Origin: Mycobacterium gallinarum
GTDB lineage: Bacteria; Actinomycetota; Actinomycetes; Mycobacteriales; Mycobacteriaceae
Direction: 5' to 3'
DNA: 64,000 nt
NCBI RefSeq assembly: GCF_010726765.1
Contig: NZ_AP022602.1
Span: forward strand, 1-64,000
A model generated the notes under the pieces. The model saw only the letters and a program-made list of their open reading frames with translations, did no database searches and had not been told where the DNA came from. Shown here piece after piece: positions 1 to 64,000 of the stretch. The position numbers were made by a program, and so were the translations under genes. Positions within the stretch are counted from its first letter, which is position 1. Every line of letters starts with the position of its first letter.

Positions 1-301
1 CGCACCGTCGGAGTCATAAGCACCTGGCCAAAGGCTACGGATGGGCCGTCTAATGAGTTGTCTCCTCGCCTCGATTTGGATGGAAGCGAGGAGGGCACCC
101 AACTTTCGGCTTTGCAGACCTCTCTTCAGCCACTCCTCGCGGGGCCTCACCATCCGAGGCACAAGCCGTCTAGGAGTCAACCCACGGTCGTGGGCGACAG
201 GTATGAGGCGAGCGATCTCGGATCGGTGCTCGGTGATCAGCCGTCAGGAATGTGGTCCTGGCCGGTAGAGCCACAGTTGTGGGAGGGCCCTGTACCGGTC
301 G

Positions 302-403
302 TGTGAGGACTGCCGCCAGGACCTGATGGCGGCCCATAACCGGCTCTCGAAGCTATTGCTGCGCAGGGGCATCGTCTACTACGGCGGGACGCCCATTAGA
401 TGG
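302..403 (+). pseudogene. IS110-family transposase remnant
   Basis: The frame starting at 302 reads CEDCRQDLMAAHNRLSKLLL followed by RRGIVYYGG. This resembles the linker region between the two halves of IS110/IS116/IS902 transposases (RHRLSKLLLRQGIVY). Only about 34 residues are recognisable. The similarity stops where a 36-bp repeat begins at 411, and neither the N-terminal RuvC-like half nor the C-terminal transposase half is present. It is a dead fragment of a former insertion. The family assignment comes from recognising the motif, not from a search. Confidence 0.55.
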
Positions 404-410
404 CGACATT

Positions 411-446
411 TACCGGTAACTCGCCGTATTCGATTCCGCCGTATTC
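411..446 (+). repeat. Direct repeat R1, partner of the copy at 1568
   Basis: This 36-bp block begins with the palindrome TACCGGTA and holds two copies of CGCCGTATTC 15 bp apart. It matches the block at 1568-1603 at 32 of 36 positions in the same orientation. The two copies flank the decayed toxin-antitoxin remnant, and the IS110 fragment ends just before this copy. It could be the end of a lost mobile element, a recombination site or an iteron-like binding site. Confidence 0.6.
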
Positions 447-657
447 CCGCATTGGGCTGGTGGTCAGAGGTTTTGGGAACGGTTGGTGATTATCTAGTTG
501 AGTGCCAGTACGGCGGCACGTATTGACTCCTGGTGAGGTTGGCGGCCAGGGGAGTTGATTGTTTGCTAGTGGAACGACGGCCTTGGACCTGTCGGTAGAT
601 TAGGGAGGCCGTGGGCTGCACATTGGACTTCCGAACATTTCCGAATACCATGGCGGC

Positions 658-1104
658 ATGACTACGACAGCTCTTCGCGCCTCCACGCGCGCGGACCTGA
701 GCAAGCACTCCGCTGAGGTGTTCGCCGAGGCTGAGGACCACCCGTGACGGTGACCCGCCGTGACGAGGCGCTCGTGCTCATGTCGCAGCGCGGAGGGTCG
801 CGCCCGCCTGCTCGAGTTCGCCGCGCAGCTCATCGGCGTAGCTGTGGACGACGACGGTCCGCTCGCCGAGCGGATGTCACGGGCGTTTCCGTGGATGCTC
901 GCGCTGTCCCTGGAGGACCGGGCCACCTGCGCTCAAGCCCTCGTTGACGCCGCTCGGGCGTCGTTCTCCACCGACCAACCGCACTTGGCGCTCGCGGAGC
1001 TGACCTCGTGGCGGGAGACTGCGACCGCCATCGCCGCTGGTCTCGGCCGTGCCGACCTGGATTGGTTGGACTCTGACGATGATGAGCTTGTGGAGCGGCC
1101 GTAG
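658..1104 (+). pseudogene. Phd/YefM-type antitoxin, broken by two frameshifts
   Basis: From the ATG at 658 the protein begins MTTTALRASTRADLSKHSAE and then hits a stop at 742. The expected Phd continuation (VTVTRRDEALVLMSQR) lies in another frame from 744. The rest, with EFAAQLIGVA, FPWMLALS and the C-terminal LDWLDSDDDELVERP, lies in the first frame to 1104. Two small indels therefore break what was a roughly 148-residue protein. The family (prevent-host-death antitoxins) binds its own promoter and neutralises a partner toxin. The decayed gene 3 bp downstream looks like that toxin. A functional antitoxin is unlikely from this locus. Confidence 0.65.
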
Positions 1105-1106
1105 CG

Positions 1107-1449
1107 GTGGCCGGCAAGCGCGGCGAGCTCGTCCCTCGTCCTCCGAAGAAGATGGAGTACGAGATCCGCTTCGCGACCACCAACGCCCGCAGGGGTGGCA
1201 GGACCTCGCCGCGACGATCCGGAATCCGGCCGAGGCCTGGGACTTTTGACCCGGACGCCCCTGGCTAAGACCCCGTCGAACTACCCGTTGCGCGGCGAGC
1301 TCGGCACGATCACTCGCGGGGACAAGGTCCATGAGCGTTGGCAGCACAAACCGACGATCAAGGGCACCGCCCGCATCTGGTTCTTCGTCGACGGCCGTAC
1401 GGTGTACTTGGAGCAGGTGCACACCAGTCACCCGAATGAAACGAAGTAG
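1107..1449 (+). pseudogene. Partner toxin of the decayed antitoxin, frameshifted
   Basis: Reading begins at a GTG 2 bp after the antitoxin stop (VAGKRGELVPRPPKKMEYEI). It moves to a second frame for GWQDLAATIRNPAEAWDF and to a third for LLTRTPLAKTPSNYPLRGEL through RIWFFVDGRTVYLEQVHTSH. The pieces join into one roughly 114-residue protein whose C-terminus (beta strand ending in YLEQVHTxH) resembles RelE/Txe-type mRNA interferase folds paired with Phd-like antitoxins in mycobacteria. Two frameshifts make it inactive as sequenced. The toxin family is inferred from these motifs and from pairing with the upstream antitoxin. Confidence 0.55.
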
Positions 1450-1567
1450 GGCGACACGCGACACATCGGATTCCGCCAAATCTATTGTGAAAACCGCCAG
1501 ATGGATCGAGACCAGACAGACACCGTCGGGTGAAAACAATTGGGGGGCAGCGCAATAGGATGTTATC

Positions 1568-1603
1568 TACCGGTAAACCGCCGTATTCGACTCGGCCGTA
1601 TTC
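1568..1603 (+). repeat. Direct repeat R2, partner of the copy at 411
   Basis: This block has the same length and orientation as the one at 411-446, with four mismatches in 36 bp and the same internal layout: TACCGGTA then two CCGTATTC units. Together the copies bracket 1.1 kb of decayed toxin-antitoxin sequence. No gene is attached to this copy. Confidence 0.6.
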
Positions 1604-1927
1604 GTCGTGCGATCGGTGCCGTCGTGCTTGCCCACGACCGTTAGGTGACATAGCGCGCCCCAGTTGAACAGCGAGTTGGGCATGCGCTCCTACATCATCA
1701 CCAGCCCGTTCGCCGCAGCGATGGCGCTGAGTGGCATCCGATCGCTCCCTGGGGCCAGCACTCGGCGGGGCCGGAACGCATTTCCGCAGCGAGGAAGTTC
1801 GGACGCGCAACCTCGCCGGCGCTTGGTATCCGTCGCGACGCCGCTTGTTGTCGCAATCTGCCTGGCGATGGCTCCATACGGAATGGCCTAACCGAAATAC
1901 GCCCCCAGGAATACGGGCCTCGGGGCC

Positions 1928-2085
1928 GTCCTCGATCCCGATCCCAACAATGTCTCCGAGAGGACGGCATACGAGAAGGCGCTCGCAGCTCAGTTCGTAA
2001 CCGAACGCGAGGTCGCTCGTTGCTCGACCGGATGAACCTGCTCGATGGGTCGGCGATCAACGACCCTGTCTACGCATCTCGCTGA
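1928..2085 (+). pseudogene. Possible remnant of an unidentified gene
   Basis: The frame at 1928 gives VLDPDPNNVSERTAYEKALA followed by AQFVTER. After a one-base shift the text continues RSLLDRMNLLDGSAINDPVY and ends ASR-stop at 2085. The composition looks like real protein broken once, but no intact start or upstream partner could be followed through 1604-1927 and I do not recognise the family. The rest of 1604-2538 shows no convincing gene; it holds a perfect palindrome at 2247-2270. Confidence 0.3.
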
Positions 2086-2246
2086 TTGCGGCATCAAGCG
2101 GCCGCGCTACGACCCACCCGCTCTCGCACCCTGCCGTCAACCCGAATACCACTGGCCAACAGCAGCATTCGGTCAATAGAAGCGACGGTCGCACCGGCGG
2201 GCGGCGGCAACCGGTTGATTCATCAGATGAAAACGGCGGGATCATT

Positions 2247-2270
2247 CATGGATAATAGAGATTATCCATG
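2247..2270. repeat. Perfect 10-bp inverted repeat
   Basis: CATGGATAAT, the loop AGAG, then ATTATCCATG form an exact palindrome with a 4-base spacer. It lacks a following T-run, so a terminator is unlikely. The AT-rich arms in high-GC DNA suggest a protein-binding site, such as a lost toxin-antitoxin or resolvase operator. No gene next to it is intact. Confidence 0.5.
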
Positions 2271-2538
2271 AGAGTGGAAAGTGTTGGTGCACAGCAGGTT
2301 TAGAGACTCGGGAACCGTCACAGTGACGTAATTGCCCCGCGGGAGGAATGCCGTCAGGCTCGGATTTGAAGACTTTTCGGTCCTTCACGCGGCCGCTCTC
2401 GGTCAGTGTCGCATCGCGATCGACAATCATTTGCTAACGGCCCCGAACGCGCGGTCGCTACAACGACGGACGCATCGGGCGAGCGCAGGCGGCAGCGCCC
2501 GGATGCCCGCGCCCTACTTGACCATAACGGAGCTTATC

Positions 2539-2581
2539 GGTATACCAAAAGTATCCATAACAAGGATACCTCTGATAGACT
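2539..2581 (+). promoter_or_regulatory. mazEF promoter with operator-like repeats
   Basis: GGTATACC (2539-2546) is an 8-bp palindrome. GTATCC (2551-2556) and GGATAC (2564-2569) form a second inverted repeat with a 7-bp spacer. A -10 box TAGACT lies at 2576-2581, six bases before the ATG at 2588, so the transcript would be leaderless or nearly so. MazE-type antitoxins usually repress their own promoter through such repeats; binding here is inferred. Confidence 0.55.
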
Positions 2582-2587
2582 AGCCGT

Positions 2588-2833
2588 ATGGCGGAACTCA
2601 CGACGATCAAGGTGTCCAAGCCGTTGCGCGAGCGCATCAGTGCCGCCGCAGGACAAGAAGACGCCACGGTGCAGAAATTTCTGGAGCAGCTCATGGACGA
2701 GCACGATCGACACAAGCGCATCGCGGCTGTGGCCGAGGCCATCCGCAGCGCCGACGAACCGGCGCTGGCCAGCTGGCGTGCGGAAACCGCCGACTGGGCC
2801 GCGGTCGACGTCGACACCGAGGCGAATCAGTGA
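2588..2833 (+). CDS. MazE-type antitoxin (ribbon-helix-helix)
   Basis: This 81-residue protein begins MAELTTIKVSKPLRERISAA. A short beta strand (TTIKV) is followed by two helices, as in RHH antitoxins of mycobacterial MazEF pairs. The acidic C-terminal tail (WAAVDVDTEANQ) is the kind of segment that binds and blocks MazF. It overlaps the toxin start by 4 bases, which implies translational coupling. The operator-like repeats just upstream fit autorepression by the antitoxin or the complex. The role is inferred from sequence pattern and pairing. Confidence 0.75.
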   Translation: MAELTTIKVSKPLRERISAAAGQEDATVQKFLEQLMDEHDRHKRIAAVAEAIRSADEPALASWRAETADWAAVDVDTEANQ

Positions 2834-3189
2834 ATGTTCCCGTGCTGCCCGGCTCGGTGGTGTGGGTCGACCTGAACCCCACCGTGGGCCGCGAACAAGC
2901 GGGGCGCCGGCCCGCGGTCATCGTCGCCTCGTCGGGCTACTTGGACGCCGTCACCGAGTTGGCCATCGTAGTTCCCGCCACAACCACTGACCGCGGCTGG
3001 CCGCAGCACGTCCAGCTCACTGGCCCCACCCTGGCGCTGCCCCGCCCTACCTACGCGATGACCGAACAACCACGCACCATCAGCCGGCAACGGATCGCCA
3101 GCGTGGCCGGGACGATCGACAGCAGCTGTCTGGCCTCAATACGTCGGTGGCTCAACGACTTCCTCAATGACGACGTTTTGTCACCGTGA
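2830..3189 (+). CDS. MazF-type mRNA interferase toxin
   Basis: This 119-residue protein starts at GTG inside the antitoxin stop. The N-terminal PGSVVWVDLNPTVGREQAGR followed by RPAVIVAS is the PemK/MazF signature, with the conserved Arg of the GxEQxGxRP motif. The later SRQRI segment and helix fit the same fold. The family cleaves single-stranded RNA at short sequence motifs; cleavage specificity cannot be read from the sequence. The length is normal and the frame intact, so unlike the pair at 658-1449 this toxin-antitoxin locus appears functional. Confidence 0.85.
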   Translation: MNVPVLPGSVVWVDLNPTVGREQAGRRPAVIVASSGYLDAVTELAIVVPATTTDRGWPQHVQLTGPTLALPRPTYAMTEQPRTISRQRIASVAGTIDSSCLASIRRWLNDFLNDDVLSP

Positions 3190-3209
3190 CGAATATAGAA
3201 GGGGTCGCC

Positions 3210-3713
3210 ATGACTGTCCCACCGCCAATGGTCCTGGTGGAACTCACATTCTGGGGCTCGCATGAGCCGATCTACTGGCCGGTCGAGCGGTTGACCGAAC
3301 ACTTCGGGTGGTGTCCCGGCGTCGAACCCGACGCTCGGGGCGAATGGCATTACGCGCCACGCTGGTGGCTGTTGTGTCACATGTGGATCGACGAGTTCGG
3401 AAAGCCCGCGGCGCGCCGGATTGTCGTCGTCGAGCAGGCGCTACCGCCCAGCGACCTGATCGATCGGCCGTCGCTGGCGGTCGACCCCGAAAGGGTGCGC
3501 ACCTTCGCGGCCTGGCTTGAACAGCAACGTGATTGGTCATCCCACACGGCATCCTCCGACCTTTCGGAACTACCGGCTGAGATCCGAGATGAGATCGACC
3601 GGTTTTACGCCTCTCAAACCTCTGGGAGATCCCTGCGCGAGGTGCTCTTAATCCGTCACGACCGCAGCTTGACCCCGCTGAGGATTCATGAACTCCGCAA
3701 TGGATATGAGTAG
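3210..3713 (+). CDS. Hypothetical protein
   Basis: The chosen ATG at 3210 follows a good ribosome-binding site (GAAGGGG); an in-frame GTG at 3186 is possible but overlaps mazF and lacks one. The product is about 167 residues and rich in Trp (HEPIYWPVERLTEHFGWCPG, WHYAPRWWLLCHMWIDE). No signal peptide or membrane segment is visible. I do not recognise a family. It runs into the next gene with a 26-base overlap, so the two are probably cotranscribed, perhaps with mazEF as well since all four genes are nearly contiguous. Confidence 0.5.
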   Translation: MTVPPPMVLVELTFWGSHEPIYWPVERLTEHFGWCPGVEPDARGEWHYAPRWWLLCHMWIDEFGKPAARRIVVVEQALPPSDLIDRPSLAVDPERVRTFAAWLEQQRDWSSHTASSDLSELPAEIRDEIDRFYASQTSGRSLREVLLIRHDRSLTPLRIHELRNGYE

Positions 3714-4407
3714 TTTTCTTCGTGCCCGGGCAGATCACTTCCCGCCCTCCATCGACGCCCGCGGATTTCTCGAATTCGGTGCTCCCCGAATGCATTACGA
3801 GAGCCGCGATTCCTGGTCAGGAACGGTGTCGTGCTGTCTTGACTGGCGCGCGGAACTCTCGCTCTCTGCACTCGACGCCGCCGCTGGTGCTCCCGACGTC
3901 GTTGTGGGCTCCGTGGACTTCCTGCTCCTGCGCCTAGGCTATGAGCCGGCGGCACAGGTGTTGGCGCTCTACGGCGACCAGGCCGAGGCATTCAGTGAGC
4001 TTTTCGACGGGGAATGGCTTGCCCCCGACCTCGATGAGAACGACACCCTCACCGCTGGCATGCCGATCAGCGTGGCGCTGCTGGTCCTCGACGCCACCGT
4101 AGATGACACGGTGGAAGCTGGCGACCTCCGCGCCTGGGCGGTGTCGCAAGTCGCCTACACGATGCTGCCCACCACCGCAGGGCTCCTGGCGATGTCGTCG
4201 TTTGCGCCGCCGGCATCCGAAGGCCGACCCGCACGCCGGCTCGTCTCGACCGACCGCGTCGACCCGGACTGGCCGCGCGTCGGCTGCATCAGCATTCCTG
4301 GGCACCCGCAGTTCTTTGGGCAAGCAACCGCGTACACATATCTCGACGACGCGCGGGCCTCGCTGGACATCTGTCGCGAACAGACCATTCGCGTCCCCGT
4401 GGTCTGA
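3688..4407 (+). CDS. Hypothetical protein
   Basis: This 239-residue product begins at an ATG four bases after GAGG; in-frame ATGs at 3700 and 3706 are alternatives. It looks globular and cytoplasmic, with a hydrophobic middle (MPISVALLVLDATVDD) and a C-terminal segment GHPQFFGQATAYTYLDDARA. No catalytic motif was recognised. It overlaps the upstream unknown gene by 26 bases. The IS21-family element begins 78 bp after its stop, so the gene was spared by that insertion. Confidence 0.5.
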   Translation: MNSAMDMSSFLRARADHFPPSIDARGFLEFGAPRMHYESRDSWSGTVSCCLDWRAELSLSALDAAAGAPDVVVGSVDFLLLRLGYEPAAQVLALYGDQAEAFSELFDGEWLAPDLDENDTLTAGMPISVALLVLDATVDDTVEAGDLRAWAVSQVAYTMLPTTAGLLAMSSFAPPASEGRPARRLVSTDRVDPDWPRVGCISIPGHPQFFGQATAYTYLDDARASLDICREQTIRVPVV

Positions 4408-4544
4408 CTCGGTTCCCAATTTGGGTGCCAGGGAAGGATCAACCATCCCGAGTTTCATGCACCCTCGGGGTTCTGCGAGCCGGCTGTCAACGACGGTCGA
4501 AAATTGACCCCTTTACGACGGTTGAAAATTGACCCCCTTGGTGT

Positions 4545-5360
4545 TCATTCTTCGGTGGTCGATCCCGGGACGCGCCCGAGATCTCGGTCTTTGATGCGGT
4601 AGGAGTCTCCTTTCAGGGCGATCACTTCGGCGTGGTGGACGAGGCGGTCGATCATGGCGGCGGCCACGACGTCGTCGCCGAACACTTCACCCCACCGGCC
4701 GAACGGTTTGTTGGAGGTGACGATCAACGAGGCTCGCTCGTATCGGGACGACACCAACTGGAAGAACAGGTTGGCGGCCTCGGGCTCGAATGGGATGTAG
4801 CCCACTTCATCGACCACGATCAGCGGGTAGCGGCCCAGCCGGACGAGTTCGGGTTGCAGCCGGCCGCTGTGGTGGGCCTCGGCTAGCCGGGCCACCCATT
4901 CCGACGCGGTGGCGAACAGCACCCGGTGCCCGGCTTGGCACGCCCGGATCGCAATCCCGATCGCGAGGTGGGTCTTGCCGGTGCCCGGCGGGCCGAGGAA
5001 GACGACGTTGTCCTTGGCGATGACGAAGTCCAGGGTCCCCAGGTGGGCGACGAGGTCTCGTTTGAGGCCACGCGCATGATCGAAGTCGAACTCCTCCAAT
5101 GACTTTCGTGACGGGAATCGAGCCGCCCGGATACGGCCCTCACCGCCGTGAGATTCCCTGGCGGAGACCTCGCGCTGCAGGCACGCCACCAGGAACTCCT
5201 CGTGGGTCCAGGACTCGGTGCGAGCCCGCTCGGCCAGCCGGGTGACCGCCTCGCGCATCGTGGGGGCCTTCAGGGCGCGGGTCAGGAAACCGATCTCGGC
5301 GGACAGATCGCGATGGCTCGACGAGGTGGCCGCGGTCTTGGTCGTGGTCTTGGTGGTCAT
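4545..5360 (-). CDS. istB: IS21-family helper ATPase IstB
   Basis: This 271-residue AAA+ ATPase carries Walker A GPPGTGKTH and Walker B LIVVDEVGYIP, followed by the sensor-like LIVTSNKPFGRWGEVF and a C-terminal basic stretch. In IS21 elements IstB organises target DNA and stimulates the IstA transposase. The ATG overlaps the istA stop as ATGA, giving translational coupling. The gene appears intact, but its partner istA is frameshifted, so transposition would need IstA supplied from another copy. Confidence 0.9.
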   Translation of the reverse strand: MTTKTTTKTAATSSSHRDLSAEIGFLTRALKAPTMREAVTRLAERARTESWTHEEFLVACLQREVSARESHGGEGRIRAARFPSRKSLEEFDFDHARGLKRDLVAHLGTLDFVIAKDNVVFLGPPGTGKTHLAIGIAIRACQAGHRVLFATASEWVARLAEAHHSGRLQPELVRLGRYPLIVVDEVGYIPFEPEAANLFFQLVSSRYERASLIVTSNKPFGRWGEVFGDDVVAAAMIDRLVHHAEVIALKGDSYRIKDRDLGRVPGSTTEE

Positions 5361-6637
5361 GACACCAGCCCGCCGTCGCCCAGATCGATTCCCAACGCTG
5401 CGTCGTAGTCACTGAGCAGCCGCTGCTCGACCATCACCTGGTCGGTGGGCTCACCAACCGGGCGCAGAGCGTTGATCCTGTTATGGCGCAGCATGTTCGC
5501 CGCCACGCGATGTTCTGGGTCGGTGACGGTCTGATGCCACGCCCAGACCCGTTCGTGATCGGCGACGGTCGTGCCGTCGCAGAACACCCGCACCCAATCC
5601 AAATCCGCGGTGACCTCGATGCGGCGCCCGATCACTGCGGGTGCACGGAGTAGTCATTGGAGTCCAACCGCACGTAATGATCACGCGCCAACCGCGTGGA
5701 GTTACGCCAGCCCACCTGCGGCGCCACCGGCGGCAGGGTCAACATCGCCTGGCGGTCCGCGCCGATCCGATCCGTGGGTGCACACCCCAGCACCCGGCGC
5801 CGCCGCCCGTTGACCACGTGCAGCCACGCGCCCAGCTGGTGGTTGAAGTCCCCCGGACCGGTGAAGGTGCGGCCGGGCAGAAACGACCGCTCCAAGTAGT
5901 CATGGGCCCGTTCGATGATCCCCTTGTGTTCCGGTTCGCGCGGTTTGAGCACCACCACCTTGGTGCCCAGCACCCCGCGGAACCCCCTGACAGTCCCCGG
6001 TCAACTCGGTGCGACCGGACCGCCACCGCCCGATCGCGCCCTCGCCGTCCCAGACCAGGGTCCGTGGCACCGCGCCCAGGGCGCTGATCAGCTGCCACCA
6101 CCCGGTGAACAGATCCTCGGCACGCCGCGACGGCAACAGGATCGCGGCAAGCCACCGCGAATAACCCAGCACCATCGTCAGCACCGGCAACTGCGTCGGT
6201 GAACGTCTCTGCCCGTACCCGACCGGGATCGTGGTCGGAGGAAACCACAAGTCGCACTGCGCGATGTCACCAGCGTCATAGATCGTGCGCCCCGTCGGGT
6301 CCGGCGGCAGATACGCCGGACGCAACTCGCGCACCCGTTCGTTGAACACCGTCATCCCGCGCGTCCACCCGACCCGCTCAGCGATCACCGAGGCCGGCAT
6401 CGTCGGCACCACGGTGAGTTGAACACGGATCGCGGCATCGAACTCATCCACCGCCGACCCCATCGGCTTGCGCTCGTACTTCGGCGGCCCCTCACTGGCC
6501 AACGCCGTGCGCACCGTATTCCGCGAGATCTTCAACGTCCTGGCGATCAGCTTGATCGGTAACGCCTCCGCTCGATGCAATCTGCGGATCTCAGCCCAGT
6601 CCTCCACTGACAACAACTCCTTCTCCTCTCGGCTCAC
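5357..6637 (-). pseudogene. istA: IS21-family transposase IstA, frameshifted twice
   Basis: The N-terminus (MSREEKELLSVEDWAEIRRL) has the HTH (LPIKLIARTLKISRNTVR) and then the DDE-domain start (DAGDIAQCDLWFPP). The frame is lost at a run of five G at 5983-5987; four G would continue as GFRGVLGTKVVVLKP. It is lost again near 5635, where one missing base separates SNDYSVHP from VIGRRIEVTADLDW. The pieces give a normal length of about 426 residues. Both changes are single bases and restore the frame overall, so this is either a dead transposase or a pair of base-calling errors. Confidence 0.8.
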
Positions 6638-6754
6638 AAGCCGAGACTCAGACGAAGGGGGTCAAAATTCGGGCGTCGACACGGGGTCAGTTTTCAGACG
6701 ACGCCGACACCGGCCGGCTGGCTGGCGTCGAGTTGATCGTAAGAAGGGGTCACA

Positions 6755-7066
6755 ATGGGATGGGATGCGATTCCTGGAACTGAAACCCGCGCTCGGCCGC
6801 GCCTATCGATCACCGCAGCACTCCAGCGTGAATACCCCAACGCCATCGCAATCGACGCGAGTGTGGCCAAGGGGCGCGCTTATCTCGCACTCCGATGCGA
6901 CGACGGCGAAGTCCGACCCATGTACCTACTGCTTGACCGTGAGGGCTTCAAGCACTTGTTTGATCCAGGTGACGACCCTGTGTACTCCAAGGACTATCCC
7001 CTCGACGAGTCTCCTATTCGCTGGCCAAGGAAGGTGGCCCAGGCGCTCACGACCTGGGAATGGTGA
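6755..7066 (+). CDS. Hypothetical protein
   Basis: This 103-residue protein has a clear ribosome-binding site (AAGAAGGGG) before the ATG. It begins MGWDAIPGTETRARPRLSIT and ends RKVAQALTTWEW. No membrane segment or known motif was recognised. It lies immediately right of the IS21 element and about 70 bp before another unknown gene on the same strand. Confidence 0.5.
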   Translation: MGWDAIPGTETRARPRLSITAALQREYPNAIAIDASVAKGRAYLALRCDDGEVRPMYLLLDREGFKHLFDPGDDPVYSKDYPLDESPIRWPRKVAQALTTWEW

Positions 7067-7139
7067 GGTGCGCAGCCAGCAGGTGAACATCGACGATCCA
7101 GTCGAGTACCGAGAAGTCCGGTAAAGGTCGAAGAAGACG

Positions 7140-7598
7140 ATGGCCCACCGATTTGTGATCCGCCGACTGGGCTCGCTGCCCTGGCCGCCCGGCCTGGGCA
7201 AGAACGCGGGCCCGAGCCACCCCTACAAGCAACTGGAGCGCCGGCTACGCGCCCACCTCGGCAGCGACCGCCATTACAGCGCTGCGGCCCACAAACACGC
7301 CTATCTGACGGGCGATCCCGAGTATCGACGGATCGTTCTGCACGCGCTCTGTCAGATGCCGTGGGCCGCGGGCCTGCTCGATGACGTCGAGGCGGCGACC
7401 GCTCTCTCACGGTCAGCGCCGCTGCTCGATCGACCGATCGCCGTCGATTCGCAATGGGACGATTGGGCCCGTCCTCATTGCCTCGCTGTGGGCCTATCGC
7501 GCGCCTGGCTGGCAAGCCCGCTTCGGGTCTGCAATCAGATGATTACAGACGGCCGACATCACCTCACTTACTTGCGATCACCGCCCACCCGACCATGA
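7140..7598 (+). CDS. Hypothetical protein, possibly truncated
   Basis: A 152-residue frame starts at an ATG preceded by GAAGAAG. The N-terminal part looks like real protein (LGSLPWPPGLGKNAGPSHPY, AGLLDDVEAATALSRSAPLL). The C-terminal 25 residues (MITDGRHHLTYLRSPPTRP) are less convincing and may follow a frameshift. No family was recognised. It may form a short operon with the 103-residue gene upstream. Confidence 0.4.
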   Translation: MAHRFVIRRLGSLPWPPGLGKNAGPSHPYKQLERRLRAHLGSDRHYSAAAHKHAYLTGDPEYRRIVLHALCQMPWAAGLLDDVEAATALSRSAPLLDRPIAVDSQWDDWARPHCLAVGLSRAWLASPLRVCNQMITDGRHHLTYLRSPPTRP

Positions 7599-7889
7599 AG
7601 TCTTGGTACGCCTAGACACCTAGACCCGTCCGCGGAAGCGCTCGACGACGCCGAGCCTTGGCTGCGCCGCTCCGTCCCTCACGGGCACCGCGAGTGCTAC
7701 CTCGCTGAGCTCCTCGGAGACGCGCACCGGCGAGCTCTCCGGCGGCGGTGGTCCAATGACCGATCGTGCGTTCGGTTCGAGAGCGCACATATGGCACGCC
7801 GCGGTGGAGGGCCGCGCAGAACTCAGCGGCGCGCCCTAAGCGGCGTGTATTTAGGCGTGATTTACGGCGCATCCTGACATCGTTGCGGC
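7599..7889. other. Spacer without a supported gene
   Basis: These 290 bases contain only low-quality open frames on both strands. Part of the plus strand (EALDDAEPWLRRSVPHGH) could be a shifted continuation of the gene at 7140. No promoter, repeat or RNA gene was recognised. Confidence 0.4.
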
Positions 7890-8396
7890 ATGGTCAACAT
7901 CAGCCCTAGCCGCATGCGCTCGGTGAGCGAGGCGCGGAACGGGTTCAACTCTCTGATTGCAGATGCCGGCGACGGCTTAACGACTCACGTCGTGAAGGGT
8001 TCTGCCGTAGTCGCGCACATCTTTCCGCCAGACGCGCCAGTGCTTGATGATCCACTCCTGAGAATCGCCATGATCTCTGCGCTGGCCGAACAGGAAGCTG
8101 CTGCAATCGCCGAATCAGAGTGGTACGAAGGCAAACTCGCTCACGCCGGAGACCCAATGGGCCGCCTGTTGGCCTGGGCGTGGCGCACCGATCCCAAACT
8201 GTGCATGCGCGCACTCGCGCATTTCCACAAGGTTCTTCAAAGCGCCGTAGGTCACCCAGTGGGGCTCGGCGCAATATGGGGTGGCGTGAGCACTGCCCTG
8301 CGGGTGAGCCTCGACAGTGGCGAAATCGCTGCGGCATTCCGTTACCTGGACCGCCACTATGACGATTACTACTCCCTTCCCCTTAGCGACCTCTAG
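7890..8396 (+). CDS. Phd/YefM antitoxin-like protein with extra C-terminal domain
   Basis: The first 55 residues (MVNISPSRMRSVSEARNGFN, then LIADAGDGLTTHVVKGSAVV and AHIFP) match the Phd/YefM DNA-binding fold: strand, helix, and a strand pair around TTHVVKGSAVVAHI. The remaining roughly 110 residues form an unrecognised helical domain, so at 168 residues it is longer than most antitoxins of about 90. A short palindrome CAACGG-CGAT-CCGTTG follows the stop at about 8400. The gene downstream is frameshifted and may have been its partner. An antitoxin-derived regulator is the cautious reading. Confidence 0.55.
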   Translation: MVNISPSRMRSVSEARNGFNSLIADAGDGLTTHVVKGSAVVAHIFPPDAPVLDDPLLRIAMISALAEQEAAAIAESEWYEGKLAHAGDPMGRLLAWAWRTDPKLCMRALAHFHKVLQSAVGHPVGLGAIWGGVSTALRVSLDSGEIAAAFRYLDRHYDDYYSLPLSDL

Positions 8397-8473
8397 ACCC
8401 AACGGCGATCCGTTGCCGCCATAGTGACGAAATATGTTGTTAAGTCGATGTTTTCACGGAGGTGCTTCCCGCG

Positions 8474-9140
8474 ATGACCTATCCGTTCCCGAACCCGAGT
8501 GCGGAACTCGGCCAGATAAACTTCCGCTTGTATTACGGCGAGGTCCTGCGGCAAGCGTTGCAAAGCTCGCGACGGGGAGCTCGATCACCGGTGGCGCCAG
8601 AACACCGCACACAGCAGCGTTCTCGCTGGTCTGGTGACCGGTGCCGACCCGTACGGCGTCCACGCGGCAGTCGTGACGGCAATCAACGAGATGCCTTCAG
8701 CGGCCTGGGAACCCGGACACTCTCCGGGATGGCGAGCAGCACTGGACAGTTGGTTTGACGACGCCCGCGCAGCACTTATTGAGCACCGTACGATGTCGCT
8801 AGCCCAACATGCCACCTCTGCGAAACTCGGCGCGTCCATGCCGGTAGCCGCACGAGTCGCCACCTCGCCGTCCGTTATCGACGCTATTGCGCTTATCACG
8901 CGCAGCGACGCCATGAATGATCAGACTGCCCGACAATCGTTGTCGACATTTATGGTGCAGCGCGACATGCTCACCGCCTCATACATGGCGGCCCTATGCG
9001 CTGGCGGCGTGAACTCCGATTGGCGGTCATGGCTCGAAGCCCGCATCAAGAATTGGGACCACAGTATGGCCGCAGAAAACGCCAGAAGGACTATGCGCCA
9101 AGACCATTCCTACCTAGAGCGGTTACCGCCTTACTGGTGA
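8474..9140 (+). pseudogene. Hypothetical protein, one frameshift
   Basis: The ATG at 8474 follows GGAGG and gives MTYPFPNPSAELGQINFRLY, then YGEVLRQALQS. Near 8570 the sense shifts frame and continues ARDGELDHRWRQNTAHSSVL through to LERLPPYW-stop at 9140. The joined product is about 221 residues. A GTG at 8634 could start a shorter 168-residue protein in the second frame. No family was recognised; the sequence is helical and soluble in appearance. It may have paired with the Phd-like gene immediately upstream. Confidence 0.5.
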
Positions 9141-9179
9141 CCGTGCATGCCCCGGCTGGCAGTGCGAAAGCACGGTGGC

Positions 9180-10187
9180 TCAGGCCGCAGTCGGCACCCG
9201 CGCGCTGGAACTCGCGACATCGCGGAGTCCCTTCCACGACGGGTGACGCAGCCAGCGGCCCGGCGTGTACTCGCGATAGGCGATCTCGCCGACGTATCGC
9301 GGAGCCACCCATCGCACGCCAGCGACCGCCGCCGGGTTACTCACCGGCGGGTGCGAAATCTCGATGGGATCGAGTAGCTCAAACAGCCTTCGCCGCTCAC
9401 GCTGGCTCATCCCGGTGCCGACTTGGCCGACGAGCAGCAGATCGCCGCTGTCGTCGTATCCGGCCACCAGCAGCGTGCCGACACTTCCGCCCGCCGAGCG
9501 TGTGTCGATGTGTCCTACGATCGCCAGCTCAGCGGTAGCGCGCACCATCGTTTTCACCCACAGTGGGGATCGGCCGGGTCGGTACGGTGAGTCCAGGTGC
9601 TTGGCGACGATGCCTTCCATCGCGTTGGCCGCGCACACTTCGAGCATGTCGGCCGGCGGCACATCCACCCAGTGCCGGGGAACGGTCATGGCCGGCGACT
9701 GATCAACGACCATGACCGCATCGAGGATTTCCCGGCGGCGGCCGTAGGGTTCGCCGGTGACATCGACACCATCGATGGCCAGGACATCGAAGGCTAAGAA
9801 GCGCGTAGGCATCTCGCGGACCAACTCCGCGCTGGGTCGTCGCTGTTGCGGCCACCGGCGCTGTAGCCGAATGAATGACGGTCGCCCGTCGCTGCCGACC
9901 GCGACGATTTCGCCGTCCAAGATGACGCGGCGACCGCCGACCGCGCCGCGGATCCCGGCAAGTTCAGGGAAAGTCCGCGACACCTCCGCGCCATTGTGAG
10001 TAAAGACAGCAAGTCCGTCGTCGTCGAGGACCACCAGGCCGCGCTGCCCGTCGTACTTCACTTCAACAGCAAAATCATCCCCGGTGGGCGGGCGGCCCAG
10101 GGTAGCCAGCATCGGCACCGGAGCCTGCCGGCGCAGGCCCCTAGTTCTGCCGTTCTCCACCACACCGAGGTTACGCAGGCCCCTCAT
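9180..10187 (-). CDS. ATP-dependent DNA ligase (LigC/LigD ligase-domain type)
   Basis: The product has 335 residues. Motif I is VEVKYDGQRG with the adenylated Lys at about residue 44. Further nucleotidyltransferase motifs are DGEIVA, FLAFDVLAIDG, EGIVAKHLDSPYRPGR and WVKTM, followed by an OB-fold domain (LLLVGQVGTGMS, WVAPRYVGEIAYREYT). This is the minimal two-domain architecture of actinobacterial LigC-like enzymes, without the polymerase and nuclease domains of full LigD. Such ligases seal nicks, for example in break repair. An internal ATG 25 residues in (before LATLG) is an alternative start. It is intact and convergent with the frameshifted gene ending at 9140. Confidence 0.85.
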   Translation of the reverse strand: MRGLRNLGVVENGRTRGLRRQAPVPMLATLGRPPTGDDFAVEVKYDGQRGLVVLDDDGLAVFTHNGAEVSRTFPELAGIRGAVGGRRVILDGEIVAVGSDGRPSFIRLQRRWPQQRRPSAELVREMPTRFLAFDVLAIDGVDVTGEPYGRRREILDAVMVVDQSPAMTVPRHWVDVPPADMLEVCAANAMEGIVAKHLDSPYRPGRSPLWVKTMVRATAELAIVGHIDTRSAGGSVGTLLVAGYDDSGDLLLVGQVGTGMSQRERRRLFELLDPIEISHPPVSNPAAVAGVRWVAPRYVGEIAYREYTPGRWLRHPSWKGLRDVASSSARVPTAA

Positions 10188-10220
10188 GTGCCCTAAGGCA
10201 TCGCCGCGGCTTCTGACACG

Positions 10221-10625
10221 TCAGGGCACTGGCACAGGCGTCGTCGTGACTGGCGAGACGGGCGCGGCCTCACTCGCGGACGGCGCGGCTGGCGGGACCG
10301 TAGCCGGCGACAGAGGTGTGCCAGCGCTGCCAGCGGGCACCGTGGTGGGCACTGCCGGCGCAACAGCCGGTGCTGGCGGCCCAGTCGGCACGGGCGTTCC
10401 TGCGGCGGTGCCGGGTGTGGTTGCCGGAGTCGGAGCCACCCCGGGGGTGGTGCCCTCCGCAGGAGGCAACGGAGTCCCCGCGCTACCGGGCAGCGGGGTA
10501 CCGAAACTAGTTGTTGGCAAGGGACTTTCCGGATTACTCGCGGGTGCCGGTGCGATGGGTGTTTCACCCTCCGGCGATTCCGCCGCTTCAGCGGGTGCCA
10601 TGTCCTGTGAACGGCCCGGGTTCAA
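10221..10625 (-). CDS. Pro/Ala/Thr-rich low-complexity tail, probably once fused to the MPT63-like gene
   Basis: The frame begins at a TTG that overlaps the stop of the upstream MPT63-like gene as TTGA and runs 134 residues, almost all Pro, Ala, Thr, Gly and Ser (for example TPGVAPTPATTPGTAAGTPV). It has no signal peptide of its own and no ribosome-binding site was seen. Extended Pro-rich tails occur on exported mycobacterial proteins, so a one-base frameshift that cut a single longer protein in two is as likely as translational coupling. Confidence 0.45.
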   Translation of the reverse strand: MNPGRSQDMAPAEAAESPEGETPIAPAPASNPESPLPTTSFGTPLPGSAGTPLPPAEGTTPGVAPTPATTPGTAAGTPVPTGPPAPAVAPAVPTTVPAGSAGTPLSPATVPPAAPSASEAAPVSPVTTTPVPVP

Positions 10626-11137
10626 GACCGGGCCGGGGCGATAGGAGGGGGAACTCCCTGCTGGCGGTGCGGCAGGGTTACCCAGATCGCAAGGTCACGA
10701 GCGCCGTCGTTGTAGACCAGGCTGTCAGGCTGAGCGCCCGTGACGTCGAAGTACAGCGTGCCGGTAGTGTGCTGCCCCTGGGCGAGGGTGGCGGGATTGA
10801 CGCCCTGAGGCGTGGCCGCGCCGAAGAGGACGCGGTAGGTGTCTCCGTTGCGGGCGCGGGCGTTGAAGTTGGACACGATCGGGGTGACCGAACCCGCGAT
10901 GGCGGTGTCGGTGGCGGTGGCCTCCCACAGCACGCCACGCACTGGGTAGGGGATGACGTCGCTACTAGGCTTGAGATCCTTGACCGTCCACGCTTGCACG
11001 ACCGGACCGTGAACCAACTCGGCGGACTGCCCCAACGGCACCAGGGTCGGAGATGGGTTGTCCGCGTGTGCGATTGGTGCACTCAAGACGGCACCGGCGA
11101 CCGCCGCGGTCGTGGCCAATACGGTCGTCAACTTCAC
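10622..11137 (-). CDS. MPT63/MPB63-family exported immunogenic protein (DUF1942)
   Basis: The GTG start follows AAGGAG. A typical Sec signal peptide (MKLTTVLATTAAVAGAVLSA ending in PIAHA) precedes the mature chain DNPSPTLVPLGQSAELVHGP. The pattern VVQAWTVKDLKPSSD, PVRGVLWEATATD and GTLYFDVTG matches the MPT63 beta-sandwich family, whose M. tuberculosis member is a secreted antigen of 159 residues. At 171 residues this one is of normal length. Its function in the family is unknown. The Pro-rich frame directly after it may be its displaced C-terminal tail. Confidence 0.8.
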   Translation of the reverse strand: MKLTTVLATTAAVAGAVLSAPIAHADNPSPTLVPLGQSAELVHGPVVQAWTVKDLKPSSDVIPYPVRGVLWEATATDTAIAGSVTPIVSNFNARARNGDTYRVLFGAATPQGVNPATLAQGQHTTGTLYFDVTGAQPDSLVYNDGARDLAIWVTLPHRQQGVPPPIAPARS

Positions 11138-11285
11138 GTGGTCGGCTCCTTCTGTCGGCTAAGACGGTAGCGCGTACCGGGCCAAACATACGCCGAGCGT
11201 GGCCTCAAGCTATCAGCAGCGCCGCGAGCTCGCGCTGAGCTGGTCCATGGACCGCGCCAGAATTCTCCGCGCATTGTCAAAGTGC

Positions 11286-11747
11286 TCAGATTGCAATGCC
11301 CGGCTCGTTACGCTCGGGCTCGACGTGCTGCCGACGCGCAGAAGCTTCGACAGTCCTGTCGAGCATCCGCCCGTAACCAATCACTTGACGTGCTGCGGCT
11401 CGTTCGTCGTCGGAAATGTCGCGATGGCGCGTCGCTTGGCGGGCCTTACTCACTGCCGTCCGAGCCAGCTCGCGCCGGCGTTGTGGATCGGTGTTGTTGC
11501 GAGCCTCCACGAGGATCGCTCGAGACTCGCGCAGCAGGCTGCGGGCGGTCAGGGTCATGGCCTCTTGCGTCAGCGCCACTGCCCGTTCGCGATCGGCGCG
11601 GCTCACTGCGTTGTCCAAGGCCACTTCTGCGGCGGTGTCGGCGGCCGATCTGGCGTACTCACCCTGCCGGTGCGGGTCGGCTTCGGATAATGCGATCTGC
11701 AAGTCGCTTTCGGCGCTCTGCAGACTCGCTGGTCCCGGTGTGGTCAT
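11286..11747 (-). CDS. Helical hypothetical protein
   Basis: I take the ATG at 11747 (MTTPGPASLQSAESDLQIAL) because a TAnnnT box sits seven bases before it. The 153-residue product is Ala/Arg-rich and predicted helical or coiled-coil (AADTAAEVALDNAVSRADRE, ELARTAVSKARQATRHRDIS). No domain was recognised. Its upstream sequence closely resembles that of the coiled-coil/HTH gene starting at 19466, which suggests both belong to the same plasmid regulatory family. Confidence 0.55.
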   Translation of the reverse strand: MTTPGPASLQSAESDLQIALSEADPHRQGEYARSAADTAAEVALDNAVSRADRERAVALTQEAMTLTARSLLRESRAILVEARNNTDPQRRRELARTAVSKARQATRHRDISDDERAAARQVIGYGRMLDRTVEASARRQHVEPERNEPGIAI

Positions 11748-11760
11748 GGCTGGGACGCTA
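11748..11760 (-). promoter_or_regulatory. -10 box of a likely leaderless transcript
   Basis: On the minus strand TAGCGT is followed by seven bases and then the ATG at 11747, placing the expected transcription start at or next to the start codon. No Shine-Dalgarno sequence is present. Mycobacteria use leaderless mRNAs widely. The same layout occurs upstream of the genes at 19466 and 27360. Confidence 0.5.
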
Positions 11761-12162
11761 CGGAGAGCGCCGCGGCGGAGTCCACCACCAGAGGCACATT
11801 CGCGGCCCACCCCATTCTCGGGAAGTGCAGGGCGCGTTTGCATACAGGGCTTTCCTGCAGGAAGCCAAGTCCACCACCAGGCAGCTTCGCGTCCAGAACA
11901 GCTCGGCACTCCCGGTCAGCTGAGTCCAGGACCGCCGGCTGAAGGAACTTGCGTCGGCTGTGGCTGTGGCCGGCGTGCGGGTGAGGAGGGGCAGCTTGCA
12001 TGCAGGCCCGTCTCCAGCGGGGGCGCCAGCGCCGCGCCACTCTGTTCAGAGATTCTCCCCCTTTGCTCGACGCGGCGGCGTACCCGGTGGTCGAGAAACG
12101 AAAGGCCCTGACACGGAGGGTGTTTGGCGTGAAGTGACACGCATGAAAGGTCATTAAAAGTG
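11761..12162. other. Spacer without a supported gene
   Basis: About 400 bases between the leaderless promoter at 11755 and the promoter at 12163. Only overlapping, compositionally poor frames are present on either strand, none with a start signal or recognisable motif. No repeat or RNA gene was seen. Confidence 0.4.
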
Positions 12163-12207
12163 TTGCTAGACAGTGCTTTTCACGATAGACTGTTGCTTAT
12201 AAGCAAC
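12163..12207 (+). promoter_or_regulatory. Promoter with a 16-bp palindromic operator at the start site
   Basis: A -35 TTGCTA (12163-12168), 17-bp spacer and -10 TAGACT (12186-12191) are followed at once by the perfect palindrome GTTGCTTATAAGCAAC (12192-12207), which would cover the transcription start. Two further copies of this palindrome type (GTTGCCTATAGGCTAC and its mirror) lie at 14721-14760. A protein bound here should block transcription of the gene at 12228. The small XRE-type gene at 13175-13431 is a candidate regulator. Confidence 0.65.
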
Positions 12208-12227
12208 ATCCACTGAAAGGCAGTCTG

Positions 12228-12772
12228 ATGAAATCTCGTTCCGCCGAAGCCCATGTGACCCCCGCCGCATTGGTGAGCCACACGATCGTCCGAGTACAGG
12301 GTGAGCAGAACGGCGACATCGCCGTAAATCACGCCTGCTCCCCCAACGCCCGTCTACGGCTGCAATGGGGTGGACTGCTCATGACGATGCTGTCAGCGCA
12401 GGCCGTGCAGGGCGTACTGGAGGGGTTCTGCGCGGCACGATCGGCGATGACGCTCATCCCCCGACAGATCCCGGCGCCCGCCCGGCGACGGCCGAGCCCT
12501 TCGCATTGCCGACCGTGGCCATCGACTGGATGCGCCGACCTGCCTATGCGGTCGTGCCCCGACAGGAGCTGTCGCGGGACCGCGCACGCCAACTCCGCTG
12601 GCTCGACCTGCACATGGGACCAGTCACGTTCCAGATCCTCGATCAGGCTGGTGGTATCAGCGCCGTGGAACTGTTGACCACGGCCCATCGCACCGGGGTG
12701 CAGGTCTTCCTTGACGGCCCGGACTTCGCCGCAGATCCCCGCGAACGGGACTACGCGCCGCCGAACGGCTAG
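12228..12772 (+). pseudogene. Hypothetical plasmid protein with a one-base frameshift
   Basis: Translation from the ATG (after GAAAGG) gives MKSRSAEAHVTPAALVSHTI through FCAARSAMTLIP. At a run of five C at about 12460 the sense moves to another frame and continues PTDPGARPATAEPFALPTVA through VQVFLDGPDFAADP to the stop at 12772. One extra C would restore a single protein of about 181 residues. The family is not recognised. Its promoter carries the 16-bp palindrome shared with the PP-loop/ParB-like pair, so it probably belongs to the same regulon. Confidence 0.6.
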
Positions 12773-12775
12773 CAG

Positions 12776-12814
12776 TTATCCACAGCCGCGCCGAGCCGGG
12801 TCTGTTTATCCACA
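12776..12814 (+). other. Two perfect DnaA boxes, candidate replication origin
   Basis: TTATCCACA occurs at 12776-12784 and again at 12806-12814, same orientation, 30 bp apart or nearly three helical turns. Perfect bacterial DnaA boxes are rare by chance in DNA this GC-rich. Paired, phased boxes between two plasmid-backbone genes suggest an origin or a DnaA-regulated site. No AT-rich unwinding stretch or Rep gene was seen next to them. Confidence 0.5.
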
Positions 12815-12894
12815 ACCGTGGAGGGCAGGCCCGGCTTTTGGCGTTCAGCCGCTCACAATCGGGCCCAGGACACCGACGCAAGGGAGACAGCACA

Positions 12895-13194
12895 ATGACC
12901 GTTCTTTGGTCACTGGCGATGATAATCGACGGCCGCGTCGACACGATCATCGACACCGCAGAGGGCCACGAAAACGCGGTGACGGCCGTCCTGGCCGCCA
13001 CACTCGACGCCATGCATGACGCGCGGATCGATGAGTTGCCGCAGGCACCGCGCTACGAGCTGCGGGCCGATGGCGACCTGGTGGCACTCATTCGGACGGG
13101 CACCGACGAAGCTGGGCGTGCCGACCACGCCGAGGCCGCCGCACTGATACAACGCATCGAGGCGGCGCGCAGCCTCAGTGTGTCGCCTCGCTGA
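12895..13194 (+). CDS. Small hypothetical protein
   Basis: The ATG at 12895 follows AGGGAGA and encodes 99 residues: MTVLWSLAMIIDGRVDTIID, then AEGHENAVTAVLAATLDAMH and a C-terminal helix (AAALIQRIEAARSLSVSPR). No known domain was recognised. It lies just right of the DnaA boxes, which could sit in its upstream region. Its end overlaps the convergent XRE-type gene by about 20 bases. Confidence 0.5.
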   Translation: MTVLWSLAMIIDGRVDTIIDTAEGHENAVTAVLAATLDAMHDARIDELPQAPRYELRADGDLVALIRTGTDEAGRADHAEAAALIQRIEAARSLSVSPR

Positions 13195-13431
13195 GCGGCT
13201 GCGTCTGCAGCAGGACCGCGGGTCGACGCCAAGGCCGCGGGCCAGATGGACCAGCACCACTACGGTCGGGCTCTTGCGGCCGCCCTCAATGTGATTGAGG
13301 TGGGGACGGCCGATGCCCGCACGCTCGGCAAGCTGGGCCTGCGTCAGGCCGGCGGCGGTGCGGTGTTCGCGGATGGCCGCACCGAGTGCGGCGAGGATGA
13401 GCGAACCGTCATCGGAGGGTGTCGCCTCCAT
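13175..13431 (-). pseudogene. XRE-family HTH regulator, frameshift near its end
   Basis: From ATG 13431 (after AAGGGG) the protein reads MEATPSDDGSLILAALGAAI, then a Cro/CI helix-turn-helix: LTQAQLAERAGIGRPHLNHI, EGGRKSPTVVVLVHLARGLG. At VDP the frame is lost at a CCCGCGG run; one added base gives VDPAVLLQTQPLSEATH and a stop at 13175, a normal end for an 84-residue regulator. The HTH itself is complete, so the shifted form might still bind DNA. It may bind the 16-bp palindromes at 12192 and 14721. That target is inferred from proximity only. Confidence 0.6.
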
Positions 13432-13489
13432 GCCCATCCCCTTTTGGCGTTGCCCAAAGGCTACACCGGCGGGGTGGACGTGGGTGTAC

Positions 13490-14689
13490 TCAGAACAGCA
13501 CAGCATCGGTCGTCGCCTCCTGCCACCACGCTTCGAAACCCGGTCGTTGCTTGCTGTCCACTACGGCCGGGCACACGACGAAGAAGTGTTGCAACGCCGG
13601 AAGCTGATCGTCCCTCTCACGCAGGACCTGGCGCACGATCCCATCCGCACCGATTTGTCGCTCACCGGCGTGGCTGCCAAGCTCCTCGTCCATCTGCCTG
13701 CGCGAGCCACGAGCCACGGCCCGCACCGAGCGCGCAGTGATACCGCGGCCTTGGGCCCGGCTGGAGGACCTGCGGGTGAGCCGGCGGACCTCGTAAACGG
13801 CGTGTTCACACTCGTCGAGCATCGCGTCGAAGCGGGCCCGCACCTGGGTCAACCCGGCGGAGGCCACCAAGTCTGCCGCAGAGCTGCCCTCGATGAGGGT
13901 TTGGCGTTCGTTGAGGCTGCGCGCGACGTGCTCGAGGAACAGGGCTTGAGCACCCTTCTCTGGTTCGCGGCGCCACCGTTGGACAACGCTGCTTCGCCCG
14001 GCTTCGGTGCGCATCGCGAACGGGCAGTATCCGCACGCTGACTTCGACCAGCGGCGCCCAGTGATCTCGGCAATGAAATCGGAGCAGCGTGTTCTATCCC
14101 AACCCCAGTCGCGCAGCGGGTACCAGCCGGTGCGGCGGTCGGTGTTGAACAGCGCGTCCTTGACGGCCCGGGCGCCCTCATGACTTTCGAATCCCACGAC
14201 GTGGCGATAGCGACGTCCGGCCGTCACCGCAGCGATGATGGGATCCAGGCAATTGCCTTTGGCGTGGATGGAACACATGCGCGTGCCGCCGATCTGCGGA
14301 ACCGTTCCGGCCGAAAGCATTTCGTCTGCCAATGTGTAGGCGGCGCTGTACAAGCGCGTGGGCTCGATGGAGTCCTGCAGGACCGCGACGCCATCCCCGT
14401 TTGCGGTGGTCTTGCGCTTCGATCGGCCGACCTGGATGAAACGAACCCGATGACGACGCAATTCGGGAAGCACGACTTCCTCGACGTCGCTGATCGTCTG
14501 TTCGAACTCTCCCCCGGTGTCGGCCGTGACGACGATGAGGTCTTGCAGGTCGAAGTCTCGGCTGGACGGGTCGGTAAGCCAGCGGAGCAGGATCGCGGTG
14601 GAATCGACGCCCATGCCGTAGCTCATCACCACCGTTGAGCCGCAGTCGGTTTCAGCGAAGCCGGGGAGCTGGTCGAGGCTCACACTCAT
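13490..14689 (-). CDS. PP-loop, PAPS-reductase-like protein
   Basis: The ATG at 14689 follows GAAGGG; a TTG at 14716 is less likely. The 399-residue protein has the PP-loop MSYGMGVDST at about residues 22-31, then VVTADTGGEFEQT, RMCSIHAKGN and a Cys pair SACGYCPFAM at about 217-226. This is the pattern of PAPS-reductase-like ATP pyrophosphatases carried by phages and plasmids, including DndC and IbrA relatives. It lies divergent from a ParB-like gene with shared operators between them, a pairing like that of IbrA with IbrB. The substrate is unknown. Sulfate assimilation is unlikely in this setting. Confidence 0.7.
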   Translation of the reverse strand: MSVSLDQLPGFAETDCGSTVVMSYGMGVDSTAILLRWLTDPSSRDFDLQDLIVVTADTGGEFEQTISDVEEVVLPELRRHRVRFIQVGRSKRKTTANGDGVAVLQDSIEPTRLYSAAYTLADEMLSAGTVPQIGGTRMCSIHAKGNCLDPIIAAVTAGRRYRHVVGFESHEGARAVKDALFNTDRRTGWYPLRDWGWDRTRCSDFIAEITGRRWSKSACGYCPFAMRTEAGRSSVVQRWRREPEKGAQALFLEHVARSLNERQTLIEGSSAADLVASAGLTQVRARFDAMLDECEHAVYEVRRLTRRSSSRAQGRGITARSVRAVARGSRRQMDEELGSHAGERQIGADGIVRQVLRERDDQLPALQHFFVVCPAVVDSKQRPGFEAWWQEATTDAVLF

Positions 14690-14720
14690 CGGGAATCGAC
14701 CCTTCTCATCAAACAAATGT

Positions 14721-14760
14721 GTTGCCTATAGGCTACATCATGGTGTAGCCTATAGGCAAC
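14721..14760. promoter_or_regulatory. Double palindromic operator between divergent genes
   Basis: Two 16-bp elements, GTTGCCTATAGGCTAC (14721-14736) and GTAGCCTATAGGCAAC (14745-14760), are exact reverse complements of each other. Each also contains the palindrome GCCTATAGGC, so the whole 40-bp site is a palindrome of palindromes with centres 24 bp apart. The single site at 12192 has the same design (GTTGCTTATAAGCAAC). It separates the PP-loop gene from the ParB-like gene and could control both. Confidence 0.7.
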
Positions 14761-14791
14761 AGGTTCGACCGACTGAGAAAGGAACCCCCCG

Positions 14792-16374
14792 ATGACCACC
14801 ATCGCCACCCCCGAGCTTCTTCACCTGCACCCCAACGACATTGAGATCGAAGACAACGTTCGACTGGACCCCCGACTGGATCGCGAGTTCCTCGCCTCCA
14901 TTGAGGAACACGGAGTCCTCGTCCCCGTGCTTGCGGTGCGGATCGACGGGCAGGACAAGCCCTTCGTGCGCGAGGGACAGCGCCGCATCCAGGCGGCCCG
15001 CCAGGTCGGCTTGACCTCAGTGCCGGTGTACGTACGCACCCTCGACGGCACCGACACCGGCGTTCGCGCCCAGCGTGTCATCGAACAGATCGTGGCCAAT
15101 GATCACCGCGCACCGCTCACCGAAGCCGAGCGCGCTCGGGGTATCAACCAGCTGCTGCTAGACGGGGTGTCGCTCACCAAGGTGGCCAAAGGACTGTCCA
15201 CCACGAAGGACGCCGTCGCCGCAGCCAAGGTCGCCATCGAGTCCGAGAAGGCCATGAGCGCTCTGGACACCGGGCAGCTCAACCTGGTGGAGGCCACCAG
15301 CTTTGTCGAGTTCGACGGCGACGACGCGGCCCAGGCCGAGTTGATCAAGGTGGCCGGCACCGACCAGTTCGACCACCGCGTCGCTCAACTGCGTGCCGAG
15401 CGCGAAGACCGACGCCGCTACGAGGAGAAAGCAGCAGGGTTCACAGCGAAGGGCTACACGGTGCTGGATCGCCGCCCAGGCTGGTCCGACAAGGCCTACA
15501 TCCCGACCAACTACCTGCGGGACGCGGAGGGTAAGACCCTGACCGACGAGACGATCGCCGCGATGGACCCCCCAGCACTGGGCAGTCGTCCTCGAAAGCG
15601 AAGAAGTGTTCCTCGACGTTGAGACCGGCGAACCGGTAGATGAGCACGACATCGACTTCGAGACCGCCGACGATCCCACCCTGGAACCGGCCGAGGGCTA
15701 CCGGCACATCCGAACCGTTACCGAGACCACCGCGTGGAGCCCGGAGTACTACTGCTGCAACCCGCGCGGCGCCGGGGGTCACCATGCCCGACTGGGCGGC
15801 TCGCCAGTACGGCTTCGACGCCGACCGCCTCGCCGATGCCAGCGACCCTGACGGTGCAGCCGACCGCGAGCGGGCTCGCCAGGAAGAGGCCGAGAAGGAA
15901 CGCGCGGAACGCCGCAAGCTCATTGCCTTGAACAAGCTCGGCGAAGCGGCGGCGATCGTGCGCCGCGAGTGGGTGCGCGACAAGCTGCTGTCCCGCAAGA
16001 CCGCACCGAAGGGCGCGGCCCTCTACCTCGCTGATGTGATTGTCAACCGGCCCGATTTGTTCAACGACTACCACGGCCAGAAGCTCGCGCCCGAGCTGCT
16101 CGGCCTGGCCGATAACGAGACCGCGAAGATGGCCGTCGCCAAGCTGCCGGCCACCGGCGACGGCCGCGCGCTGGTGATCCTGCTCGGAATGGTGCTCGCC
16201 ACAACTGAGGCCCGGACGGCCAAAGACGCCTGGCGCGCACCCCAAGAGATCACGAAAAAGTATCTGACCTGGCTTTCTGAGGTCTGCGGGTACCCCCTCA
16301 GCGACATCGAGCAGGTGATCCTCAGCAAACGCAAAGCCGACACCGTGTACCGACAGGCTTGCAAAGAGGACTAG
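14792..16374 (+). pseudogene. ParB-like nuclease/HTH protein with two frameshifts
   Basis: The first part (MTTIATPELLHLHPNDIEIE) has the ParB/Srx N-terminal domain with FVREGQRRIQAARQVGL at about residues 57-73 and an HTH-bearing middle (EAERARGINQLLLDGVSLTK). The frame shifts at a run of six C near 15570 (five C give AAMDPQHWAVVLESEE) and again at five G near 15775 (four G give RGAGVTMPDWAARQYG). It then runs to the stop at 16374 (ILSKRKADTVYRQACKED). The restored product is about 526 residues, longer than plasmid-partition ParB, and no ParA lies nearby. A ParB-fold regulator is more likely than a segregation protein. A strong hairpin follows the stop. Confidence 0.7.
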
Positions 16375-16381
16375 CGGCCGA

Positions 16382-16420
16382 CGAAGGCCCCGGGAGTAGC
16401 TGGGCTCCCGGGGCCTTTCG
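16382..16420 (+). terminator. Rho-independent-type hairpin
   Basis: AAGGCCCCGGGAG and CTCCCGGGGCCTT form a perfect 13-bp stem around an 8-base loop, starting about 10 bp after the ParB-like stop. Only a short T stretch (TTT) follows, which is normal for mycobacterial terminators. Confidence 0.7.
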
Positions 16421-16645
16421 TCCGTTCGGGTAAAGAACAAACGCCAATAATAGAGAATTGCAAGAATGGTTCCTAGTGCGAAAACAGAAGGGGTCCTAGT
16501 GCCATTAATAGCGTTCGCCAATAAGGTCTAGTCACCGCCGAAAGTGGGCGCTCTAGTATGCTCTATGCGTTGCCGAATTAACGTTCAGCAATTAGAATCG
16601 AAGCTACAGAAAGAACCCGCAATACCGACGATTAAGGAGCGCGAA

Positions 16646-16897
16646 ATGAGCACCACCGCCACGGTCACCGTCTACACCAAGCCCGCCTGCGTCCAATGCA
16701 ACGCCACTTACAAGGCGCTCGGCAAGCGGGGCATCGCCTACGACGTCGTGGACATCAGCACCGACCCCGAAGCCCGTGACTTCGTGATGGCCCTCGGCTA
16801 CCTCCAGGCCCCCGTGGTGGTGGCCGGCGACGACCACTGGTCAGGTTTCCGGCCCGATCGGATCAGGGCCCTCGCCCACGCCACCGCCGCCGCATAA
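16646..16897 (+). CDS. nrdH: NrdH-type glutaredoxin-like redoxin
   Basis: The start at 16646 follows TAAGGAG; the longer upstream frame has no such signal. The 83-residue protein opens VTVYTKPACVQCNATYKALG, giving the CVQC redox motif. It continues IAYDVVDISTDPEARDFVMA and ends with the NrdH pattern VVVAGDDHWSGFRPDRIRAL. NrdH donates electrons to class Ib ribonucleotide reductase, reduced in turn by thioredoxin reductase. Plasmid and phage copies are common in mycobacteria and may raise nucleotide supply. Two small unknown genes follow on the same strand with short gaps. Confidence 0.85.
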   Translation: MSTTATVTVYTKPACVQCNATYKALGKRGIAYDVVDISTDPEARDFVMALGYLQAPVVVAGDDHWSGFRPDRIRALAHATAAA

Positions 16898-16928
16898 GAC
16901 CCCGCCACAGAGCCGACAGGAGCCACCC

Positions 16929-17216
16929 ATGTACACGTTGACCATCGACGAGCACGGCCGCGACGTAAGCACGCAGCACGACACCCCAGAAGCCGCCCAG
17001 GCCGCCCTGCACGCGTACCTGGTGATCTCGGACTACTACCACCGACCCACTCAGCTCAGCGCCACTCACACGGCGTTCGAGCTCCTCTCCCTCGCCGAGG
17101 CACGGCCCCGCGTCGTCGGCGTGGCCACCATTGAGCCCTACTCCGAACTCGACGCCCGCCGCGACCTCAAGACCGTCTTCGCCGCCGCCAGCCCCATCCA
17201 CGCACTCGCGTCTTAA
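16929..17216 (+). CDS. Small hypothetical protein
   Basis: This 95-residue protein begins MYTLTIDEHGRDVSTQHDTP 32 bp after nrdH, with an AGGAG before the ATG. The N-terminal strand-helix pattern (EAAQAALHAYLVISDYYH) looks structured. No known motif or membrane segment is visible. It probably shares a transcript with nrdH and the next small gene. Confidence 0.55.
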   Translation: MYTLTIDEHGRDVSTQHDTPEAAQAALHAYLVISDYYHRPTQLSATHTAFELLSLAEARPRVVGVATIEPYSELDARRDLKTVFAAASPIHALAS

Positions 17217-17227
17217 GGACCCCCGGA

Positions 17228-17470
17228 ATGACAACCGTCTTCCTCGCCAACGTTCGGACCGCCGTGGAGGCGACGGCCATCGCCGAGACCGCCGACAACG
17301 CCGCCAGACTCGCATGCGAGAAGGCCATGGAGTACTTGCAGAGCGTGCATGGAGATTTGGGATACGACGACCCCATGCTGGTCGGGCAATACTTCGGAGT
17401 AGACGTGCTGGCGTTCGAGGTTGGCGGCCCGGCACAGTTCACGCGCCGCTCCACGCTGCTGGCGCCCTAA
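17228..17470 (+). CDS. Small hypothetical protein
   Basis: This 80-residue protein starts 12 bp after the previous stop (MTTVFLANVRTAVEATAIAE), is helical in its first half and ends FEVGGPAQFTRRSTLLAP. No family was recognised. It is the third member of the nrdH cluster. A 13-codon frame (MAYYLLRVDELP) follows at 17486 but has too little content to support as a gene. Confidence 0.45.
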   Translation: MTTVFLANVRTAVEATAIAETADNAARLACEKAMEYLQSVHGDLGYDDPMLVGQYFGVDVLAFEVGGPAQFTRRSTLLAP

Positions 17471-17579
17471 CCCACCGACGTCCGCATGGCCTACTACCTC
17501 CTCAGGGTCGACGAGCTGCCCTAACCCCCACGGCATGGGAGTGCGATGGCCAGAGATGGGCGGGCCATCCAACTGCCCG

Positions 17580-18021
17580 ATGGAGCTAGCACAGCTGAAG
17601 GCAGTCCTGGGCACCGATCCCGGGCAGGACGGCTACCGCGAGCTGTTCGGCGACCCCGCCATGGTTGGCCGCCGCCAGAGCTGTCACGTACACGAGGGCG
17701 TGGACCATCGTGCTGGCCACGGTCCAGAACTTCCTTGCGCCCTTCCCGGCAACGGCCGATCCCGTCGTCATCGAACACGCGAGTCTCGACGATCCACGCA
17801 TCGCCGGCCTAGCCGATGCTGATCGTCGCCTGGCGCGCTCACTCGTCCACGCGCGAGAACACATCAAGTACGTCGTCAAACGATCCGGCTCGGCCGTGCT
17901 GGACAGCGGGCAGCACCGCAACTGCTGGGCGCGCACAGCCGAAGTCGCTGCGATGCCCGTGTGGTTCGACGCCGCCACTGCGGCACCGCCGCGCGACGCG
18001 GTGCTCCTGCAGCGAGGCTAA
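17580..18021 (+). pseudogene. Hypothetical protein with a likely one-base insertion
   Basis: The frame at 17580 reads MELAQLKAVLGTDPGQDGYR then ELFGDPAM. Dropping one G near 17664 links it to LAAARAVTYTRAWTIVLATV and on through HIKYVVKRSGSAVLDSGQHR to the stop at 18021, about 146 residues. The downstream part alone could start at a TTG at 17665 (118 residues). No family was recognised. The frameshift reading is an inference from continuity of protein-like text. Confidence 0.4.
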
Positions 18022-18156
18022 GCGCCGACGCGCGACATCACCGCCGCACACCCCCTCCAGCCCTCCAGCCCGGCGCTGCGACACCGTGCCCCACACCACC
18101 CAGCTCGGCACACCCGGCGACATGTTTCACCGGACCTCGACGAGCTCTGGCCGACC

Positions 18157-18660
18157 TCACCACAGCGTGGCTTGGTCGCCCAGCAGGGCCGCCTGCACCG
18201 CAGCGGCATCCCAACCGTGGCGCACCGCTTCGCGCAGCGCCACCGAGCGTTGCCTACGAACGCCGCGACTATCGAAGCGTCGCACCGCATATCGGCCGCC
18301 GCCACGGCGCATCCGCGCCATGCGTTCCATGTTGTCGCCCTGCGACCCCGACACGACGTGCTGGCGGGGATCTGTCACCGCCGCGACCTTGACGCACACT
18401 GGGTTGTCGCACTCGTGGAGCCCAAGCACCCCAGCGGCCACCACACCGGACACGATGGCCAACGCGTAACGGTGCGGACGAACGCACAGACCCGAGCCCG
18501 CTCGAGTGAGGTAAAAGCGACCGTAGCCATCGGCGCCGATCGCCCCGGTCCAAATGTTGCAGTCCGAAGCCGTTGGCCCACAGACGACATGGCTGTGAAA
18601 GCGCGCGATCTCAGCAGCGTGCACACGCCGATCAACGATCAGCTTCCCTGCGCTTCTCAT
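18157..18660 (-). CDS. HNH-type endonuclease-like protein
   Basis: The 167-residue product reads CNIWTGAIGADGYGRFYLTR, then VRPHRYALAIVSG, LGLHECDNPVCVKV, HVVSGSQGDNMERMARMRRG. This is the pattern of small HNH nucleases from phages and plasmids: an N-terminal beta region, the first His in LHECDNPxCV, and the Asn in GSQxxNMxRM. Such proteins act as free-standing homing or packaging-associated nucleases. It is intact and points away from the recombinase element. Confidence 0.7.
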   Translation of the reverse strand: MRSAGKLIVDRRVHAAEIARFHSHVVCGPTASDCNIWTGAIGADGYGRFYLTRAGSGLCVRPHRYALAIVSGVVAAGVLGLHECDNPVCVKVAAVTDPRQHVVSGSQGDNMERMARMRRGGGRYAVRRFDSRGVRRQRSVALREAVRHGWDAAAVQAALLGDQATLW

Positions 18661-18992
18661 GGCCGATGAACCTAGCCGTCGACACCGACATTCAGAGCGT
18701 CGACCGCGGCCCGCTCCCCCGGTGCTGTGAACGCACTCCCGAGCCGCACCGCTGTGCGGTCATGCAACCGCCGCATACCGAGCGACCGGAGCCGCGATGC
18801 CCAGATACCCTGCGACGCAATCAACGAACGCCTCTCGCCGCATGATGCGCAACCGGCTAGCGCGGCCGCGGCGCGGCCGGCGGAGCGGCCGGTCGACATC
18901 ACGCCAGGCGCACGGGCCGACCGGCGCCACCGGGGCGCGCTCCCCCCGTGCACCGTCGACCTCGCCTCACCACGGCGCAACGCCCGCACCAT
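18661..18992. other. Spacer without a supported gene
   Basis: About 330 very GC-rich bases between the HNH gene start and the end of the coiled-coil gene. No frame has a recognisable motif or start signal. It presumably contains the HNH promoter, but no clear -10 box was identified. Confidence 0.35.
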
Positions 18993-19466
18993 TCACGCCG
19001 AGACGGCATCGGCCGGCGGCTCGCCGGAGTAGGGGCCAGCAGCCTTCAACGGCCCGCCATCCACACCACCCCCGCCTAGTGCATGCGAACCGCCCCCGGC
19101 CGAGGGGTTCTCGGGTTTCGGAGCATGCCGCGCCATGGTGCGAACAACTCCGATCCCCACGTCTGTCCGCGCGGCGATCGTCGTCAGCGTCTCACCGCGG
19201 CCCTGCATGCGTGCGATCGCCGCGCCGGCTTTGGCCCGATGGACAGCCACCCGCTTCGCGGCTTCCGCGTCGACCTGCGCGCGCAGCTGAGCCAGGCGCT
19301 CCTTCTTCCAGGACTCGACCTCGGCGATCTTGCCGACCGCCACGAGAAAGTCCGCGGCGTCGTCGATGTTCGCCTTGTCCCGCGCGGCGCGAGCCTCGTT
19401 GGCGCGCCGGGTCGCCTCATGCGCCCGCTTCCGGGCCTCAACCTTCGATATCCGTGGTGCTGTCAT
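18993..19466 (-). CDS. Coiled-coil protein with an HTH-like segment
   Basis: The ATG at 19466 is supported by a TAGGGT box seven bases upstream. The 157-residue product begins MTAPRISKVEARKRAHEATR and has a long charged helix (ANEARAARDKANIDDAADFL, ESWKKERLAQLRAQVDAEAA). A short resolvase-like HTH follows (GETLTTIAARTDVGIGVVRT), then a Gly-rich tail. It looks like a small DNA-binding plasmid protein. Promoter layout and helical composition link it to the gene at 11286-11747. Confidence 0.55.
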   Translation of the reverse strand: MTAPRISKVEARKRAHEATRRANEARAARDKANIDDAADFLVAVGKIAEVESWKKERLAQLRAQVDAEAAKRVAVHRAKAGAAIARMQGRGETLTTIAARTDVGIGVVRTMARHAPKPENPSAGGGSHALGGGGVDGGPLKAAGPYSGEPPADAVSA

Positions 19467-19479
19467 GGTCGGGACCCTA
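19467..19479 (-). promoter_or_regulatory. -10 box of a likely leaderless transcript
   Basis: TAGGGT on the minus strand lies seven bases before the ATG at 19466. The stretch from box to start codon (TAGGGTCCCGACCATG) is nearly the same as that before 11747 (TAGCGTCCCAGCCATG). Confidence 0.5.
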
Positions 19480-19859
19480 AGAGCCGACAGGCCGACCGGG
19501 CCACCACCACAGCCACATTCGTCATCCCTCAATTTTTTCCGTCGCTCCTGCCGCACTACCGCCGCTACCCTCACCACACCGCCGCCCGCTCCTCTCGCCA
19601 CCACCGCACAGCCCCCTCCACCTCTCTGCCTTGACCCCCCTTCCACAGCCCACCGACAGACCACACACCTCTTGCACTCAGGAAAAGACTGCCGCGAATC
19701 AACTCAGAGTGGACGGAGCCTGGTGGTGCATCGGGGTGGGTTCCTCGTGGGCACTTTAGTCACGTTTCCGTTTGGCCTGGTGAATCAATAGCGTCGGGGA
19801 CGTGGTAACTTTCCGTTGTCAATGTCCACTTTAAGTTTACGTCCGCAGTGGAGGTCGGA
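19480..19859. other. Upstream region of the recombinase element with repeated motifs
   Basis: No gene is supported in these 380 bases. CACTTTAGTCACGTTTCCG (19752-19770) and the related CACTTTAAGTTTACGTCCG (19827-19845) are spaced 75 bp apart in the same orientation. A third partial match, AACTTTCCGTTGTC, lies between them. Such spaced arms just before a tyrosine recombinase could be its binding or crossover sites. The left end of the element is probably here but could not be fixed. Confidence 0.35.
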
Positions 19860-20981
19860 GTGAGTGTTCCGGGTTCGGCTCACTTGGTTCTGGCGCCTGG
19901 TGTGGTGCATCTGAATGAGCCGGCGGCGGTGTTCGAGGCGATGCTTTCAGGATGGGGGCGCCAACAGAAGTCGAGACTGCTGGCTGACGCCACGATCGAA
20001 CCGCGGATCGCCTTGCTGCGAAGGTTCACTGCGTTCGCCGAATCGCTGCCCTGGGACTGGACGGCCGGTGACGTCGAGGACTTCACTGCCAGTTTGATGT
20101 CCGGCACCGATCGTCTAGCGCCGTCCACGATCCGCGGCTATCACCTGACGTTGCGGATGTTCTGCGACTACCTTCTCGACGGCCGCTACGGCTGGACCTC
20201 CCAGTGCGAGCAACGGTTCGGCAGGATCCCGTCGCAGATCTGTCACGACTACAACACCGCCGCGCATCTGGTCGAGTACGAGGGCAAGCCAGCCCGGCGA
20301 CCGTTCTCCTACGACGAGGTGGAAACCTTGTTCGGCTTTCTCGATGACCGCGTCGAGACGGTCGCGCGGTCGGGTCGCAAGGGCGCGTTAGCGGCGCTGC
20401 GAGACGCACAGATGATCAAGACGGCCTACGCATTCGGGTTACGCCGCCGGGAACTGTGCTTCCTGGACGTCGTCGATCTGCGTCCGAACCCGCGGATGCC
20501 GGCGTGGGGAACGTTCGGTGCCGTCCACGTCCGTTACGCGAAGTCCAGCCGCGGCAGCAACCCGCGGCGTCGCACCGTGTTGGCCGTCCCGGAGTTCGAC
20601 TGGGTGATCGACGGACTGCGCCAGTGGGTCGAGCAGGCCCGGCCGCTGTTGAGTCCCGGACCGCGTGAGGAGCTGTGGCTGACCGAACGCCAGCAGCGGG
20701 TGTCAACGAAGACGATGGACAAGCGGTTCGCGTTCTTGCGGGGGCAGGCCGGTCTGCCGAAAGACCTCACCTTGCACTGCCTGCGGCACTCCTATGTCAC
20801 CCACCTGATCGAGTTCGGCTACCCGGAACGGTTCGTCACCGAACAGGTCGGGCACTCCTATGCCTCGACCACTGCGATCTACACCTCGGTGTCGAACGAT
20901 TTCAAGACCAAGACCCTGCAGGCGGCGCTTCGTCGCGTCTACGGATCCACGACGACAACCGGGAGCCGGAATGAGCACTAG
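19860..20981 (+). CDS. Tyrosine recombinase/integrase of a three-gene element
   Basis: GTG at 19860 has GGAGG five bases upstream; an in-frame GTG at 19848 is possible. The roughly 373-residue protein has a SAM-like N-terminal domain (TAGDVEDFTASLMSGTDRLA) and a catalytic domain. The first Arg lies in AYAFGLRRRELCFLD, the His-x-x-Arg in LTLHCLRHSYVTHL, the second His in EQVGHSYAST, and the nucleophile Tyr in TAIYTSVSND. All catalytic residues are present. It overlaps the small HTH gene by 11 bases and leads the operon, so it is the likely active recombinase. Confidence 0.9.
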   Translation: MSVPGSAHLVLAPGVVHLNEPAAVFEAMLSGWGRQQKSRLLADATIEPRIALLRRFTAFAESLPWDWTAGDVEDFTASLMSGTDRLAPSTIRGYHLTLRMFCDYLLDGRYGWTSQCEQRFGRIPSQICHDYNTAAHLVEYEGKPARRPFSYDEVETLFGFLDDRVETVARSGRKGALAALRDAQMIKTAYAFGLRRRELCFLDVVDLRPNPRMPAWGTFGAVHVRYAKSSRGSNPRRRTVLAVPEFDWVIDGLRQWVEQARPLLSPGPREELWLTERQQRVSTKTMDKRFAFLRGQAGLPKDLTLHCLRHSYVTHLIEFGYPERFVTEQVGHSYASTTAIYTSVSNDFKTKTLQAALRRVYGSTTTTGSRNEH

Positions 20982-21303
20982 AACGGTAATCCGTTGGAAC
21001 CTGCGCCAACTGATGGCGGAGAACGGCATGTTCGCGACCACCGACCTGGTCGAGCCGCTGCACGAGCGTGGCGTGGAGATCTCCCGACAGATGGTTCACC
21101 GGGTTGCGACGAAACCGCCGCAACGGATCAATCTCGACTTGCTGGCGGCCCTCTGCGACATCTTGGCGTGCACGCCCAACGATCTACTCGAGCTCGCCCA
21201 GGAACAGATCCGCGAGGCGCCCGCGGTCAACGACAGCGGACCCGGGATTGGCGACCTGCGGCCGATCCGCGCCAAGATCCGCCGCCCCGGCGACAGTAGG
21301 TGA
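20971..21303 (+). CDS. Small XRE/Cro-type HTH protein of the recombinase element
   Basis: This 110-residue protein (MSTRTVIRWNLRQLMAENGM) has the Cro/CI fold seen in YozG-like regulators: LVEPLHERGVEISRQMVHRV is the HTH, and INLDLLAALCDILACTPNDL is the following helix pair. It starts within the recombinase gene and overlaps the third gene by 4 bases. Its place between the recombinase and the zinc-ribbon protein suggests it controls the operon or helps assemble the recombination complex. Confidence 0.75.
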   Translation: MSTRTVIRWNLRQLMAENGMFATTDLVEPLHERGVEISRQMVHRVATKPPQRINLDLLAALCDILACTPNDLLELAQEQIREAPAVNDSGPGIGDLRPIRAKIRRPGDSR

Positions 21304-22763
21304 ATCACTGCGTCTGCTGGGAGTGCGGAAGCACCAACGGCTTGAGTCGACTCGCGCATGGGCGGAGGATCTGCATCGGCTGTCGCCGGCGACGGCACTA
21401 CCACCCCGAAGCCTGCCCGCAGTGTGCCGTCGTGCGGCCGCTGGCATGGCTGCGCGGCGAGATCGTCGTCTGCGCGTCGTGTGCCGGTGTCGAGTCGATC
21501 TTCGCGTGCCGTGACTGCGGCCGCGAGGAACACCCGTACGGCGACAGTCGGTGCGCTCGCTGCTTCCTGCGCGAACGGCTCACCGACCTGCTAACCGACC
21601 CAGCGACCGGTCAAATCCATCGCCGGTTGCGTCCGGTGTTCGACGAATTGGTGAACTCCGAACGCCCGCAGACCGGACTGTGGTGGCTGCGCAAGAAACC
21701 CGGTATCGGTCCGCAACTGCTAGGCCAAATGGCGTGCGGCGCGCTCGAGATCAGCCACGACACCTTCCGCGCCCTGCCCTCGGATCGATCCCACGACTAC
21801 CTGCGCAGCCTGCTCGTCGCGGTCGGCGTCCTGGATCAGATCGAGATCCGAATCGAAAGGATGCTGCCCTGGATCGAGAACGTCGTAGCCCAACTGCCCT
21901 TCGAGGACGCCGCCCTGATTCGCCGGTTCGCTCACTGGCATGTGCTGCGGCAGATGCGCAAAGCCGCCCGCGAAGACCGATTGACCAAAACCATGGCCGA
22001 CGCGTGTCGCCGACGTATCCGCGTCGCTATCGAGTTAGTGGCCTTCCTCGCCGCTCACGACGCCAGTGCGGCCACCGCGACCCGGGATCTGTTGGAGCGC
22101 TACCAGGCGCACGTCGGCAGGACACTTGGCCACGAATACGCCTTCGTGGTCTGGCTGCGCGACTCCCGGATCAACACTAAGCTGACCGTTCCCGATGTCC
22201 CGCGGCCGCCGCCGGCAGTGACTGTGTCCGATGCGCAGCGCTGGGCGGCCGTCGAGCGTCTGTTGCACGACTCGACCTTGCGCCGCTACACCCGCATTGG
22301 CGGTCTGCTCACTCTGCTTTTCGCTCAATCCCTTTCGCGCATTGTGGCGATGCGAACGAGTCAGGTCACCATCACCGATGACCGGGCCGTGCACGTCACC
22401 TTCAGCTCGATTCCAATTCAGATGCCTCCCGTCCTCGACGATCTGATTCGCGAACACCTCGAGCACCGAGGCAAGAGCCTCTACGCCTCCCGCGAGACCG
22501 GATGGCTGTTTCCTGGCGGTAACCCCGGCCGCCACCTTGCCACCGAAAACATCCGGTCCCAGCTCGTCGCCATCGGCATCAAACCCTACGAGAACCGCAA
22601 AGCCACTCTCTTCCAACTCGCCGGCGACATGCCCGCACCCGTCCTGGCCGAGCTCATCGGGATCACCAACAACAACGCCGCCGCCTGGGCCACACTCGCC
22701 GCCCGCGACTGGACCGAATACATCGCCGAACGAGCCCAACTTCCTTCTACCCGTAGGCGGTGA
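21300..22763 (+). CDS. Zinc-ribbon, recombinase-like protein without catalytic residues
   Basis: The 487-residue product starts with four or five zinc-binding Cys pairs (CVCWECGS, CIGCRRRR, CPQCAVVR, CASCAG, CRDCGRE, CARCF within about residues 4-90). After a helical middle, its C-terminal half looks like a tyrosine-recombinase fold (RYTRIGGLLTLLFAQSLSRI, ENRKATLFQLAGDMPAPVLA, ELIGITNNNAAAWATLAARD). The positions where the HxxR and Tyr nucleophile would sit hold FQLA and a Trp. It is probably an accessory, catalytically dead relative acting with the recombinase encoded two genes upstream. It overlaps the HTH gene by ATGA-type spacing. Confidence 0.7.
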   Translation: MNHCVCWECGSTNGLSRLAHGRRICIGCRRRRHYHPEACPQCAVVRPLAWLRGEIVVCASCAGVESIFACRDCGREEHPYGDSRCARCFLRERLTDLLTDPATGQIHRRLRPVFDELVNSERPQTGLWWLRKKPGIGPQLLGQMACGALEISHDTFRALPSDRSHDYLRSLLVAVGVLDQIEIRIERMLPWIENVVAQLPFEDAALIRRFAHWHVLRQMRKAAREDRLTKTMADACRRRIRVAIELVAFLAAHDASAATATRDLLERYQAHVGRTLGHEYAFVVWLRDSRINTKLTVPDVPRPPPAVTVSDAQRWAAVERLLHDSTLRRYTRIGGLLTLLFAQSLSRIVAMRTSQVTITDDRAVHVTFSSIPIQMPPVLDDLIREHLEHRGKSLYASRETGWLFPGGNPGRHLATENIRSQLVAIGIKPYENRKATLFQLAGDMPAPVLAELIGITNNNAAAWATLAARDWTEYIAERAQLPSTRRR

Positions 22764-22892
22764 CGGTGGTGCACGCCTTCGGTTTTGATTCGGTTCAGGG
22801 TTGCTTGGATGCCTCGGGGCGGAGTTGTAACCTTCGGTGTCGGGACCGCCGCTACGATCCCGACGTCGGACCGCGTGGGCAGGAGAAGCACG

Positions 22893-23120
22893 ATGGCAGG
22901 GTTCAAGATGGATCCGAACTTCGAGAAGAACGTCACCAAGCAAGTCGCGAAGAATATGCAGAGCGACATCGATGCGGTCTTCCGGCAGCACAAGGGCCAA
23001 TCGGTCGACGCTGTGAAGCGGGCGCTGCAGAGGAAGCTCGGCACCGCCCTCGTAGAACCTGCCCTCACCACCGTGGCCGAATCGATCAGCCGAGGCGAAA
23101 AGGTCACGCTGAAGCTCTAG
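22893..23120 (+). CDS. Small hypothetical protein
   Basis: The ATG at 22893 follows AGGAG; the longer upstream frame lacks a start signal. The 75-residue product begins MAGFKMDPNFEKNVTKQVAK and is basic and helical, ending ALTTVAESISRGEKVTLKL. No domain was recognised. It lies between the recombinase element and the metal-resistance island and may be cargo or an element-end gene. Confidence 0.55.
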   Translation: MAGFKMDPNFEKNVTKQVAKNMQSDIDAVFRQHKGQSVDAVKRALQRKLGTALVEPALTTVAESISRGEKVTLKL

Positions 23121-23166
23121 CGCCTGGTTGGCGTTGGCCCGTACTCCGATGCGGTTTCATGTGTCG

Positions 23167-24168
23167 TCAGCTGTTGAGCAAGCCGCGGAAGATGGTTTGG
23201 CCGAGACGCGCGGCCTCGGAGAGTCCCAGAATTCCGCCCACCACGTGGGGATTCAGATCCGCCCACGCGTGGGTGGATGGGCGATCGGTGAAGAAGTTGA
23301 GGTAGTCGCAGCAGGTGTCGGCCGAGGGGCCCGTTCCGGATCGGACGCCGACGAAGACCACTGCGGTGCTGGGCTGCCCGATCGGCTCGCCGCGCTCGAC
23401 AGTGATCGTGATGGGATTGCCGTTAACGGGGTCCGAGGACTCGATCACCGTGTCGGTGTCGAGCATGAAGGCGATCCCGAGAGCGTCGACCGCGCACATC
23501 GAATATGCCTCGCCGCCATGGGCGAGGCGGACCCGGTGGCGAGTCGGAACAGCGGAGAACGGGTAGGCGACCTCGATGAGTCCACTGGTGCCGAGCCGGA
23601 TCACGTCCGAGGCATGTAGTCGAGTCAAAATCTCCTCCACTGGTGACTCGAAAGGCGATGCTGCGCTAGCGAGTTCGGCCATCGAGGGCGCAGCGCCGTG
23701 CTTGGCGAAGGCTCGCAGAATGCACTGATGCACGGCGGTCTCGCCAGGATCGCTGGGCGCGGCTCGAAACCGCGCTGAACCCAACGAGGCGGCCGCCGAA
23801 TCGGCCCCGGCAGCCGGGGCGCAGCAGGCATCTGCGGTGTGATCGGCATCGTCGCCGGCTCGGGCAGTAAGGCCGAGTGCGTCTCGCAGGGCAGCCACTG
23901 ACGGCGCACCGGCTACGGCGCCGCGCTCGTCGCGGTAGAGCCTGCACGACAGACTGGGTGGTTCGCCGGCCACAGCGAACGGATCACAACCGTCCACTAG
24001 CAGCGTCGGCGAGCCCACCATTCCAGCCGCGGTAGCGTCCTGCGGGTCATCGATCACCCGGTGGACCAGCGTCACCTCGGTGGTCTCCCCGGCAAGTGCC
24101 TGTTCGAGCCGGCGCTGCAGCACCGCAACATTCGGGCAGTCGGGAACCTGCAGAATCTCCAGTCTCAT
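23167..24168 (-). CDS. merB: Thioredoxin-like/organomercurial lyase (MerB) fusion
   Basis: The 333-residue protein joins two domains. Residues 1-90 (MRLEILQVPDCPNVAVLQRR through MVGSPTLLVDG) are a thioredoxin-like module with a single Cys at the active-site position. The C-terminal 200 residues are MerB: a winged-helix start (AVHQCILRAFAKHG), then YSMCAVDALGIAFM matching the MerB Cys-x-x-Asp pair, and DTCCDYLNFFTDRP matching the second catalytic Cys. MerB splits carbon-mercury bonds, releasing Hg(II). The ATG overlaps the merR stop, so the pair is coupled. No merA reductase lies in the window. Confidence 0.8.
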   Translation of the reverse strand: MRLEILQVPDCPNVAVLQRRLEQALAGETTEVTLVHRVIDDPQDATAAGMVGSPTLLVDGCDPFAVAGEPPSLSCRLYRDERGAVAGAPSVAALRDALGLTARAGDDADHTADACCAPAAGADSAAASLGSARFRAAPSDPGETAVHQCILRAFAKHGAAPSMAELASAASPFESPVEEILTRLHASDVIRLGTSGLIEVAYPFSAVPTRHRVRLAHGGEAYSMCAVDALGIAFMLDTDTVIESSDPVNGNPITITVERGEPIGQPSTAVVFVGVRSGTGPSADTCCDYLNFFTDRPSTHAWADLNPHVVGGILGLSEAARLGQTIFRGLLNS

Positions 24169-24572
24169 TGGTGCCCTTCTTCGTTGGTGTGCAATGACGA
24201 CAGCATCGGGCAGCGCCGGTCGCGACGGGGAAACTCGCAGGTCGACACCAATTCAGCGAGGGAATCCCTCACGCGGTTGAGGTCGAGGATGCGTTGCGCG
24301 AGTTCCTCCATCTTGACCTCGGCAAGGATCCGTACCTGGTCGCAGTCGTCGGGACCGCCGTTGGCCAGGTGGAGCAGCTCATCGATCTCATCGAGACTGA
24401 ATCCCAGCTCTTGGGTGCGCTTGACGAACCGCACCACCTCGACAGCACTGTCGGGATACGCCCGGTAGCGCCCTACCGATCGAGGTGGTTCGTCCAGCAA
24501 GCCGCGCCGCTCGTAGTAGCGCAGCGTCTCGGCGTTCACCCCGGCCAGTGCGGCAACCTCACCACGTCGCAT
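24165..24572 (-). CDS. merR: Mercury-responsive MerR regulator
   Basis: The start at 24572 (MRRGEVAALAGVNAETLRYY) gives 135 residues. The N-terminal winged helix has LRYYERRGLL and the dimer helix follows. Cys77, Cys112 and Cys121 have the spacing of the three Hg(II)-binding residues of Tn501 MerR (Cys82, Cys117, Cys126), including the C-x8-C pair TCEFPRRDRRC. This supports mercury sensing rather than another metal. Its own upstream region has a MerR-type promoter. It is coupled to the MerB fusion by ATGA. Confidence 0.88.
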   Translation of the reverse strand: MRRGEVAALAGVNAETLRYYERRGLLDEPPRSVGRYRAYPDSAVEVVRFVKRTQELGFSLDEIDELLHLANGGPDDCDQVRILAEVKMEELAQRILDLNRVRDSLAELVSTCEFPRRDRRCPMLSSLHTNEEGHQ

Positions 24573-24579
24573 ACACCCA

Positions 24580-24610
24580 TTCTCAACCCTGTACCTGGGT
24601 ACGGAGTCAA
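24580..24610 (-). promoter_or_regulatory. MerR-type promoter with a long spacer
   Basis: On the minus strand TTGACT (24610-24605) is followed by a 19-bp spacer containing the dyad CCGTACCCAGGTACAGG and a weak -10 region before the merR ATG. An over-long spacer with a centred dyad is the hallmark of promoters that MerR activates by twisting the DNA. The layout suggests autoregulation of merR-merB. Confidence 0.6.
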
Positions 24611-24639
24611 GGTACTTCAGCGCCGCTGCGGCTCGACCG

Positions 24640-25440
24640 CTACTGCGGTTTGGTCGCTCGGATGATGGTGGAGTGCAGCCCCTCGGTGACGGTGTGGCTG
24701 CGGGTGAGGGTGATCTCGGTGAATCCCGCATCAGCAAGATCGCTGGTGTATTCAGCGGCGGTCAGCGCGCCTGCGATGCAGTCGGCGTGGGTGCCCAGGC
24801 GGGCGCGGTCCTCGGTGGTGAGGTGATCGTCGGCGACCAGGTCGCTGATGCCGATGCGGCCGCCGGGTGTCAGGACGCGGTAGATCTCGCCGAATACGGC
24901 GGGTTTGTCCGGGGAGAGGTTGACGACGCAGTTGGAGATGACGACGTCGATGCTGGCGTCGGGCAGCGGGATCGCTTCCATATGGCCTTTGACGAATTCG
25001 ACGTTGGTGGCACCGGCAGCCGCGGCGTTGGCCCGGGCGAGGTCGAGCATCTCGTCGGTCATGTCCAGGCCGTAGGCGCGGCCGGTGGGCCCGACCCGGC
25101 GGGCCGACAGCAGCACGTCGATGCCGCCGCCAGAACCCAGATCGAGCACGGTCTGGCCCTCGTGGAGTTCGGCGACGGCGGTGGGGTTGCCGCAGCCCAG
25201 GCTGGCCAGCACCGCGTCGACGGGCAGTTGGTCCAGGTCGATGGTGTCGTATTGGCTTGCGCCCAGGCCGGACTCGTTCGGGGCGATCACCGAAGCGTTG
25301 AGGTGGCTATCGCTGCCGATGGTGCTGGTGGTGCCGCAGCACGCACCGGTGTTCTTGTTGATGACGGCCAGCGCGGCAGCTGCGTACTGGGCGCGGACCT
25401 GGTCGAGGATGCTGTCGGCGGCTGGGGTGTGATCGGTCAT
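24640..25440 (-). CDS. arsM: Arsenite S-adenosylmethionine methyltransferase
   Basis: The 266-residue enzyme has the ArsM signatures: an N-terminal Cys cluster (INKNTGACCGTTSTIG), motif I VLDLGSGGGIDVLLSARRVG, GHMEAIPLPDASIDVVISNC with the conserved Cys, and HADCIAGALTAAEY with the second substrate Cys. It methylates As(III) to methylarsenicals using SAM. It precedes merR-merB on the same strand, with 67 bp between. Confidence 0.92.
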   Translation of the reverse strand: MTDHTPAADSILDQVRAQYAAAALAVINKNTGACCGTTSTIGSDSHLNASVIAPNESGLGASQYDTIDLDQLPVDAVLASLGCGNPTAVAELHEGQTVLDLGSGGGIDVLLSARRVGPTGRAYGLDMTDEMLDLARANAAAAGATNVEFVKGHMEAIPLPDASIDVVISNCVVNLSPDKPAVFGEIYRVLTPGGRIGISDLVADDHLTTEDRARLGTHADCIAGALTAAEYTSDLADAGFTEITLTRSHTVTEGLHSTIIRATKPQ

Positions 25441-25448
25441 GTGTAGTC

Positions 25449-25912
25449 CTTACTTCTGGGCCGTTGTCGGTGTGGAGTGTCGGAGCAGCGCGCGGGTGAT
25501 GAGGGAAGGCCGATTGCGGCGGGAAGGATCCAGAAAGTGCTGCGCGGCAGCAGGTTCCACACCGGCAGTTTGGGCCCGTTATCGACATAGAAGGTGGTCA
25601 GCAGCGCGATGTAGGCGATGCCCATGGCAGCGATGTGGTGGCGTATCCAGCCATGCCAGCGGATCCGGCGTGCGGTGAAACCGGTCGCGGCGGCGAGCAG
25701 GGCGATGCTGCCGGGGATGAGCAGGTAGGCGGTGTGGGGACGCGCGGCCACGATCCCCAACGCGGTGGCGAACACGATCCCGATGGCCACCAAAAACACG
25801 TGTCCGCTGCGGGGTGCCGACCAGCCTGCTTGGGGGCCAACATGGCGGTCAGGCCGGCGATGACCGCGGTAAGGCCCGCTGCGATGTGGATTGCGATCAC
25901 CGCGGTCAGCAT
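25449..25912 (-). pseudogene. Small membrane protein (DUF2306-like), two frameshifts
   Basis: From ATG 25912 the text reads MLTAVIAIHIAAGLTAVIAG then LTAMLAPKQAGRHPA. It shifts near 25805 to VFLVAIGIVFATALGIVAAR and shifts again near 25505, where one more C would give GLPLITRALLRHS and a stop at 25449. The restored protein has about 154 residues and four membrane helices, like small DUF2306 membrane proteins. It lies between the hydrolase and arsM on the same strand. Its role in the island is unknown. Confidence 0.6.
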
Positions 25913-26811
25913 CGCGGCGCGTCCTTCGGGCCGGATCGGGTTGTGGTGGTGAGGAATTCGCGAATCAGGCTGGCGATGTGATCTGGCTGTTCCTCCATCA
26001 GCAGATGCCCGGTTGCGGGCAGCGTTTCCACCCGCGTGGTGCCGGGGATGTCGGCGGCCAGGCGCCGCGCCCAGACGGGCGGGAAATGGACGTCGCCTTC
26101 GCCCCACAGGATCAGCGTCGGGACCTCGATCTTGTGTAGTGCGTCGGCGAGGTGGTGGGTGTGGGCTTGATTGGCGGGGTCGAGTTGGGTGGCGAGAAAT
26201 CGTCGGGTCTTGGCCCGCTTGTGGGCGGTGGCGAGGTTGGCGGCGATGTAGCCGTCCACGAGGTCATTGGTCAGCACGGAGCGGTCGTAGACGGCTTTGC
26301 CTTCTCCCAGTGCCCACCGAAACAGTGGCCGCCGCGACCAGGCCCATAACACCAACGGCCCGATCACCGGCAGTTGGGTAACACGAATGAACGGCAACTC
26401 CTCGGCGGAGGGCCAGTTGTCGTAGGCCTCGGCGTCGGCCAACACCAGCGCGGACACCCGGCCGGGGTGGTGGATGGCGATCAGTTGCGCGATGGCGCCG
26501 CCCTGGTCATGGCCGACGATCGCAACCCGCGCAAGGCCCAGCCGATCCAGCAACCCAATGATGGCATCGGCTTGGGCCGGAAGGCTCCAGTCGGCGCCGG
26601 CGGGAGTTTCTGTGTCTCCGAGTCCGAGCAGATCAGGTGCAACACAGCGGAAGTGTTCGCTCAAGCGAGGAATCACGTTGCGCCAGACGAATTTCGAGAA
26701 CGGGCAGCCGTGCAACAGCAGCAGCGGCGGACCGTCGCCGCCCGAGTCGCAATAGGCCACCGAAGCGGAGCCAACATCGAGTCGACGCGCTACGGGTGCG
26801 GTGGTGGTCAC
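25906..26811 (-). CDS. Alpha/beta hydrolase, haloalkane dehalogenase/epoxide hydrolase-like
   Basis: The GTG at 26811 overlaps the arsR stop as GTGA and gives 301 residues. The fold markers are the HG oxyanion motif in LLLLHGCPFSKFVWRNV, the nucleophile elbow VGHDQGGAIAQLIAI with Asp instead of Ser, the acid region LILWGEGDVHFPP and the catalytic His in LPATGHLLMEEQP. An Asp nucleophile points to dehalogenase or epoxide-hydrolase chemistry rather than an esterase. Coupling to an ArsR regulator suggests induction by a chemical or metal signal. The substrate cannot be read. Confidence 0.8.
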   Translation of the reverse strand: MTTTAPVARRLDVGSASVAYCDSGGDGPPLLLLHGCPFSKFVWRNVIPRLSEHFRCVAPDLLGLGDTETPAGADWSLPAQADAIIGLLDRLGLARVAIVGHDQGGAIAQLIAIHHPGRVSALVLADAEAYDNWPSAEELPFIRVTQLPVIGPLVLWAWSRRPLFRWALGEGKAVYDRSVLTNDLVDGYIAANLATAHKRAKTRRFLATQLDPANQAHTHHLADALHKIEVPTLILWGEGDVHFPPVWARRLAADIPGTTRVETLPATGHLLMEEQPDHIASLIREFLTTTTRSGPKDAPRC

Positions 26812-27188
26812 GGCCGGGCCGCGCTTTCCTCGATTAGGCACAACGCCAAGTCCAGCACTGCGGGAATGCACGGGTCGGCGATCGCGTACCAAATCCGGGC
26901 GCCGTCTCGGCGTGTGGTCACCATGCTGCGATCCGAGAGTCGCTGCAGCTGATTGGACACTGCCTGCACCCGCAGACCCACCTGTTGGGCCAGCTCACCG
27001 ACGGTCACTTCACGCTCGCGGTGCATCGCATGCAGCAGCCGCAGCCGGGTGTCGTTGCCCAGCACCTTGAACAACCCGACCACCTCGGCCGCCTGCTCCG
27101 GCGTCACCAGCGGCCGGTCGGCAAGGGCCGGCTTGCCCGCCGCTCCCGCCGGACCCGTCGCAGCACACTCGGTCAATCTGCTCATCAT
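26808..27188 (-). CDS. ArsR/SmtB-family repressor
   Basis: The 126-residue protein has the winged HTH of ArsR proteins (VVGLFKVLGNDTRLRLLHAM, VGELAQQVGLRVQAVSNQLQ, LSDRSMVTTRRDGARIWYAI). Cys residues lie near the N-terminus (LTECAATG) and in the last helix (DPCIPAVLDLALCLIEE). They are not in the classical alpha-3 CxC position, so a distinct metal site or a non-metal ligand is possible. It leads an operon with the hydrolase and is divergent from the second MerR gene. Confidence 0.85.
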   Translation of the reverse strand: MMSRLTECAATGPAGAAGKPALADRPLVTPEQAAEVVGLFKVLGNDTRLRLLHAMHREREVTVGELAQQVGLRVQAVSNQLQRLSDRSMVTTRRDGARIWYAIADPCIPAVLDLALCLIEESAARP

Positions 27189-27320
27189 TCCACTATTACA
27201 CTAGATCATGTAGTTATGGAAGATCTAAAGTAGCCCGGGTTCGTAGGAAATGAAGCGTCCCGCGAGTGATGTGAGGTCCGGTCCTTGGGTCGCTGGCGTC
27301 GATGTGTGGAGGATTCGTGC

Positions 27321-27352
27321 TTGACCTTCGACTCCACTTGAAGGTTTACGGT
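27321..27352 (+). promoter_or_regulatory. MerR-type promoter with dyad and leaderless start
   Basis: -35 TTGACC (27321-27326) and -10 TACGGT (27347-27352) are 20 bp apart. The dyad ACCTTC/GAAGGT spans the spacer, as expected for a MerR-family activator site. The -10 box ends seven bases before the GTG at 27360, so the regulator's own mRNA would be leaderless. Confidence 0.65.
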
Positions 27353-27359
27353 CTGTGGT

Positions 27360-28145
27360 GTGAGTAGTTATCGCATTTCGCAGTTGGCTGAGCGGTCGGG
27401 CGTGCCGGCGACAACGCTGCGGTTCTATGAGAGCGCAGGCTTGTTGTCGGCCCAGCGCACCGCTTCGGGGTACCGCATCTATGACGATGCTGCGGTGGAC
27501 CGGCTGGCGTTCATTTCCGCGGCCAAGCTACTCGGCCTGCCGCTGGAACAGATCCGGGATCTGTTGGGGGTGTGGGAGCAAGGTGTGTGCGCGCACGTCC
27601 GGGCCAGGCTGTTGCCGTTGGTGGTTGCCGGGATCAGCGATGCCGAACATCGGATCGCCGAGTTGAGTGCGTTCAGTGCGCACTTGTCCCGGGTTCACGA
27701 GGACTTGCTGGCGCCGGCACCCGAGGGTGCGTGCGGGCCGGGTTGCGGGTGCGTGCCGGCGGCTACCGGACCGGTTCTCCTCGACTTGTCGTCACGGGCG
27801 GACCTGGGATCATCCGCTCTGCCGAGAGCGGGTGTCGGCGACGGGCAGGAGGTTGCGGTGGCCTGCACGCTGTCGGGGGCGGAGCAGACCGGACGTGTCG
27901 ACGAGTGGCAGCGGCTGCTGACCTCGGCTACGGGCCGCTCACAGATCGCCGACGGTGTGCGGCTGGAGTTTCCCTGTGATCCCGACCTTGTCGCTGCGGT
28001 GGCCCGGCTGGCCGCCGCGGAGCAGAAGTGCTGCGCCTTTTTCGACTTCACGCTGCACCTGACTGCTTCGACGCTGGTGGTGACCGTGCGCGCCCCCGAA
28101 GCCGCCGGACCGCTGATGGCCGAACTGTTTGGTGTTTCGGCATGA
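27360..28145 (+). CDS. MerR-family regulator fused to a long Cys-containing domain
   Basis: At 261 residues it is about twice the usual MerR length. The first 70 residues are a standard MerR winged helix (SSYRISQLAERSGVPATTLR, FYESAGLLSAQRTASGYRIY). A dimerisation helix follows, then CGPGCGCVP at about residues 125-133, a metal-binding candidate. The final 100 residues include AAEQKCCAFFDFTLHLTAST, a pattern common in actinobacterial mercury-operon regulators. Its stop overlaps the next gene by ATGA. It probably senses mercury or arsenic and drives the operon to 31.1 kb. Confidence 0.8.
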   Translation: MSSYRISQLAERSGVPATTLRFYESAGLLSAQRTASGYRIYDDAAVDRLAFISAAKLLGLPLEQIRDLLGVWEQGVCAHVRARLLPLVVAGISDAEHRIAELSAFSAHLSRVHEDLLAPAPEGACGPGCGCVPAATGPVLLDLSSRADLGSSALPRAGVGDGQEVAVACTLSGAEQTGRVDEWQRLLTSATGRSQIADGVRLEFPCDPDLVAAVARLAAAEQKCCAFFDFTLHLTASTLVVTVRAPEAAGPLMAELFGVSA

Positions 28146-28441
28146 ACGAGTCGCAGCGGCGTGCCCGCAGGTGGTCGGGCGCCGGCGCCGCGGTTGTGGC
28201 GGCGTGTGCGCTGTGTTGCGCCGGCCCGCTCCTTGCCATCCTGGGCAGCATCGGTATCGGCTCCGCGGTCGGCGCCATCTGGCTACCCGGGCTGGCCGCG
28301 CTCACCGTCGTAGCGGCCATCGGCGCCCTCTGGCTGCGCCGACGCCGACGGGCGTCGATCTGTCAGGCGGGGCGCGTTGATGTCAGCATGCCCACCATCG
28401 GAAAGCCGGGCTGGGACACCGCGCCGACTCGACATCTGTGA
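28142..28441 (+). CDS. Small two-helix membrane protein, MerT/MerF-like
   Basis: The 99-residue protein has two hydrophobic helices: AAVVAACALCCAGPLLAILG continuing to SIGIGSA, then AIWLPGLAALTVVAAIGALW. The vicinal Cys pair in the first helix is what MerT and MerF use to pass Hg(II) across the membrane. A basic stretch (LRRRRRASIC) follows the second helix, implying a cytoplasmic tail. It is coupled to the MerR fusion gene. Mercury transport is inferred from the Cys pair, size and neighbours. Confidence 0.6.
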   Translation: MNESQRRARRWSGAGAAVVAACALCCAGPLLAILGSIGIGSAVGAIWLPGLAALTVVAAIGALWLRRRRRASICQAGRVDVSMPTIGKPGWDTAPTRHL

Positions 28442-28514
28442 GCACCACCAGCGGGACTCGCACCTTACGAGTCGCCCGCATTCACCCAGTTACCCACTCA
28501 TTGCGGAGGTCTTC

Positions 28515-29087
28515 ATGTGCTCATCTCGCTTCGTCGTGACGGCGGTTGCGGCCGCCCTGGCGTTGACTGCCTGCGCAAGCACCGGCGGCGACCCAGCCCC
28601 GGCCGCGCCCCCCGTCGCGTCGACGACGCAAGCCTCCGTGGTGTCGCCCCCGGTTGTCACGACACCAGTGGCCGCCATACCGGAGCAGTTGCAGTTCAGT
28701 GCCACGACGGTCGACGGTGCCCCGTTCGACGGCGCGTCGCTGGCCGGCAAGGACGCCGTCCTGTGGTTTTGGGCGCCGTGGTGCGGAGAGTGCCGCCGCG
28801 AAGCACCCCATGTCGCTGCCGTGGAGTCAGCGACCAAGGGCCGGGTCGCGTTCGTCGGTGTCGCCGGACTCGGCCCGGTCACCGACATGCAGTCATTCGT
28901 CGAGACCTACGACGTCGGGGCGTTCCCGCACATCGCTGATGCCGACGGTGCGGTGTGGAAGAGGTTCGGGGTCATCCAGCAGCCCGCGTATGCGTTCATC
29001 GATGACTCCGGTGAGATCACCGTGGTGCGCGGAGAACTCGGCGAGCAGGGCTTGACCGAGCGGGTAGCCGAGCTGAGCGCCAACTAG
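28515..29087 (+). CDS. TlpA-like thiol-disulfide lipoprotein (MPT53/DsbE type)
   Basis: The ATG follows GGAGG. A lipobox ALTAC lies at the end of the signal peptide (MCSSRFVVTAVAAALALTAC), so the protein is probably a lipoprotein outside the membrane. After a Pro/Thr linker comes a thioredoxin fold with the redox motif WFWAPWCGECRREAPHVAAV and the cis-Pro region VIQQPAYAFIDDSG. In its 190 residues it resembles mycobacterial MPT53/DsbF. The CcdA gene 22 bp downstream would supply electrons to it. Confidence 0.85.
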   Translation: MCSSRFVVTAVAAALALTACASTGGDPAPAAPPVASTTQASVVSPPVVTTPVAAIPEQLQFSATTVDGAPFDGASLAGKDAVLWFWAPWCGECRREAPHVAAVESATKGRVAFVGVAGLGPVTDMQSFVETYDVGAFPHIADADGAVWKRFGVIQQPAYAFIDDSGEITVVRGELGEQGLTERVAELSAN

Positions 29088-29109
29088 TGGATCACGGACG
29101 CCTGAGTCG

Positions 29110-30012
29110 ATGACCGAGACGCTGTCGTTCGCCCTGGCCGCCGGTGCGTTGGCGGCGATCAACCCGTGCGGTTTCGCGATGCTGCCCGCCTACCTGAGCT
29201 TGTTCATCGCGACCACTCCCGACACCACCCGGCGGGCAACACGGCTGGCGGCGCTCGGCCGGGCATTGACGGCGACGGCGGCCATGACGGCCGGGTTCCT
29301 GGCGGTGTTCGGCACCTTCGGGCTCATCCTCGCTCCGGTCGCATCCGTCGTGCAGCGGTGGGCGCCGGCGGTCACCGTCGTGATCGGGGTCGCGCTGCTG
29401 ATATTGGGCGCCGTCATGCTCACCGGCCGCGAACTGCTGCTGCGCACCCCGAAGCTGCAGTCGGCCATCAATCCCACGGCCGGACTGCGGTCGATGGCGC
29501 TCTACGGCGTGTTCTACGCGATCGCGTCGCTGGGTTGCACCATCGGTCCGTTCCTCGTGGTGACAACGACGACCTTCAAGTCCGGTGACCTCGCCCTGGG
29601 TGTGGCCGCCTACGCCGCGTATGCCGCCGGGATGGGTCTGGTGGTGGGTGTCCTGGCGGTCGGCGTGGCACTGGCACAACAGTCCGCGGCGCGGGTGCTG
29701 CGCCGCGTGCTGCCCCACGTCCCCCGCATCGCCGGGGCGCTGCTGGTGATCGCCGGTGCATACGTCGCCTGGTACGGCGTCTACGAGCTTCGGGTGTTCG
29801 CCGGCGGTAACCCCGACGATCCGATCGTCGCCGCCGCCGCACACATCCAGAACGGGCTTGTCTGGATCGTCGACTGGGTTGGGCCAGCAGGGTTTGCTAC
29901 CGTCCTGCTCGTTCTGCTGCTCACCAGCGGTGTCGCGGCCGTGATCGGCCGCCGCCGCGCCAGGAACAGGCAACGCACGCGCGCCGAGCGGAACGCGATC
30001 GCACCTGCTTAA
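29110..30012 (+). CDS. ccdA: CcdA-type membrane electron carrier
   Basis: The 300-residue protein has at least six hydrophobic helices. The first holds the conserved AAINPCGFAMLPAYLSLF, and another has YAIASLGCTIGPFLVV; these two Cys residues shuttle electrons from cytoplasmic thioredoxin to extracytoplasmic partners. Together with the upstream TlpA-like lipoprotein it forms a reducing pathway, perhaps keeping thiols of mercury- or arsenic-binding proteins reduced. The genes are 22 bp apart and surely cotranscribed. Confidence 0.88.
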   Translation: MTETLSFALAAGALAAINPCGFAMLPAYLSLFIATTPDTTRRATRLAALGRALTATAAMTAGFLAVFGTFGLILAPVASVVQRWAPAVTVVIGVALLILGAVMLTGRELLLRTPKLQSAINPTAGLRSMALYGVFYAIASLGCTIGPFLVVTTTTFKSGDLALGVAAYAAYAAGMGLVVGVLAVGVALAQQSAARVLRRVLPHVPRIAGALLVIAGAYVAWYGVYELRVFAGGNPDDPIVAAAAHIQNGLVWIVDWVGPAGFATVLLVLLLTSGVAAVIGRRRARNRQRTRAERNAIAPA

Positions 30013-30110
30013 CTTTCACGGCCCCCGTCTGCCGTGTCGATTGACCGGGACTCCCACGACGGTCCTCGAAGAGCGTGTCAAGGCCCAAGGAAGAGAAGGA
30101 AATTCGCGGA

Positions 30111-31106
30111 ATGCGTATGCGACGAACGGATCTGATAGCGAGGCTGGAACGCCATCAGGTCGCCCTCTACGTCGCGGCGATGGCGGCTGGCGGACTGCTC
30201 GGTTGGGTTGCGCCCGCCGCTGGGCCGAGTTTGGAACATGCCATCAATCCGGTGTTGGCTGCGTTGTTGTACGTGACGTTTCTGCAGGTGCCCGCAGCCG
30301 AGCTGGTCCGCTCGCTGCGAGCGGGCCGGTTCCTCGGCGCCGCCCTGTCGATCAACTTCGTCGTGGTGCCACTGGTCGTCGCCGCACTGTTCAGCTTCCT
30401 GCCCGCCGACCAAGCGATCAGGGTCGGAGTGCTTCTGGTGCTGCTGACCCCGTGTGTGGACTACGTCATCGTGTTCACCGGACTGGCCGGCGGGAGCAGT
30501 CAACGATTGCTGGCCGCAACCCCGTTGCTGCTAATTGTTCAGATGCTGCTGCTGCCGCTGTTTCTCTATCTGTTCATGGGATCCGGGCTGGCAGACGTCG
30601 TCGAGGTCGCCCCTTTCCTGGAGGCATTCCTAGTTCTCATCGTCATACCGCTGTCCCTGGCCTGGTTGACCCAGGCATGGGCCGCCCGCAAACCCGCCGG
30701 GCAGAAACTGGCAACCGGTGCTGGCACGTTGATGGTGCCGCTGATGATGGCGACCCTGCTGATCGTGGTCGCCTCCCAAGTCCCGAAACTGGGCGACAGC
30801 CTCGGCGACGTCCTGCGGGTCGTGCCCTTCTACGTCCTGTTCCTGATCGTGATGGCCGGAGCCGGCCTGCTGGTCGCACGTCTATTCCGACTGGACGCCG
30901 CTGACGGCACGGCCATCGTGTTCACCGGCGCTACCCGCAACTCGCTCGTCGTCCTTCCACTGGCATTGGCGCTGCCCGACAACCTGGCCCTCGCCGCAGT
31001 CGTGATCGTCGCCCAAACCCTCGTCGAAGTCATCGGCATGGTCATCTACGTCCGCACCATCCCGCGACTGCCGTGGCGCAACGAACGCGCACAGCTCGCC
31101 GACTAA
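30111..31106 (+). CDS. ACR3/BASS-family exporter, putative arsenite efflux
   Basis: The start at 30111 is preceded by GAAGGAAA; an in-frame GTG at 30075 is less likely. The 331-residue protein has about ten membrane helices typical of the bile-acid:sodium symporter superfamily. One helix contains VLLVLLTPCVDYVIVFTGLA, with Cys in the place where ACR3 has its essential thiolate, and another contains IVFTGATRNSLVVLPLALAL. ACR3 proteins expel arsenite. The island's arsM supports that role, although this sequence is divergent from classical Acr3. Confidence 0.75.
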   Translation: MRMRRTDLIARLERHQVALYVAAMAAGGLLGWVAPAAGPSLEHAINPVLAALLYVTFLQVPAAELVRSLRAGRFLGAALSINFVVVPLVVAALFSFLPADQAIRVGVLLVLLTPCVDYVIVFTGLAGGSSQRLLAATPLLLIVQMLLLPLFLYLFMGSGLADVVEVAPFLEAFLVLIVIPLSLAWLTQAWAARKPAGQKLATGAGTLMVPLMMATLLIVVASQVPKLGDSLGDVLRVVPFYVLFLIVMAGAGLLVARLFRLDAADGTAIVFTGATRNSLVVLPLALALPDNLALAAVVIVAQTLVEVIGMVIYVRTIPRLPWRNERAQLAD

Positions 31107-31304
31107 CTGCCGGGACCGGGACCGCATTACCGCCGCAATGCTAGATAACCAGCACCAGGCCCCCCCGGATTCGACCCACCCGAATACGACCCCTGCGCCA
31201 GTACCCGCCGTTTGAGACTTTTCTAAGAACCTCCGGTTTGGTGGTGGCTTCGCCACCCGGCGAGTTCGTAGCGTGCGGCGCATGCGGACGCGTGCGTGCG
31301 CGTC
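31107..31304. other. Region before the relaxase, candidate oriT
   Basis: This spacer holds GGTGGC-TTC-GCCACC (31243-31257), a perfect 6-bp stem with a 3-base loop. The stretch 31200-31242 before it is locally AT-richer (GAGACTTTTCTAAGAACC). Relaxase genes often lie beside their origin of transfer, which usually carries a short inverted repeat near the nick. The assignment rests on position and the hairpin only; no nick consensus was recognised. Confidence 0.35.
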
Positions 31305-34300
31305 ATGGTGATGACGTTGCACAAGCTGACCGCCGGGGACGGATACCTGTACCTGGTGCGGCAGGTCGCTGCCTCCGATAGCACCGAGCGTGGCCGCTCC
31401 ACGCTGGCCGACTACTACTCGGCCAAAGGTGAATCGCCCGGTCGGTGGATGGGTCGGGGCTTGGCCGCTCTGTCTGACACCGGCCGCTGCGAAGCCAGTC
31501 CGCAAGCCCGCGAGGAGATTTGGACCGTCGATGAGGGATCGGGCGTCGGCGAGGCGCAGATGCGCGCCCTCTACGGATTGGGTCTGCACCCCAACGCCGA
31601 GCGCATCGAGACCTACGTCATCGGCCGCAGCATGGGCTCGGGGCGCGCGGCCAGCCGACTCGGGCGTGAGTTCCTGGTACGCGACGGCGAACCGGAGTAC
31701 GCGCGGCGTCTGGCGGTGGCCTTCCGCGACCACAACGCCGAGAACGGCGCACACTGGAACGCCACCATCGCCCCGGAGATCCGCGCGCAGATCCGCACCC
31801 GCGTGGCTGTGGAGCTGTTCGCCGAGGAGTACGGCCGCCCGCCCGCCGATGATCGCGAACTGTCCGGATTCATCGCTCGCAACACTCGCGCCCGCACGAC
31901 CGCCGTCGCCGGATACGACCTGACGTTCTCGCCGGTGAAATCAGTGTCGGCGTTGTGGGCCATCGCCCCGCTATCGGTGGCCGAGCAGATTGAAGCGGCC
32001 CATGATGCGGCCGTCGCCGACGTGCTTGAGTGGCTGCAAGATCAAGCCACCTTCACCCGCACCGGTGCCGGCGGCGTCGCCCAGGTCGACACCGAAGGAC
32101 TCATCGCCGCAGCGTTCACCCACCGCGACTCACGCGCCGGCGACCCCGACCTACACACCCACGTCGCGATCTCCAACAAGGTGTCCCACGTGGACGCCAA
32201 CGGCGTGCGCCGGTGGCTCGCCCTGGACGGTCAACCGCTGCACCGGGTGACGGTCGCGGCCTCGGAGTTGTACAACACCCGCCTCGAAGCCCACATGATC
32301 GACAGGCTCGCCGTGTCGTTCGTCGAACAGTCCCGCGGACTAGGGAAGCGGCCCGTCCGCGAGATCGACGGAATGTCACCAGAACTGATGACACGGTGGT
32401 CGAGGCGGCGGGCCGCAATCAAGGCGCGCACAGCCGAGCTCGCCAAGCAGTTTCAAGCCGATCACGGCCGCGAACCAACCAACACCGAAATCATCGCGTT
32501 GGCCCAGCAGGCGACGCTGGAATCGCGCGAGGCCAAACACGAGCCGCGCTCGCTGGCCGAGCAGCGCCACGTGTGGCGCACCCAAGCCGTAGAAGTCCTC
32601 GGGCGAGACGGGCTGCATCGCATGTTGGCCGGTGTCCTGGCCGGTCCCGACCGAACCCGCACCACGCCCGTCGTCGACCATGAATGGGTCGCGTCGCGTG
32701 CTGGCGAACTGATTGCCGCGGTGTCGGAATCGCGGGCCGCTTGGCAGCGTCACCACGTGCGTGCCGAAGCGCTGCGAATCGCTCGGTCGCACGGCGTGGC
32801 GCACGATGTCGCATTGATCGAACGACTCACCGATACCGCTCTGTCAGAAGCGTTTTCGGTGCCGCACGCCCGCATCGTCGACACCGAGTTGGGCGAGCCT
32901 GTCGCGTTGCGTCGCCGCGACGCTGCCAGCGTCTACTCCCGCCACGGCGTGGCGCTCTACACCAGCCGCGACACACTGGCCGCTGAGCGGCGCATTCTGG
33001 CCGCGGTGCATCGCTGCGACGGCCGCGCCGCCACCGCCGCCGATGTCGAACTGGCGCTGGCAGATTCGGCGGCGCGCGGACGCACACTCAACCCCGGCCA
33101 GGCCGCTTTGGTCTCAGAGATGGCGAGCACCGGGCGCCGTGTCGCGCTCGCGCTCGCGCCCGCTGGAACCGGCAAGACCACGGCCATGGCGGCGCTGGCG
33201 CATGCGTGGCGCAGCTCGGGCGGACACGTCATCGGTTTGGCCCCGACAGCCGACGCGGCGATCGTGCTCGGGGCCGACCTGGGCGCCACCACCGACACCC
33301 TCGACAAGTACGTCTGGTCAGCCGATCCGGACAAGGCCGCGGCCTCCGGCGTGCCCGACTGGTTTAAGCGGGTCGGTCCCGACACGCTCGTCATCGTTGA
33401 CGAGGCCGGCAAGGCCGCCACGGCCGGCCTGGACGCGATGATTACCGACGCGCTGCGCAAGGGCGCGAGTGTGCGCCTGGTCGGTGACGACGGCCAGTTG
33501 TCGTCCGTCTCGGCCGGCGGTGTTCTGCGCGACATCGCCGAAGCCACCGACGCGCTCACGTTGAGCGAAGTCGTGCGATTCAAGTCACCGGCCGAAGCCG
33601 CCGCCGGGCTCGCGCTGCACGACGCAGACCCGGCAGGCATCGGCTTCTACATCGACCACCAGCGCATCCACGTCGGCACCGACGAGACCGCCGCCGACAT
33701 GGCCTATCAGGCATGGCGGGCCGACCTGGCAGCCGGCGCAGATTCCATCCTGCTCGCACCGACCAACGATGTCATCAACGAGCTCAACGCCCGCGCCCGC
33801 GCTGACCGGCTGGCCGCCGATCCCGACGCGGCCACCGCGGCCACGGTGGTGCTGGCAGATCAGCTGCACGCCAGCGTCGGAGACACCATCCGCACCCGGA
33901 AAAACAATCGCCGAATCACCATCGGGCGCAGCGATTTCGTGCGCAACGGCTACCGCTACACCATCACCGAGGTCCTCACCGATGGCAGCGTGAAAGCCCG
34001 CCACCTGCGTAGCGGACGCATCGTCACGCTGCCCGCCGACTACATCGCCGAACATGTCACGCTGGGCTACGCGGCCACCATCGACTCCGCCCAAGGCCTG
34101 ACCGCAGGACGGCGCGATGCCAAGGGCACCTGCCACATCGTCGGCTCAGACATGCTGACCCGCCAGCACCTCTACGTCGCGATGACGCGCGCCACCGACG
34201 AAAACCACCTTTACCTGTCCACCGCCGAAGGCGATCCCCACCGGCTGCTCTCCCCCAAGGCCACCCACCCTGACACCGCCGTCGATGTCCTGACCCGCGC

Positions 34301-37142
34301 CCTGGCCCGCGACGGCGCCCAGGTGTCGGCGACCACCGCAGCCCGCCGCGCCGAGGATCCGGCGACGCGGCTGCAGGCTGCGGCCGACATGTTTTACGAC
34401 GCCTTGGGTGTGGCAGCCGAAAATCAGCTGGGAGCAGGTGCGCGGGATCGGTTGGACGTCATCGCTGATGACGTAATCCCCCGGCTGAGCCAGCGCGAGG
34501 CCTGGCCGGTGCTGCGGCGCAACCTGTCTGTCCTGGCGCTCGGCGGCGCTGATCCCCGCGAGCTGCTGACCGTAGCGTTGGCCAAGGGCAGTGTCGATGA
34601 CGCCGCCGACCCCGCCGCGGTCCTCGATCACCGCATCGATCCCGCCGGCACCCACTCCGCCGGCATCGGGGTGCTGCGCTGGCTTCCCGCCATCCCGCCG
34701 GTGCTGGCCGACGATCCGCACTGGGGTGCCTACCTGGCCCGACGCGAGCAACTGGTCCAAGGCCTGGCCGAGCAGATCCGTGAGCGGGCGCGGGCATGGA
34801 CCAACGCGACCGCCCCCGCCTGGGCGCGGCCGCTGATCACCGTAAATCCGGCACTGACCGCCGAGATCGCGGTGTTCCGTTCCGCCACCGGCGTCGAGGA
34901 CGCCGACACCCGTCTCACCGGCGCGCGCCAGTACCCCGTGCGGACCCGCGCCGTGCAGGCCACCCTGCAGCGCTACGCCGCCGCAGACATCGGCCGGCGC
35001 AGTGCCGACACCACCCGCTGGAACGACCTCATCGACGCCATCGACCCGCGCCTGCGCGCCGATGCCTACTGGCCACAGCTGGCCGCCCAACTCGCCCAGG
35101 CCACCCGCACCACCGCCGACCTGCGGCAGATCATCACCACCGCTGCTCGCCAAGGCCCGCTGCCTGACGAGCTGCCCGCCGCCGCACTCTGGTGGCGCAT
35201 CGCCGGCGCCCTGTCCCCGACCGCCACACTTGCCACCACGCATTCGCGACTGCGTCCGGCCTGGATCACCGACGTCGACGCCGCGTTCGGGGCCGCGCTG
35301 ACCGAGACCATCACCTCCGATCCGGCCTGGCCCGGGCTGGTCGCCGCGATCAGCGCGGCAGACCCGGCCACCTGGACCCCGCGCGACCTGCTCCACGTCG
35401 CCGCCGAACACCTCGCCGACGCCGACCACCCAATCCCCCCGGGCGACTACGCACGCTTGATCACCTACACCGTCGATGCGTTCACCCACCGGCTGCAAGC
35501 GCGTCTCGGCATCGACGTCGAAGACCTGCCCACCCCGGAGGACGCTCCACCGCACCCCGACGAGGAAGCACTGTTCCCGCCCGACCCTGAAAGCCCCTTC
35601 GCCGACATCGACCAAGCCCCTCCCTTCGACGACCACTTCGACGCCGCCCCGCCCGATGGCTCATTCGAATACACCTCCGAAGAATTCGGAGATTTGCAAT
35701 TCGAAGATCTCTCAGCAAACCGCCCTGTACCCGAATTAGGCATCACCATGAATTTGGTCACCACGCTTCAGAAGGAATACCGCGAGGTTTGCGAATCAAT
35801 CAAAAGCTTGGACGCGGAAATTCGCGCAGGAAATGGGCCCGCTATGCGCGCTGCGGCCGACGAGCTGTTGCAGATGCGCCGCCAAGTCGACGCCGATCGA
35901 CCCTACGGCCACGCCGTCACCGCGGTGATGGAGCAGTGGGCCGATGCCGACACCGCCTACAACGACACCCTGCGCCTGATCGAGCACGCCCGCACTCAGC
36001 TCGACCTTCTACGGGCCAACCCCGATGCCGACGAACTCGACATCGCCTCAGCCCAAGCCGATCTGGCCTTCCACACCCGCCGCCTGCCCGAACAGCCACC
36101 GTCGCATCAGTTTCACCAGGCCTTCGCCGAGGCGCAGGCTGCGCGTACCGCGGCCGCCGGCGGCCACAAGATCGTCACCGAGCACGACATCGCCACCGCA
36201 CGCGGCGACGCCGAGCGCGCGGACCTAGCCGCCCGCGCGCAGCTGCGCGACCGCCGCCAGGCGCTGCGCCGCGAGCTCGACCGCGCTGAGCGCGACGTCG
36301 CCGGTGCCTTCGCCGCGGCCCAGACCACCACCTCCGACACTCTCGAGCAGCTGCTGAAATCGGCGCGCTCCGAAGTTGCCCTGCTCCAGGTGGCCGGCGA
36401 CGCCGACCACACCCGTACACCCTTGCTCATCCCCGCGGCGGCCCTCGCAGCGCACGAGCCCCACACCGCCGACCGACTCAAATCCTTGGCCGCGCAGCCC
36501 TATCGGCTCGTCGTGATGCGCGCCGACGTCACCGACCGCGAAACCGGTGCGGCGCTCTACACCCTGCGCGGCACGGCCAACGCCAACGGCCGCAAAGTGC
36601 TCTGGCTCTCGACCACCGACACCAGCGCGGCGCCCGCCCGCGAGGCTGAGCTGGCCGACACCATCACCACCGCTTCTCGCGCCGAGCGCCAAATCAGCGA
36701 CCAGCAGTGGGCACTACCGCCCGGAGCAATCGTCATCATCGACGACCCCGCAGCCGCCGAACCCAACCAGCTGGCCACCATCGCCCGCCACGCCGCAGCC
36801 GCAGACGCCCGAGTCATCCTCCTGGACTCCAGCAACAGTCGCGGCCCCAGCTCGCCGGCGCTGCGGCTGCTCACCATCTCCCTGCCGTGGAACACCACCC
36901 TTACAGCCACCCCGTCAGGTTGCGTAGATCCGCTGCTAGACGCCATTCCAGCCGTCACGTTGGCCGATCGCCTCGGCCGCACCCACCTCAGCGAGTCCTG
37001 GCGTCACGTGCTCACCCAATACGACAATGCCGCCCGCGGCGTGCGCGGCGCTCAACGCCGCCACCTCGCCGTGGAATGGCGCACCCCCGACGCCGCGGTG
37101 GAGGGACCCGAAGACACCCTCGGCGCTGGCATCGATGACTAG
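31305..37142 (+). CDS. MobF/TraA-type conjugative relaxase-helicase
   Basis: The reading frame is open from a GTG at 31296; ATGs at 31305 and 31311 (MTLHKLTAGDGYLYLVRQVA) are the likely starts, and none has a clear ribosome-binding site. The roughly 1945-residue protein has N-terminal Tyr residues in GDGYLYL as candidate nickases and a three-His metal site (AAFTHRDSRAGDPDLHTHVA) near residue 285. Walker A APAGTGKTTAMAA lies near residue 620, VIVDEAGKA near 695, and the helicase C-terminus LYVAMTRATDENHLYL near 960. A last part has coiled coils and a degenerate AAA-like segment (VIIDDPAAAEPNQLATIARH). It would nick oriT, stay bound to the strand and unwind it during transfer. Confidence 0.9.
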   Translation: MVMTLHKLTAGDGYLYLVRQVAASDSTERGRSTLADYYSAKGESPGRWMGRGLAALSDTGRCEASPQAREEIWTVDEGSGVGEAQMRALYGLGLHPNAERIETYVIGRSMGSGRAASRLGREFLVRDGEPEYARRLAVAFRDHNAENGAHWNATIAPEIRAQIRTRVAVELFAEEYGRPPADDRELSGFIARNTRARTTAVAGYDLTFSPVKSVSALWAIAPLSVAEQIEAAHDAAVADVLEWLQDQATFTRTGAGGVAQVDTEGLIAAAFTHRDSRAGDPDLHTHVAISNKVSHVDANGVRRWLALDGQPLHRVTVAASELYNTRLEAHMIDRLAVSFVEQSRGLGKRPVREIDGMSPELMTRWSRRRAAIKARTAELAKQFQADHGREPTNTEIIALAQQATLESREAKHEPRSLAEQRHVWRTQAVEVLGRDGLHRMLAGVLAGPDRTRTTPVVDHEWVASRAGELIAAVSESRAAWQRHHVRAEALRIARSHGVAHDVALIERLTDTALSEAFSVPHARIVDTELGEPVALRRRDAASVYSRHGVALYTSRDTLAAERRILAAVHRCDGRAATAADVELALADSAARGRTLNPGQAALVSEMASTGRRVALALAPAGTGKTTAMAALAHAWRSSGGHVIGLAPTADAAIVLGADLGATTDTLDKYVWSADPDKAAASGVPDWFKRVGPDTLVIVDEAGKAATAGLDAMITDALRKGASVRLVGDDGQLSSVSAGGVLRDIAEATDALTLSEVVRFKSPAEAAAGLALHDADPAGIGFYIDHQRIHVGTDETAADMAYQAWRADLAAGADSILLAPTNDVINELNARARADRLAADPDAATAATVVLADQLHASVGDTIRTRKNNRRITIGRSDFVRNGYRYTITEVLTDGSVKARHLRSGRIVTLPADYIAEHVTLGYAATIDSAQGLTAGRRDAKGTCHIVGSDMLTRQHLYVAMTRATDENHLYLSTAEGDPHRLLSPKATHPDTAVDVLTRALARDGAQVSATTAARRAEDPATRLQAAADMFYDALGVAAENQLGAGARDRLDVIADDVIPRLSQREAWPVLRRNLSVLALGGADPRELLTVALAKGSVDDAADPAAVLDHRIDPAGTHSAGIGVLRWLPAIPPVLADDPHWGAYLARREQLVQGLAEQIRERARAWTNATAPAWARPLITVNPALTAEIAVFRSATGVEDADTRLTGARQYPVRTRAVQATLQRYAAADIGRRSADTTRWNDLIDAIDPRLRADAYWPQLAAQLAQATRTTADLRQIITTAARQGPLPDELPAAALWWRIAGALSPTATLATTHSRLRPAWITDVDAAFGAALTETITSDPAWPGLVAAISAADPATWTPRDLLHVAAEHLADADHPIPPGDYARLITYTVDAFTHRLQARLGIDVEDLPTPEDAPPHPDEEALFPPDPESPFADIDQAPPFDDHFDAAPPDGSFEYTSEEFGDLQFEDLSANRPVPELGITMNLVTTLQKEYREVCESIKSLDAEIRAGNGPAMRAAADELLQMRRQVDADRPYGHAVTAVMEQWADADTAYNDTLRLIEHARTQLDLLRANPDADELDIASAQADLAFHTRRLPEQPPSHQFHQAFAEAQAARTAAAGGHKIVTEHDIATARGDAERADLAARAQLRDRRQALRRELDRAERDVAGAFAAAQTTTSDTLEQLLKSARSEVALLQVAGDADHTRTPLLIPAAALAAHEPHTADRLKSLAAQPYRLVVMRADVTDRETGAALYTLRGTANANGRKVLWLSTTDTSAAPAREAELADTITTASRAERQISDQQWALPPGAIVIIDDPAAAEPNQLATIARHAAAADARVILLDSSNSRGPSSPALRLLTISLPWNTTLTATPSGCVDPLLDAIPAVTLADRLGRTHLSESWRHVLTQYDNAARGVRGAQRRHLAVEWRTPDAAVEGPEDTLGAGIDD

Positions 37143-37256
37143 CTTTGCTACTCCGTAACCATGAGGCCGTAGCCCGGCCTGGTGCACCACAGCAACTATC
37201 AGCCAATCTCGCGCTGGTGGTGGACTCGGGCACGTACCTGCCGCCACGATGACCCC

Positions 37257-38678
37257 ATGAGCATGCGTCCCGAGCCATACAGCCCCTACTGCGGGCTGGT
37301 CGTCAACGACGGCGGGCAACACGAAAGGGTCATGGGTGCACCTCATTTGGCGATCAGCGCGCCCACCCGTACCGGCAAGACCCGACGTCTGCTCGCGCCG
37401 GCAGCGGTCATGCACCCCGGCCCGTTGGTCGCCGTGTCCAGTAAGGAAGACCTCGCCGAGCTGGTGCTGATGCGCCGCGGGCTGGGCCCCACCGGTGTCA
37501 TCGACCTACGTCCGGAAAAGACGCTCATCTGGCCCCAGGGAGTGCGCTCCATGGTCAGCGATCCCACCATGTCCATCACGTCAGCCGATGAAGTCCTGAC
37601 TGTGGCCGAAACCATGCTGGCAACCTCCGGTGTCGGCTTTGGTGGAGCGTCGAGCGGCCAGACGGTGGCGGCCGGCGGTTTGTGGGAGTCCACTGCCAGC
37701 CGCCCGCTGGCCTGCCTTCTCTACGCGGCCAGCCCCCAAGGCAATAGTCAGGGGATGCCCTGGGTGCTCGAAGCGGTCGAGAACCTCGGCATCGAGGATG
37801 AGGAGGAGGGCGGAAGCGGCACCCAGTTGTCGCTGCAAGCCGCCCCGTCCTGGGTGACTGCTGCCGCATTATGCCCGCATCCGATGCTGGCCGACCCGAT
37901 GCAGCGGGTACTGACCTTCAACAGCCGCATGCGTGACAGTGTGGCGATCACCGTGTCCAAGGCGGTGACACCGTGGGTGCGCCTCGGGCTGAGCGCCACC
38001 GAGCATCTCGATCGCCTCAGTGCCGTCGACCAGCTCAGCATCGACGCGTTCGATGTCTCGATGCTTGATGACCCCGATGCCAGCTTGTTCGTCATCGCCC
38101 CCAACACCGGTACCGTCGCAGGCGCGGCGGTGGCGCTGATCGACTCGATCATCCGCCACTTCCGCAGGCGCACTGCCCAGCACCAGCTCGAACATCGGCT
38201 GCTGCTCGAACTGGACGAGGTGTGCAACTCCTGCCCGCTGCCGGCGCTGCTCAACTACGTCGGCGAGTCGGCCGGCCTGGGCGTCAACATCATGGCCACC
38301 GTGCAGGCCTCCAGTCACTTTGATGTCGTGTACGGCCCGAAGTACGCCGACGCGCTGCGCGACATCTTCCCGGGCACGGTGGTGATGTACGGAGCCCATG
38401 AGCGACACCTGCTCGAACAGGCCTCACACTGGCAAGGGCTGGCCACTCGTCGCACCGAGTCCTACGAGCCCAGCGGTGGAAGCCGTTCGCAGTCTTCGCA
38501 ACTCGGCGCCATAATCGACTGGCAGGAACTACTCCCCCAGAGCCTCGAAGAGGCTCAGCTGCTCCTCCGTGGGACCGCGGGGCGCCGTGTCCAGATCCCA
38601 GACTGGAGCGAATTCCTCACCATCTATGACGGCGCGATTGAGGCCCGCAGGCAGCGGACGGCGAAGGCATCGGCGTAA
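37257..38678 (+). CDS. Type IV coupling protein (VirD4/TraG/TcpA-type ATPase)
   Basis: The ATG at 37257 gives about 473 residues. Walker A is ISAPTRTGKTRRLLAPAAVM at about residue 40, preceded directly by substrate-region residues rather than by membrane helices. LLLELDEVCNSCPLPALLNY is the Walker B region, and NIMATVQASSHFDVVYG follows, as in TraG/VirD4. The lack of N-terminal membrane segments is unusual; it may attach through a partner. It links relaxase-bound DNA to the T4SS channel. It lies 115 bp after the relaxase on the same strand. Confidence 0.85.
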   Translation: MSMRPEPYSPYCGLVVNDGGQHERVMGAPHLAISAPTRTGKTRRLLAPAAVMHPGPLVAVSSKEDLAELVLMRRGLGPTGVIDLRPEKTLIWPQGVRSMVSDPTMSITSADEVLTVAETMLATSGVGFGGASSGQTVAAGGLWESTASRPLACLLYAASPQGNSQGMPWVLEAVENLGIEDEEEGGSGTQLSLQAAPSWVTAAALCPHPMLADPMQRVLTFNSRMRDSVAITVSKAVTPWVRLGLSATEHLDRLSAVDQLSIDAFDVSMLDDPDASLFVIAPNTGTVAGAAVALIDSIIRHFRRRTAQHQLEHRLLLELDEVCNSCPLPALLNYVGESAGLGVNIMATVQASSHFDVVYGPKYADALRDIFPGTVVMYGAHERHLLEQASHWQGLATRRTESYEPSGGSRSQSSQLGAIIDWQELLPQSLEEAQLLLRGTAGRRVQIPDWSEFLTIYDGAIEARRQRTAKASA

Positions 38679-38743
38679 GCCGTCCGGACCTTTGAGATGT
38701 TCAAGTGCGGATTCAGCCCAGTTGAACAGGGCGCGTGCCCGGG

Positions 38744-40384
38744 CTATGAGTGCGTGGACCACCACGCGTAGAGAGCCTCCAGCGTGGTGCCCGGCGCGTC
38801 GGCTCGAACGACGCCCAGCAGAAGCTTTTCGTCGTTGGTCCAGGCCACGAGGGGGTTGCCCGCTTGCAACCCGCAGAACAGTGTTCCTCGAACCACGGTG
38901 GGGCTGTCGTTGCGCCGCCATGGCCCGGGTGACTGAATGTTGGGCGGGCAGATGACCGCAGCAGAACGGTTTACGGTGTCGTTGAAGGCCGCGCGTAGAG
39001 CGGCGGGCTCGCGGCTGAGCGTGTAGGTCGACGACGTGGGACCGCCAGAGTCGGTGTTGGGGCCGCAGGTCACCGCCGCGGTCACGTCAGAGGCAGCGGG
39101 CAGTGGTGTGCATGCACCGCGCGGATAGCCCGGGGGCAGCAGACGTGCCAACGCGGCCGGGACCGAGGGGGGCGACGACGTGGCGGGTGTCGTCGATGTC
39201 GCCGCAGAGGGTCGGTCCGGCTCACTTGCCGGCCACAGCAGCGTCGCCCACAGGATGGCAGCGGTGGTTGCGACGACGGCGAACACCGCCCACAGGATGA
39301 CGATGGGGCGCTGCACACGTGGTACCCGCCGCGGCACGGGGGTGACCCGGATCTGTTCGTAATAGCTGCGGCCAATTTCAGCGGGTCTGGCAGACAGCGG
39401 ATTAGATGGAGCGGTGATGGCGTGTCGCGCCTGCTCGCCTTGAGATGCCGAAGAGTCGGCACCTTCGGTGAGGGAGTTCGCCGCCGCCGCGGCGGCCGCG
39501 GCGAACTCTCGCGCCGAGTCGAATCGCTCGGCAGGATTCTTCGCCAGGGCTCTGGCCATCACGACATCCAGCTGGCGGGTCGCCTCTGGCAGGTGGTCGG
39601 AGATCTGGGGTGGCGTCTGGTGCAGGTGGGCGAGCGCTAGGGCGGTTGTTCCCTCGGCGCTGTGAAACGGCTGCTTGCCGGTCAGCAGCCGAAACAGCGT
39701 GCATGCCAGTGAGTAGATGTCAGCCCGGCCATCAACGGTGTCACCGGTGATCATCTCGGGTGCGGCATAGGCAAGGGTCACCGCCAGCGTCGAGTCGTCG
39801 CCGGGATCGTCTGGGCCACCTGCTGCCCTGGCCACCCCGAAGTCGCTGAGCAGGACCTGCTCGTCGTCGTGAGAACCGTGCGCTAACAACACGTTTCCTG
39901 GCTTGACGTCGTGGTGCACGACGTTGCGCTGGTGAGCGTAGTCCAGCGCCTTGGCGACTTCACCGACGATGCGGATGGCCCGCGGGGCGGTCATGGTTCC
40001 GGCCTGCAGCGCTGCCTCGGCATCGGTGCCGGCGACGTACTGCATGGCGATCCACAGTTGGCCGTTCTCGGCTTCGCCGCGGTTGTGGATCGAGACGATG
40101 TTGGGGTGGTTCAGCAGTGATGCGATGTCGGCTTCGCGCACGAACCGCTCGCGGAATGCCTCGTCGCGGGAGAGGTCGGCGCTGAGTACCTTGAGCGCGT
40201 CGCGGCGGGGCAGGGTCGGGTTCTTGGCCAGGTACACCGTTCCCGTGGCGCCGGTGGCCAGGACCTGCTCAATCCGATACCCCGCTACCAGGGAGCCCAC
40301 CGCGAACATGAACACAGCATCGCCTATTGGTGGGTTTGCCCGGCCGGTGAGGTCGGGCGTGTCCGATGCTGTCTGGCCGGTCAT
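38744..40384 (-). CDS. Transmembrane Ser/Thr protein kinase
   Basis: The start at 40384 ([20 protein letters not shown]) lies 8 bp after the upstream gene. The kinase domain spans about residues 35-290: a glycine loop [14 protein letters not shown] in which the first Gly is Ala, the Lys in [10 protein letters not shown], the catalytic loop [14 protein letters not shown] (HHD rather than HRD), SDFGVAR and [10 protein letters not shown]. One membrane helix near residue 370 ([20 protein letters not shown]) is followed by a roughly 150-residue outer domain with several Cys. It ends the T4SS/eccA operon and may regulate secretion by phosphorylation. The non-RD loop suggests no activation-loop control of the usual type. 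Confidence 0.88.
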
Positions 40385-40391
40385 GTCGACG

Positions 40392-41045
40392 TCAGCGGCG
40401 GCCGCGCCGCCCGAACAGCGTGTGCAGACGGGCCAGCGCTCCACCTTTGGCCGGGCCGTGCGCCTCGGTTGGCGAGTCCGACCCGACCACCACGTGCGCC
40501 GACTGGATCACCTCGCCGTCCGCGCCGGTGGGGATGGACTCTGCAACGGTCTGCCCCTGGGCGGTCAGCGATCCGACGAGCTGGTCGTGCAGACGGTCGG
40601 CACCAAAGCCCCACCAGTCGTCCACCGCGGCCAACACTCTGCTGTGGGAGGGCGAAGTGGGCCGGGCCGGTGGCGGGCTGTCGGACTCGGGTGTCCATCT
40701 GGTGATCTGAGCCAGCCAGGGTTTCCACTGGCGGGTCAGCTCCTCCACGCTCTGGTCGAGGTCGGGTTGGCTCTGCACAACCTGATAGAGCGCCTGGATG
40801 AACGCCGCGCCGGGCAGGCCGTCGACATCGGGCCCAGCAACCGGGCACGTGCGGGCGAACGCGACCACTGAGCGTGTCACGGCGAGCTGGGCGTTGAAGT
40901 CCGCGCGCAGGGAGTTCACCGGTGCGCCGGCGTGGCGCTCGGCGGCTTGGGCGACGTCGCGGTGCAGTTGCTCACTGATTTTCGTCCACCGCTGGTAGGC
41001 GACCTCGATGGTCCTCAGCGCGGCTACTTCTGCCTCGCGGGCCAT
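40392..41045 (-). CDS. Hypothetical protein in the eccA-kinase segment
   Basis: The ATG at 41045 lies two bases after the eccA stop. The 217-residue product begins [20 protein letters not shown], is helical through its first half and continues with [20 protein letters not shown] and a Pro/Ser-rich linker. No membrane helix or known domain was found. Tight packing with eccA and the kinase suggests a role in assembly or regulation of the type VII/type IV machinery. Confidence 0.6.
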
Positions 41046-41047
41046 GC

Positions 41048-42838
41048 TCAACCCTGCTCGCGGGTCTGGATTCCTGCGCTGACGAGGACTTCCCGGAGGG
41101 CGTCGGTCATGTCGGCGCCGACGACGGTGCGCAGCAGGTCCGAGTCGGCGGTGGCCAGGTCGATTGACGGGTCGGAGACAACCCGAGCTTTCATCTTCTC
41201 GACCGCCTCGGACATGACGTTGCGCACGTAGCGGCCGTTGCCGGCGATGTCGATGAGGGTTTCAGCGGGGTTCTCGGGGTTGTTGGTTGGGGTTGCGGTG
41301 AGCCAGCTCGTGTAGCGACCGAAGATGTCGATCGCCTCGGGGTGGACCAGCACGCGATAGTTCTGCGCGAACATGGCGGCGATCTGGCCCAGCTCGTCGG
41401 CACTGTAGGAGCTGAATTCCAGTTGGGTGGGGAACCGTGACCGTAGACCGGGGTTGGCCGAGAGCAGTCGGTTCATGCCGTCGGCGTAGCCGGCCAGCGC
41501 GATCATGGTGTCGTCGCGGTGGTCCTCGGCGAACTTCATGATGATGTCGAGCGCGATCCGGCCGAAATCTCGTTCATTGTCGGCTTGGTAGAGCGTGTAC
41601 GCCTCGTCGACGAACAGGACCTTGCCGCGAGCGCTGGTGAGCATGGCGCCAGTCTTAGCTTCGGTATCTCCGATCACTCCGCCGACGAGATCCTTGCGCG
41701 AGACCTCGATGCACTCCGGGGAGTCGAGGATTCCCAGGCCGAAATACATCTTGCCCATCACCCGCGCGATGGATGTCTTGGCCGTTCCCGGCGGGCCGAC
41801 GAGGGTCATGTGCAGGGCGTTGCGCTGGCCGACCCCCTCGCCGCGCGCGGCCATCGCCCGGTCGTAGATTTGCACGTTCTTGAGTTTGTTGACGTGCGCT
41901 TTCACTGTGCCCAGACCAATGAAGGACTGCAGGTCTCGCTCAGCCTCCTCGAGGACGGCTTCGGCGGCATGGGCCTGTTCGGCTTGGCGCAGCTCCTCAG
42001 TGGTCGGCCCGGACTGCGGATCCCAGCGACTCGTCCGGGCGGCGATGGCCTCTGCGGTGGTGACCGGGGGCGCGTAGGTGGGGTCCGCCAGGGCGGTCGA
42101 GGCGTCGGGCAGCATCCGGCCGCCGACGCTGGCCTTGCCTAGCTCTACACGTGCGTCATTCTCGCGGCCCAGCCAGCGCAGCGCGTATCCGCGGTACAGG
42201 GCGGCGAACGCGCCGGCGTATGGGCTCACCTGATCAGTGGGCACGCCTTTGAGCAGGACTAGTCCGGCGTCGAACTCGCCGAGGCCCACGTGAGCAATGC
42301 CGGCCATCAGGTCGGTCGCGGCATCAACCACCCGCAGGGTCCCGGTGACTGGCCGAGCTGCCCAGTCCAGGACGTCGGTCCAGCGCTGGGTGACGTAGTG
42401 CAGGGTGGCGCCGAGGCAGCGCCAGATGGGTGTCTGGAGAGGCTCTCGTGAGGTGTCGTAGGACTCCAGCAGCTTCTCGGCGGTGTCGTAGTCCTTCTCG
42501 GTCAGCAGGGCCGCGATATAGGCCAGCGTGATCGACGCCGCCGTGTAGGGGAACACCTCGATGAAGCCGGGCGAGGGCACCGACGCCTCCAGGGCAGTGT
42601 CCTGCAGGCCCAGGCGGCGAGTCTCGCGGTGCACGGTGGCGCTGGTTTCGTGGGCGTGGCGCAGTGTCTCGCTGTAGTGATCACCGGTGGCGATCAGGCC
42701 CAGCCAGGCATCGCACATCCCGGGGTCCATGCTGACCGCCCGCCGAAACCGCTCGCGCGCGGCGGTGGAGTCAGCCGGACTGCCGAGCAGGCCCAAAGCT
42801 TCGAATCCAGCGTCGAGGTAGTCGCGCGCAGTGCTCAT
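41048..42838 (-). CDS. eccA: Type VII secretion AAA+ ATPase EccA
   Basis: The 596-residue protein has the EccA layout: an N-terminal TPR-like helical domain of about 290 residues (DYLDAGFEALGLLGSPADST, AWLGLIATGDHYSETLRHAH) and a CbxX/CfxQ-type AAA+ domain. The latter has Walker A HMTLVGPPGTAKTSIARVMG near residue 347, Walker B KVLFVDEAYTLYQADNERDF and the sensor/Arg-finger region NPGLRSRFPTQLEFSS. EccA is a cytosolic ATPase thought to release chaperones from ESX substrates. Here it is embedded in a T4SS operon, as in pRAW-type plasmids. Confidence 0.92.
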   Translation of the reverse strand: MSTARDYLDAGFEALGLLGSPADSTAARERFRRAVSMDPGMCDAWLGLIATGDHYSETLRHAHETSATVHRETRRLGLQDTALEASVPSPGFIEVFPYTAASITLAYIAALLTEKDYDTAEKLLESYDTSREPLQTPIWRCLGATLHYVTQRWTDVLDWAARPVTGTLRVVDAATDLMAGIAHVGLGEFDAGLVLLKGVPTDQVSPYAGAFAALYRGYALRWLGRENDARVELGKASVGGRMLPDASTALADPTYAPPVTTAEAIAARTSRWDPQSGPTTEELRQAEQAHAAEAVLEEAERDLQSFIGLGTVKAHVNKLKNVQIYDRAMAARGEGVGQRNALHMTLVGPPGTAKTSIARVMGKMYFGLGILDSPECIEVSRKDLVGGVIGDTEAKTGAMLTSARGKVLFVDEAYTLYQADNERDFGRIALDIIMKFAEDHRDDTMIALAGYADGMNRLLSANPGLRSRFPTQLEFSSYSADELGQIAAMFAQNYRVLVHPEAIDIFGRYTSWLTATPTNNPENPAETLIDIAGNGRYVRNVMSEAVEKMKARVVSDPSIDLATADSDLLRTVVGADMTDALREVLVSAGIQTREQG

Positions 42839-42841
42839 CGT

Positions 42842-44923
42842 CTATGACCCAATCTCTCGGGGTGGTCGCGTCGGTTGGGCAGCACGGGGTGCCGCGGTGT
42901 CGTTCTGACGGGGCTCGTCGATGTCAATTGTCCCTGCTGGTGCAGTGCTGCCGCGCGCAGGCTGAGACCCGGCTTCTGCCGAACGTCGGGGCGCCTGGCC
43001 CGTGCTGCGACTGGCCAAGGTGGGCGCCTGAGCGGGCTCACGGGCAGATGAGGAGGTGGCGGCGGCATCCGGGCGGTGCTGACGTAGCGGGGCCGGCGAG
43101 GAGTCGCCGCCAGACCCTTGGGCGGCGGGCTTCGATTCCGAGCCGCTGGTGTTCTTCGCGGTTTTGAGCACATGCCCGGCCGTGCTGGCGACACCGGCCG
43201 CCTTGGCCGCCGCGGCGACGGGAACGGCCACCTCAGGGGCGGCCACCTTGACCGCGGTCAGCGCGGCTGTGGTGGCCGCGGACTTGGCGGCGGCTTTGGT
43301 GGGTGTCGTTCCGCTGCTGGTTGCCCCGTCACCGGCGACTCGCTGTGTGCGCACTGTGCTTGACGAGCGCGGTTTGAACCACTCCATGCCGGGCGTGCGG
43401 CGAGTCGGTGAGCCGCTGCTGTCGTCCTGGCCGCCTGCGGTGTCGTCGCGATCGCGCCGTCCCAGGCGCGCGCTCGCCGCTTGCGCCTTGTCGCGGTAGG
43501 ACGCTGCTTCGTCTCGGACGGCGCCGGTGCCGGCGTGCCACGCGCCGCTGACCTGTCGGCCGATGGTGCCCATGCTGTCGGTGTGAAAGGAGCGGTCGAC
43601 GAAGCGGAAGCCCAGCCACAGGACCCCTGCCGCCACGGCCATGATCAGCACCCGCGGAATCGCTGTTGCGGTGGATGTGCCGAAGGCATCGGTGGTCAGT
43701 ACCCAGGTGATGCCGATCGCGGAGACGGCGAGGTAAACCTCGAACACCATCAGCTGGATGACGTGCATGAAAAGCTCTGTGCCGCAATGCTTGGCGAAGC
43801 GCAGTGCGCGTCCGAAGCCCAGCATGCCGATGAGGAAGGAAGGGCCGACCAGGATGCCGAAGTACAGCGACTTGATGCCGACCAGCATCGCCGACAGTCC
43901 GACGTAGAAGTAGAAGAAGGCCACCACGATCGCGACCAGAACCAGCAGCAGACCGATGGTGGCGTCAGAGCCGCCGAGGCGCTGGGCGTAGGCCAGGGCT
44001 TGCGGAGCGCCGCAGTTGGCCATGGCGTGCGCCGGGCCGGGACCATCGACGCCACCAGCGCCGATGATGGCCGCGTTCCACGCTTGGCGGCATCCGCCGA
44101 CATCATCGACGACCATGCCGAAGTTGAGGACCTGCAATGGATGTCGCACGCCGGCGGTCACGACGTTGGCCATCAGCGCGTCTAGTTTGGCATCCAGCGA
44201 GGCGCCGGACGCGAACGGTGCCCCGGTAGCGGCCTGGGCGATTTCCAGTCCGGTGCCGCGTCCCAGCGCCAGCAGGCCGTGCTCGCTGTAGAGGTCGCCG
44301 ATGGGATCGGAGAACACCGTGGCCAGCAGCACGGCTAGGACGAGGGCGGTCCCCAGCATGGCCCACCCCCGGCCAGGGTGTCCTCGCAGTATGTGATACC
44401 CGGCGACGGTGACGCACACCGTAATCGCGATGGGAGCCAACATCATTGAACTGACCAGTGAGCTGACCGCGCTGTAGAGCGGCAGGCCCACGGTCGCGAT
44501 GGCCACCAGCCATCCCGTGGATAGCGCGAAGCGCAGAAACCACAGCGCGGCGGCCATGATGAAGATGAAGGTCCCGGCGATCATGCCCAACCACCATGCG
44601 GCCGTGGCATTGTCGACGGCGCGCTCCATGGCCGCGGCCATCCACGGCATCCACGTGCTCGGGTCGATCATCGATATCTCTTGACCGTTGTTGGTGGCGG
44701 CCTCACGCACCGAGACCATGGACAGGAAGTAGAAGGCGATCGGCACACCATCGGTGTCGCGCAGTCCCGTCCAGCCCAGCGCTGCCGAACCGCCGGCGGC
44801 CACGGCGTTCGGCGCGCACAGCAAGGCGACAAAGGACAGCGTGTAGGTCAGCGTCATCGTCACGACGGTGCGCCGTGCGCGTGGGTGGTCGGCCAGCCAC
44901 AGGGTGAGGGCACCGGAGGTCAT
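42842..44923 (-). CDS. VirB6/TrbL-like polytopic T4SS membrane protein
   Basis: The ATG at 44923 overlaps the virB4 stop as ATGA. The 693-residue protein has a signal-like first helix (VVTMTLTYTLSFVALLCAPN), then about seven more membrane helices (for example IGLLLVLVAIVVAFFYFYVG). A long, Ala/Ser/Pro-rich cytoplasmic or wall-side tail takes up the last 200 residues. Central polytopic regions with large soluble tails mark VirB6-like inner-membrane channel subunits. The sequence itself is poorly conserved, so the call rests on topology and on position directly after VirB4. Confidence 0.75.
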   Translation of the reverse strand: MTSGALTLWLADHPRARRTVVTMTLTYTLSFVALLCAPNAVAAGGSAALGWTGLRDTDGVPIAFYFLSMVSVREAATNNGQEISMIDPSTWMPWMAAAMERAVDNATAAWWLGMIAGTFIFIMAAALWFLRFALSTGWLVAIATVGLPLYSAVSSLVSSMMLAPIAITVCVTVAGYHILRGHPGRGWAMLGTALVLAVLLATVFSDPIGDLYSEHGLLALGRGTGLEIAQAATGAPFASGASLDAKLDALMANVVTAGVRHPLQVLNFGMVVDDVGGCRQAWNAAIIGAGGVDGPGPAHAMANCGAPQALAYAQRLGGSDATIGLLLVLVAIVVAFFYFYVGLSAMLVGIKSLYFGILVGPSFLIGMLGFGRALRFAKHCGTELFMHVIQLMVFEVYLAVSAIGITWVLTTDAFGTSTATAIPRVLIMAVAAGVLWLGFRFVDRSFHTDSMGTIGRQVSGAWHAGTGAVRDEAASYRDKAQAASARLGRRDRDDTAGGQDDSSGSPTRRTPGMEWFKPRSSSTVRTQRVAGDGATSSGTTPTKAAAKSAATTAALTAVKVAAPEVAVPVAAAAKAAGVASTAGHVLKTAKNTSGSESKPAAQGSGGDSSPAPLRQHRPDAAATSSSAREPAQAPTLASRSTGQAPRRSAEAGSQPARGSTAPAGTIDIDEPRQNDTAAPRAAQPTRPPREIGS

Positions 44924-47463
44924 GCGACAACCTCTTGAGGTGGTGTGCTGTCGACGTCGGCGGCCAGCTGCGAGGTGGGGGCACCCAGGAAGCGGCAGCG
45001 GGCCCGCCGACCGCGCTCGTCGACGATGAACCCCTCCCCCATCCGTGAGGGATGGACTTTGCCGAAGGTGTCGTCGTCGCTGTCTTCGTCGTCGGCTGAC
45101 TCGGCTGGGCTGGTGTCCTCGTAGTAGGACTGCACCACTTCCGGATACAACTCGGGATCTACACCGGCCCACTCCAGCGTCTTGGTCGCCAGTTCCTCGT
45201 TGCGGATCGCGAACAGCCACTTCTGAGTGATGAATTTGTCCCCCATGCGCGCGAAGTCGCGGTAGTCCTGGGAGACCAGCCAGATACCGGTCGCGTGCTT
45301 GCGGCCTTGGCGGGTGATGCGGTGGGCGGTGCGAGCACCGGCGGGATAGGCCATCAGCTCGGCAGCCTCTTCGAAGATCATTGTCGAGAACTGCTCGCGG
45401 TGCAGAAACTGGTGGCGCTGCACGGTGTCGATGATCAGCCCATAGATGGCCATACCCGCGCGAGCCCCCTTGGGCAGCTTGTCGTAGAGGTGTGGGTTGA
45501 GAATGTCGTCGGCATCGGGCAGGCCGAGCCGGTTGGTCAGCCAGATCGTGGCTAGTGATTGTGACGGCGAGTACGCCGGCAGGGTTTCGTCAAAGATGGC
45601 CCGCGCCGCCGGCTGGGTGGCCCAAGCGTCCAAGCGCGCGAGCAGCATGTCGTTGTTGGAGTCGGGTTGTGCTCGCAGGTAACCGATTAGCGACCGCATC
45701 GAGTGAATGCCTTGGGCGTCACGCATCTGTGGACTCACCAGAAGGGTGAACCGGTTCTCCATGTCGCTGTCGGCGGGAACGCCGATCATCGGCAGGATGT
45801 GGTCGGCGGCCACCTCGCCGGCCTTGTCAAAGGGAAACATGCGCAGCGGGTCGAGGCTGAACCGCGAATTGCCCAGATCGATCACCGTCGTGTGGGTGAC
45901 GTTGCGGAACGCCTGGGCCCATTCGCCGTGGGTTCCGGGATCGAACACGTCGACCTTGCCGCCGCGCAGGACCACTTCAATTCCAGAGAGTTTGGCGCGG
46001 TTGGATTTACCTGCTCCCGGGTCACCGATGACGATCAGCCCAGTGTTCTTGTGGCGGCGAGCGCAACCTTCCGGATCGTGCAGGATCAGACTGCGCCGCA
46101 ACGTGTTCTGATTTTCCGCCAGCGGGGTGCCTCGGGAGTCACCAACGCGCGTCGAGATGAGCGGCGTGAAGCGGCCCCACAGGTGGGCCGACGTCGGATC
46201 GCGGAACTCGTTCAGGTGGGCGTGTTTCTCGCTGCCGGGGTTGAACGCGGCCCACAGCTTGGACTGCGCCCCCCGCCACCGGCTGACAGCAATCTCGGCC
46301 TGGTCAAGTTCGTGGCGGACCTGCTTCACCGCGTCCTCGCACATTTCCACGGTGGGCGCGCCCACGGCGATCAGCGTGGCCACATCGAGCTCTCGCTCGC
46401 TGGGATTGGCCTTGATCGCAGCGTTGTACTCGCGGGTGTTGGCCAGCTTGATATCGAGTTCGTCGTCCTCGTCGATCATGCGGCCCCGCTGGCGCATCTG
46501 GTCTTTGATGTTCTTTGCCGCGCGCGCGTTGAGCGCCTCGGCGCGCTCGGGACTGCGCACCGTGACGTGCTGCATCCAGTCAATAGAGGCTTCGGTGTCG
46601 ACGTTATCGAGCGCATACAGGTAAGCGGCCTTGGTGAACCGCAGGCCGGTGTCGGGAAAGTGCGTGATCGGCAGCAGCGCCTGATAACTCCACGGCCCTT
46701 CAGGATTGTCGGCGTCATAGAGGCGCACGATGGGGCGCATTGTCGGCCACCACGACGAGCGCACGGCATTGGCGCCCTCGTCGACGCCCGGGCGCACGAA
46801 ATGGGCCGCAGTGAGCCGATCTGGCCCAGCCGCGGCGGGCGGCATCGGCTCGCGCAGCACACCGCGAAAGACGTTGTGGCGGTGCTGCCAGAGAATCTGC
46901 AGTGGGCTGGCCGGTCGGATGCTGAACTGTTGGGGCAGGGAGGCGACCACTTCGGCGGCCAGGCGCGCATAGGCGGCTACCGACGTGTCGGAGTCGACGT
47001 CGCGGCCGACTACCCAGTCCTTGGCCTTCGTGGCGGCTCCGGTCGCGGTGCGACCCGCCCGGCCGCTGTCGACCGGAAAAGTCAGCCAGCCTCGCCTTCG
47101 CTCCTCCAGGAACACCGGGGCGCCCGCGGGTGCCGCGTCAGGGTTGAAGGTGGGTTCCCACAGCCGGCAGTGCTCCACCCAGCCCGGGTGGTGGCTGTGG
47201 TTGCCAACGATGTTGCGCATCAGTCGATTCGGGTCGGTGGTGTCGAGTAGCCCGGACAGGGACCATCCCGAGGGCAAGGCGCGGGCCAGGTTGCGGTAGA
47301 ACCGGCTGCCCCGTTCATGGGTGCGAAGCGGACGCAGCACAAGCGGCAGTCCGTCGATGAGGTAGTCGGCATACACCCCGCCGCGGGTGAAGCGCAGATT
47401 GCCGATCACCGCCAGCGGCGGATCGAAGAGATGATCGACGCGCGGGTCAGCGTTGCGGGCCAT
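44920..47463 (-). CDS. VirB4-type T4SS ATPase
   Basis: The 847-residue protein carries Walker A TGLIVIGDPGAGKSNRAKLS near residue 478, a VDVFDPGTHGEW segment after it, and Walker B-like FSTMIFEEAAELMAYPAGAR. HATGIWLVSQDYRDFARMGD and the C-terminal arginine region complete the VirB4/TraC motor. The N-terminal 400 residues form the VirB3-interacting domain. It powers pilus assembly and DNA transfer at the inner face of the membrane. It is the most strongly conserved T4SS gene here and overlaps its neighbours on both sides. Confidence 0.9.
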   Translation of the reverse strand: MARNADPRVDHLFDPPLAVIGNLRFTRGGVYADYLIDGLPLVLRPLRTHERGSRFYRNLARALPSGWSLSGLLDTTDPNRLMRNIVGNHSHHPGWVEHCRLWEPTFNPDAAPAGAPVFLEERRRGWLTFPVDSGRAGRTATGAATKAKDWVVGRDVDSDTSVAAYARLAAEVVASLPQQFSIRPASPLQILWQHRHNVFRGVLREPMPPAAAGPDRLTAAHFVRPGVDEGANAVRSSWWPTMRPIVRLYDADNPEGPWSYQALLPITHFPDTGLRFTKAAYLYALDNVDTEASIDWMQHVTVRSPERAEALNARAAKNIKDQMRQRGRMIDEDDELDIKLANTREYNAAIKANPSERELDVATLIAVGAPTVEMCEDAVKQVRHELDQAEIAVSRWRGAQSKLWAAFNPGSEKHAHLNEFRDPTSAHLWGRFTPLISTRVGDSRGTPLAENQNTLRRSLILHDPEGCARRHKNTGLIVIGDPGAGKSNRAKLSGIEVVLRGGKVDVFDPGTHGEWAQAFRNVTHTTVIDLGNSRFSLDPLRMFPFDKAGEVAADHILPMIGVPADSDMENRFTLLVSPQMRDAQGIHSMRSLIGYLRAQPDSNNDMLLARLDAWATQPAARAIFDETLPAYSPSQSLATIWLTNRLGLPDADDILNPHLYDKLPKGARAGMAIYGLIIDTVQRHQFLHREQFSTMIFEEAAELMAYPAGARTAHRITRQGRKHATGIWLVSQDYRDFARMGDKFITQKWLFAIRNEELATKTLEWAGVDPELYPEVVQSYYEDTSPAESADDEDSDDDTFGKVHPSRMGEGFIVDERGRRARCRFLGAPTSQLAADVDSTPPQEVVA

Positions 47464-47824
47464 GACCGCTCCTAGCCGGCGGCCGTGCCGCGCACACGTG
47501 CTTGGGCAGAATCGACGACAGCGCGAAGCTGGCGCGAGCGGCCAGCGACGGCCGCCGCTTGGGCAGCACCATCCGCAGAATCACCGTCACGACGACCGCC
47601 GCCACGGCAGCGCCACCGAGTACCGCGAATCCGGCACCTTCGTGGGTGCGGAACCACCACAGTGCGGGCAACATGATCATGCCGATCGCGATGAGTTCGG
47701 CGCTGCGATAAGGGCCGCCGGGCAGGCGATTTCCGGTCGAGGACTCCCCCGCGTAGATCGGAACGTCGCGGATCCCGGTGAAGACCTTCGCGGGCTCCCC
47801 GGTGGAAACCTCGTTGTTGGGCAT
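47447..47824 (-). CDS. VirB3/PrgI-like small membrane protein
   Basis: The 125-residue protein has two adjacent membrane helices (AELIAIGMIMLPALWWF and GFAVLGGAAVAAVVVTVILR) and a basic tail. This size and topology, directly before VirB4, is the usual position of VirB3 or PrgI/TcpE-type subunits. It overlaps virB4 by 17 bases. The call rests on topology and gene order, not on motifs. Confidence 0.65.
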   Translation of the reverse strand: MPNNEVSTGEPAKVFTGIRDVPIYAGESSTGNRLPGGPYRSAELIAIGMIMLPALWWFRTHEGAGFAVLGGAAVAAVVVTVILRMVLPKRRPSLAARASFALSSILPKHVCAARPPARSGHGPQR

Positions 47825-47826
47825 GC

Positions 47827-47964
47827 TCAGCTCTCTTCGTGGTGGCTGATGAGAATGCGTCGGCTGTTCGCGTCGTCGATCAGCCCGGTCATGTTGTGAA
47901 TCGGTGCGGCGGGGACGAGGAAGCCGAGCAACGAGACGCCCAGTCCACGCATTCGATGCGTCAT
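47827..47964 (-). CDS. 45-residue small protein in the T4SS operon
   Basis: An ATG at 47964 overlaps the preceding stop as ATGA, and the stop lies two bases before the next ATG. The product is MTHRMRGLGVSLLGFLVPAA, then PIHNMTGLIDDANSRRILIS and HHEES: one hydrophobic segment followed by a charged end. Exact coupling on both sides, the same way all neighbours are joined, supports a real gene that automatic annotation would often miss. Confidence 0.55.
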   Translation of the reverse strand: MTHRMRGLGVSLLGFLVPAAPIHNMTGLIDDANSRRILISHHEES

Positions 47965-48242
47965 CGCCCGTAGACGGACACGATGCCGCGCTGCTCCAGT
48001 TCCTGATTGCCCGACTGCTGGAAGCCAGCGACGTTGGCGATGATCAGCGACAAGATGATGCCGCCCACCACCGCGCCGATGGCCGATCCGATTCCCTGCT
48101 TGAAACCGTTGCGCAGGCCGACCGCGATGCCCAGCGCCATGGCGGCGAGACCGCCGACGACTACCACGATTGAGAAGATCTCTTGGGACATGCCCACGAT
48201 CCCCTGTGCTGCCAGAACCGTTGTGTTCGAGGCGATATTCAT
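47961..48242 (-). CDS. Small two-helix membrane protein, VirB2/TrbC-like pilin candidate
   Basis: The 93-residue protein begins MNIASNTTVLAAQGIVGMSQ and has two helices, EIFSIVVVVGGLAAMALGIA and IGSAIGAVVGGIILSLIIAN, joined by a short basic loop (LRNGFKQG). This is the topology of VirB2/TrbC pilins, with small residues dominating the helices. The ATG follows AAAGGAAA. Position before the VirB3-like and VirB4 genes supports a T4SS role. No cleavage site was confirmed. Confidence 0.6.
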   Translation of the reverse strand: MNIASNTTVLAAQGIVGMSQEIFSIVVVVGGLAAMALGIAVGLRNGFKQGIGSAIGAVVGGIILSLIIANVAGFQQSGNQELEQRGIVSVYGR

Positions 48243-48300
48243 CGTTGTTTCCTTTCAGGGTGATGTTGGATGGACTGATCCGGTGGCGTTGTGCCAACAG

Positions 48301-49230
48301 CTACGAGTGCGGTCGTCGCGTGCCGGCGGCGACGGGGGTCGGCGGGGCCTCAGGGTCGATTGCCGGAACCACGTCAATGGCGGCTACCGACCAGGCGCCG
48401 CCGGTGGCGCGCAGCGTCAGCGGGTACTCGAGCGGGGTGGTGGTGTAGTCGGCGGCTCGGGCGCTGACCGTCACCCAGACCCGCAGCTCGCTGCCTTCGG
48501 CCGGGGCCTCCGGCACCGGCTGCTGGGCTCGGATCGAGGTAACTGTTGCCGTCGAGTAGGCGCGCAGCGGCCCCAGCCCCGAGTCGACAGTGACGAACCG
48601 TTCGATGCCGTTGGCCTCGGTGAGGTAGCACGTGACAAAGCCGCTGATCACCGCTGCCAGGACGGCATCGTTGGTGATGGTGACCGGATAGTCTAGTGAC
48701 ACGTCGACCCCCGGCGGTGGCGGGTCGCGGCGGGCTGGTTTGGCCATCGCCCGCGGCGCGGCACCGTTGTAGACACTGACCGGGAGCTGGTAGTAGCTGC
48801 GCACGGGAGGCGCGTTGGTGTAGGACTGCTCGGTGACGGCCACGATGACGCCGTAGGTCGCGACGCCGGGCGTCGTTTGGCCGACGAAGGTCGCAGATGC
48901 TGCCTGCGCCGAGACGATCAACGGGGACGTTGTGGGCAGCGACATGTCGGTGCTGTCGGGGAAGCAGCGCGCCACCTCGCCCGCCCGGCTGCTGCTGGCC
49001 GTCAGAAGCACTGTCACGCAGTCGATCGCGTAGCTTTCCACCAGCGCGGTCTCGTTGCCTACCGAGCGAGCGGTCACCGCCACTGGTGTCTCATCGGAGG
49101 GGAACACCCACCGCCACACCGTGGATGCACCGCTGATGACCGAGCAGACAACCAGGACCGTCACGATCACCTTGGCGCTGCCCTGGCCAGTCGTGGTGAG
49201 CCGTCGCCGCCAGGTGTTGGTCAGCTGCAT
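48301..49230 (-). CDS. TcpC/VirB8-like conjugation protein
   Basis: The ATG at 49230 lies one base after the upstream stop. The 309-residue protein has one N-terminal helix (KVIVTVLVVCSVISGASTVW) and a long outer part with two similar domains (YAIDCVTVLLTASSSRAGEV; VLAAVISGFVTCYLTEANGI). Paired NTF2-like domains after a single helix are the mark of TcpC, the Gram-positive VirB8 counterpart that scaffolds the transfer channel. A Pro-rich linker (RRDPPPPGVDVSLDYP) joins the two domains. Confidence 0.75.
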   Translation of the reverse strand: MQLTNTWRRRLTTTGQGSAKVIVTVLVVCSVISGASTVWRWVFPSDETPVAVTARSVGNETALVESYAIDCVTVLLTASSSRAGEVARCFPDSTDMSLPTTSPLIVSAQAASATFVGQTTPGVATYGVIVAVTEQSYTNAPPVRSYYQLPVSVYNGAAPRAMAKPARRDPPPPGVDVSLDYPVTITNDAVLAAVISGFVTCYLTEANGIERFVTVDSGLGPLRAYSTATVTSIRAQQPVPEAPAEGSELRVWVTVSARAADYTTTPLEYPLTLRATGGAWSVAAIDVVPAIDPEAPPTPVAAGTRRPHS

Positions 49231-49231
49231 G

Positions 49232-50347
49232 TCAAACCGCCTTGTGTCCAATGATTTTGATGCTTGACACGGCGAAAGTGCCGTCAGCCGGATCGCGCGA
49301 GGCCGTACCCCCGGCCAGGACCGGGGCTGGTGCCGACGCGGACCCGCCCTGGTTGCCGCCGAGAATGTCGCCCAGGATCGAAGGTCCGGCGCTCGGCGGC
49401 GTCGGTGCCGCGGTCGTGTTGGTCGGTGCGATCGCCGGCGGGCGGCTGGTTTCCTGGATGATCACCGTGATTTTCGAAGCCAGCACGCCGGGGCGGATGG
49501 ATTCCACGGCTTCGCCGCGGACATTGCCGGTGTTCTGGTTCTTCACCGTGCGGTCGGTGTCGTTGAACTGCCACTGCACCCGAGTAACCACGCGATGCTG
49601 CAGCCACGGGTCAGGCTGATCAGGGCTGACCGCGGTCTTGCTGACTGCGCCCGGCACGATGGACACCGCGGTGATGACGAACGTGCGGCCCAGGTCAATC
49701 TCCAGGACCTGGCCGTCGACCGATCGCAGACAAACCCACGGAGTTGTGGAATTGGGGTCGGCCACGGACTGCGCTGACGTGGACCCCGGTGGGCAGTCTG
49801 AGGAAGCCGTAAAGGGCAGTGGCCCATCGCTATTCGGTGGCGGGCTGGGCGGAGGCACCTCAACCACGCGGGGTGCGACGGGCGCGGCCGCCGGCCCGGA
49901 CGGCTCTGTGCTCGGAGAGTTGGCCATCGTGACGACCAGGGTGATGATGGTGCCGAGGACGGCCGCTGCGCCGAACGCGGCGAGCACCCACGGGGTGTAC
50001 CGGCGCGGCGGCGGATCCTGGGAGCGGGAGTCGGCGTCGGTGGGAGTGCTGTCTAGATCGACTACCGACCCGCCGACGTCGAATGGCGAATCGAGCAGCA
50101 GGTCGGGCCGGGAGCCGTCGTAGTCGTAGTCATCCTCGGCATAACCAAGCGGCGATTCGTCGCCGTCGTCGTCGAACTCTGCGGACGCGAGATCTTTTGG
50201 GTCAGTGTGCACTTCATCGTCGGCCGCAGGAGGAGACGATCGTGAACCGCTCTCGGCCCCGAAAGTGTTATCGCGGTCGTCGTCATCGTGAACAGTGACC
50301 GCCCCGATTTTTTTCAGCCACTCGTCGTTGTCGATACCGCGCGTCAT
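49232..50347 (-). CDS. Membrane-anchored protein with outer discoidin-like region
   Basis: The ATG at 50347 overlaps the upstream stop as ATGA. The 371-residue product has a very acidic cytoplasmic N-terminus (HDDDDRDNTFG, FDDDGDESPLGYAEDDYDYD), one membrane helix (WVLAAFGAAAVLGTIITLVV), a Pro-rich stalk and an outer domain (DGQVLEIDLGRTFVITAVSI, DPWLQHRVVTRVQWQFNDTD). The outer domain resembles F5/8-type galactose-binding modules. It may bind cell-wall sugars during transfer. It is cotranscribed with the TcpC-like gene. Confidence 0.65.
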   Translation of the reverse strand: MTRGIDNDEWLKKIGAVTVHDDDDRDNTFGAESGSRSSPPAADDEVHTDPKDLASAEFDDDGDESPLGYAEDDYDYDGSRPDLLLDSPFDVGGSVVDLDSTPTDADSRSQDPPPRRYTPWVLAAFGAAAVLGTIITLVVTMANSPSTEPSGPAAAPVAPRVVEVPPPSPPPNSDGPLPFTASSDCPPGSTSAQSVADPNSTTPWVCLRSVDGQVLEIDLGRTFVITAVSIVPGAVSKTAVSPDQPDPWLQHRVVTRVQWQFNDTDRTVKNQNTGNVRGEAVESIRPGVLASKITVIIQETSRPPAIAPTNTTAAPTPPSAGPSILGDILGGNQGGSASAPAPVLAGGTASRDPADGTFAVSSIKIIGHKAV

Positions 50348-50754
50348 GGCCGCCGGCCCCGGGCGGCGCGAGACGGGCGACTCCCAGCGCGTGCATGCCG
50401 AACCTGCGTTCCCGCTCCACGAGCAGCGATCGTCGGAATCGCATCCAGGTCCTCGACTGCGGGCGTCCCCCACCGCAGATGCAGTTCCTCAACGGGCGCG
50501 CTCTCAGCGCTCGGTAGCGCCGCGGTGACAGGCGCGGCGGCCGGTGCCTGTGTGGGCACCGTGGGGTACGGCGCCCACGGCTCGGTGCGAAAGGCCCGTC
50601 CGCTGCTGCGCCGCCGGACCAGGCGCAGCACCAGGGCCGCGAGCGCCACCACTGCCAGAAGGGGAGCGAGCTGCACGAGTATCTGGACGAGCACGGCCAC
50701 GACGACGGTCAGCCCGACCGCCACCCCCGCCGCCACCGTCAGCACGATCTTCAC
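50344..50754 (-). CDS. Small membrane protein at the head of the T4SS operon
   Basis: The GTG follows GAGGAGG. The 136-residue protein has two hydrophobic helices (MKIVLTVAAGVAVGLTVVVA and QLAPLLAVVALAALVLRLVR) and a Pro/Ala-rich cytoplasmic tail ending in basic residues. It is the first gene of the minus-strand operon running to 38744. No family was recognised. Confidence 0.55.
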   Translation of the reverse strand: MKIVLTVAAGVAVGLTVVVAVLVQILVQLAPLLAVVALAALVLRLVRRRSSGRAFRTEPWAPYPTVPTQAPAAAPVTAALPSAESAPVEELHLRWGTPAVEDLDAIPTIAARGAGTQVRHARAGSRPSRAARGRRP

Positions 50755-50869
50755 GTCTATCCTCCTCGATTCGGCTAATGCTCAACTCTGTGACTGAACC
50801 GTATCTATTAAGGACCAAATGTGTCCACACTCATGGACGACTAAGGGCGAAACATGATTCTGTTAGCGC
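50755..50869. promoter_or_regulatory. Divergent promoter region with a small inverted repeat
   Basis: This 115-bp gap separates the T4SS operon (minus) from the HTH gene (plus). It is AT-rich for this DNA (CCGTATCTATTAAGG) and has GTCCA-CACTCA-TGGAC near 50822-50838. The HTH protein encoded next door could bind here and control conjugation genes. No consensus box was certain. Confidence 0.4.
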
Positions 50870-51244
50870 ATGGAGGCACCAGAGCAGGGCATTGAGCGGT
50901 TGGACCACTTCGTCACCGAGCGGAGACGAGCATTGGGTATCAGCCGCGCACAGATGTTCGCCCGCGGCGGCCCATCGCCATCGACCATGAACAAAGCCCT
51001 CACCGGGGACCGGGGACTGTCTCGATCCACCCTGGAGCGCATCGACCGCGCACTGGGATGGGCGCCGGGCTCGGCCGAGACCGTGATGCGCGGCGGCACT
51101 CCCACCTCACGCATACCGGCGCCGAGCGATGCGCCCTGCCCCGCGCACGAGCACGTAGTCACAGTCCTGGAAAGCATCCGGACGCAGCTGCACACCGCTG
51201 AGCAGCTCGTCGAGGATCTGCTCGGGTCCGGCCATGCCCGCTGA
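50870..51244 (+). CDS. XRE-like HTH regulator
   Basis: The 124-residue protein has an N-terminal helix-turn-helix of the phage-repressor type (GIERLDHFVTERRRALGISR, AQMFARGGPSPSTMNKALTG, LSRSTLERIDRALGW). A helical C-terminal segment (HVVTVLESIRTQLHTAEQLV) may dimerise it. It is divergent from the T4SS operon, so repression of transfer is plausible. It overlaps the downstream membrane gene by 11 bases. Confidence 0.65.
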   Translation: MEAPEQGIERLDHFVTERRRALGISRAQMFARGGPSPSTMNKALTGDRGLSRSTLERIDRALGWAPGSAETVMRGGTPTSRIPAPSDAPCPAHEHVVTVLESIRTQLHTAEQLVEDLLGSGHAR

Positions 51245-52016
51245 GGTGTTCGACGAAGAACGCCGGGCCTGGATCGCCGCCCGCGCCGGCATCTGGATGT
51301 TCCAGAAGCGCCGTGCCGAGCTACTGGGCAAACGCATCCGCGCGCGTAGCCGCGCCAAGGTGGGTGCCCGACCCGACCCCCACGATGATCAAGTGACTCC
51401 ACCGCTGATCTTCCGCACGTCCTCCACCACGACTGGGGCGCTCGAAACCGGTGTCGCCGCGGTCCTCGCCGCGGCCGCACCGATCGGCTGGCCACTAGGC
51501 CGAATGCTCTATGCCGTGATCATCGGGCTGATCCCCGAGCGCCTCCAGGCCTATCCGATCGCGGCGCTGATCTGGGCCGCCATCCTCAGCGGCGCCCCCT
51601 TACCCGTTCTTTATGACCCCAGTCCTTCGCTGGCCAGCACCCTGCTCATCCCATGGCTGCTCGCTCAAGTCCCGGCCACCTTCGCTTCCGCCGCGGCCTA
51701 CGGAGTCCTCGAAGGCTGGCTGGCGATCGACGGCTCCAGCGACTGGTGGCCATTGACCCCCGCCCAGCGCGATGTCGACGACACTCTGATCCTGGGTCCT
51801 GCTCCCGTGTCGATGCCGACCCTGCTCGATCCCGCCCCATCTGCTGACGGCCGATCGCCGGACGCTCTCCGCGTTCCGCGTCGCCGACCTGCACCAGTGA
51901 ACTGGATACGGCTGGCCATCCCCGCGGCCATTGCGGCGATCGGAAGCTGCTGGTACGTCGCGGCCGTAGCTGCAGCCCTCGCTGCGTTTCCCGGCCAGGC
52001 GCTGGCCGCGACTTAG
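51234..52016 (+). CDS. Hypothetical membrane protein
   Basis: The 260-residue product starts MPAEVFDEERRAWIAARAGI with a basic cytoplasmic segment (RRAELLGKRIRARSRAKVGA). About four membrane helices follow (for example LETGVAAVLAAAAPIGWPLG and IAALIWAAILSGAPLPVLYD), then a last one at the C-terminus. No family was recognised. Its overlap with the HTH gene suggests one transcript. It ends 71 bp before the convergent end of the helicase gene and could belong to either the transfer region or the defence-like cargo. Confidence 0.5.
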   Translation: MPAEVFDEERRAWIAARAGIWMFQKRRAELLGKRIRARSRAKVGARPDPHDDQVTPPLIFRTSSTTTGALETGVAAVLAAAAPIGWPLGRMLYAVIIGLIPERLQAYPIAALIWAAILSGAPLPVLYDPSPSLASTLLIPWLLAQVPATFASAAAYGVLEGWLAIDGSSDWWPLTPAQRDVDDTLILGPAPVSMPTLLDPAPSADGRSPDALRVPRRRPAPVNWIRLAIPAAIAAIGSCWYVAAVAAALAAFPGQALAAT

Positions 52017-52087
52017 GCCCAGTGGCCCGCGCACGCACATCAAGGTGATCGCGACGAGTGGCGACCATCAAGTCACGTAAAGCTCAA

Positions 52088-55000
52088 TTAGGACCCGATC
52101 AGAGAACCTGCATCGTCTGAGCCCACGTCCACCACAACCTGCGATGAGGACTCTGGTTGATCGGTCGGCGGCACCAACGCCATCCAGCAGACCAGATGCA
52201 CATCTTCATCACGAATCTCAGGTAGCGGATCCGGTGGCGGCGGAGGCTCTAAACCGAGTTCGTCGACGAGTTCAATTATTCGGGTGGCCCTCTGCTGCGG
52301 GTGCTCAATTGACATGGCGAGCCGGAACAACCGCAGAATTCGGTCCGCGTACGGTGCCTCGAGCGCCTCCACGGCACGATCGAGATCCTCGATCTGCACC
52401 GTGGAGGCGTGATCCTGCACCGTCTGCGACGCCCGCCGCATCACCGGGGGCACGACCGGAGCGATATTCGCGGGATCGGCCAGAAAATTCCATCGCTCCA
52501 CAACATGATCTCGGGCGACGGCCCACGCCTCGAACGCCCCCTCATACATCTGCGGCGACAGGTCGCGCGGGGTGTCCCACTCATCGCGCGGCCGCACCCG
52601 GTCCAAGCACGCCAACGTGTCCTCGACGACCTCAGCTGGGGAGTCCCCGAAAGCTGGCCGGACGTACCGAAACTGAGGTGTGGGGTGATCAGCGACCCGC
52701 ACACAAAAGATGTAACCAGGCAGCCCGGCCGGCACCGCCATGCCCGAACCGGAACCCCACGGCAGCGCTGCGATCGTCTCAGCTAAGTCGGTGTTGTCCA
52801 ACGCCTTTCGCAATTCCTGCCGATACTCCTCACCGGACAGGGCGCTGGCCCCCACGCCACCAAACTCGAAGATGCTGGCATCCCCGGCGCGCAACCGCTC
52901 AATCTCATCGCGTGTTTCAGCGAACGTCAGATCCGATGTCGCCGACCCGGGCAGGATCTCCCCTACGCCCACCGCGGCCGCTGCTTGCTGAATCTTGCGG
53001 TGCAGACGCTCCTCAAGTCTCAACAGATCGTCGAGGCGACGGTCCGGAAACACGCACCGCATGAACACCTCGGTGTGCCGTGATCCGATGCGGTCGATGC
53101 GCCCGTGCCGCTGCACCAGGCGCATCGGATTCCACGGCAGGTCGTAGTTGATGATGTGCCGGGCCTGCTGAAGATTCACGCCCTCAGCCAGGACATCGGT
53201 CGTTACGAGGATGTCGTACCGATTCTCATCGGTGGGTGCATCGGTGGTCGCCGGCGCGAACCCCCACAACTGATCCCGCTTATCGGTATCGCTGCCGTGC
53301 AGCGACGCGATCCGGTCCTGGTACACCGCCAACCGTTCATCGGTCTGAGCTACCTCACGGAGCCGCCGCTCAATCCAATCAACCGTGTCGGCAAAGTAGC
53401 TGAAAATTAACACCTTCCGCTTGTCGCGGGTGTCATCCTCCCCGACTCCCTCAGATGCGGCCTGCGCGGCGATTAACGCGAGCTCATCGATGACCGCGTT
53501 CAGGTTCGGGTCAGCCCCACTGGTTACCGTGGCTGCCTCCGTGGCAAGGCTCCTTAACAGCGCCCGATCGTGCTCTACATGCGCACGCAGCGACGCCACG
53601 TCATAGTCGCCGGCATTCTCCAGATCCTCGGCGTGTACCCGCATGAACTCTTCAACGAGATCGCTATCATCGGAATCGGTTGCCGCCCACTCCCGTAACG
53701 CCACGCCGGCCGCCACTTTCCCGGCCGCCAGCAGCTCCAAAAAGCTGTCGTGGCTGGCCGCCATCTTCTCGCAGGTCCGGGCGAACGCGTACGGCGACGA
53801 CTCGAATCGTTTCAGCAGACCCGACCGCAGCAGCCCGGCCAACTGGGCCTCTCGGGCCGCGATCCCACCCGGCCCGTATCGCGATGGCGCATACCGCGCC
53901 AACGTCAAGACTTCCGGATGAAGCTCCGGATTCGGCGGGTGAGCATCGTCGACATCTAGTGCGGCGGCGAACCGGTCGAAGAATCCCGGCAGTACCGCAT
54001 CAAGATCGTAGGTGACCTTGTGCACTCGTGGAGTCGGGAATGTAATCGGTACCTCGGTACCCCCGATGCGGACCGTATCGGCTGGATAGAACCGCTTTAC
54101 GAACGGACGGGTCCGCCGCACTGCGACAGCGTCGAGAATGTCGAACAGATACTCAGGCGACAGATCGTCAGGGTTGAGCGCCATCGCCCGCCCGAAATGA
54201 TCACGCAGAGAGGGGATCCCCAAATCAGCGAACACCGCATCGTTGCGCAGGAAGTACAACAGCAAGTAGTAAAGGTCCCAAAGGCTGTTGTTCACCGGTG
54301 TCGCCGTCAACAACACCAGATCCTTCCGGTAGCGCCCAGCTAACAGCCGGCGGATGGCCTCCGCCCTCCGTGTCGCCGGGTTGCGCGCGTTGTGAGCTTC
54401 GTCGACAACGATCAGCGCGTAGTCGTCGGGATCCTGATCCAGAATGAAGCCGGATGCCTCCGGGTTGAGGCGCTGATCGCCCACCAGGTCATCGAACGAC
54501 CGCAACTCGATCGGCAGATTGAAGTCCGAGGCGAAACGGCGCCACGGCCCGTCCCGCAGGGTCGCCGGCGCCACCACCAGCACCCGCTGACGTCTCGCGA
54601 TCGCCGCATCTTCAATGAGTTTGCCTGCCAGGAATGTCTTGCCCAGGCCGACCTCGTCGGCGATCAGCACACCCCGACGCTCAGTGAGAATGCGTCGCGC
54701 CCGCCATAAGCCGTCACGCTGAAATGTCGTCAAATGGATGGTTCCACCGGCGCTGTCATCCGCTTCGGCGCTGATCTCGCCGCCGTAGCGCTCCCACAGC
54801 ATCCTTAGATAGATCAGCTGCGGCGGGTGCGCCTCAAATCTCGCGTCGTAGAGGGCTGCCAGGTCGAAAGGCTCAGCCACATCCCATAATTCGTCGAACC
54901 ACTGACGAACCTCGGTGACCGTCTGCGGGTGATACTGACCGAGATTGAGCTCGATGTTGCGCGCCAAGCCCGCATAGGTGAAGTTCGACGATCCGGCGAC

Positions 55001-55483
55001 GACACCCTCGTCGTGATCTGTGATGGTCAGATACGTCTTACCGTGCAGGAACCGGTCAGTGAGCCGACGCACCTCGACATGATCGTGGCGCAACCACTCC
55101 ACTAGCTGCCGTGCGTGCTTGTCTGAATCCCGGCTGAAACCAAGCAAATCTCTGGCCTGCGCAAGATCGCGGCCCTGCCCTTCTAGGGCGCGCCGCAATT
55201 CCGCTGCGCGGGCCCGCGCCGGCGCAGCGGGCTGGTTGAGCCTCCGCGGCGCCGGCGCCGGATCGGGCTCGGCCCCCAGCAGTAGCCGTACCCGATGCGG
55301 GTGGTCCAGCTCCTCGGCCAGCAGCTGGTAGCCGCCTACGTTGAAGTACGCCGAGGCGATCAACAGCTCGTATGGATCTTTGAGCGTGCGGCGCAGATGC
55401 GCCAAATGCGCGTTGATCGCCCCGGCGACCGTTTCACCGTCGCGGTTGACCAGAAACGTCGGCTTCGGCGTCGGCTGAGTCAT
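52088..55483 (-). CDS. PLD-SNF2-type helicase fusion protein
   Basis: The 1131-residue protein begins with a phospholipase-D-like domain (LLIASAYFNVGGYQLLAEEL, then HGKTYLTITDHDEG near residue 147 and VVAGSSNFTYAGL). One H-x-K motif is visible, so an active nuclease would need a dimer. An SF2/SNF2 helicase follows: Walker A GVLIADEVGLGKTFLAGKLI near 277, VVDEAHNARNPATRR near 361, LLTATPVNN, and C-terminal LVTTDVLAEGVNLQQA and LVQRHGRIDRIGSRH near 790. The architecture resembles DISARM helicase DrmD with the PLD function of DrmC joined to it. The ATG overlaps the methyltransferase stop by ATGA. Confidence 0.85.
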   Translation of the reverse strand: MTQPTPKPTFLVNRDGETVAGAINAHLAHLRRTLKDPYELLIASAYFNVGGYQLLAEELDHPHRVRLLLGAEPDPAPAPRRLNQPAAPARARAAELRRALEGQGRDLAQARDLLGFSRDSDKHARQLVEWLRHDHVEVRRLTDRFLHGKTYLTITDHDEGVVAGSSNFTYAGLARNIELNLGQYHPQTVTEVRQWFDELWDVAEPFDLAALYDARFEAHPPQLIYLRMLWERYGGEISAEADDSAGGTIHLTTFQRDGLWRARRILTERRGVLIADEVGLGKTFLAGKLIEDAAIARRQRVLVVAPATLRDGPWRRFASDFNLPIELRSFDDLVGDQRLNPEASGFILDQDPDDYALIVVDEAHNARNPATRRAEAIRRLLAGRYRKDLVLLTATPVNNSLWDLYYLLLYFLRNDAVFADLGIPSLRDHFGRAMALNPDDLSPEYLFDILDAVAVRRTRPFVKRFYPADTVRIGGTEVPITFPTPRVHKVTYDLDAVLPGFFDRFAAALDVDDAHPPNPELHPEVLTLARYAPSRYGPGGIAAREAQLAGLLRSGLLKRFESSPYAFARTCEKMAASHDSFLELLAAGKVAAGVALREWAATDSDDSDLVEEFMRVHAEDLENAGDYDVASLRAHVEHDRALLRSLATEAATVTSGADPNLNAVIDELALIAAQAASEGVGEDDTRDKRKVLIFSYFADTVDWIERRLREVAQTDERLAVYQDRIASLHGSDTDKRDQLWGFAPATTDAPTDENRYDILVTTDVLAEGVNLQQARHIINYDLPWNPMRLVQRHGRIDRIGSRHTEVFMRCVFPDRRLDDLLRLEERLHRKIQQAAAAVGVGEILPGSATSDLTFAETRDEIERLRAGDASIFEFGGVGASALSGEEYRQELRKALDNTDLAETIAALPWGSGSGMAVPAGLPGYIFCVRVADHPTPQFRYVRPAFGDSPAEVVEDTLACLDRVRPRDEWDTPRDLSPQMYEGAFEAWAVARDHVVERWNFLADPANIAPVVPPVMRRASQTVQDHASTVQIEDLDRAVEALEAPYADRILRLFRLAMSIEHPQQRATRIIELVDELGLEPPPPPDPLPEIRDEDVHLVCWMALVPPTDQPESSSQVVVDVGSDDAGSLIGS

Positions 55484-58400
55484 CGGGTCGCCTCCAGGAT
55501 CGCGGTGCGCAGCGGCGCCGGGCAGGCCGCGGCACCATCGGAGAAGTCGCTGAGAAGGGTGCGCATCTGATCGGTCTGGAGGCCGAACCCGGCGGCAGCT
55601 AGCGCCTCCAACTCGACCCGGGCCGCCACCGGGTCGCCCTCGGTGGTCGGCAGGACCCGATCAGCTGCCAAGGTGTCTTGGCCTTGCTCCCGCAACAATG
55701 CCGCCGCCAGCTCGGCTGCCCGCTCAATCTGCTCAGCAGACCAGTCGGGTAGTCGGACATTGTTGACGACCGGGGCGGTGACATGTCGATCGACGAATCG
55801 ACGAACCCACCAATCGCAGGTGAACGTGTTGAGGAACCCCAACAGCGCCAGCAGCTCGGCCGTGCCTGTGCCGCCAGCGTGCTTCACCGCGTGCACGTAG
55901 CCCTTGTTGTGCACAAACCCCGCCCGAGGTAGCGCCGTGGCGATCATCGTGCGCGAGTCATCGTTGCGCGACGGGTGCCGCATGATCACCACAGGGTGCG
56001 ACTCATCAAACCCGGCAACACCATCAACAGCGGTGACGCCGTTGGGTAATGCTGCGGGATCGGAGATGAACCGCTGGAATGCGATCGTGTCGTCGATGCC
56101 GTAGGCCACGACGTGCCGCGTCATCAGAATCCGCCAGGCCCCGTCGCTGTCGGTGTCGCTGCTGAATCGACGCTGCGGGCCCGACGACCGGAAGTCGTAG
56201 CGGGCATCATGGCTTCCGCTCACCCAGCCCTTATCCGACGACAGACTGTGGTGCGCCTGCATCGTCTCGAACACCGGACGATCGGCCGCCGAGTTGAGCC
56301 ACGGAACCACCATCGTGTCGCTGAGCTCGTTGAGATCCTTCGCGTTTAGGGTGAGCCCACCGCCGCTCCCTGCAGACCGCAATGCGGCCTGAGTAGCCAG
56401 TCCTGGCCAGATCAGCACCGTGGCGGACTCGCCGGTGCGATGCCTTCCTATGAAAGCGACCGCCGTGCTGTTGTGCACATCGTCGAACAGCCAACCAGCC
56501 TTATTACGGGCCTGCGCGACCGTCGTCGCGGAATCCGTCAGCAGCGCTTCACGAATCCGGCTCCACCCACCCAGCAGAAGACTGTTGGCCGGCAACACGT
56601 ATCCCAGCGCCGCACTGCGGTGCAGCAACGTCAGCGCCCGCTCGGTGAACAGCTTCGCGAAGTCATAGTGACCGCGGCCCCGCAGTGGGTACGACCGCTC
56701 CACATACCCCTGGAAGCGTTCCCGCTCAGCCTTCTCGCGCGCCTCCACCACCGCGTCCGCCGGCCGTTCAACACGCAACTGCTCGATCCGGTTGGCCCGC
56801 TGTGACTGTGGCAACGCGTTCAGACCGGGCATCCGCGTCACCCAAAACTGTTGCGGCTCGAACAGAACCTTGTCCCACGGCGGATTTCCCAGCAGGCAGT
56901 CGAAGCCCGGCCGCTCCCGCAGGAAGACCTCGGGGAACACCACCGGGAAGTGCAGCGCCGCCACCTCCTCGGCCGCTGCCCGCGCCCCAGCCGCCTCGGC
57001 AGCAGCGCGGATCGACTCTTCGTCGACCGACACCGGCGGGGCTGTGTCCTCCAGCCGCGCCGCGATCAGCACATCGAACAGCAGAGCGGCCGGCTCGACG
57101 GCGGCCAGAGCGTTGTGGTGGGCCTGCTGAGCGGCGTGCACGTCGGCAACGGTCGCATCGTCGATGGTGGCCAGCCGCGCCAGGGCCGCCGCGCCGCGCT
57201 CCAGGAACTCGGTGATCTCGTCCCGGTAGAGTGTGGGCGCGTCGTCGTCGTCGCCGGCAAGCACTCGCAGGGCGTCGTCGATCGACGCGATGCCGATGAG
57301 GCTGTTGCCGGTGACGAGGTTGTGATCCAGAAATGACAACGGCAGACCGGGTACGAACGTGTGGATCCAGATCGCCAGCCTGGCCAGCTCGACGGCGATG
57401 ACGTTGCGGTCTACCCCGTAGATGCAGCGCCGCCCCACTTGACGGCGTAGCAGCGCGGTCATCTCGATTTCCACCCCGTCCGCGAGTTCACCGAGAGCGT
57501 TGAGGGCGGCGGTGCGCAGCGCATCTAGATCAGCGGTCACCGTGGGAATGGGATGCAACGCCAGGAACGCTGAGAGCCGCGCTTCGATGCGGTCGACCGC
57601 CGCGACCAGGAAATGCCCGGAGCCCATCGCGATGTCGGCACATCGAAAGTCGAAGAACGCTTTCGCTGCCGCGGCGTCATCGCCGGCGTCGACCAGCGTC
57701 TGAATCCGGTCCAGATGTTGCGTCAGCGCGGGCTCCAACGCCTGATCGAGCAGGTGCTCCACCCCGAACGGCTTTGTGAAATAGCTGCCGGTGGCTTTAC
57801 GCTCGCCCGATTTGTTGTGGAGGTAGACCGCTCCGGCCGCCACCTCCACTACACCCCGCTCGCCGGCTGGGACGAAGTTGCCGTCGCCATCGACGCTCAG
57901 GTCTGTGGGCGCCAGCGACAGCTCCGATTCCAGCAGACCCTCGTACAAGGTGCCGAACTCCCGCACCGACAAACTGCGGAAGTCGACTGGCCCCAGAAGA
58001 TCGTCGCCGTCATCGGGGACATCAATCAGCAGCGCCGCCAGCGCGGGTCCAAAGTGAGCATTGCTCAAGCGGATATCCTGCAGCGCCGCGCCCGCGGGAT
58101 TCGTGGCCGGATCGGTTGAGAACAGCCCGCCGTTGTACGCCGGAACCCCCCAGCCCGGGTTGCCCAGCCGCACCGCATCCCAGAGCTGGACGACGTCCTC
58201 CCATAAGTCGAAGTTGTCGTCATCAAAGCTGAGCGCGTCACGATTGGCGTCCTCAGCTAGCCGCCGCGCAATCCGCTTGAGACTGTGGTCGGCGTAGCGA
58301 CTGTTACTACGGTAGGGCAGCAGATCCTTGTCCTCGCCGTACGCCACAAACAGCAGGCGGAACAACACATTTAGCGTCTGGTCGTACGCCGCCACGAGCT

Positions 58401-59457
58401 GCTCCCGAGACGGCGTATCCGTCAACGACGCTGCAACGCCCTCAGCAAGCGCCGGCACCGCTTTGCGATACACGCGATCACGCAGTCGGGTCGCCAGATC
58501 CGACGCGAAATCCGCTGAGCTGTCCAAGATCTGATCAAAAGATCCGCCGACAGTGAGGGCATCCGCCGAGAACAACAACTGCAAGAACCCGGCCCGATCC
58601 TCAGGCACCAATGCAAGATTGGCCTCGATGAAAGTCTGAGATGGCCCTCGCCGGCCAACCCCGACATCGGGCTTTACCGCATACAGTCGAATCTCTGGAC
58701 CCCGTGTCAGCACTACCCAAGGCAATTGCTCACGGCTCGCCAACGCCAGCGCATGCGACACCGGTGAGACACCCTCGAACCGCATCCCGGGCGCCTCGAA
58801 TGATTCGCCCTCGTCGAGGAACACCGCCACCGCCCGCCGATCCCGCCCAGCAGATAACAGCGATGTATTCGTGCCCAGGTGAGTGACCGTGAATCCCAAT
58901 GCCTTCACCAGATCATGACCACGCTTGCGCAACGCCGCCCGACTCGCGGCCGTCGCCGCCTCCCAATCCGCGCGCAGCGGCACCCCGTAGCGCAACTCAT
59001 GCGACGCCAGTAGTCCCGAATTGACTATGCCCGGTAGCTCCGAGTCCAGCTCCGGAAGCAGCCGCAGCAGGCAACGCTGAGCGGCGTGGCGCGTCGGCTC
59101 CGCTAGCGCCGCCGTCGATAACCGCTCGATGCGCGAGATATCCAGGTCGAAGTACACCGGCGGGTTTTCCCCCGCCGGCCCACAGACAGCCACAGCGATG
59201 CCGCCGGCATCGGGGTAGCCCACCACCAGCAGGACCGGAGATGGCCGGCCACCGTGTCGCACAGTCCACGCGCGCCGCATGTCAGCAGTCGTCGGCCGCT
59301 TCGCCGCTTCACCCACAGCGACCTCAAGCCCATAGTCGGCGTCCTGGAGAAACACCTGCCCCGCATTGATCGCCGCCGGCAAACCTTCCGCAGCCATCCA
59401 GCGCCGCGGCTCACGATCAGCCAGAAAGGTGTCAAACCAGGCCATGAGCCACCCCAT
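55480..59457 (-). CDS. Large adenine-N6 DNA methyltransferase, Eco57I/DrmMI/PglX-like
   Basis: The 1325-residue protein carries methyltransferase motif I ADIAMGSGHFLVAAVDRIEA near residue 609 and catalytic motif IV CLLGNPPWDKVLFE (NPPW) near 857. The Eco57I-type insert and the FTKPFGVEHLLDQALEP lead-in precede motif I, and a target-recognition-like region follows. The N-terminal 350 residues (YPDAGGIAVAVCG, LPWVVLTRGPEIRLYAV) look like a restriction-enzyme N-domain but lack a clear PD-D/ExK triad. It would methylate adenine in host DNA. Coupling to the PLD-helicase suggests a restriction or DISARM-like pair. An ATG at 59445 is an alternative start. Confidence 0.85.
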   Translation of the reverse strand: MGWLMAWFDTFLADREPRRWMAAEGLPAAINAGQVFLQDADYGLEVAVGEAAKRPTTADMRRAWTVRHGGRPSPVLLVVGYPDAGGIAVAVCGPAGENPPVYFDLDISRIERLSTAALAEPTRHAAQRCLLRLLPELDSELPGIVNSGLLASHELRYGVPLRADWEAATAASRAALRKRGHDLVKALGFTVTHLGTNTSLLSAGRDRRAVAVFLDEGESFEAPGMRFEGVSPVSHALALASREQLPWVVLTRGPEIRLYAVKPDVGVGRRGPSQTFIEANLALVPEDRAGFLQLLFSADALTVGGSFDQILDSSADFASDLATRLRDRVYRKAVPALAEGVAASLTDTPSREQLVAAYDQTLNVLFRLLFVAYGEDKDLLPYRSNSRYADHSLKRIARRLAEDANRDALSFDDDNFDLWEDVVQLWDAVRLGNPGWGVPAYNGGLFSTDPATNPAGAALQDIRLSNAHFGPALAALLIDVPDDGDDLLGPVDFRSLSVREFGTLYEGLLESELSLAPTDLSVDGDGNFVPAGERGVVEVAAGAVYLHNKSGERKATGSYFTKPFGVEHLLDQALEPALTQHLDRIQTLVDAGDDAAAAKAFFDFRCADIAMGSGHFLVAAVDRIEARLSAFLALHPIPTVTADLDALRTAALNALGELADGVEIEMTALLRRQVGRRCIYGVDRNVIAVELARLAIWIHTFVPGLPLSFLDHNLVTGNSLIGIASIDDALRVLAGDDDDAPTLYRDEITEFLERGAAALARLATIDDATVADVHAAQQAHHNALAAVEPAALLFDVLIAARLEDTAPPVSVDEESIRAAAEAAGARAAAEEVAALHFPVVFPEVFLRERPGFDCLLGNPPWDKVLFEPQQFWVTRMPGLNALPQSQRANRIEQLRVERPADAVVEAREKAERERFQGYVERSYPLRGRGHYDFAKLFTERALTLLHRSAALGYVLPANSLLLGGWSRIREALLTDSATTVAQARNKAGWLFDDVHNSTAVAFIGRHRTGESATVLIWPGLATQAALRSAGSGGGLTLNAKDLNELSDTMVVPWLNSAADRPVFETMQAHHSLSSDKGWVSGSHDARYDFRSSGPQRRFSSDTDSDGAWRILMTRHVVAYGIDDTIAFQRFISDPAALPNGVTAVDGVAGFDESHPVVIMRHPSRNDDSRTMIATALPRAGFVHNKGYVHAVKHAGGTGTAELLALLGFLNTFTCDWWVRRFVDRHVTAPVVNNVRLPDWSAEQIERAAELAAALLREQGQDTLAADRVLPTTEGDPVAARVELEALAAAGFGLQTDQMRTLLSDFSDGAAACPAPLRTAILEATR

Positions 59458-59857
59458 TCTGCCGAGCAGTACGCGCCACCACGCCCGCCGAAAGCCGCCT
59501 CGACATATCGCAACGTACTAGCAGGGCCGCCCGGCTACGCGACAACCACGCCGCCGCCGAACCCCCTTCGCCGAGCAACCACCGGCTACCCATACCGACC
59601 GCAGCCTCGCGGCTGGACGTTTCGGCGAGGCGGGCGTCAGCGCGGACCATCAGCCGCCTCTACGTGGCATTGTCGCCTATCTGTGGCACACCTCGCGGCG
59701 CCGGCACAAGACCGAACGTCAGTCGTCAGAGGTAGTCATCCTCGACCGCGTCCGCCATTCCATACGCGGTCCGACACGGGGTTCTGCCTTGAAACGGCGG
59801 CTCGCCAAAACCTCCTTGCAAATCCCTGACGGAACGGTAAACCCACATTCATCAGCA
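59458..59857. other. Spacer between the methyltransferase and eccE
   Basis: These 400 bases separate the start of the methyltransferase from the end of eccE, both on the minus strand. No frame has a start signal or recognisable protein, and no repeat stands out. The promoter of the defence-like pair must lie here. The gap probably marks the join between the eccE-ending operon and inserted cargo. Confidence 0.4.
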
Positions 59858-61405
59858 TCAATTCAGGAAGGTCTGTTCGTTGCGGAACGTCACCGCATCC
59901 AGGCGCGCAGTGAACCGTTCGGTTTCGATGCGGATTCGACCGTTGCGCTGGGTGATGCGCACATCGGGCTCGACGGAACGAGGTCCGGCGCCGACGCTGA
60001 TACTGACGAGCGCACCGGGATAGGGATTGCTGGACCCGTTGTGCACCACCACAGTCGGAGGCCTCGGCGGCTGCGCGCGAGGGTCGGTCGTGTTCCATAT
60101 CCGCGACGAGGCCGCGGCCATGGCCCAGCGGCGGCGCGGGTCATACACCGCGACAACTTCACCGCTGGCCGAAGCGCGACGAATGAGTTGGCGGACCGCG
60201 AGATCGTCGTCGGCATCGATGACGATGCGGGTCGGCCCGCCCGGGTCACGCAGCGGCATGAGCAACAGGGCGTCGTCCACCTTGCCCAGCATGACCCCCG
60301 ATGAGCCGATGGCCACGGCGGCGTCGAGATCGGCGGTCAGCGTTCGTGCCGGCATGCCGCTGATCCGTTCAGCACCGGGTAGCAGCGCTGACAGCGCCCA
60401 CCACTGGCGACCGGTGTAGCGGTTGAGGATGACCGCCGGCGGTGTGAGCAGCGGCTGCGCCGTGGTGAACCGCACCGTTGCCGACACGGTGATCCCCTCG
60501 CTCGAGCGCCGCAGGTGCAGCGCCAGCAGCGTGTGCTCTGAGGCGATCGCCCACATGTCGTCGAGGCGGTCCGCCGTGAGGTCCTCGGCGCTGAGGTAGT
60601 AGCTGGTGACGTGGGTTCCGCGGTGGGTGAGGTCTTTCCACCCTTCGCGGAAGGTGCTCTCGATGTCTTCCTTGCTGCCGCCGTGCATGTCAAGAACCGC
60701 CTGGCGCATATCGGCGGCCGTCATCGGTTCTGCGCGGCAACCACTTTGGCGCAGAGCCCGCGTGATGCGACGAGTGACCGCCGCGACCGCGGCCGCGGCG
60801 TCGCTACGCCACATCAGTCCGGCAGTGGTGTCCGGTGAGCGGGTATCCATGCGGATCACCAGCATGGTGCTGCGCTGCCCGGCCGCGGGCCGGTCGGCCA
60901 AGAGCTGGGCATAGAACTGACCGTAGTTGTCGCTGGCCGTGCGGCGGCCCTGCGCGATCACATCGACGTCCACCCCGAGCCCAAAGCGCTGCATCTGCTC
61001 GGCAATCACGCTCAGCGGCAGCGTATTCGGGGTCTCAGCGCCTTGCGGTCGCAGCAGGGTCGGGATGTAGGGCCGACCCCATACGTTGACCATCGTCACA
61101 AGGGTGTGCTCGTCGAGGTGCACACCCAGCAGCTGACCATCGCTGTCGACGTCGACGAACTCGCCGGTCTCGACACGGTGTTCCTTATGGCGCAGCCGCC
61201 CGATGGACCGCGTGAGCCACCGCCAGGGGGTCAGCCGTGCGGCTTTCACCATGAACAGCAGCGCCCCCAGGGCCGCGCCGCCGGCTGCACCGGCCCACCA
61301 GGGCCCGCCGAAGGCAACAGCGATGGCCGTGCCGAGCAGGGCAAGGATTTCGGTGGGCAGTGCGGCGCGAAGATCGGCGCGCGCGCTCCAGATGCGTTCC
61401 TTCAT
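59858..61405 (-). CDS. eccE: Type VII secretion membrane component EccE
   Basis: The ATG at 61405 overlaps the mycP stop as ATGA. The 515-residue protein has two N-terminal membrane helices (ALPTEILALLGTAIAVAFGG and PWWAGAAGGAALGALLFMVK) and a long cytoplasmic domain typical of EccE (VDVDSDGQLLGVHLDEHTLV, LSVIAEQMQRFGLGVDVDVI). EccE sits at the edge of the ESX membrane complex with EccB, EccC and EccD. The order eccD-mycP-eccE matches ESX loci and plasmid ESX-P clusters. Confidence 0.88.
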   Translation of the reverse strand: MKERIWSARADLRAALPTEILALLGTAIAVAFGGPWWAGAAGGAALGALLFMVKAARLTPWRWLTRSIGRLRHKEHRVETGEFVDVDSDGQLLGVHLDEHTLVTMVNVWGRPYIPTLLRPQGAETPNTLPLSVIAEQMQRFGLGVDVDVIAQGRRTASDNYGQFYAQLLADRPAAGQRSTMLVIRMDTRSPDTTAGLMWRSDAAAAVAAVTRRITRALRQSGCRAEPMTAADMRQAVLDMHGGSKEDIESTFREGWKDLTHRGTHVTSYYLSAEDLTADRLDDMWAIASEHTLLALHLRRSSEGITVSATVRFTTAQPLLTPPAVILNRYTGRQWWALSALLPGAERISGMPARTLTADLDAAVAIGSSGVMLGKVDDALLLMPLRDPGGPTRIVIDADDDLAVRQLIRRASASGEVVAVYDPRRRWAMAAASSRIWNTTDPRAQPPRPPTVVVHNGSSNPYPGALVSISVGAGPRSVEPDVRITQRNGRIRIETERFTARLDAVTFRNEQTFLN

Positions 61406-63063
61406 CGCTGATGCTTCCTTCGCCAGACAGTTGTCCCCCACAGCACCGCGCCGACCAGTACCACGCCAGCCCCGATCTGGGCGGCCAGCATGCGCGCGGG
61501 GCGTGGATCCGGGGGTGGTGGGGGCGGCGGTACGTGCAAGGGCGCTTCGGTGGGTGTCGGCGCCTTGGCAGGTGCCGGGGGGACGTCCCACGTCAACGCT
61601 GCCAGCGGGTCGACCACGCCGTGGCCGACTACGTTGTCGCGCCCCCCGGCAGGGGCGTGCGCGGTGGCGGTCAACCGGTGGATGACCTCGGCCGCGGGAA
61701 GCTGCGGGAACTTCGCCCGCACCAGAGCTGCTACGCCAGAGACGTAGGCCGCTGAGAACGAGGAACCGATGATGGGTTTGAATTTGTCCTCGTCGATCGA
61801 GGCATTGATGACGTTGCCCGAAGTCGACAGTCCCACGATGTCAGCCCCCGGCGCCGCGAGATCCACCCACGGCCCGTGCAGCGACGCGGCTTGGCTCATC
61901 AGCGGTGCGCCGGAGTTGTCGGTGGCCGACACCGCCAGCACGTACTCGTCGAACCAGGCCGGTGAGGCGATGGTCACCACGTCGTCCCAGCCGGACGCCC
62001 CGGTCGCCGGTGGCGGATTCTGGGTGCATCCCTGTGTTCCCGCGTTACCTGCTGCGGCGACAATCACCACGTCTCGATCAACGGCTGCATAGCGAAGGGC
62101 CGCGCCCAAGACTGCTTGGTCGGTCGGCTTGGTCACCGGTATGCAGGACACCAGCGAGATGTTGATGACCCGCGCGCCCAGGTTGGCGGCATGCACGATC
62201 GCGCGCGCCAGCGTGTTGATGTCGCCGGTCCTGCGGGTCTGCTCCTGGTCCTGATCCAGACGCGGGTCTTTCAAACCGAAGTTCTGCGAGCTTTGGCGGA
62301 TCGCCAGAATCACGGCATCCGGAGCGATGCCGATCAGACCATCAGGTCCACCGGTAGGCGGCGGCACCTGCGGACGGGGAAGCTGCGGCGCCTGCGCGAC
62401 CGAGCCGCCGGGACCCCACGCCGGTGGCGGCCCGGGCGGCCCCGGCGGCGGAGGCGGGGGTTCTACTGGCGGCGGCGGAGGCGGCGGCTCGGTGGTGGTC
62501 TTGGTGATGGTGACAGTCGGCGGCGGTGGTGGCGGCGGAATCGGTTGCGGCGCAGGCGCTGCCGGAGGCGGCGGTGCAACCTGCGCACCAGCCGGACGAA
62601 CCGGCAGCGGACCGCCCGAGGGCGCCGCGCCGATCAGCGACGCGACCAGAGTGCCATGTGCATCGCAGTCAGACAGCCCGTCGCCATACTGACCCATCAC
62701 GTAGTCACCGCCTGCCACGAGATGGGGCAGGCGCGGGGACGGCGCAACTCCGGTGTCAATGACCGCGACGACGACTCCAGCGCCGGTCGACTCCTGCCAC
62801 GCCGCCGGCATATCCAGCAGCGCCAACGCTGGGGGCAGCTCGCGCAGATCGCTACCCGGAAGGACGCCGGTCAGCGTGCAGGCGCGTGTCTGCTTCATCG
62901 GCCAGTCCGGGGCCGGCGCCGGGTCGGGCGGGGGCGGCCCCGGCGGCACCACCGGCGGTGTGATCGCCCAGCTCGCTCCCATGCTGGTGGCGGCGAGCAG
63001 CGCAATCGTGCCCGCCAGTCCGGCCCCGGCACGCACGCGGGCGCCAAAAGGCTTGCGGCTCAT
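61402..63063 (-). CDS. mycP: Mycosin, membrane-anchored subtilisin-like protease
   Basis: The ATG at 63063 overlaps the eccD stop. The 553-residue protein has a signal peptide (AGAGLAGTIALLAATSMGAS), catalytic Asp in VVAVIDTGV (about 101), His in DCDAHGTLVASLIG (about 135) and Ser in IIGSSFSAAYVSGVAALVR (about 436). A C-terminal helix (MLAAQIGAGVVLVGAVLWGT) with a basic anchor ends it. An unusually long Pro-rich insert (TTTEPPPPPPPVEPPPPPPG and similar) separates His from the next beta strand. Mycosins are required for ESX complex stability and process some substrates on the outer face. Confidence 0.93.
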   Translation of the reverse strand: MSRKPFGARVRAGAGLAGTIALLAATSMGASWAITPPVVPPGPPPPDPAPAPDWPMKQTRACTLTGVLPGSDLRELPPALALLDMPAAWQESTGAGVVVAVIDTGVAPSPRLPHLVAGGDYVMGQYGDGLSDCDAHGTLVASLIGAAPSGGPLPVRPAGAQVAPPPPAAPAPQPIPPPPPPPTVTITKTTTEPPPPPPPVEPPPPPPGPPGPPPAWGPGGSVAQAPQLPRPQVPPPTGGPDGLIGIAPDAVILAIRQSSQNFGLKDPRLDQDQEQTRRTGDINTLARAIVHAANLGARVINISLVSCIPVTKPTDQAVLGAALRYAAVDRDVVIVAAAGNAGTQGCTQNPPPATGASGWDDVVTIASPAWFDEYVLAVSATDNSGAPLMSQAASLHGPWVDLAAPGADIVGLSTSGNVINASIDEDKFKPIIGSSFSAAYVSGVAALVRAKFPQLPAAEVIHRLTATAHAPAGGRDNVVGHGVVDPLAALTWDVPPAPAKAPTPTEAPLHVPPPPPPPDPRPARMLAAQIGAGVVLVGAVLWGTTVWRRKHQR

Positions 63064-64000
63064 ATCCCGTGCCTGACCGCGTTGCGGATCACCGGGTACA
63101 GGTTGAGCAGCCACAGCGCCCAGGGCAGCAGTGCCAGCAGCAGCACGTACTCGATCATCTCCACGAACCGTCGCATCGGAGCGGTGTATTCACGGAAGGG
63201 CACAACGAGTGCAGACAGCAATCCCATTACCGCGAGGACGAGGGTGACCGCGACACAGATCAACGCCACCTTGAGGCTGGTGGCATCGCTGGCGGCGTAA
63301 CGGCCGATGGCAACCGCTGCTGCACCCACGCCAGCGACCATCAGCGTGACGGACTGGTAGCGGTCCACGAACGAGCGCGAGCGAAGCACCAGAATCACGC
63401 AGACCGCCCCGACAAAGGCGGTGTAGCGCCATCCACCGGGCTGGCCGGGCACCACCGCGTAGCGCGCAGCCACAACGGTCACCACCGCGAGGCCGATCAT
63501 CATCCCGGTCAAGGTGTTGTTGCCGCGCATCACCCATGCACGGACTTGTTCGGCGGTGGCCACCCCGGTCGGGCCGACCGGGGACACAGTGTCGGCGGGC
63601 TGGCCGGGCAGCCGCTCGAACACCCCGCGGTTGGTCACCGAGGGAAACAGCGGGGTCGGCACGCCTGAGGCAGCGACGGCTGTGCTCGTGGCCCAGGTGA
63701 CGGCAACGATCACCGCGATCAGCGCGATGACGGCGACGCGTTCTGGGCGGACCTCCCAGGTGGAGGCCGCGACGACGGAGGCCGCGAAGGCGAACACGCT
63801 CACGGTCAGGATCGCGGCGACGGCCACGACGTGGCGCCCCCATATCGTTGCGAGCACGATGACACCGGCGATGACCGCGACAAGCGGCGCAGCGAGGTGC
63901 CAGAGACCTGGAGTGCCGGGCAGCGACATGGCCGCCGCGGCGGCCGCGGGAACGAGAGCGACCCAGGACAACGCGTGCCCTGCTGCGCGGCGCTCACGGC
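63060..64000 (-). CDS. eccD: Type VII secretion membrane channel component EccD (partial)
   Basis: The frame is open to the right edge of the window, so the N-terminus, including the expected ubiquitin-like domain, lies outside. The visible 313 residues hold about eight membrane helices (for example LAAPLVAVIAGVIVLATIWG and LICVAVTLVLAVMGLLSALV). They end PMRRFVEMIEYVLLLALLPW then ALWLLNLYPVIRNAV, the conserved EccD C-terminus. EccD forms the two barrel-like rafts of the ESX membrane pore. It is coupled to mycP by ATGA. Confidence 0.88.
   Translation of the reverse strand, partial: RERRAAGHALSWVALVPAAAAAAMSLPGTPGLWHLAAPLVAVIAGVIVLATIWGRHVVAVAAILTVSVFAFAASVVAASTWEVRPERVAVIALIAVIVAVTWATSTAVAASGVPTPLFPSVTNRGVFERLPGQPADTVSPVGPTGVATAEQVRAWVMRGNNTLTGMMIGLAVVTVVAARYAVVPGQPGGWRYTAFVGAVCVILVLRSRSFVDRYQSVTLMVAGVGAAAVAIGRYAASDATSLKVALICVAVTLVLAVMGLLSALVVPFREYTAPMRRFVEMIEYVLLLALLPWALWLLNLYPVIRNAVRHGI

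Follow-up and report, generated by a model that had tools for sequence, protein, structure and literature searches.

In type I and type ISP restriction–modification (R–M) systems, a methyltransferase (MTase), a specificity region (TRD) and a translocating nuclease act together, and in class 1 DISARM a large PglX-like MTase adjoins a SNF2 helicase. The PF09369 domain is a feature of DrmB and of YprA proteins. PLD nucleases work with SF2 ATPases in DNA restriction by NgoAVII/CglI and SauUSI, as described in the available part of PMC7913695. ARMADA, as far as the accessible text of PMC12458937 goes, combines a BrxHII-like helicase and a PglX-like MTase with a further, YprA-like helicase, which usually carries a fused nuclease domain. 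The accessible portion of PMC12839542 describes BREX-related (DUF499) type 2 systems, which are built around a DUF499 ATPase, include DUF3780 in 98% of taxa, and pair an N6-MTase with a Swi2/Snf2 helicase bearing an N-terminal HKD nuclease.

Here we describe a two-gene module at 52088..59457 of a 64,000-nucleotide stretch (the window) from Mycobacterium gallinarum, contig NZ_AP022602.1, positions 1–64,000. The first gene (55480..59457, reverse strand) encodes MT, a 1,325-aa predicted Eco57I/PglX-like N6-adenine MTase (PF07669) with a fused specificity region; the PLD–SNF2 helicase gene (52088..55483, reverse strand; 1,131 aa) lies downstream, and the two share a stop/start ATGA (55480..55483, reverse strand). 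Open reading frames and Pfam domains bore out what a sequence-only reading of the locus had proposed, a nuclease-like domain, a motor and a MTase in two overlapping genes, and confirmed the ATGA overlap with the main catalytic motifs intact. As judged from aligned sequences, the pair is conserved, its main motifs are intact and its TRD region is exchanged as a block. We consider it likely that the pair is a minimal ATP-dependent R–M system, composed of a fused modification–specificity protein and a motor–nuclease, and that probably labels the host's DNA as self and cleaves DNA lacking the label.

The helicase protein carries PLDc_2 (residues 39–200), SNF2-rel_dom and Helicase_C in Pfam. Its PLD (HKD) nuclease-like domain (54884..55369), supported by Pfam and conservation, contains HxK at 147–149 and GSSN at 164–167; the SNF2-type SF2 motor (about residues 250–800; 53084..54736), placed by Pfam, fold matches and conservation, has Walker A at 279–283 and DEAH at 361–364; and a C-terminal region (residues 850–1131; 52091..52936), where Pfam gives no match, is taken from the structure model, all three being on the reverse strand. 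Residues H147, K149, G164, S165, N167, E178, G279, K282, D361 and E362 are identical in all 37 rows of the helicase alignment, window included, whereas T283 is kept in 35 rows and replaced by S in 2, and H364 is kept in 34 and replaced by Q in 3. When we looked for motif loss across homologues, the main helicase and PLD motifs were kept in these 37 rows, as was the NPPW of MT in 40. One departure from the textbook HKD form is the acidic position (HxKx4D/E), which is I in the window and D/E in 16/37 rows; this unconserved residue counts against the R–M reading. The protein has the HKD–SNF2 architecture of BREX-related type 2 helicases and, by its predicted domains, the PLD and SF2 ATPase parts of ATP-dependent PLD restriction enzymes.

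By fold matches the motor resembles RapA and ZorD, the latter also appearing in the VIA list for the helicase (residues 235–887), and BrxX/PglX form the top rows of a Foldseek search with the MT model. Both resemblances would suit a BREX-like block, with MT marking self and the PLD–SNF2 protein stopping replication or ejecting DNA with no cutting. We regard such a block as unlikely: the identity of H147, K149, S165, N167 and E178 throughout the helicase alignment would be hard to explain without nuclease activity.

In MT, the MTase core (residues 541–870; 56848..57837, reverse strand), supported by a domain match, structure and conservation, contains AMGSGHF (610–616) and NPPW (858–861). Pfam finds Eco57I, NPPW is identical in 40/40 aligned MTs including the window copy, and GSG is present in 39/40. 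MT thus combines a SAM motif with the NPP(W/Y/F) of N6-adenine DNA MTases, in keeping with the earlier proposal of an adenine MTase in the Eco57I/PglX style. A PDB sequence search with MT returned no match at E 0.001, and its VIA list, spanning residues 318–1200, includes the type ISP enzymes LlaGI and LlaBIII among the fold matches. The spans of the two VIA lists take in neither the PLD domain nor the N-terminal region of MT, so the lists do not bear on how these parts fold.

The best PADLOC profile for MT is REase_MTase_IIG (670 bits), a type IIG label that would put the nuclease in MT itself and in that respect counts against a motor–nuclease. It would fit a type IIG enzyme in which MT both modifies and cuts and the helicase is accessory, as would the presence of DrdV and BpuSI among the MT fold matches. 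In the domain preceding the MTase (residues about 150–300; 58558..59010, reverse strand; delimited by secondary structure and conservation), the modelled order of helices and strands recalls the PD-(D/E)XK fold, but the conserved lysine is absent: no lysine reaches at least 90% conservation in residues 20–299 among the 40 aligned sequences. Nor did the Pfam search find a nuclease family in MT, and we consider the type IIG alternative quite unlikely.

Residues 871–1325 of MT (55483..56847, reverse strand) form, by their identity pattern, an exchangeable specificity (TRD) region. Compared with the relative L011, MT is 64–71% identical through residue 870 and 17–34% beyond it, and against haloarchaeal L004 the pattern is reversed. 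These patterns indicate that archaeal and actinobacterial members swap the last third of MT as one block, which is the expected behaviour of a specificity domain. The resulting arrangement of a fused M–S protein and a separate R, with PLD replacing PD-(D/E)XK, differs from type I and type ISP systems, and type I R–M was rejected: in place of separate HsdM, HsdS and a PD-(D/E)XK HsdR, the window has M and TRD in one protein and a PLD as the motor's nuclease-like domain. In the available part of PMC7913695, NgoAVII/CglI differs in splitting nuclease and ATPase over two subunits and in its B3 TRD, and SauUSI in being a single chain that requires a methylated target.

The sequence-only reading had matched the pair to the MTase–helicase core of class 1 DISARM, leaving a minimal DISARM relative and a separate restriction system as alternatives. 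Superfamilies held in common and sub-threshold profile matches would agree with a reduced class 1 DISARM, consisting of DrmMI and a DrmD helicase that has taken on a DrmC-like PLD by fusion. However, the helicase reaches 187.6 bits against the NCBIfam DrmD profile, for which the cut-off is 610 and the 27 matches above it in the order score 1158–1408 bits, and the highest-scoring DrmMI profile gives MT 217 bits, where two genuine DrmMI proteins score 1272 and 1457. In trees, both proteins also branch away from the DISARM and ARMADA-like sequences that were sampled. The MT tree is a quick version with SH-aLRT support only, and one row among its pairs, L187_x, has a long branch; L041 represents the phase-variable group discussed below in the helicase tree, and L042 does so in that of MT. 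Searches with PF09369 and one DrmA profile found neither drmA nor drmB on the plasmid: the single PF09369 match in the genome lies in an 879-aa frame on the other contig, C1, with none on the plasmid contig, and the best hits of the DrmA profile are the window helicase itself, the others being weak (E 5.6e-7 to 2.6e-6). With scores, trees and gene content against it, a reduced DISARM appears highly improbable, and class 1 membership was rejected on the DrmD cut-off, DrmMI type and drmA/drmB presence. Of the DISARM-like reading, the absence of the other DISARM genes stood and kinship beyond shared superfamilies did not; the alternative of a separate restriction system fits. In another genome of the genus (L137), the pair adjoins separate DrmMI/DrmD genes.

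The module also differs from ARMADA, as the accessible text of PMC12458937 presents it, in that PLD rides on the SNF2 protein and PF09369 has no match on the plasmid; ARMADA membership was rejected on the YprA-like helicase, judged in the relatives by gene names. One relative, L005, has a gene annotated 'putative Helicase' nearby on the opposite strand, by gene name only. With BREX-related type 2 systems the pair shares the same proposed restriction logic, as set out in the accessible portion of PMC12839542. DUF499 gave no match in any part of the M. gallinarum genome (0/1), with a positive control in Thermotoga maritima, and type 2 membership was rejected on this ATPase; DUF3780 matched 0/198 genomes in a search that also gave no positive control. 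The helicase tree includes L179, L180, L181 and L188 and no verified type 2 helicase; these four were ruled out as type 2, since Pfam finds a type III-like Res together with N6_N4_Mtase and DUF4391 among the neighbours of L181.

The R–M reading treats the two genes as a unit, and a survey of pair occurrence agreed: a PLD–SNF2 gene lies downstream of MT in 65/80 MT loci from other genomes, and of the other 15, 14 run out within 561 bases. Counting against the reading are L070, with 3,061 bases downstream of MT and no PLD–SNF2 gene, L084, where that gene begins 5,944 nt from MT, and the 19/65 loci with more than 300 nt between the matched domains. An all-against-all comparison of neighbouring ORFs in the fetched loci, taking groups in at least 4 loci, yielded no conserved third gene, the largest three groups covering 10, 7 and 6 loci. 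At the Euzebya locus L003 the pair overlaps with one more gene, whose annotation is a phosphorothioated-DNA-binding endonuclease; by annotation, no gene of that name stands beside the other four plasmid pairs. Carriers of the pair include Rhodococcus erythropolis pCRE138 and Halorubrum lacusprofundi pHLAC01.

The window also encodes a TrwC relaxase and a TraG/VirD4-like protein, together with a type VII secretion set in which EccE and mycosin score above the NCBIfam cut-off and EccA below it (419.8 versus 466.65 bits). These genes make it likely that the module sits on a conjugative-type plasmid, as the sequence-only reading had held. On one side the site is bordered by a backbone HTH-type gene (HTH_31, 26.7 bits, slightly under the cut-off of 27) and a 260-aa gene (50870..52016, forward strand), and on the other by the EccE and mycosin genes (59858..63114, reverse strand; NCBIfam). 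An HTH gene and a gene of about 260 aa are annotated at the same place in 4/4 related plasmids. By this gene order, the pair is exchangeable cargo, inserted at a site of the type VII-secretion plasmid where the cargo varies. MT found no match in 50,697 phage records.

In 30/80 loci the MT gene contains frame-shifting repeats at the specificity segments, a figure that excludes three (CG)5 runs off the junctions (L011, L053 and L075); 62 such repeats were counted in MT genes. Since the loci are related, and most come from metagenome assemblies, their number does not equal that of independent events. The first repeat is followed in 16/16 examined loci by two homologous segments in two frames, spaced by 92 nt (17 loci have a tract; L043 was omitted, its contig ending 27 codons past the tract). 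After the second, a hand-made pattern applied to 26 of 27 tract loci (L029 ends inside the tract) found three homologous segments in three frames in 10/26, the third containing a stop in L051; two copies in L034, where the first contains a stop, and L071; one clear copy in L039 and L055; one doubtful match in L028 and L031; and none in 10/26. Conservation of each tandem segment is highest in the frame that belongs to it, and MTs that are nearly identical finish in different frames, which looks like a slippage-driven reading-frame selector. Sequencing or assembly error was rejected as the source of the frames, failing for 4-, 5-, 8- and 10-nt units and for segments conserved in two or three frames, although homopolymer miscounts could cause some G-tract cases.

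The window MT has no tract with a frame-shifting unit under the rule used for the relatives: its only run is 14 nt of unit CGA, its longest single-base run is 6, and Tandem Repeats Finder gave nine short arrays in 52000–59600, some with periods of 8 and 11, at 2 to 3.5 copies. Specificity appears phase-variable in a sizeable share of the relatives sampled and fixed in the window copy. A G-tract in NgoAV hsdS likewise alters methylation specificity; in the available part of PMC7394358 it toggles full-length and truncated forms, whereas the MT relatives lay two or three homologous segments in different frames. We find it somewhat likely that the pair represents an unnamed R–M type whose specificity protein is, in many Acidimicrobiia-type genomes, a reading-frame selector, slippage installing another recognition segment or a truncated form, beyond on/off switching. 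Our literature search, covering listings and text passages from a collection with few subscription journals, found no earlier description of the pair or the selector.

In the R–M reading, the C-terminal TRD of MT would recognize a short sequence, and methylation of an adenine there would mark self DNA. At an unmarked site, MT would recruit or license the PLD–SNF2 protein, whose SNF2 motor would travel along DNA and two of whose PLD domains would jointly form a nuclease site that cuts it. The adenine target, complex formation, translocation, cutting and a role in defence against phages or rival plasmids are what we infer. If this is true, a two-gene defence module spans several bacterial phyla and the haloarchaea, scattered under labels such as 'hypothetical protein', 'type IIG' and 'helicase-related'. 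Its small size would let one test directly how a PLD nuclease cooperates with a SNF2 motor and a PglX-like MTase when no extra BREX or DISARM parts are involved. The selector, for its part, would offer a new route to protein variants, in which the frames after one repeat choose alternative segments.

The open reading frames bear out two overlapping genes on the minus strand of the window, a methyltransferase gene at 59457-55480 (1325 aa; Pfam Eco57I) whose 3′ end is joined by an ATGA overlap to the start of a PLD-SNF2 gene at 55483-52088 (1131 aa). Pfam matches (PLDc_2, SNF2-rel_dom and Helicase_C in the latter) likewise confirmed the domains proposed in the sequence-only reading. The best PADLOC profiles are type IIG for the methyltransferase (670 bits) and C3a139 'HKD+Snf2' for the PLD-SNF2 protein, hereafter the helicase (173 bits).

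The kinship to the class 1 DISARM core proposed in the same reading did not hold, as both profile scores lie far below those of true members. The helicase reached 187.6 bits against DrmD (cut-off, 610); within the order, 27 of 298 genomes carry DrmD above that cut-off, at 1158-1408 bits. The best DrmMI score of the methyltransferase was 217 bits, compared to 1272 and 1457 bits for two real DrmMI proteins. The other DISARM genes, stated in that reading to be missing, were not found on the plasmid: profile searches of the genome placed the sole PF09369 match on the other contig, with none on the plasmid, and returned the window helicase itself as the first DrmA match. A search of the M. gallinarum genome for DUF499 gave zero matches. 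In the helicase tree, a split with 100/100 support divides the 12 sampled pairs, together with 4 divergent pair-like proteins and 4 proteins of the C3a139 type, from DrmD, ARMADA-I-like proteins and one additional group, and a quick methyltransferase tree split the pairs from DrmMI and ARMADA-I-like proteins (SH-aLRT 95). On the basis of the low scores, the off-plasmid PF09369 match, the DrmA search and the separate branches, we rejected DISARM membership. The C3a139 profile (E<=1e-80) matched in 5 of 296 genomes at 372-394 bits; one match, an HKD+SNF2 helicase, lies in a locus (L181, 2125-11219) that also encodes a type III-like Res protein, an N6_N4 methylase and DUF4391. Separately, loci L126-L133 carry sub-threshold DrmD-like helicases in open frames of about 1150-1400 aa; at several of these loci, further frames of roughly 920-980 aa and roughly 1130 aa come next.

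The two genes recur together. The methyltransferase matches 2544 protein clusters at E<=1e-30, out of 7995 candidates scored. Among the best 80 of 261 relatives from a GTDB genome scan, a PLD-SNF2 gene lies downstream on the same strand in 65 (some cut by the contig end); the contig ends within 561 bases of the methyltransferase gene in 14 loci, and one (L070) has no PLD-SNF2 gene over 3,061 bases. The methyltransferase is rare in the genus of the window (6 of 248 genomes at E<=1e-50, its own included), and helicase matches at E<=1e-40, many of them distant, occur in 26 of 296 genomes of the phylum, again including its own. Within the genus, one pair adjoins separate DrmMI and N-terminally shorter DrmD genes (L137, 1-13851), and another is fragmented (L138, 1-13908), perhaps by insertions, its several open frames being interspersed with others. 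Divergent pairs at L182-L184 and L186 (methyltransferases of 1351-1493 aa, PLD-SNF2 proteins of 1026-1131 aa) constitute a wider family around the pair. Halorubrum pHLAC01 has a second, shorter methyltransferase copy by an ISH3-like element, without a helicase (L007, 11899-15195), and at L003 a third gene, annotated as a phosphorothioated DNA-binding restriction endonuclease, overlaps the pair (19373-20221).

The window covers the opening 64 kb of a contig of 211,674 bases, one of two contigs in a genome of 6.30 Mb. The window encodes a TrwC relaxase, a TraG/VirD4-like protein, EccE, a mycosin and an EccA-like ATPase scoring under its cut-off, and on these grounds the plasmid resembles the mycobacterial type VII-secretion conjugative plasmids. 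Four Mycolicibacterium plasmids share 59-65% of a 24-kb query at 81-84% identity. The pair occupies a site at 52017-59857, between an HTH/260-aa gene pair and the type VII secretion genes (eccE side), where two of these plasmids hold one hypothetical gene, another a toxin of the RelE/ParE type plus an HTH gene, and another a longer gene set including a CHAT-domain protein, with no eccE/mycP annotated in that stretch. The module therefore looks like exchangeable plasmid cargo. By tblastn against 72,556 plasmids, requiring one place to cover 80% of the query, the helicase was found in 8 records and the methyltransferase in 3; five records have both genes adjacent.

Identity along the methyltransferase points to exchange of specificity. 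Compared with L011, whose helicase is 65-88% identical to that of the window by region, the window methyltransferase is 64-71% identical to residue 870 and then 34, 17, 23 and 30%, whereas the haloarchaeal L004 shows the opposite pattern, with 37-46% to residue 870 and then 57, 42, 41 and 41%. Two haloarchaeal methyltransferases (L004 and L006) share 59-71% to residue 870 and 18-33% beyond. These opposite patterns indicate that the part just past NPPW is swapped as one unit between distantly related lineages, in the manner of restriction specificity domains.

In relatives, the same gene is rich in frame-shifting repeats. Simple repeats whose unit length is not divisible by three (runs of G or C, CT/GA, several 4-mers and 5-mers, 8- and 10-mers) occur in the methyltransferase gene of 30 of the 80 loci (within L028-L088), around profile positions 966-988, 1066-1080 and 1285. 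Frame-shifting and frame-keeping repeats number 62 versus 4 in the methyltransferase, 3 versus 5 in the helicase and 27 versus 35 elsewhere (methyltransferase versus elsewhere, Fisher p 2e-10, a guide only, as the loci are related). By the same rule the window methyltransferase has no frame-shifting tract.

Past the first tract, two homologous segments occupy different frames at a spacing of exactly 92 nt in 16 of 16 examined loci. In its own frame, each varies most at third codon positions (0.37 and 0.39, versus 0.12-0.16 at positions 1 and 2) and has higher protein identity (0.79 and 0.73, versus 0.50-0.57 in other frames). Past the second tract, 10 of 26 loci encode the segment three times in tandem, once in each of the three frames, with spacings of 68 or 74 nt and then 65 nt; conservation of every copy peaks in its own frame (0.90, 0.75 and 0.75, versus 0.51-0.59 out of frame). 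Some other loci continue at length in just one frame. In 20 fetched loci a separate frame matches the C-terminal half, and in five of these (L030, L041, L048, L058 and L070) two or three such frames follow one another. Among 14 protein pairs at least 98% identical, five end differently past the tract (L070/P0122, L071/P0227, L030/L034, P0121/P0122 and L048/P0190; alignments of at least 991 residues); the remaining nine include five that are 100% identical, some of them probably duplicate entries of a single sequence, and three from loci that lack a tract. Across 120 listed relatives of L070, our own patterns assigned segment A to 33, B to 22, the third frame to 22 and none to 43. The near-identical proteins with different endings and this spread of frames support slippage in nature. 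The putative reading-frame selector belongs to the relatives, not to the window copy.

Taken together, the pair is likely to comprise a fused modification-specificity protein, the methyltransferase, and a partner that would act as a PLD nuclease powered by ATP. Restriction by PLD proteins with SF2 ATPases has precedents in SauUSI, NgoAVII and CglI (PMC7913695). As for the tracts in relatives, NgoAV shows that a G tract in hsdS can alter methylation specificity (PMC7394358, which also covers hsdS loci that invert). Our literature searches returned no earlier account of tandem segments placed in alternative frames, a weak negative. If confirmed, the frame selector would stand further from known systems than the window pair itself.
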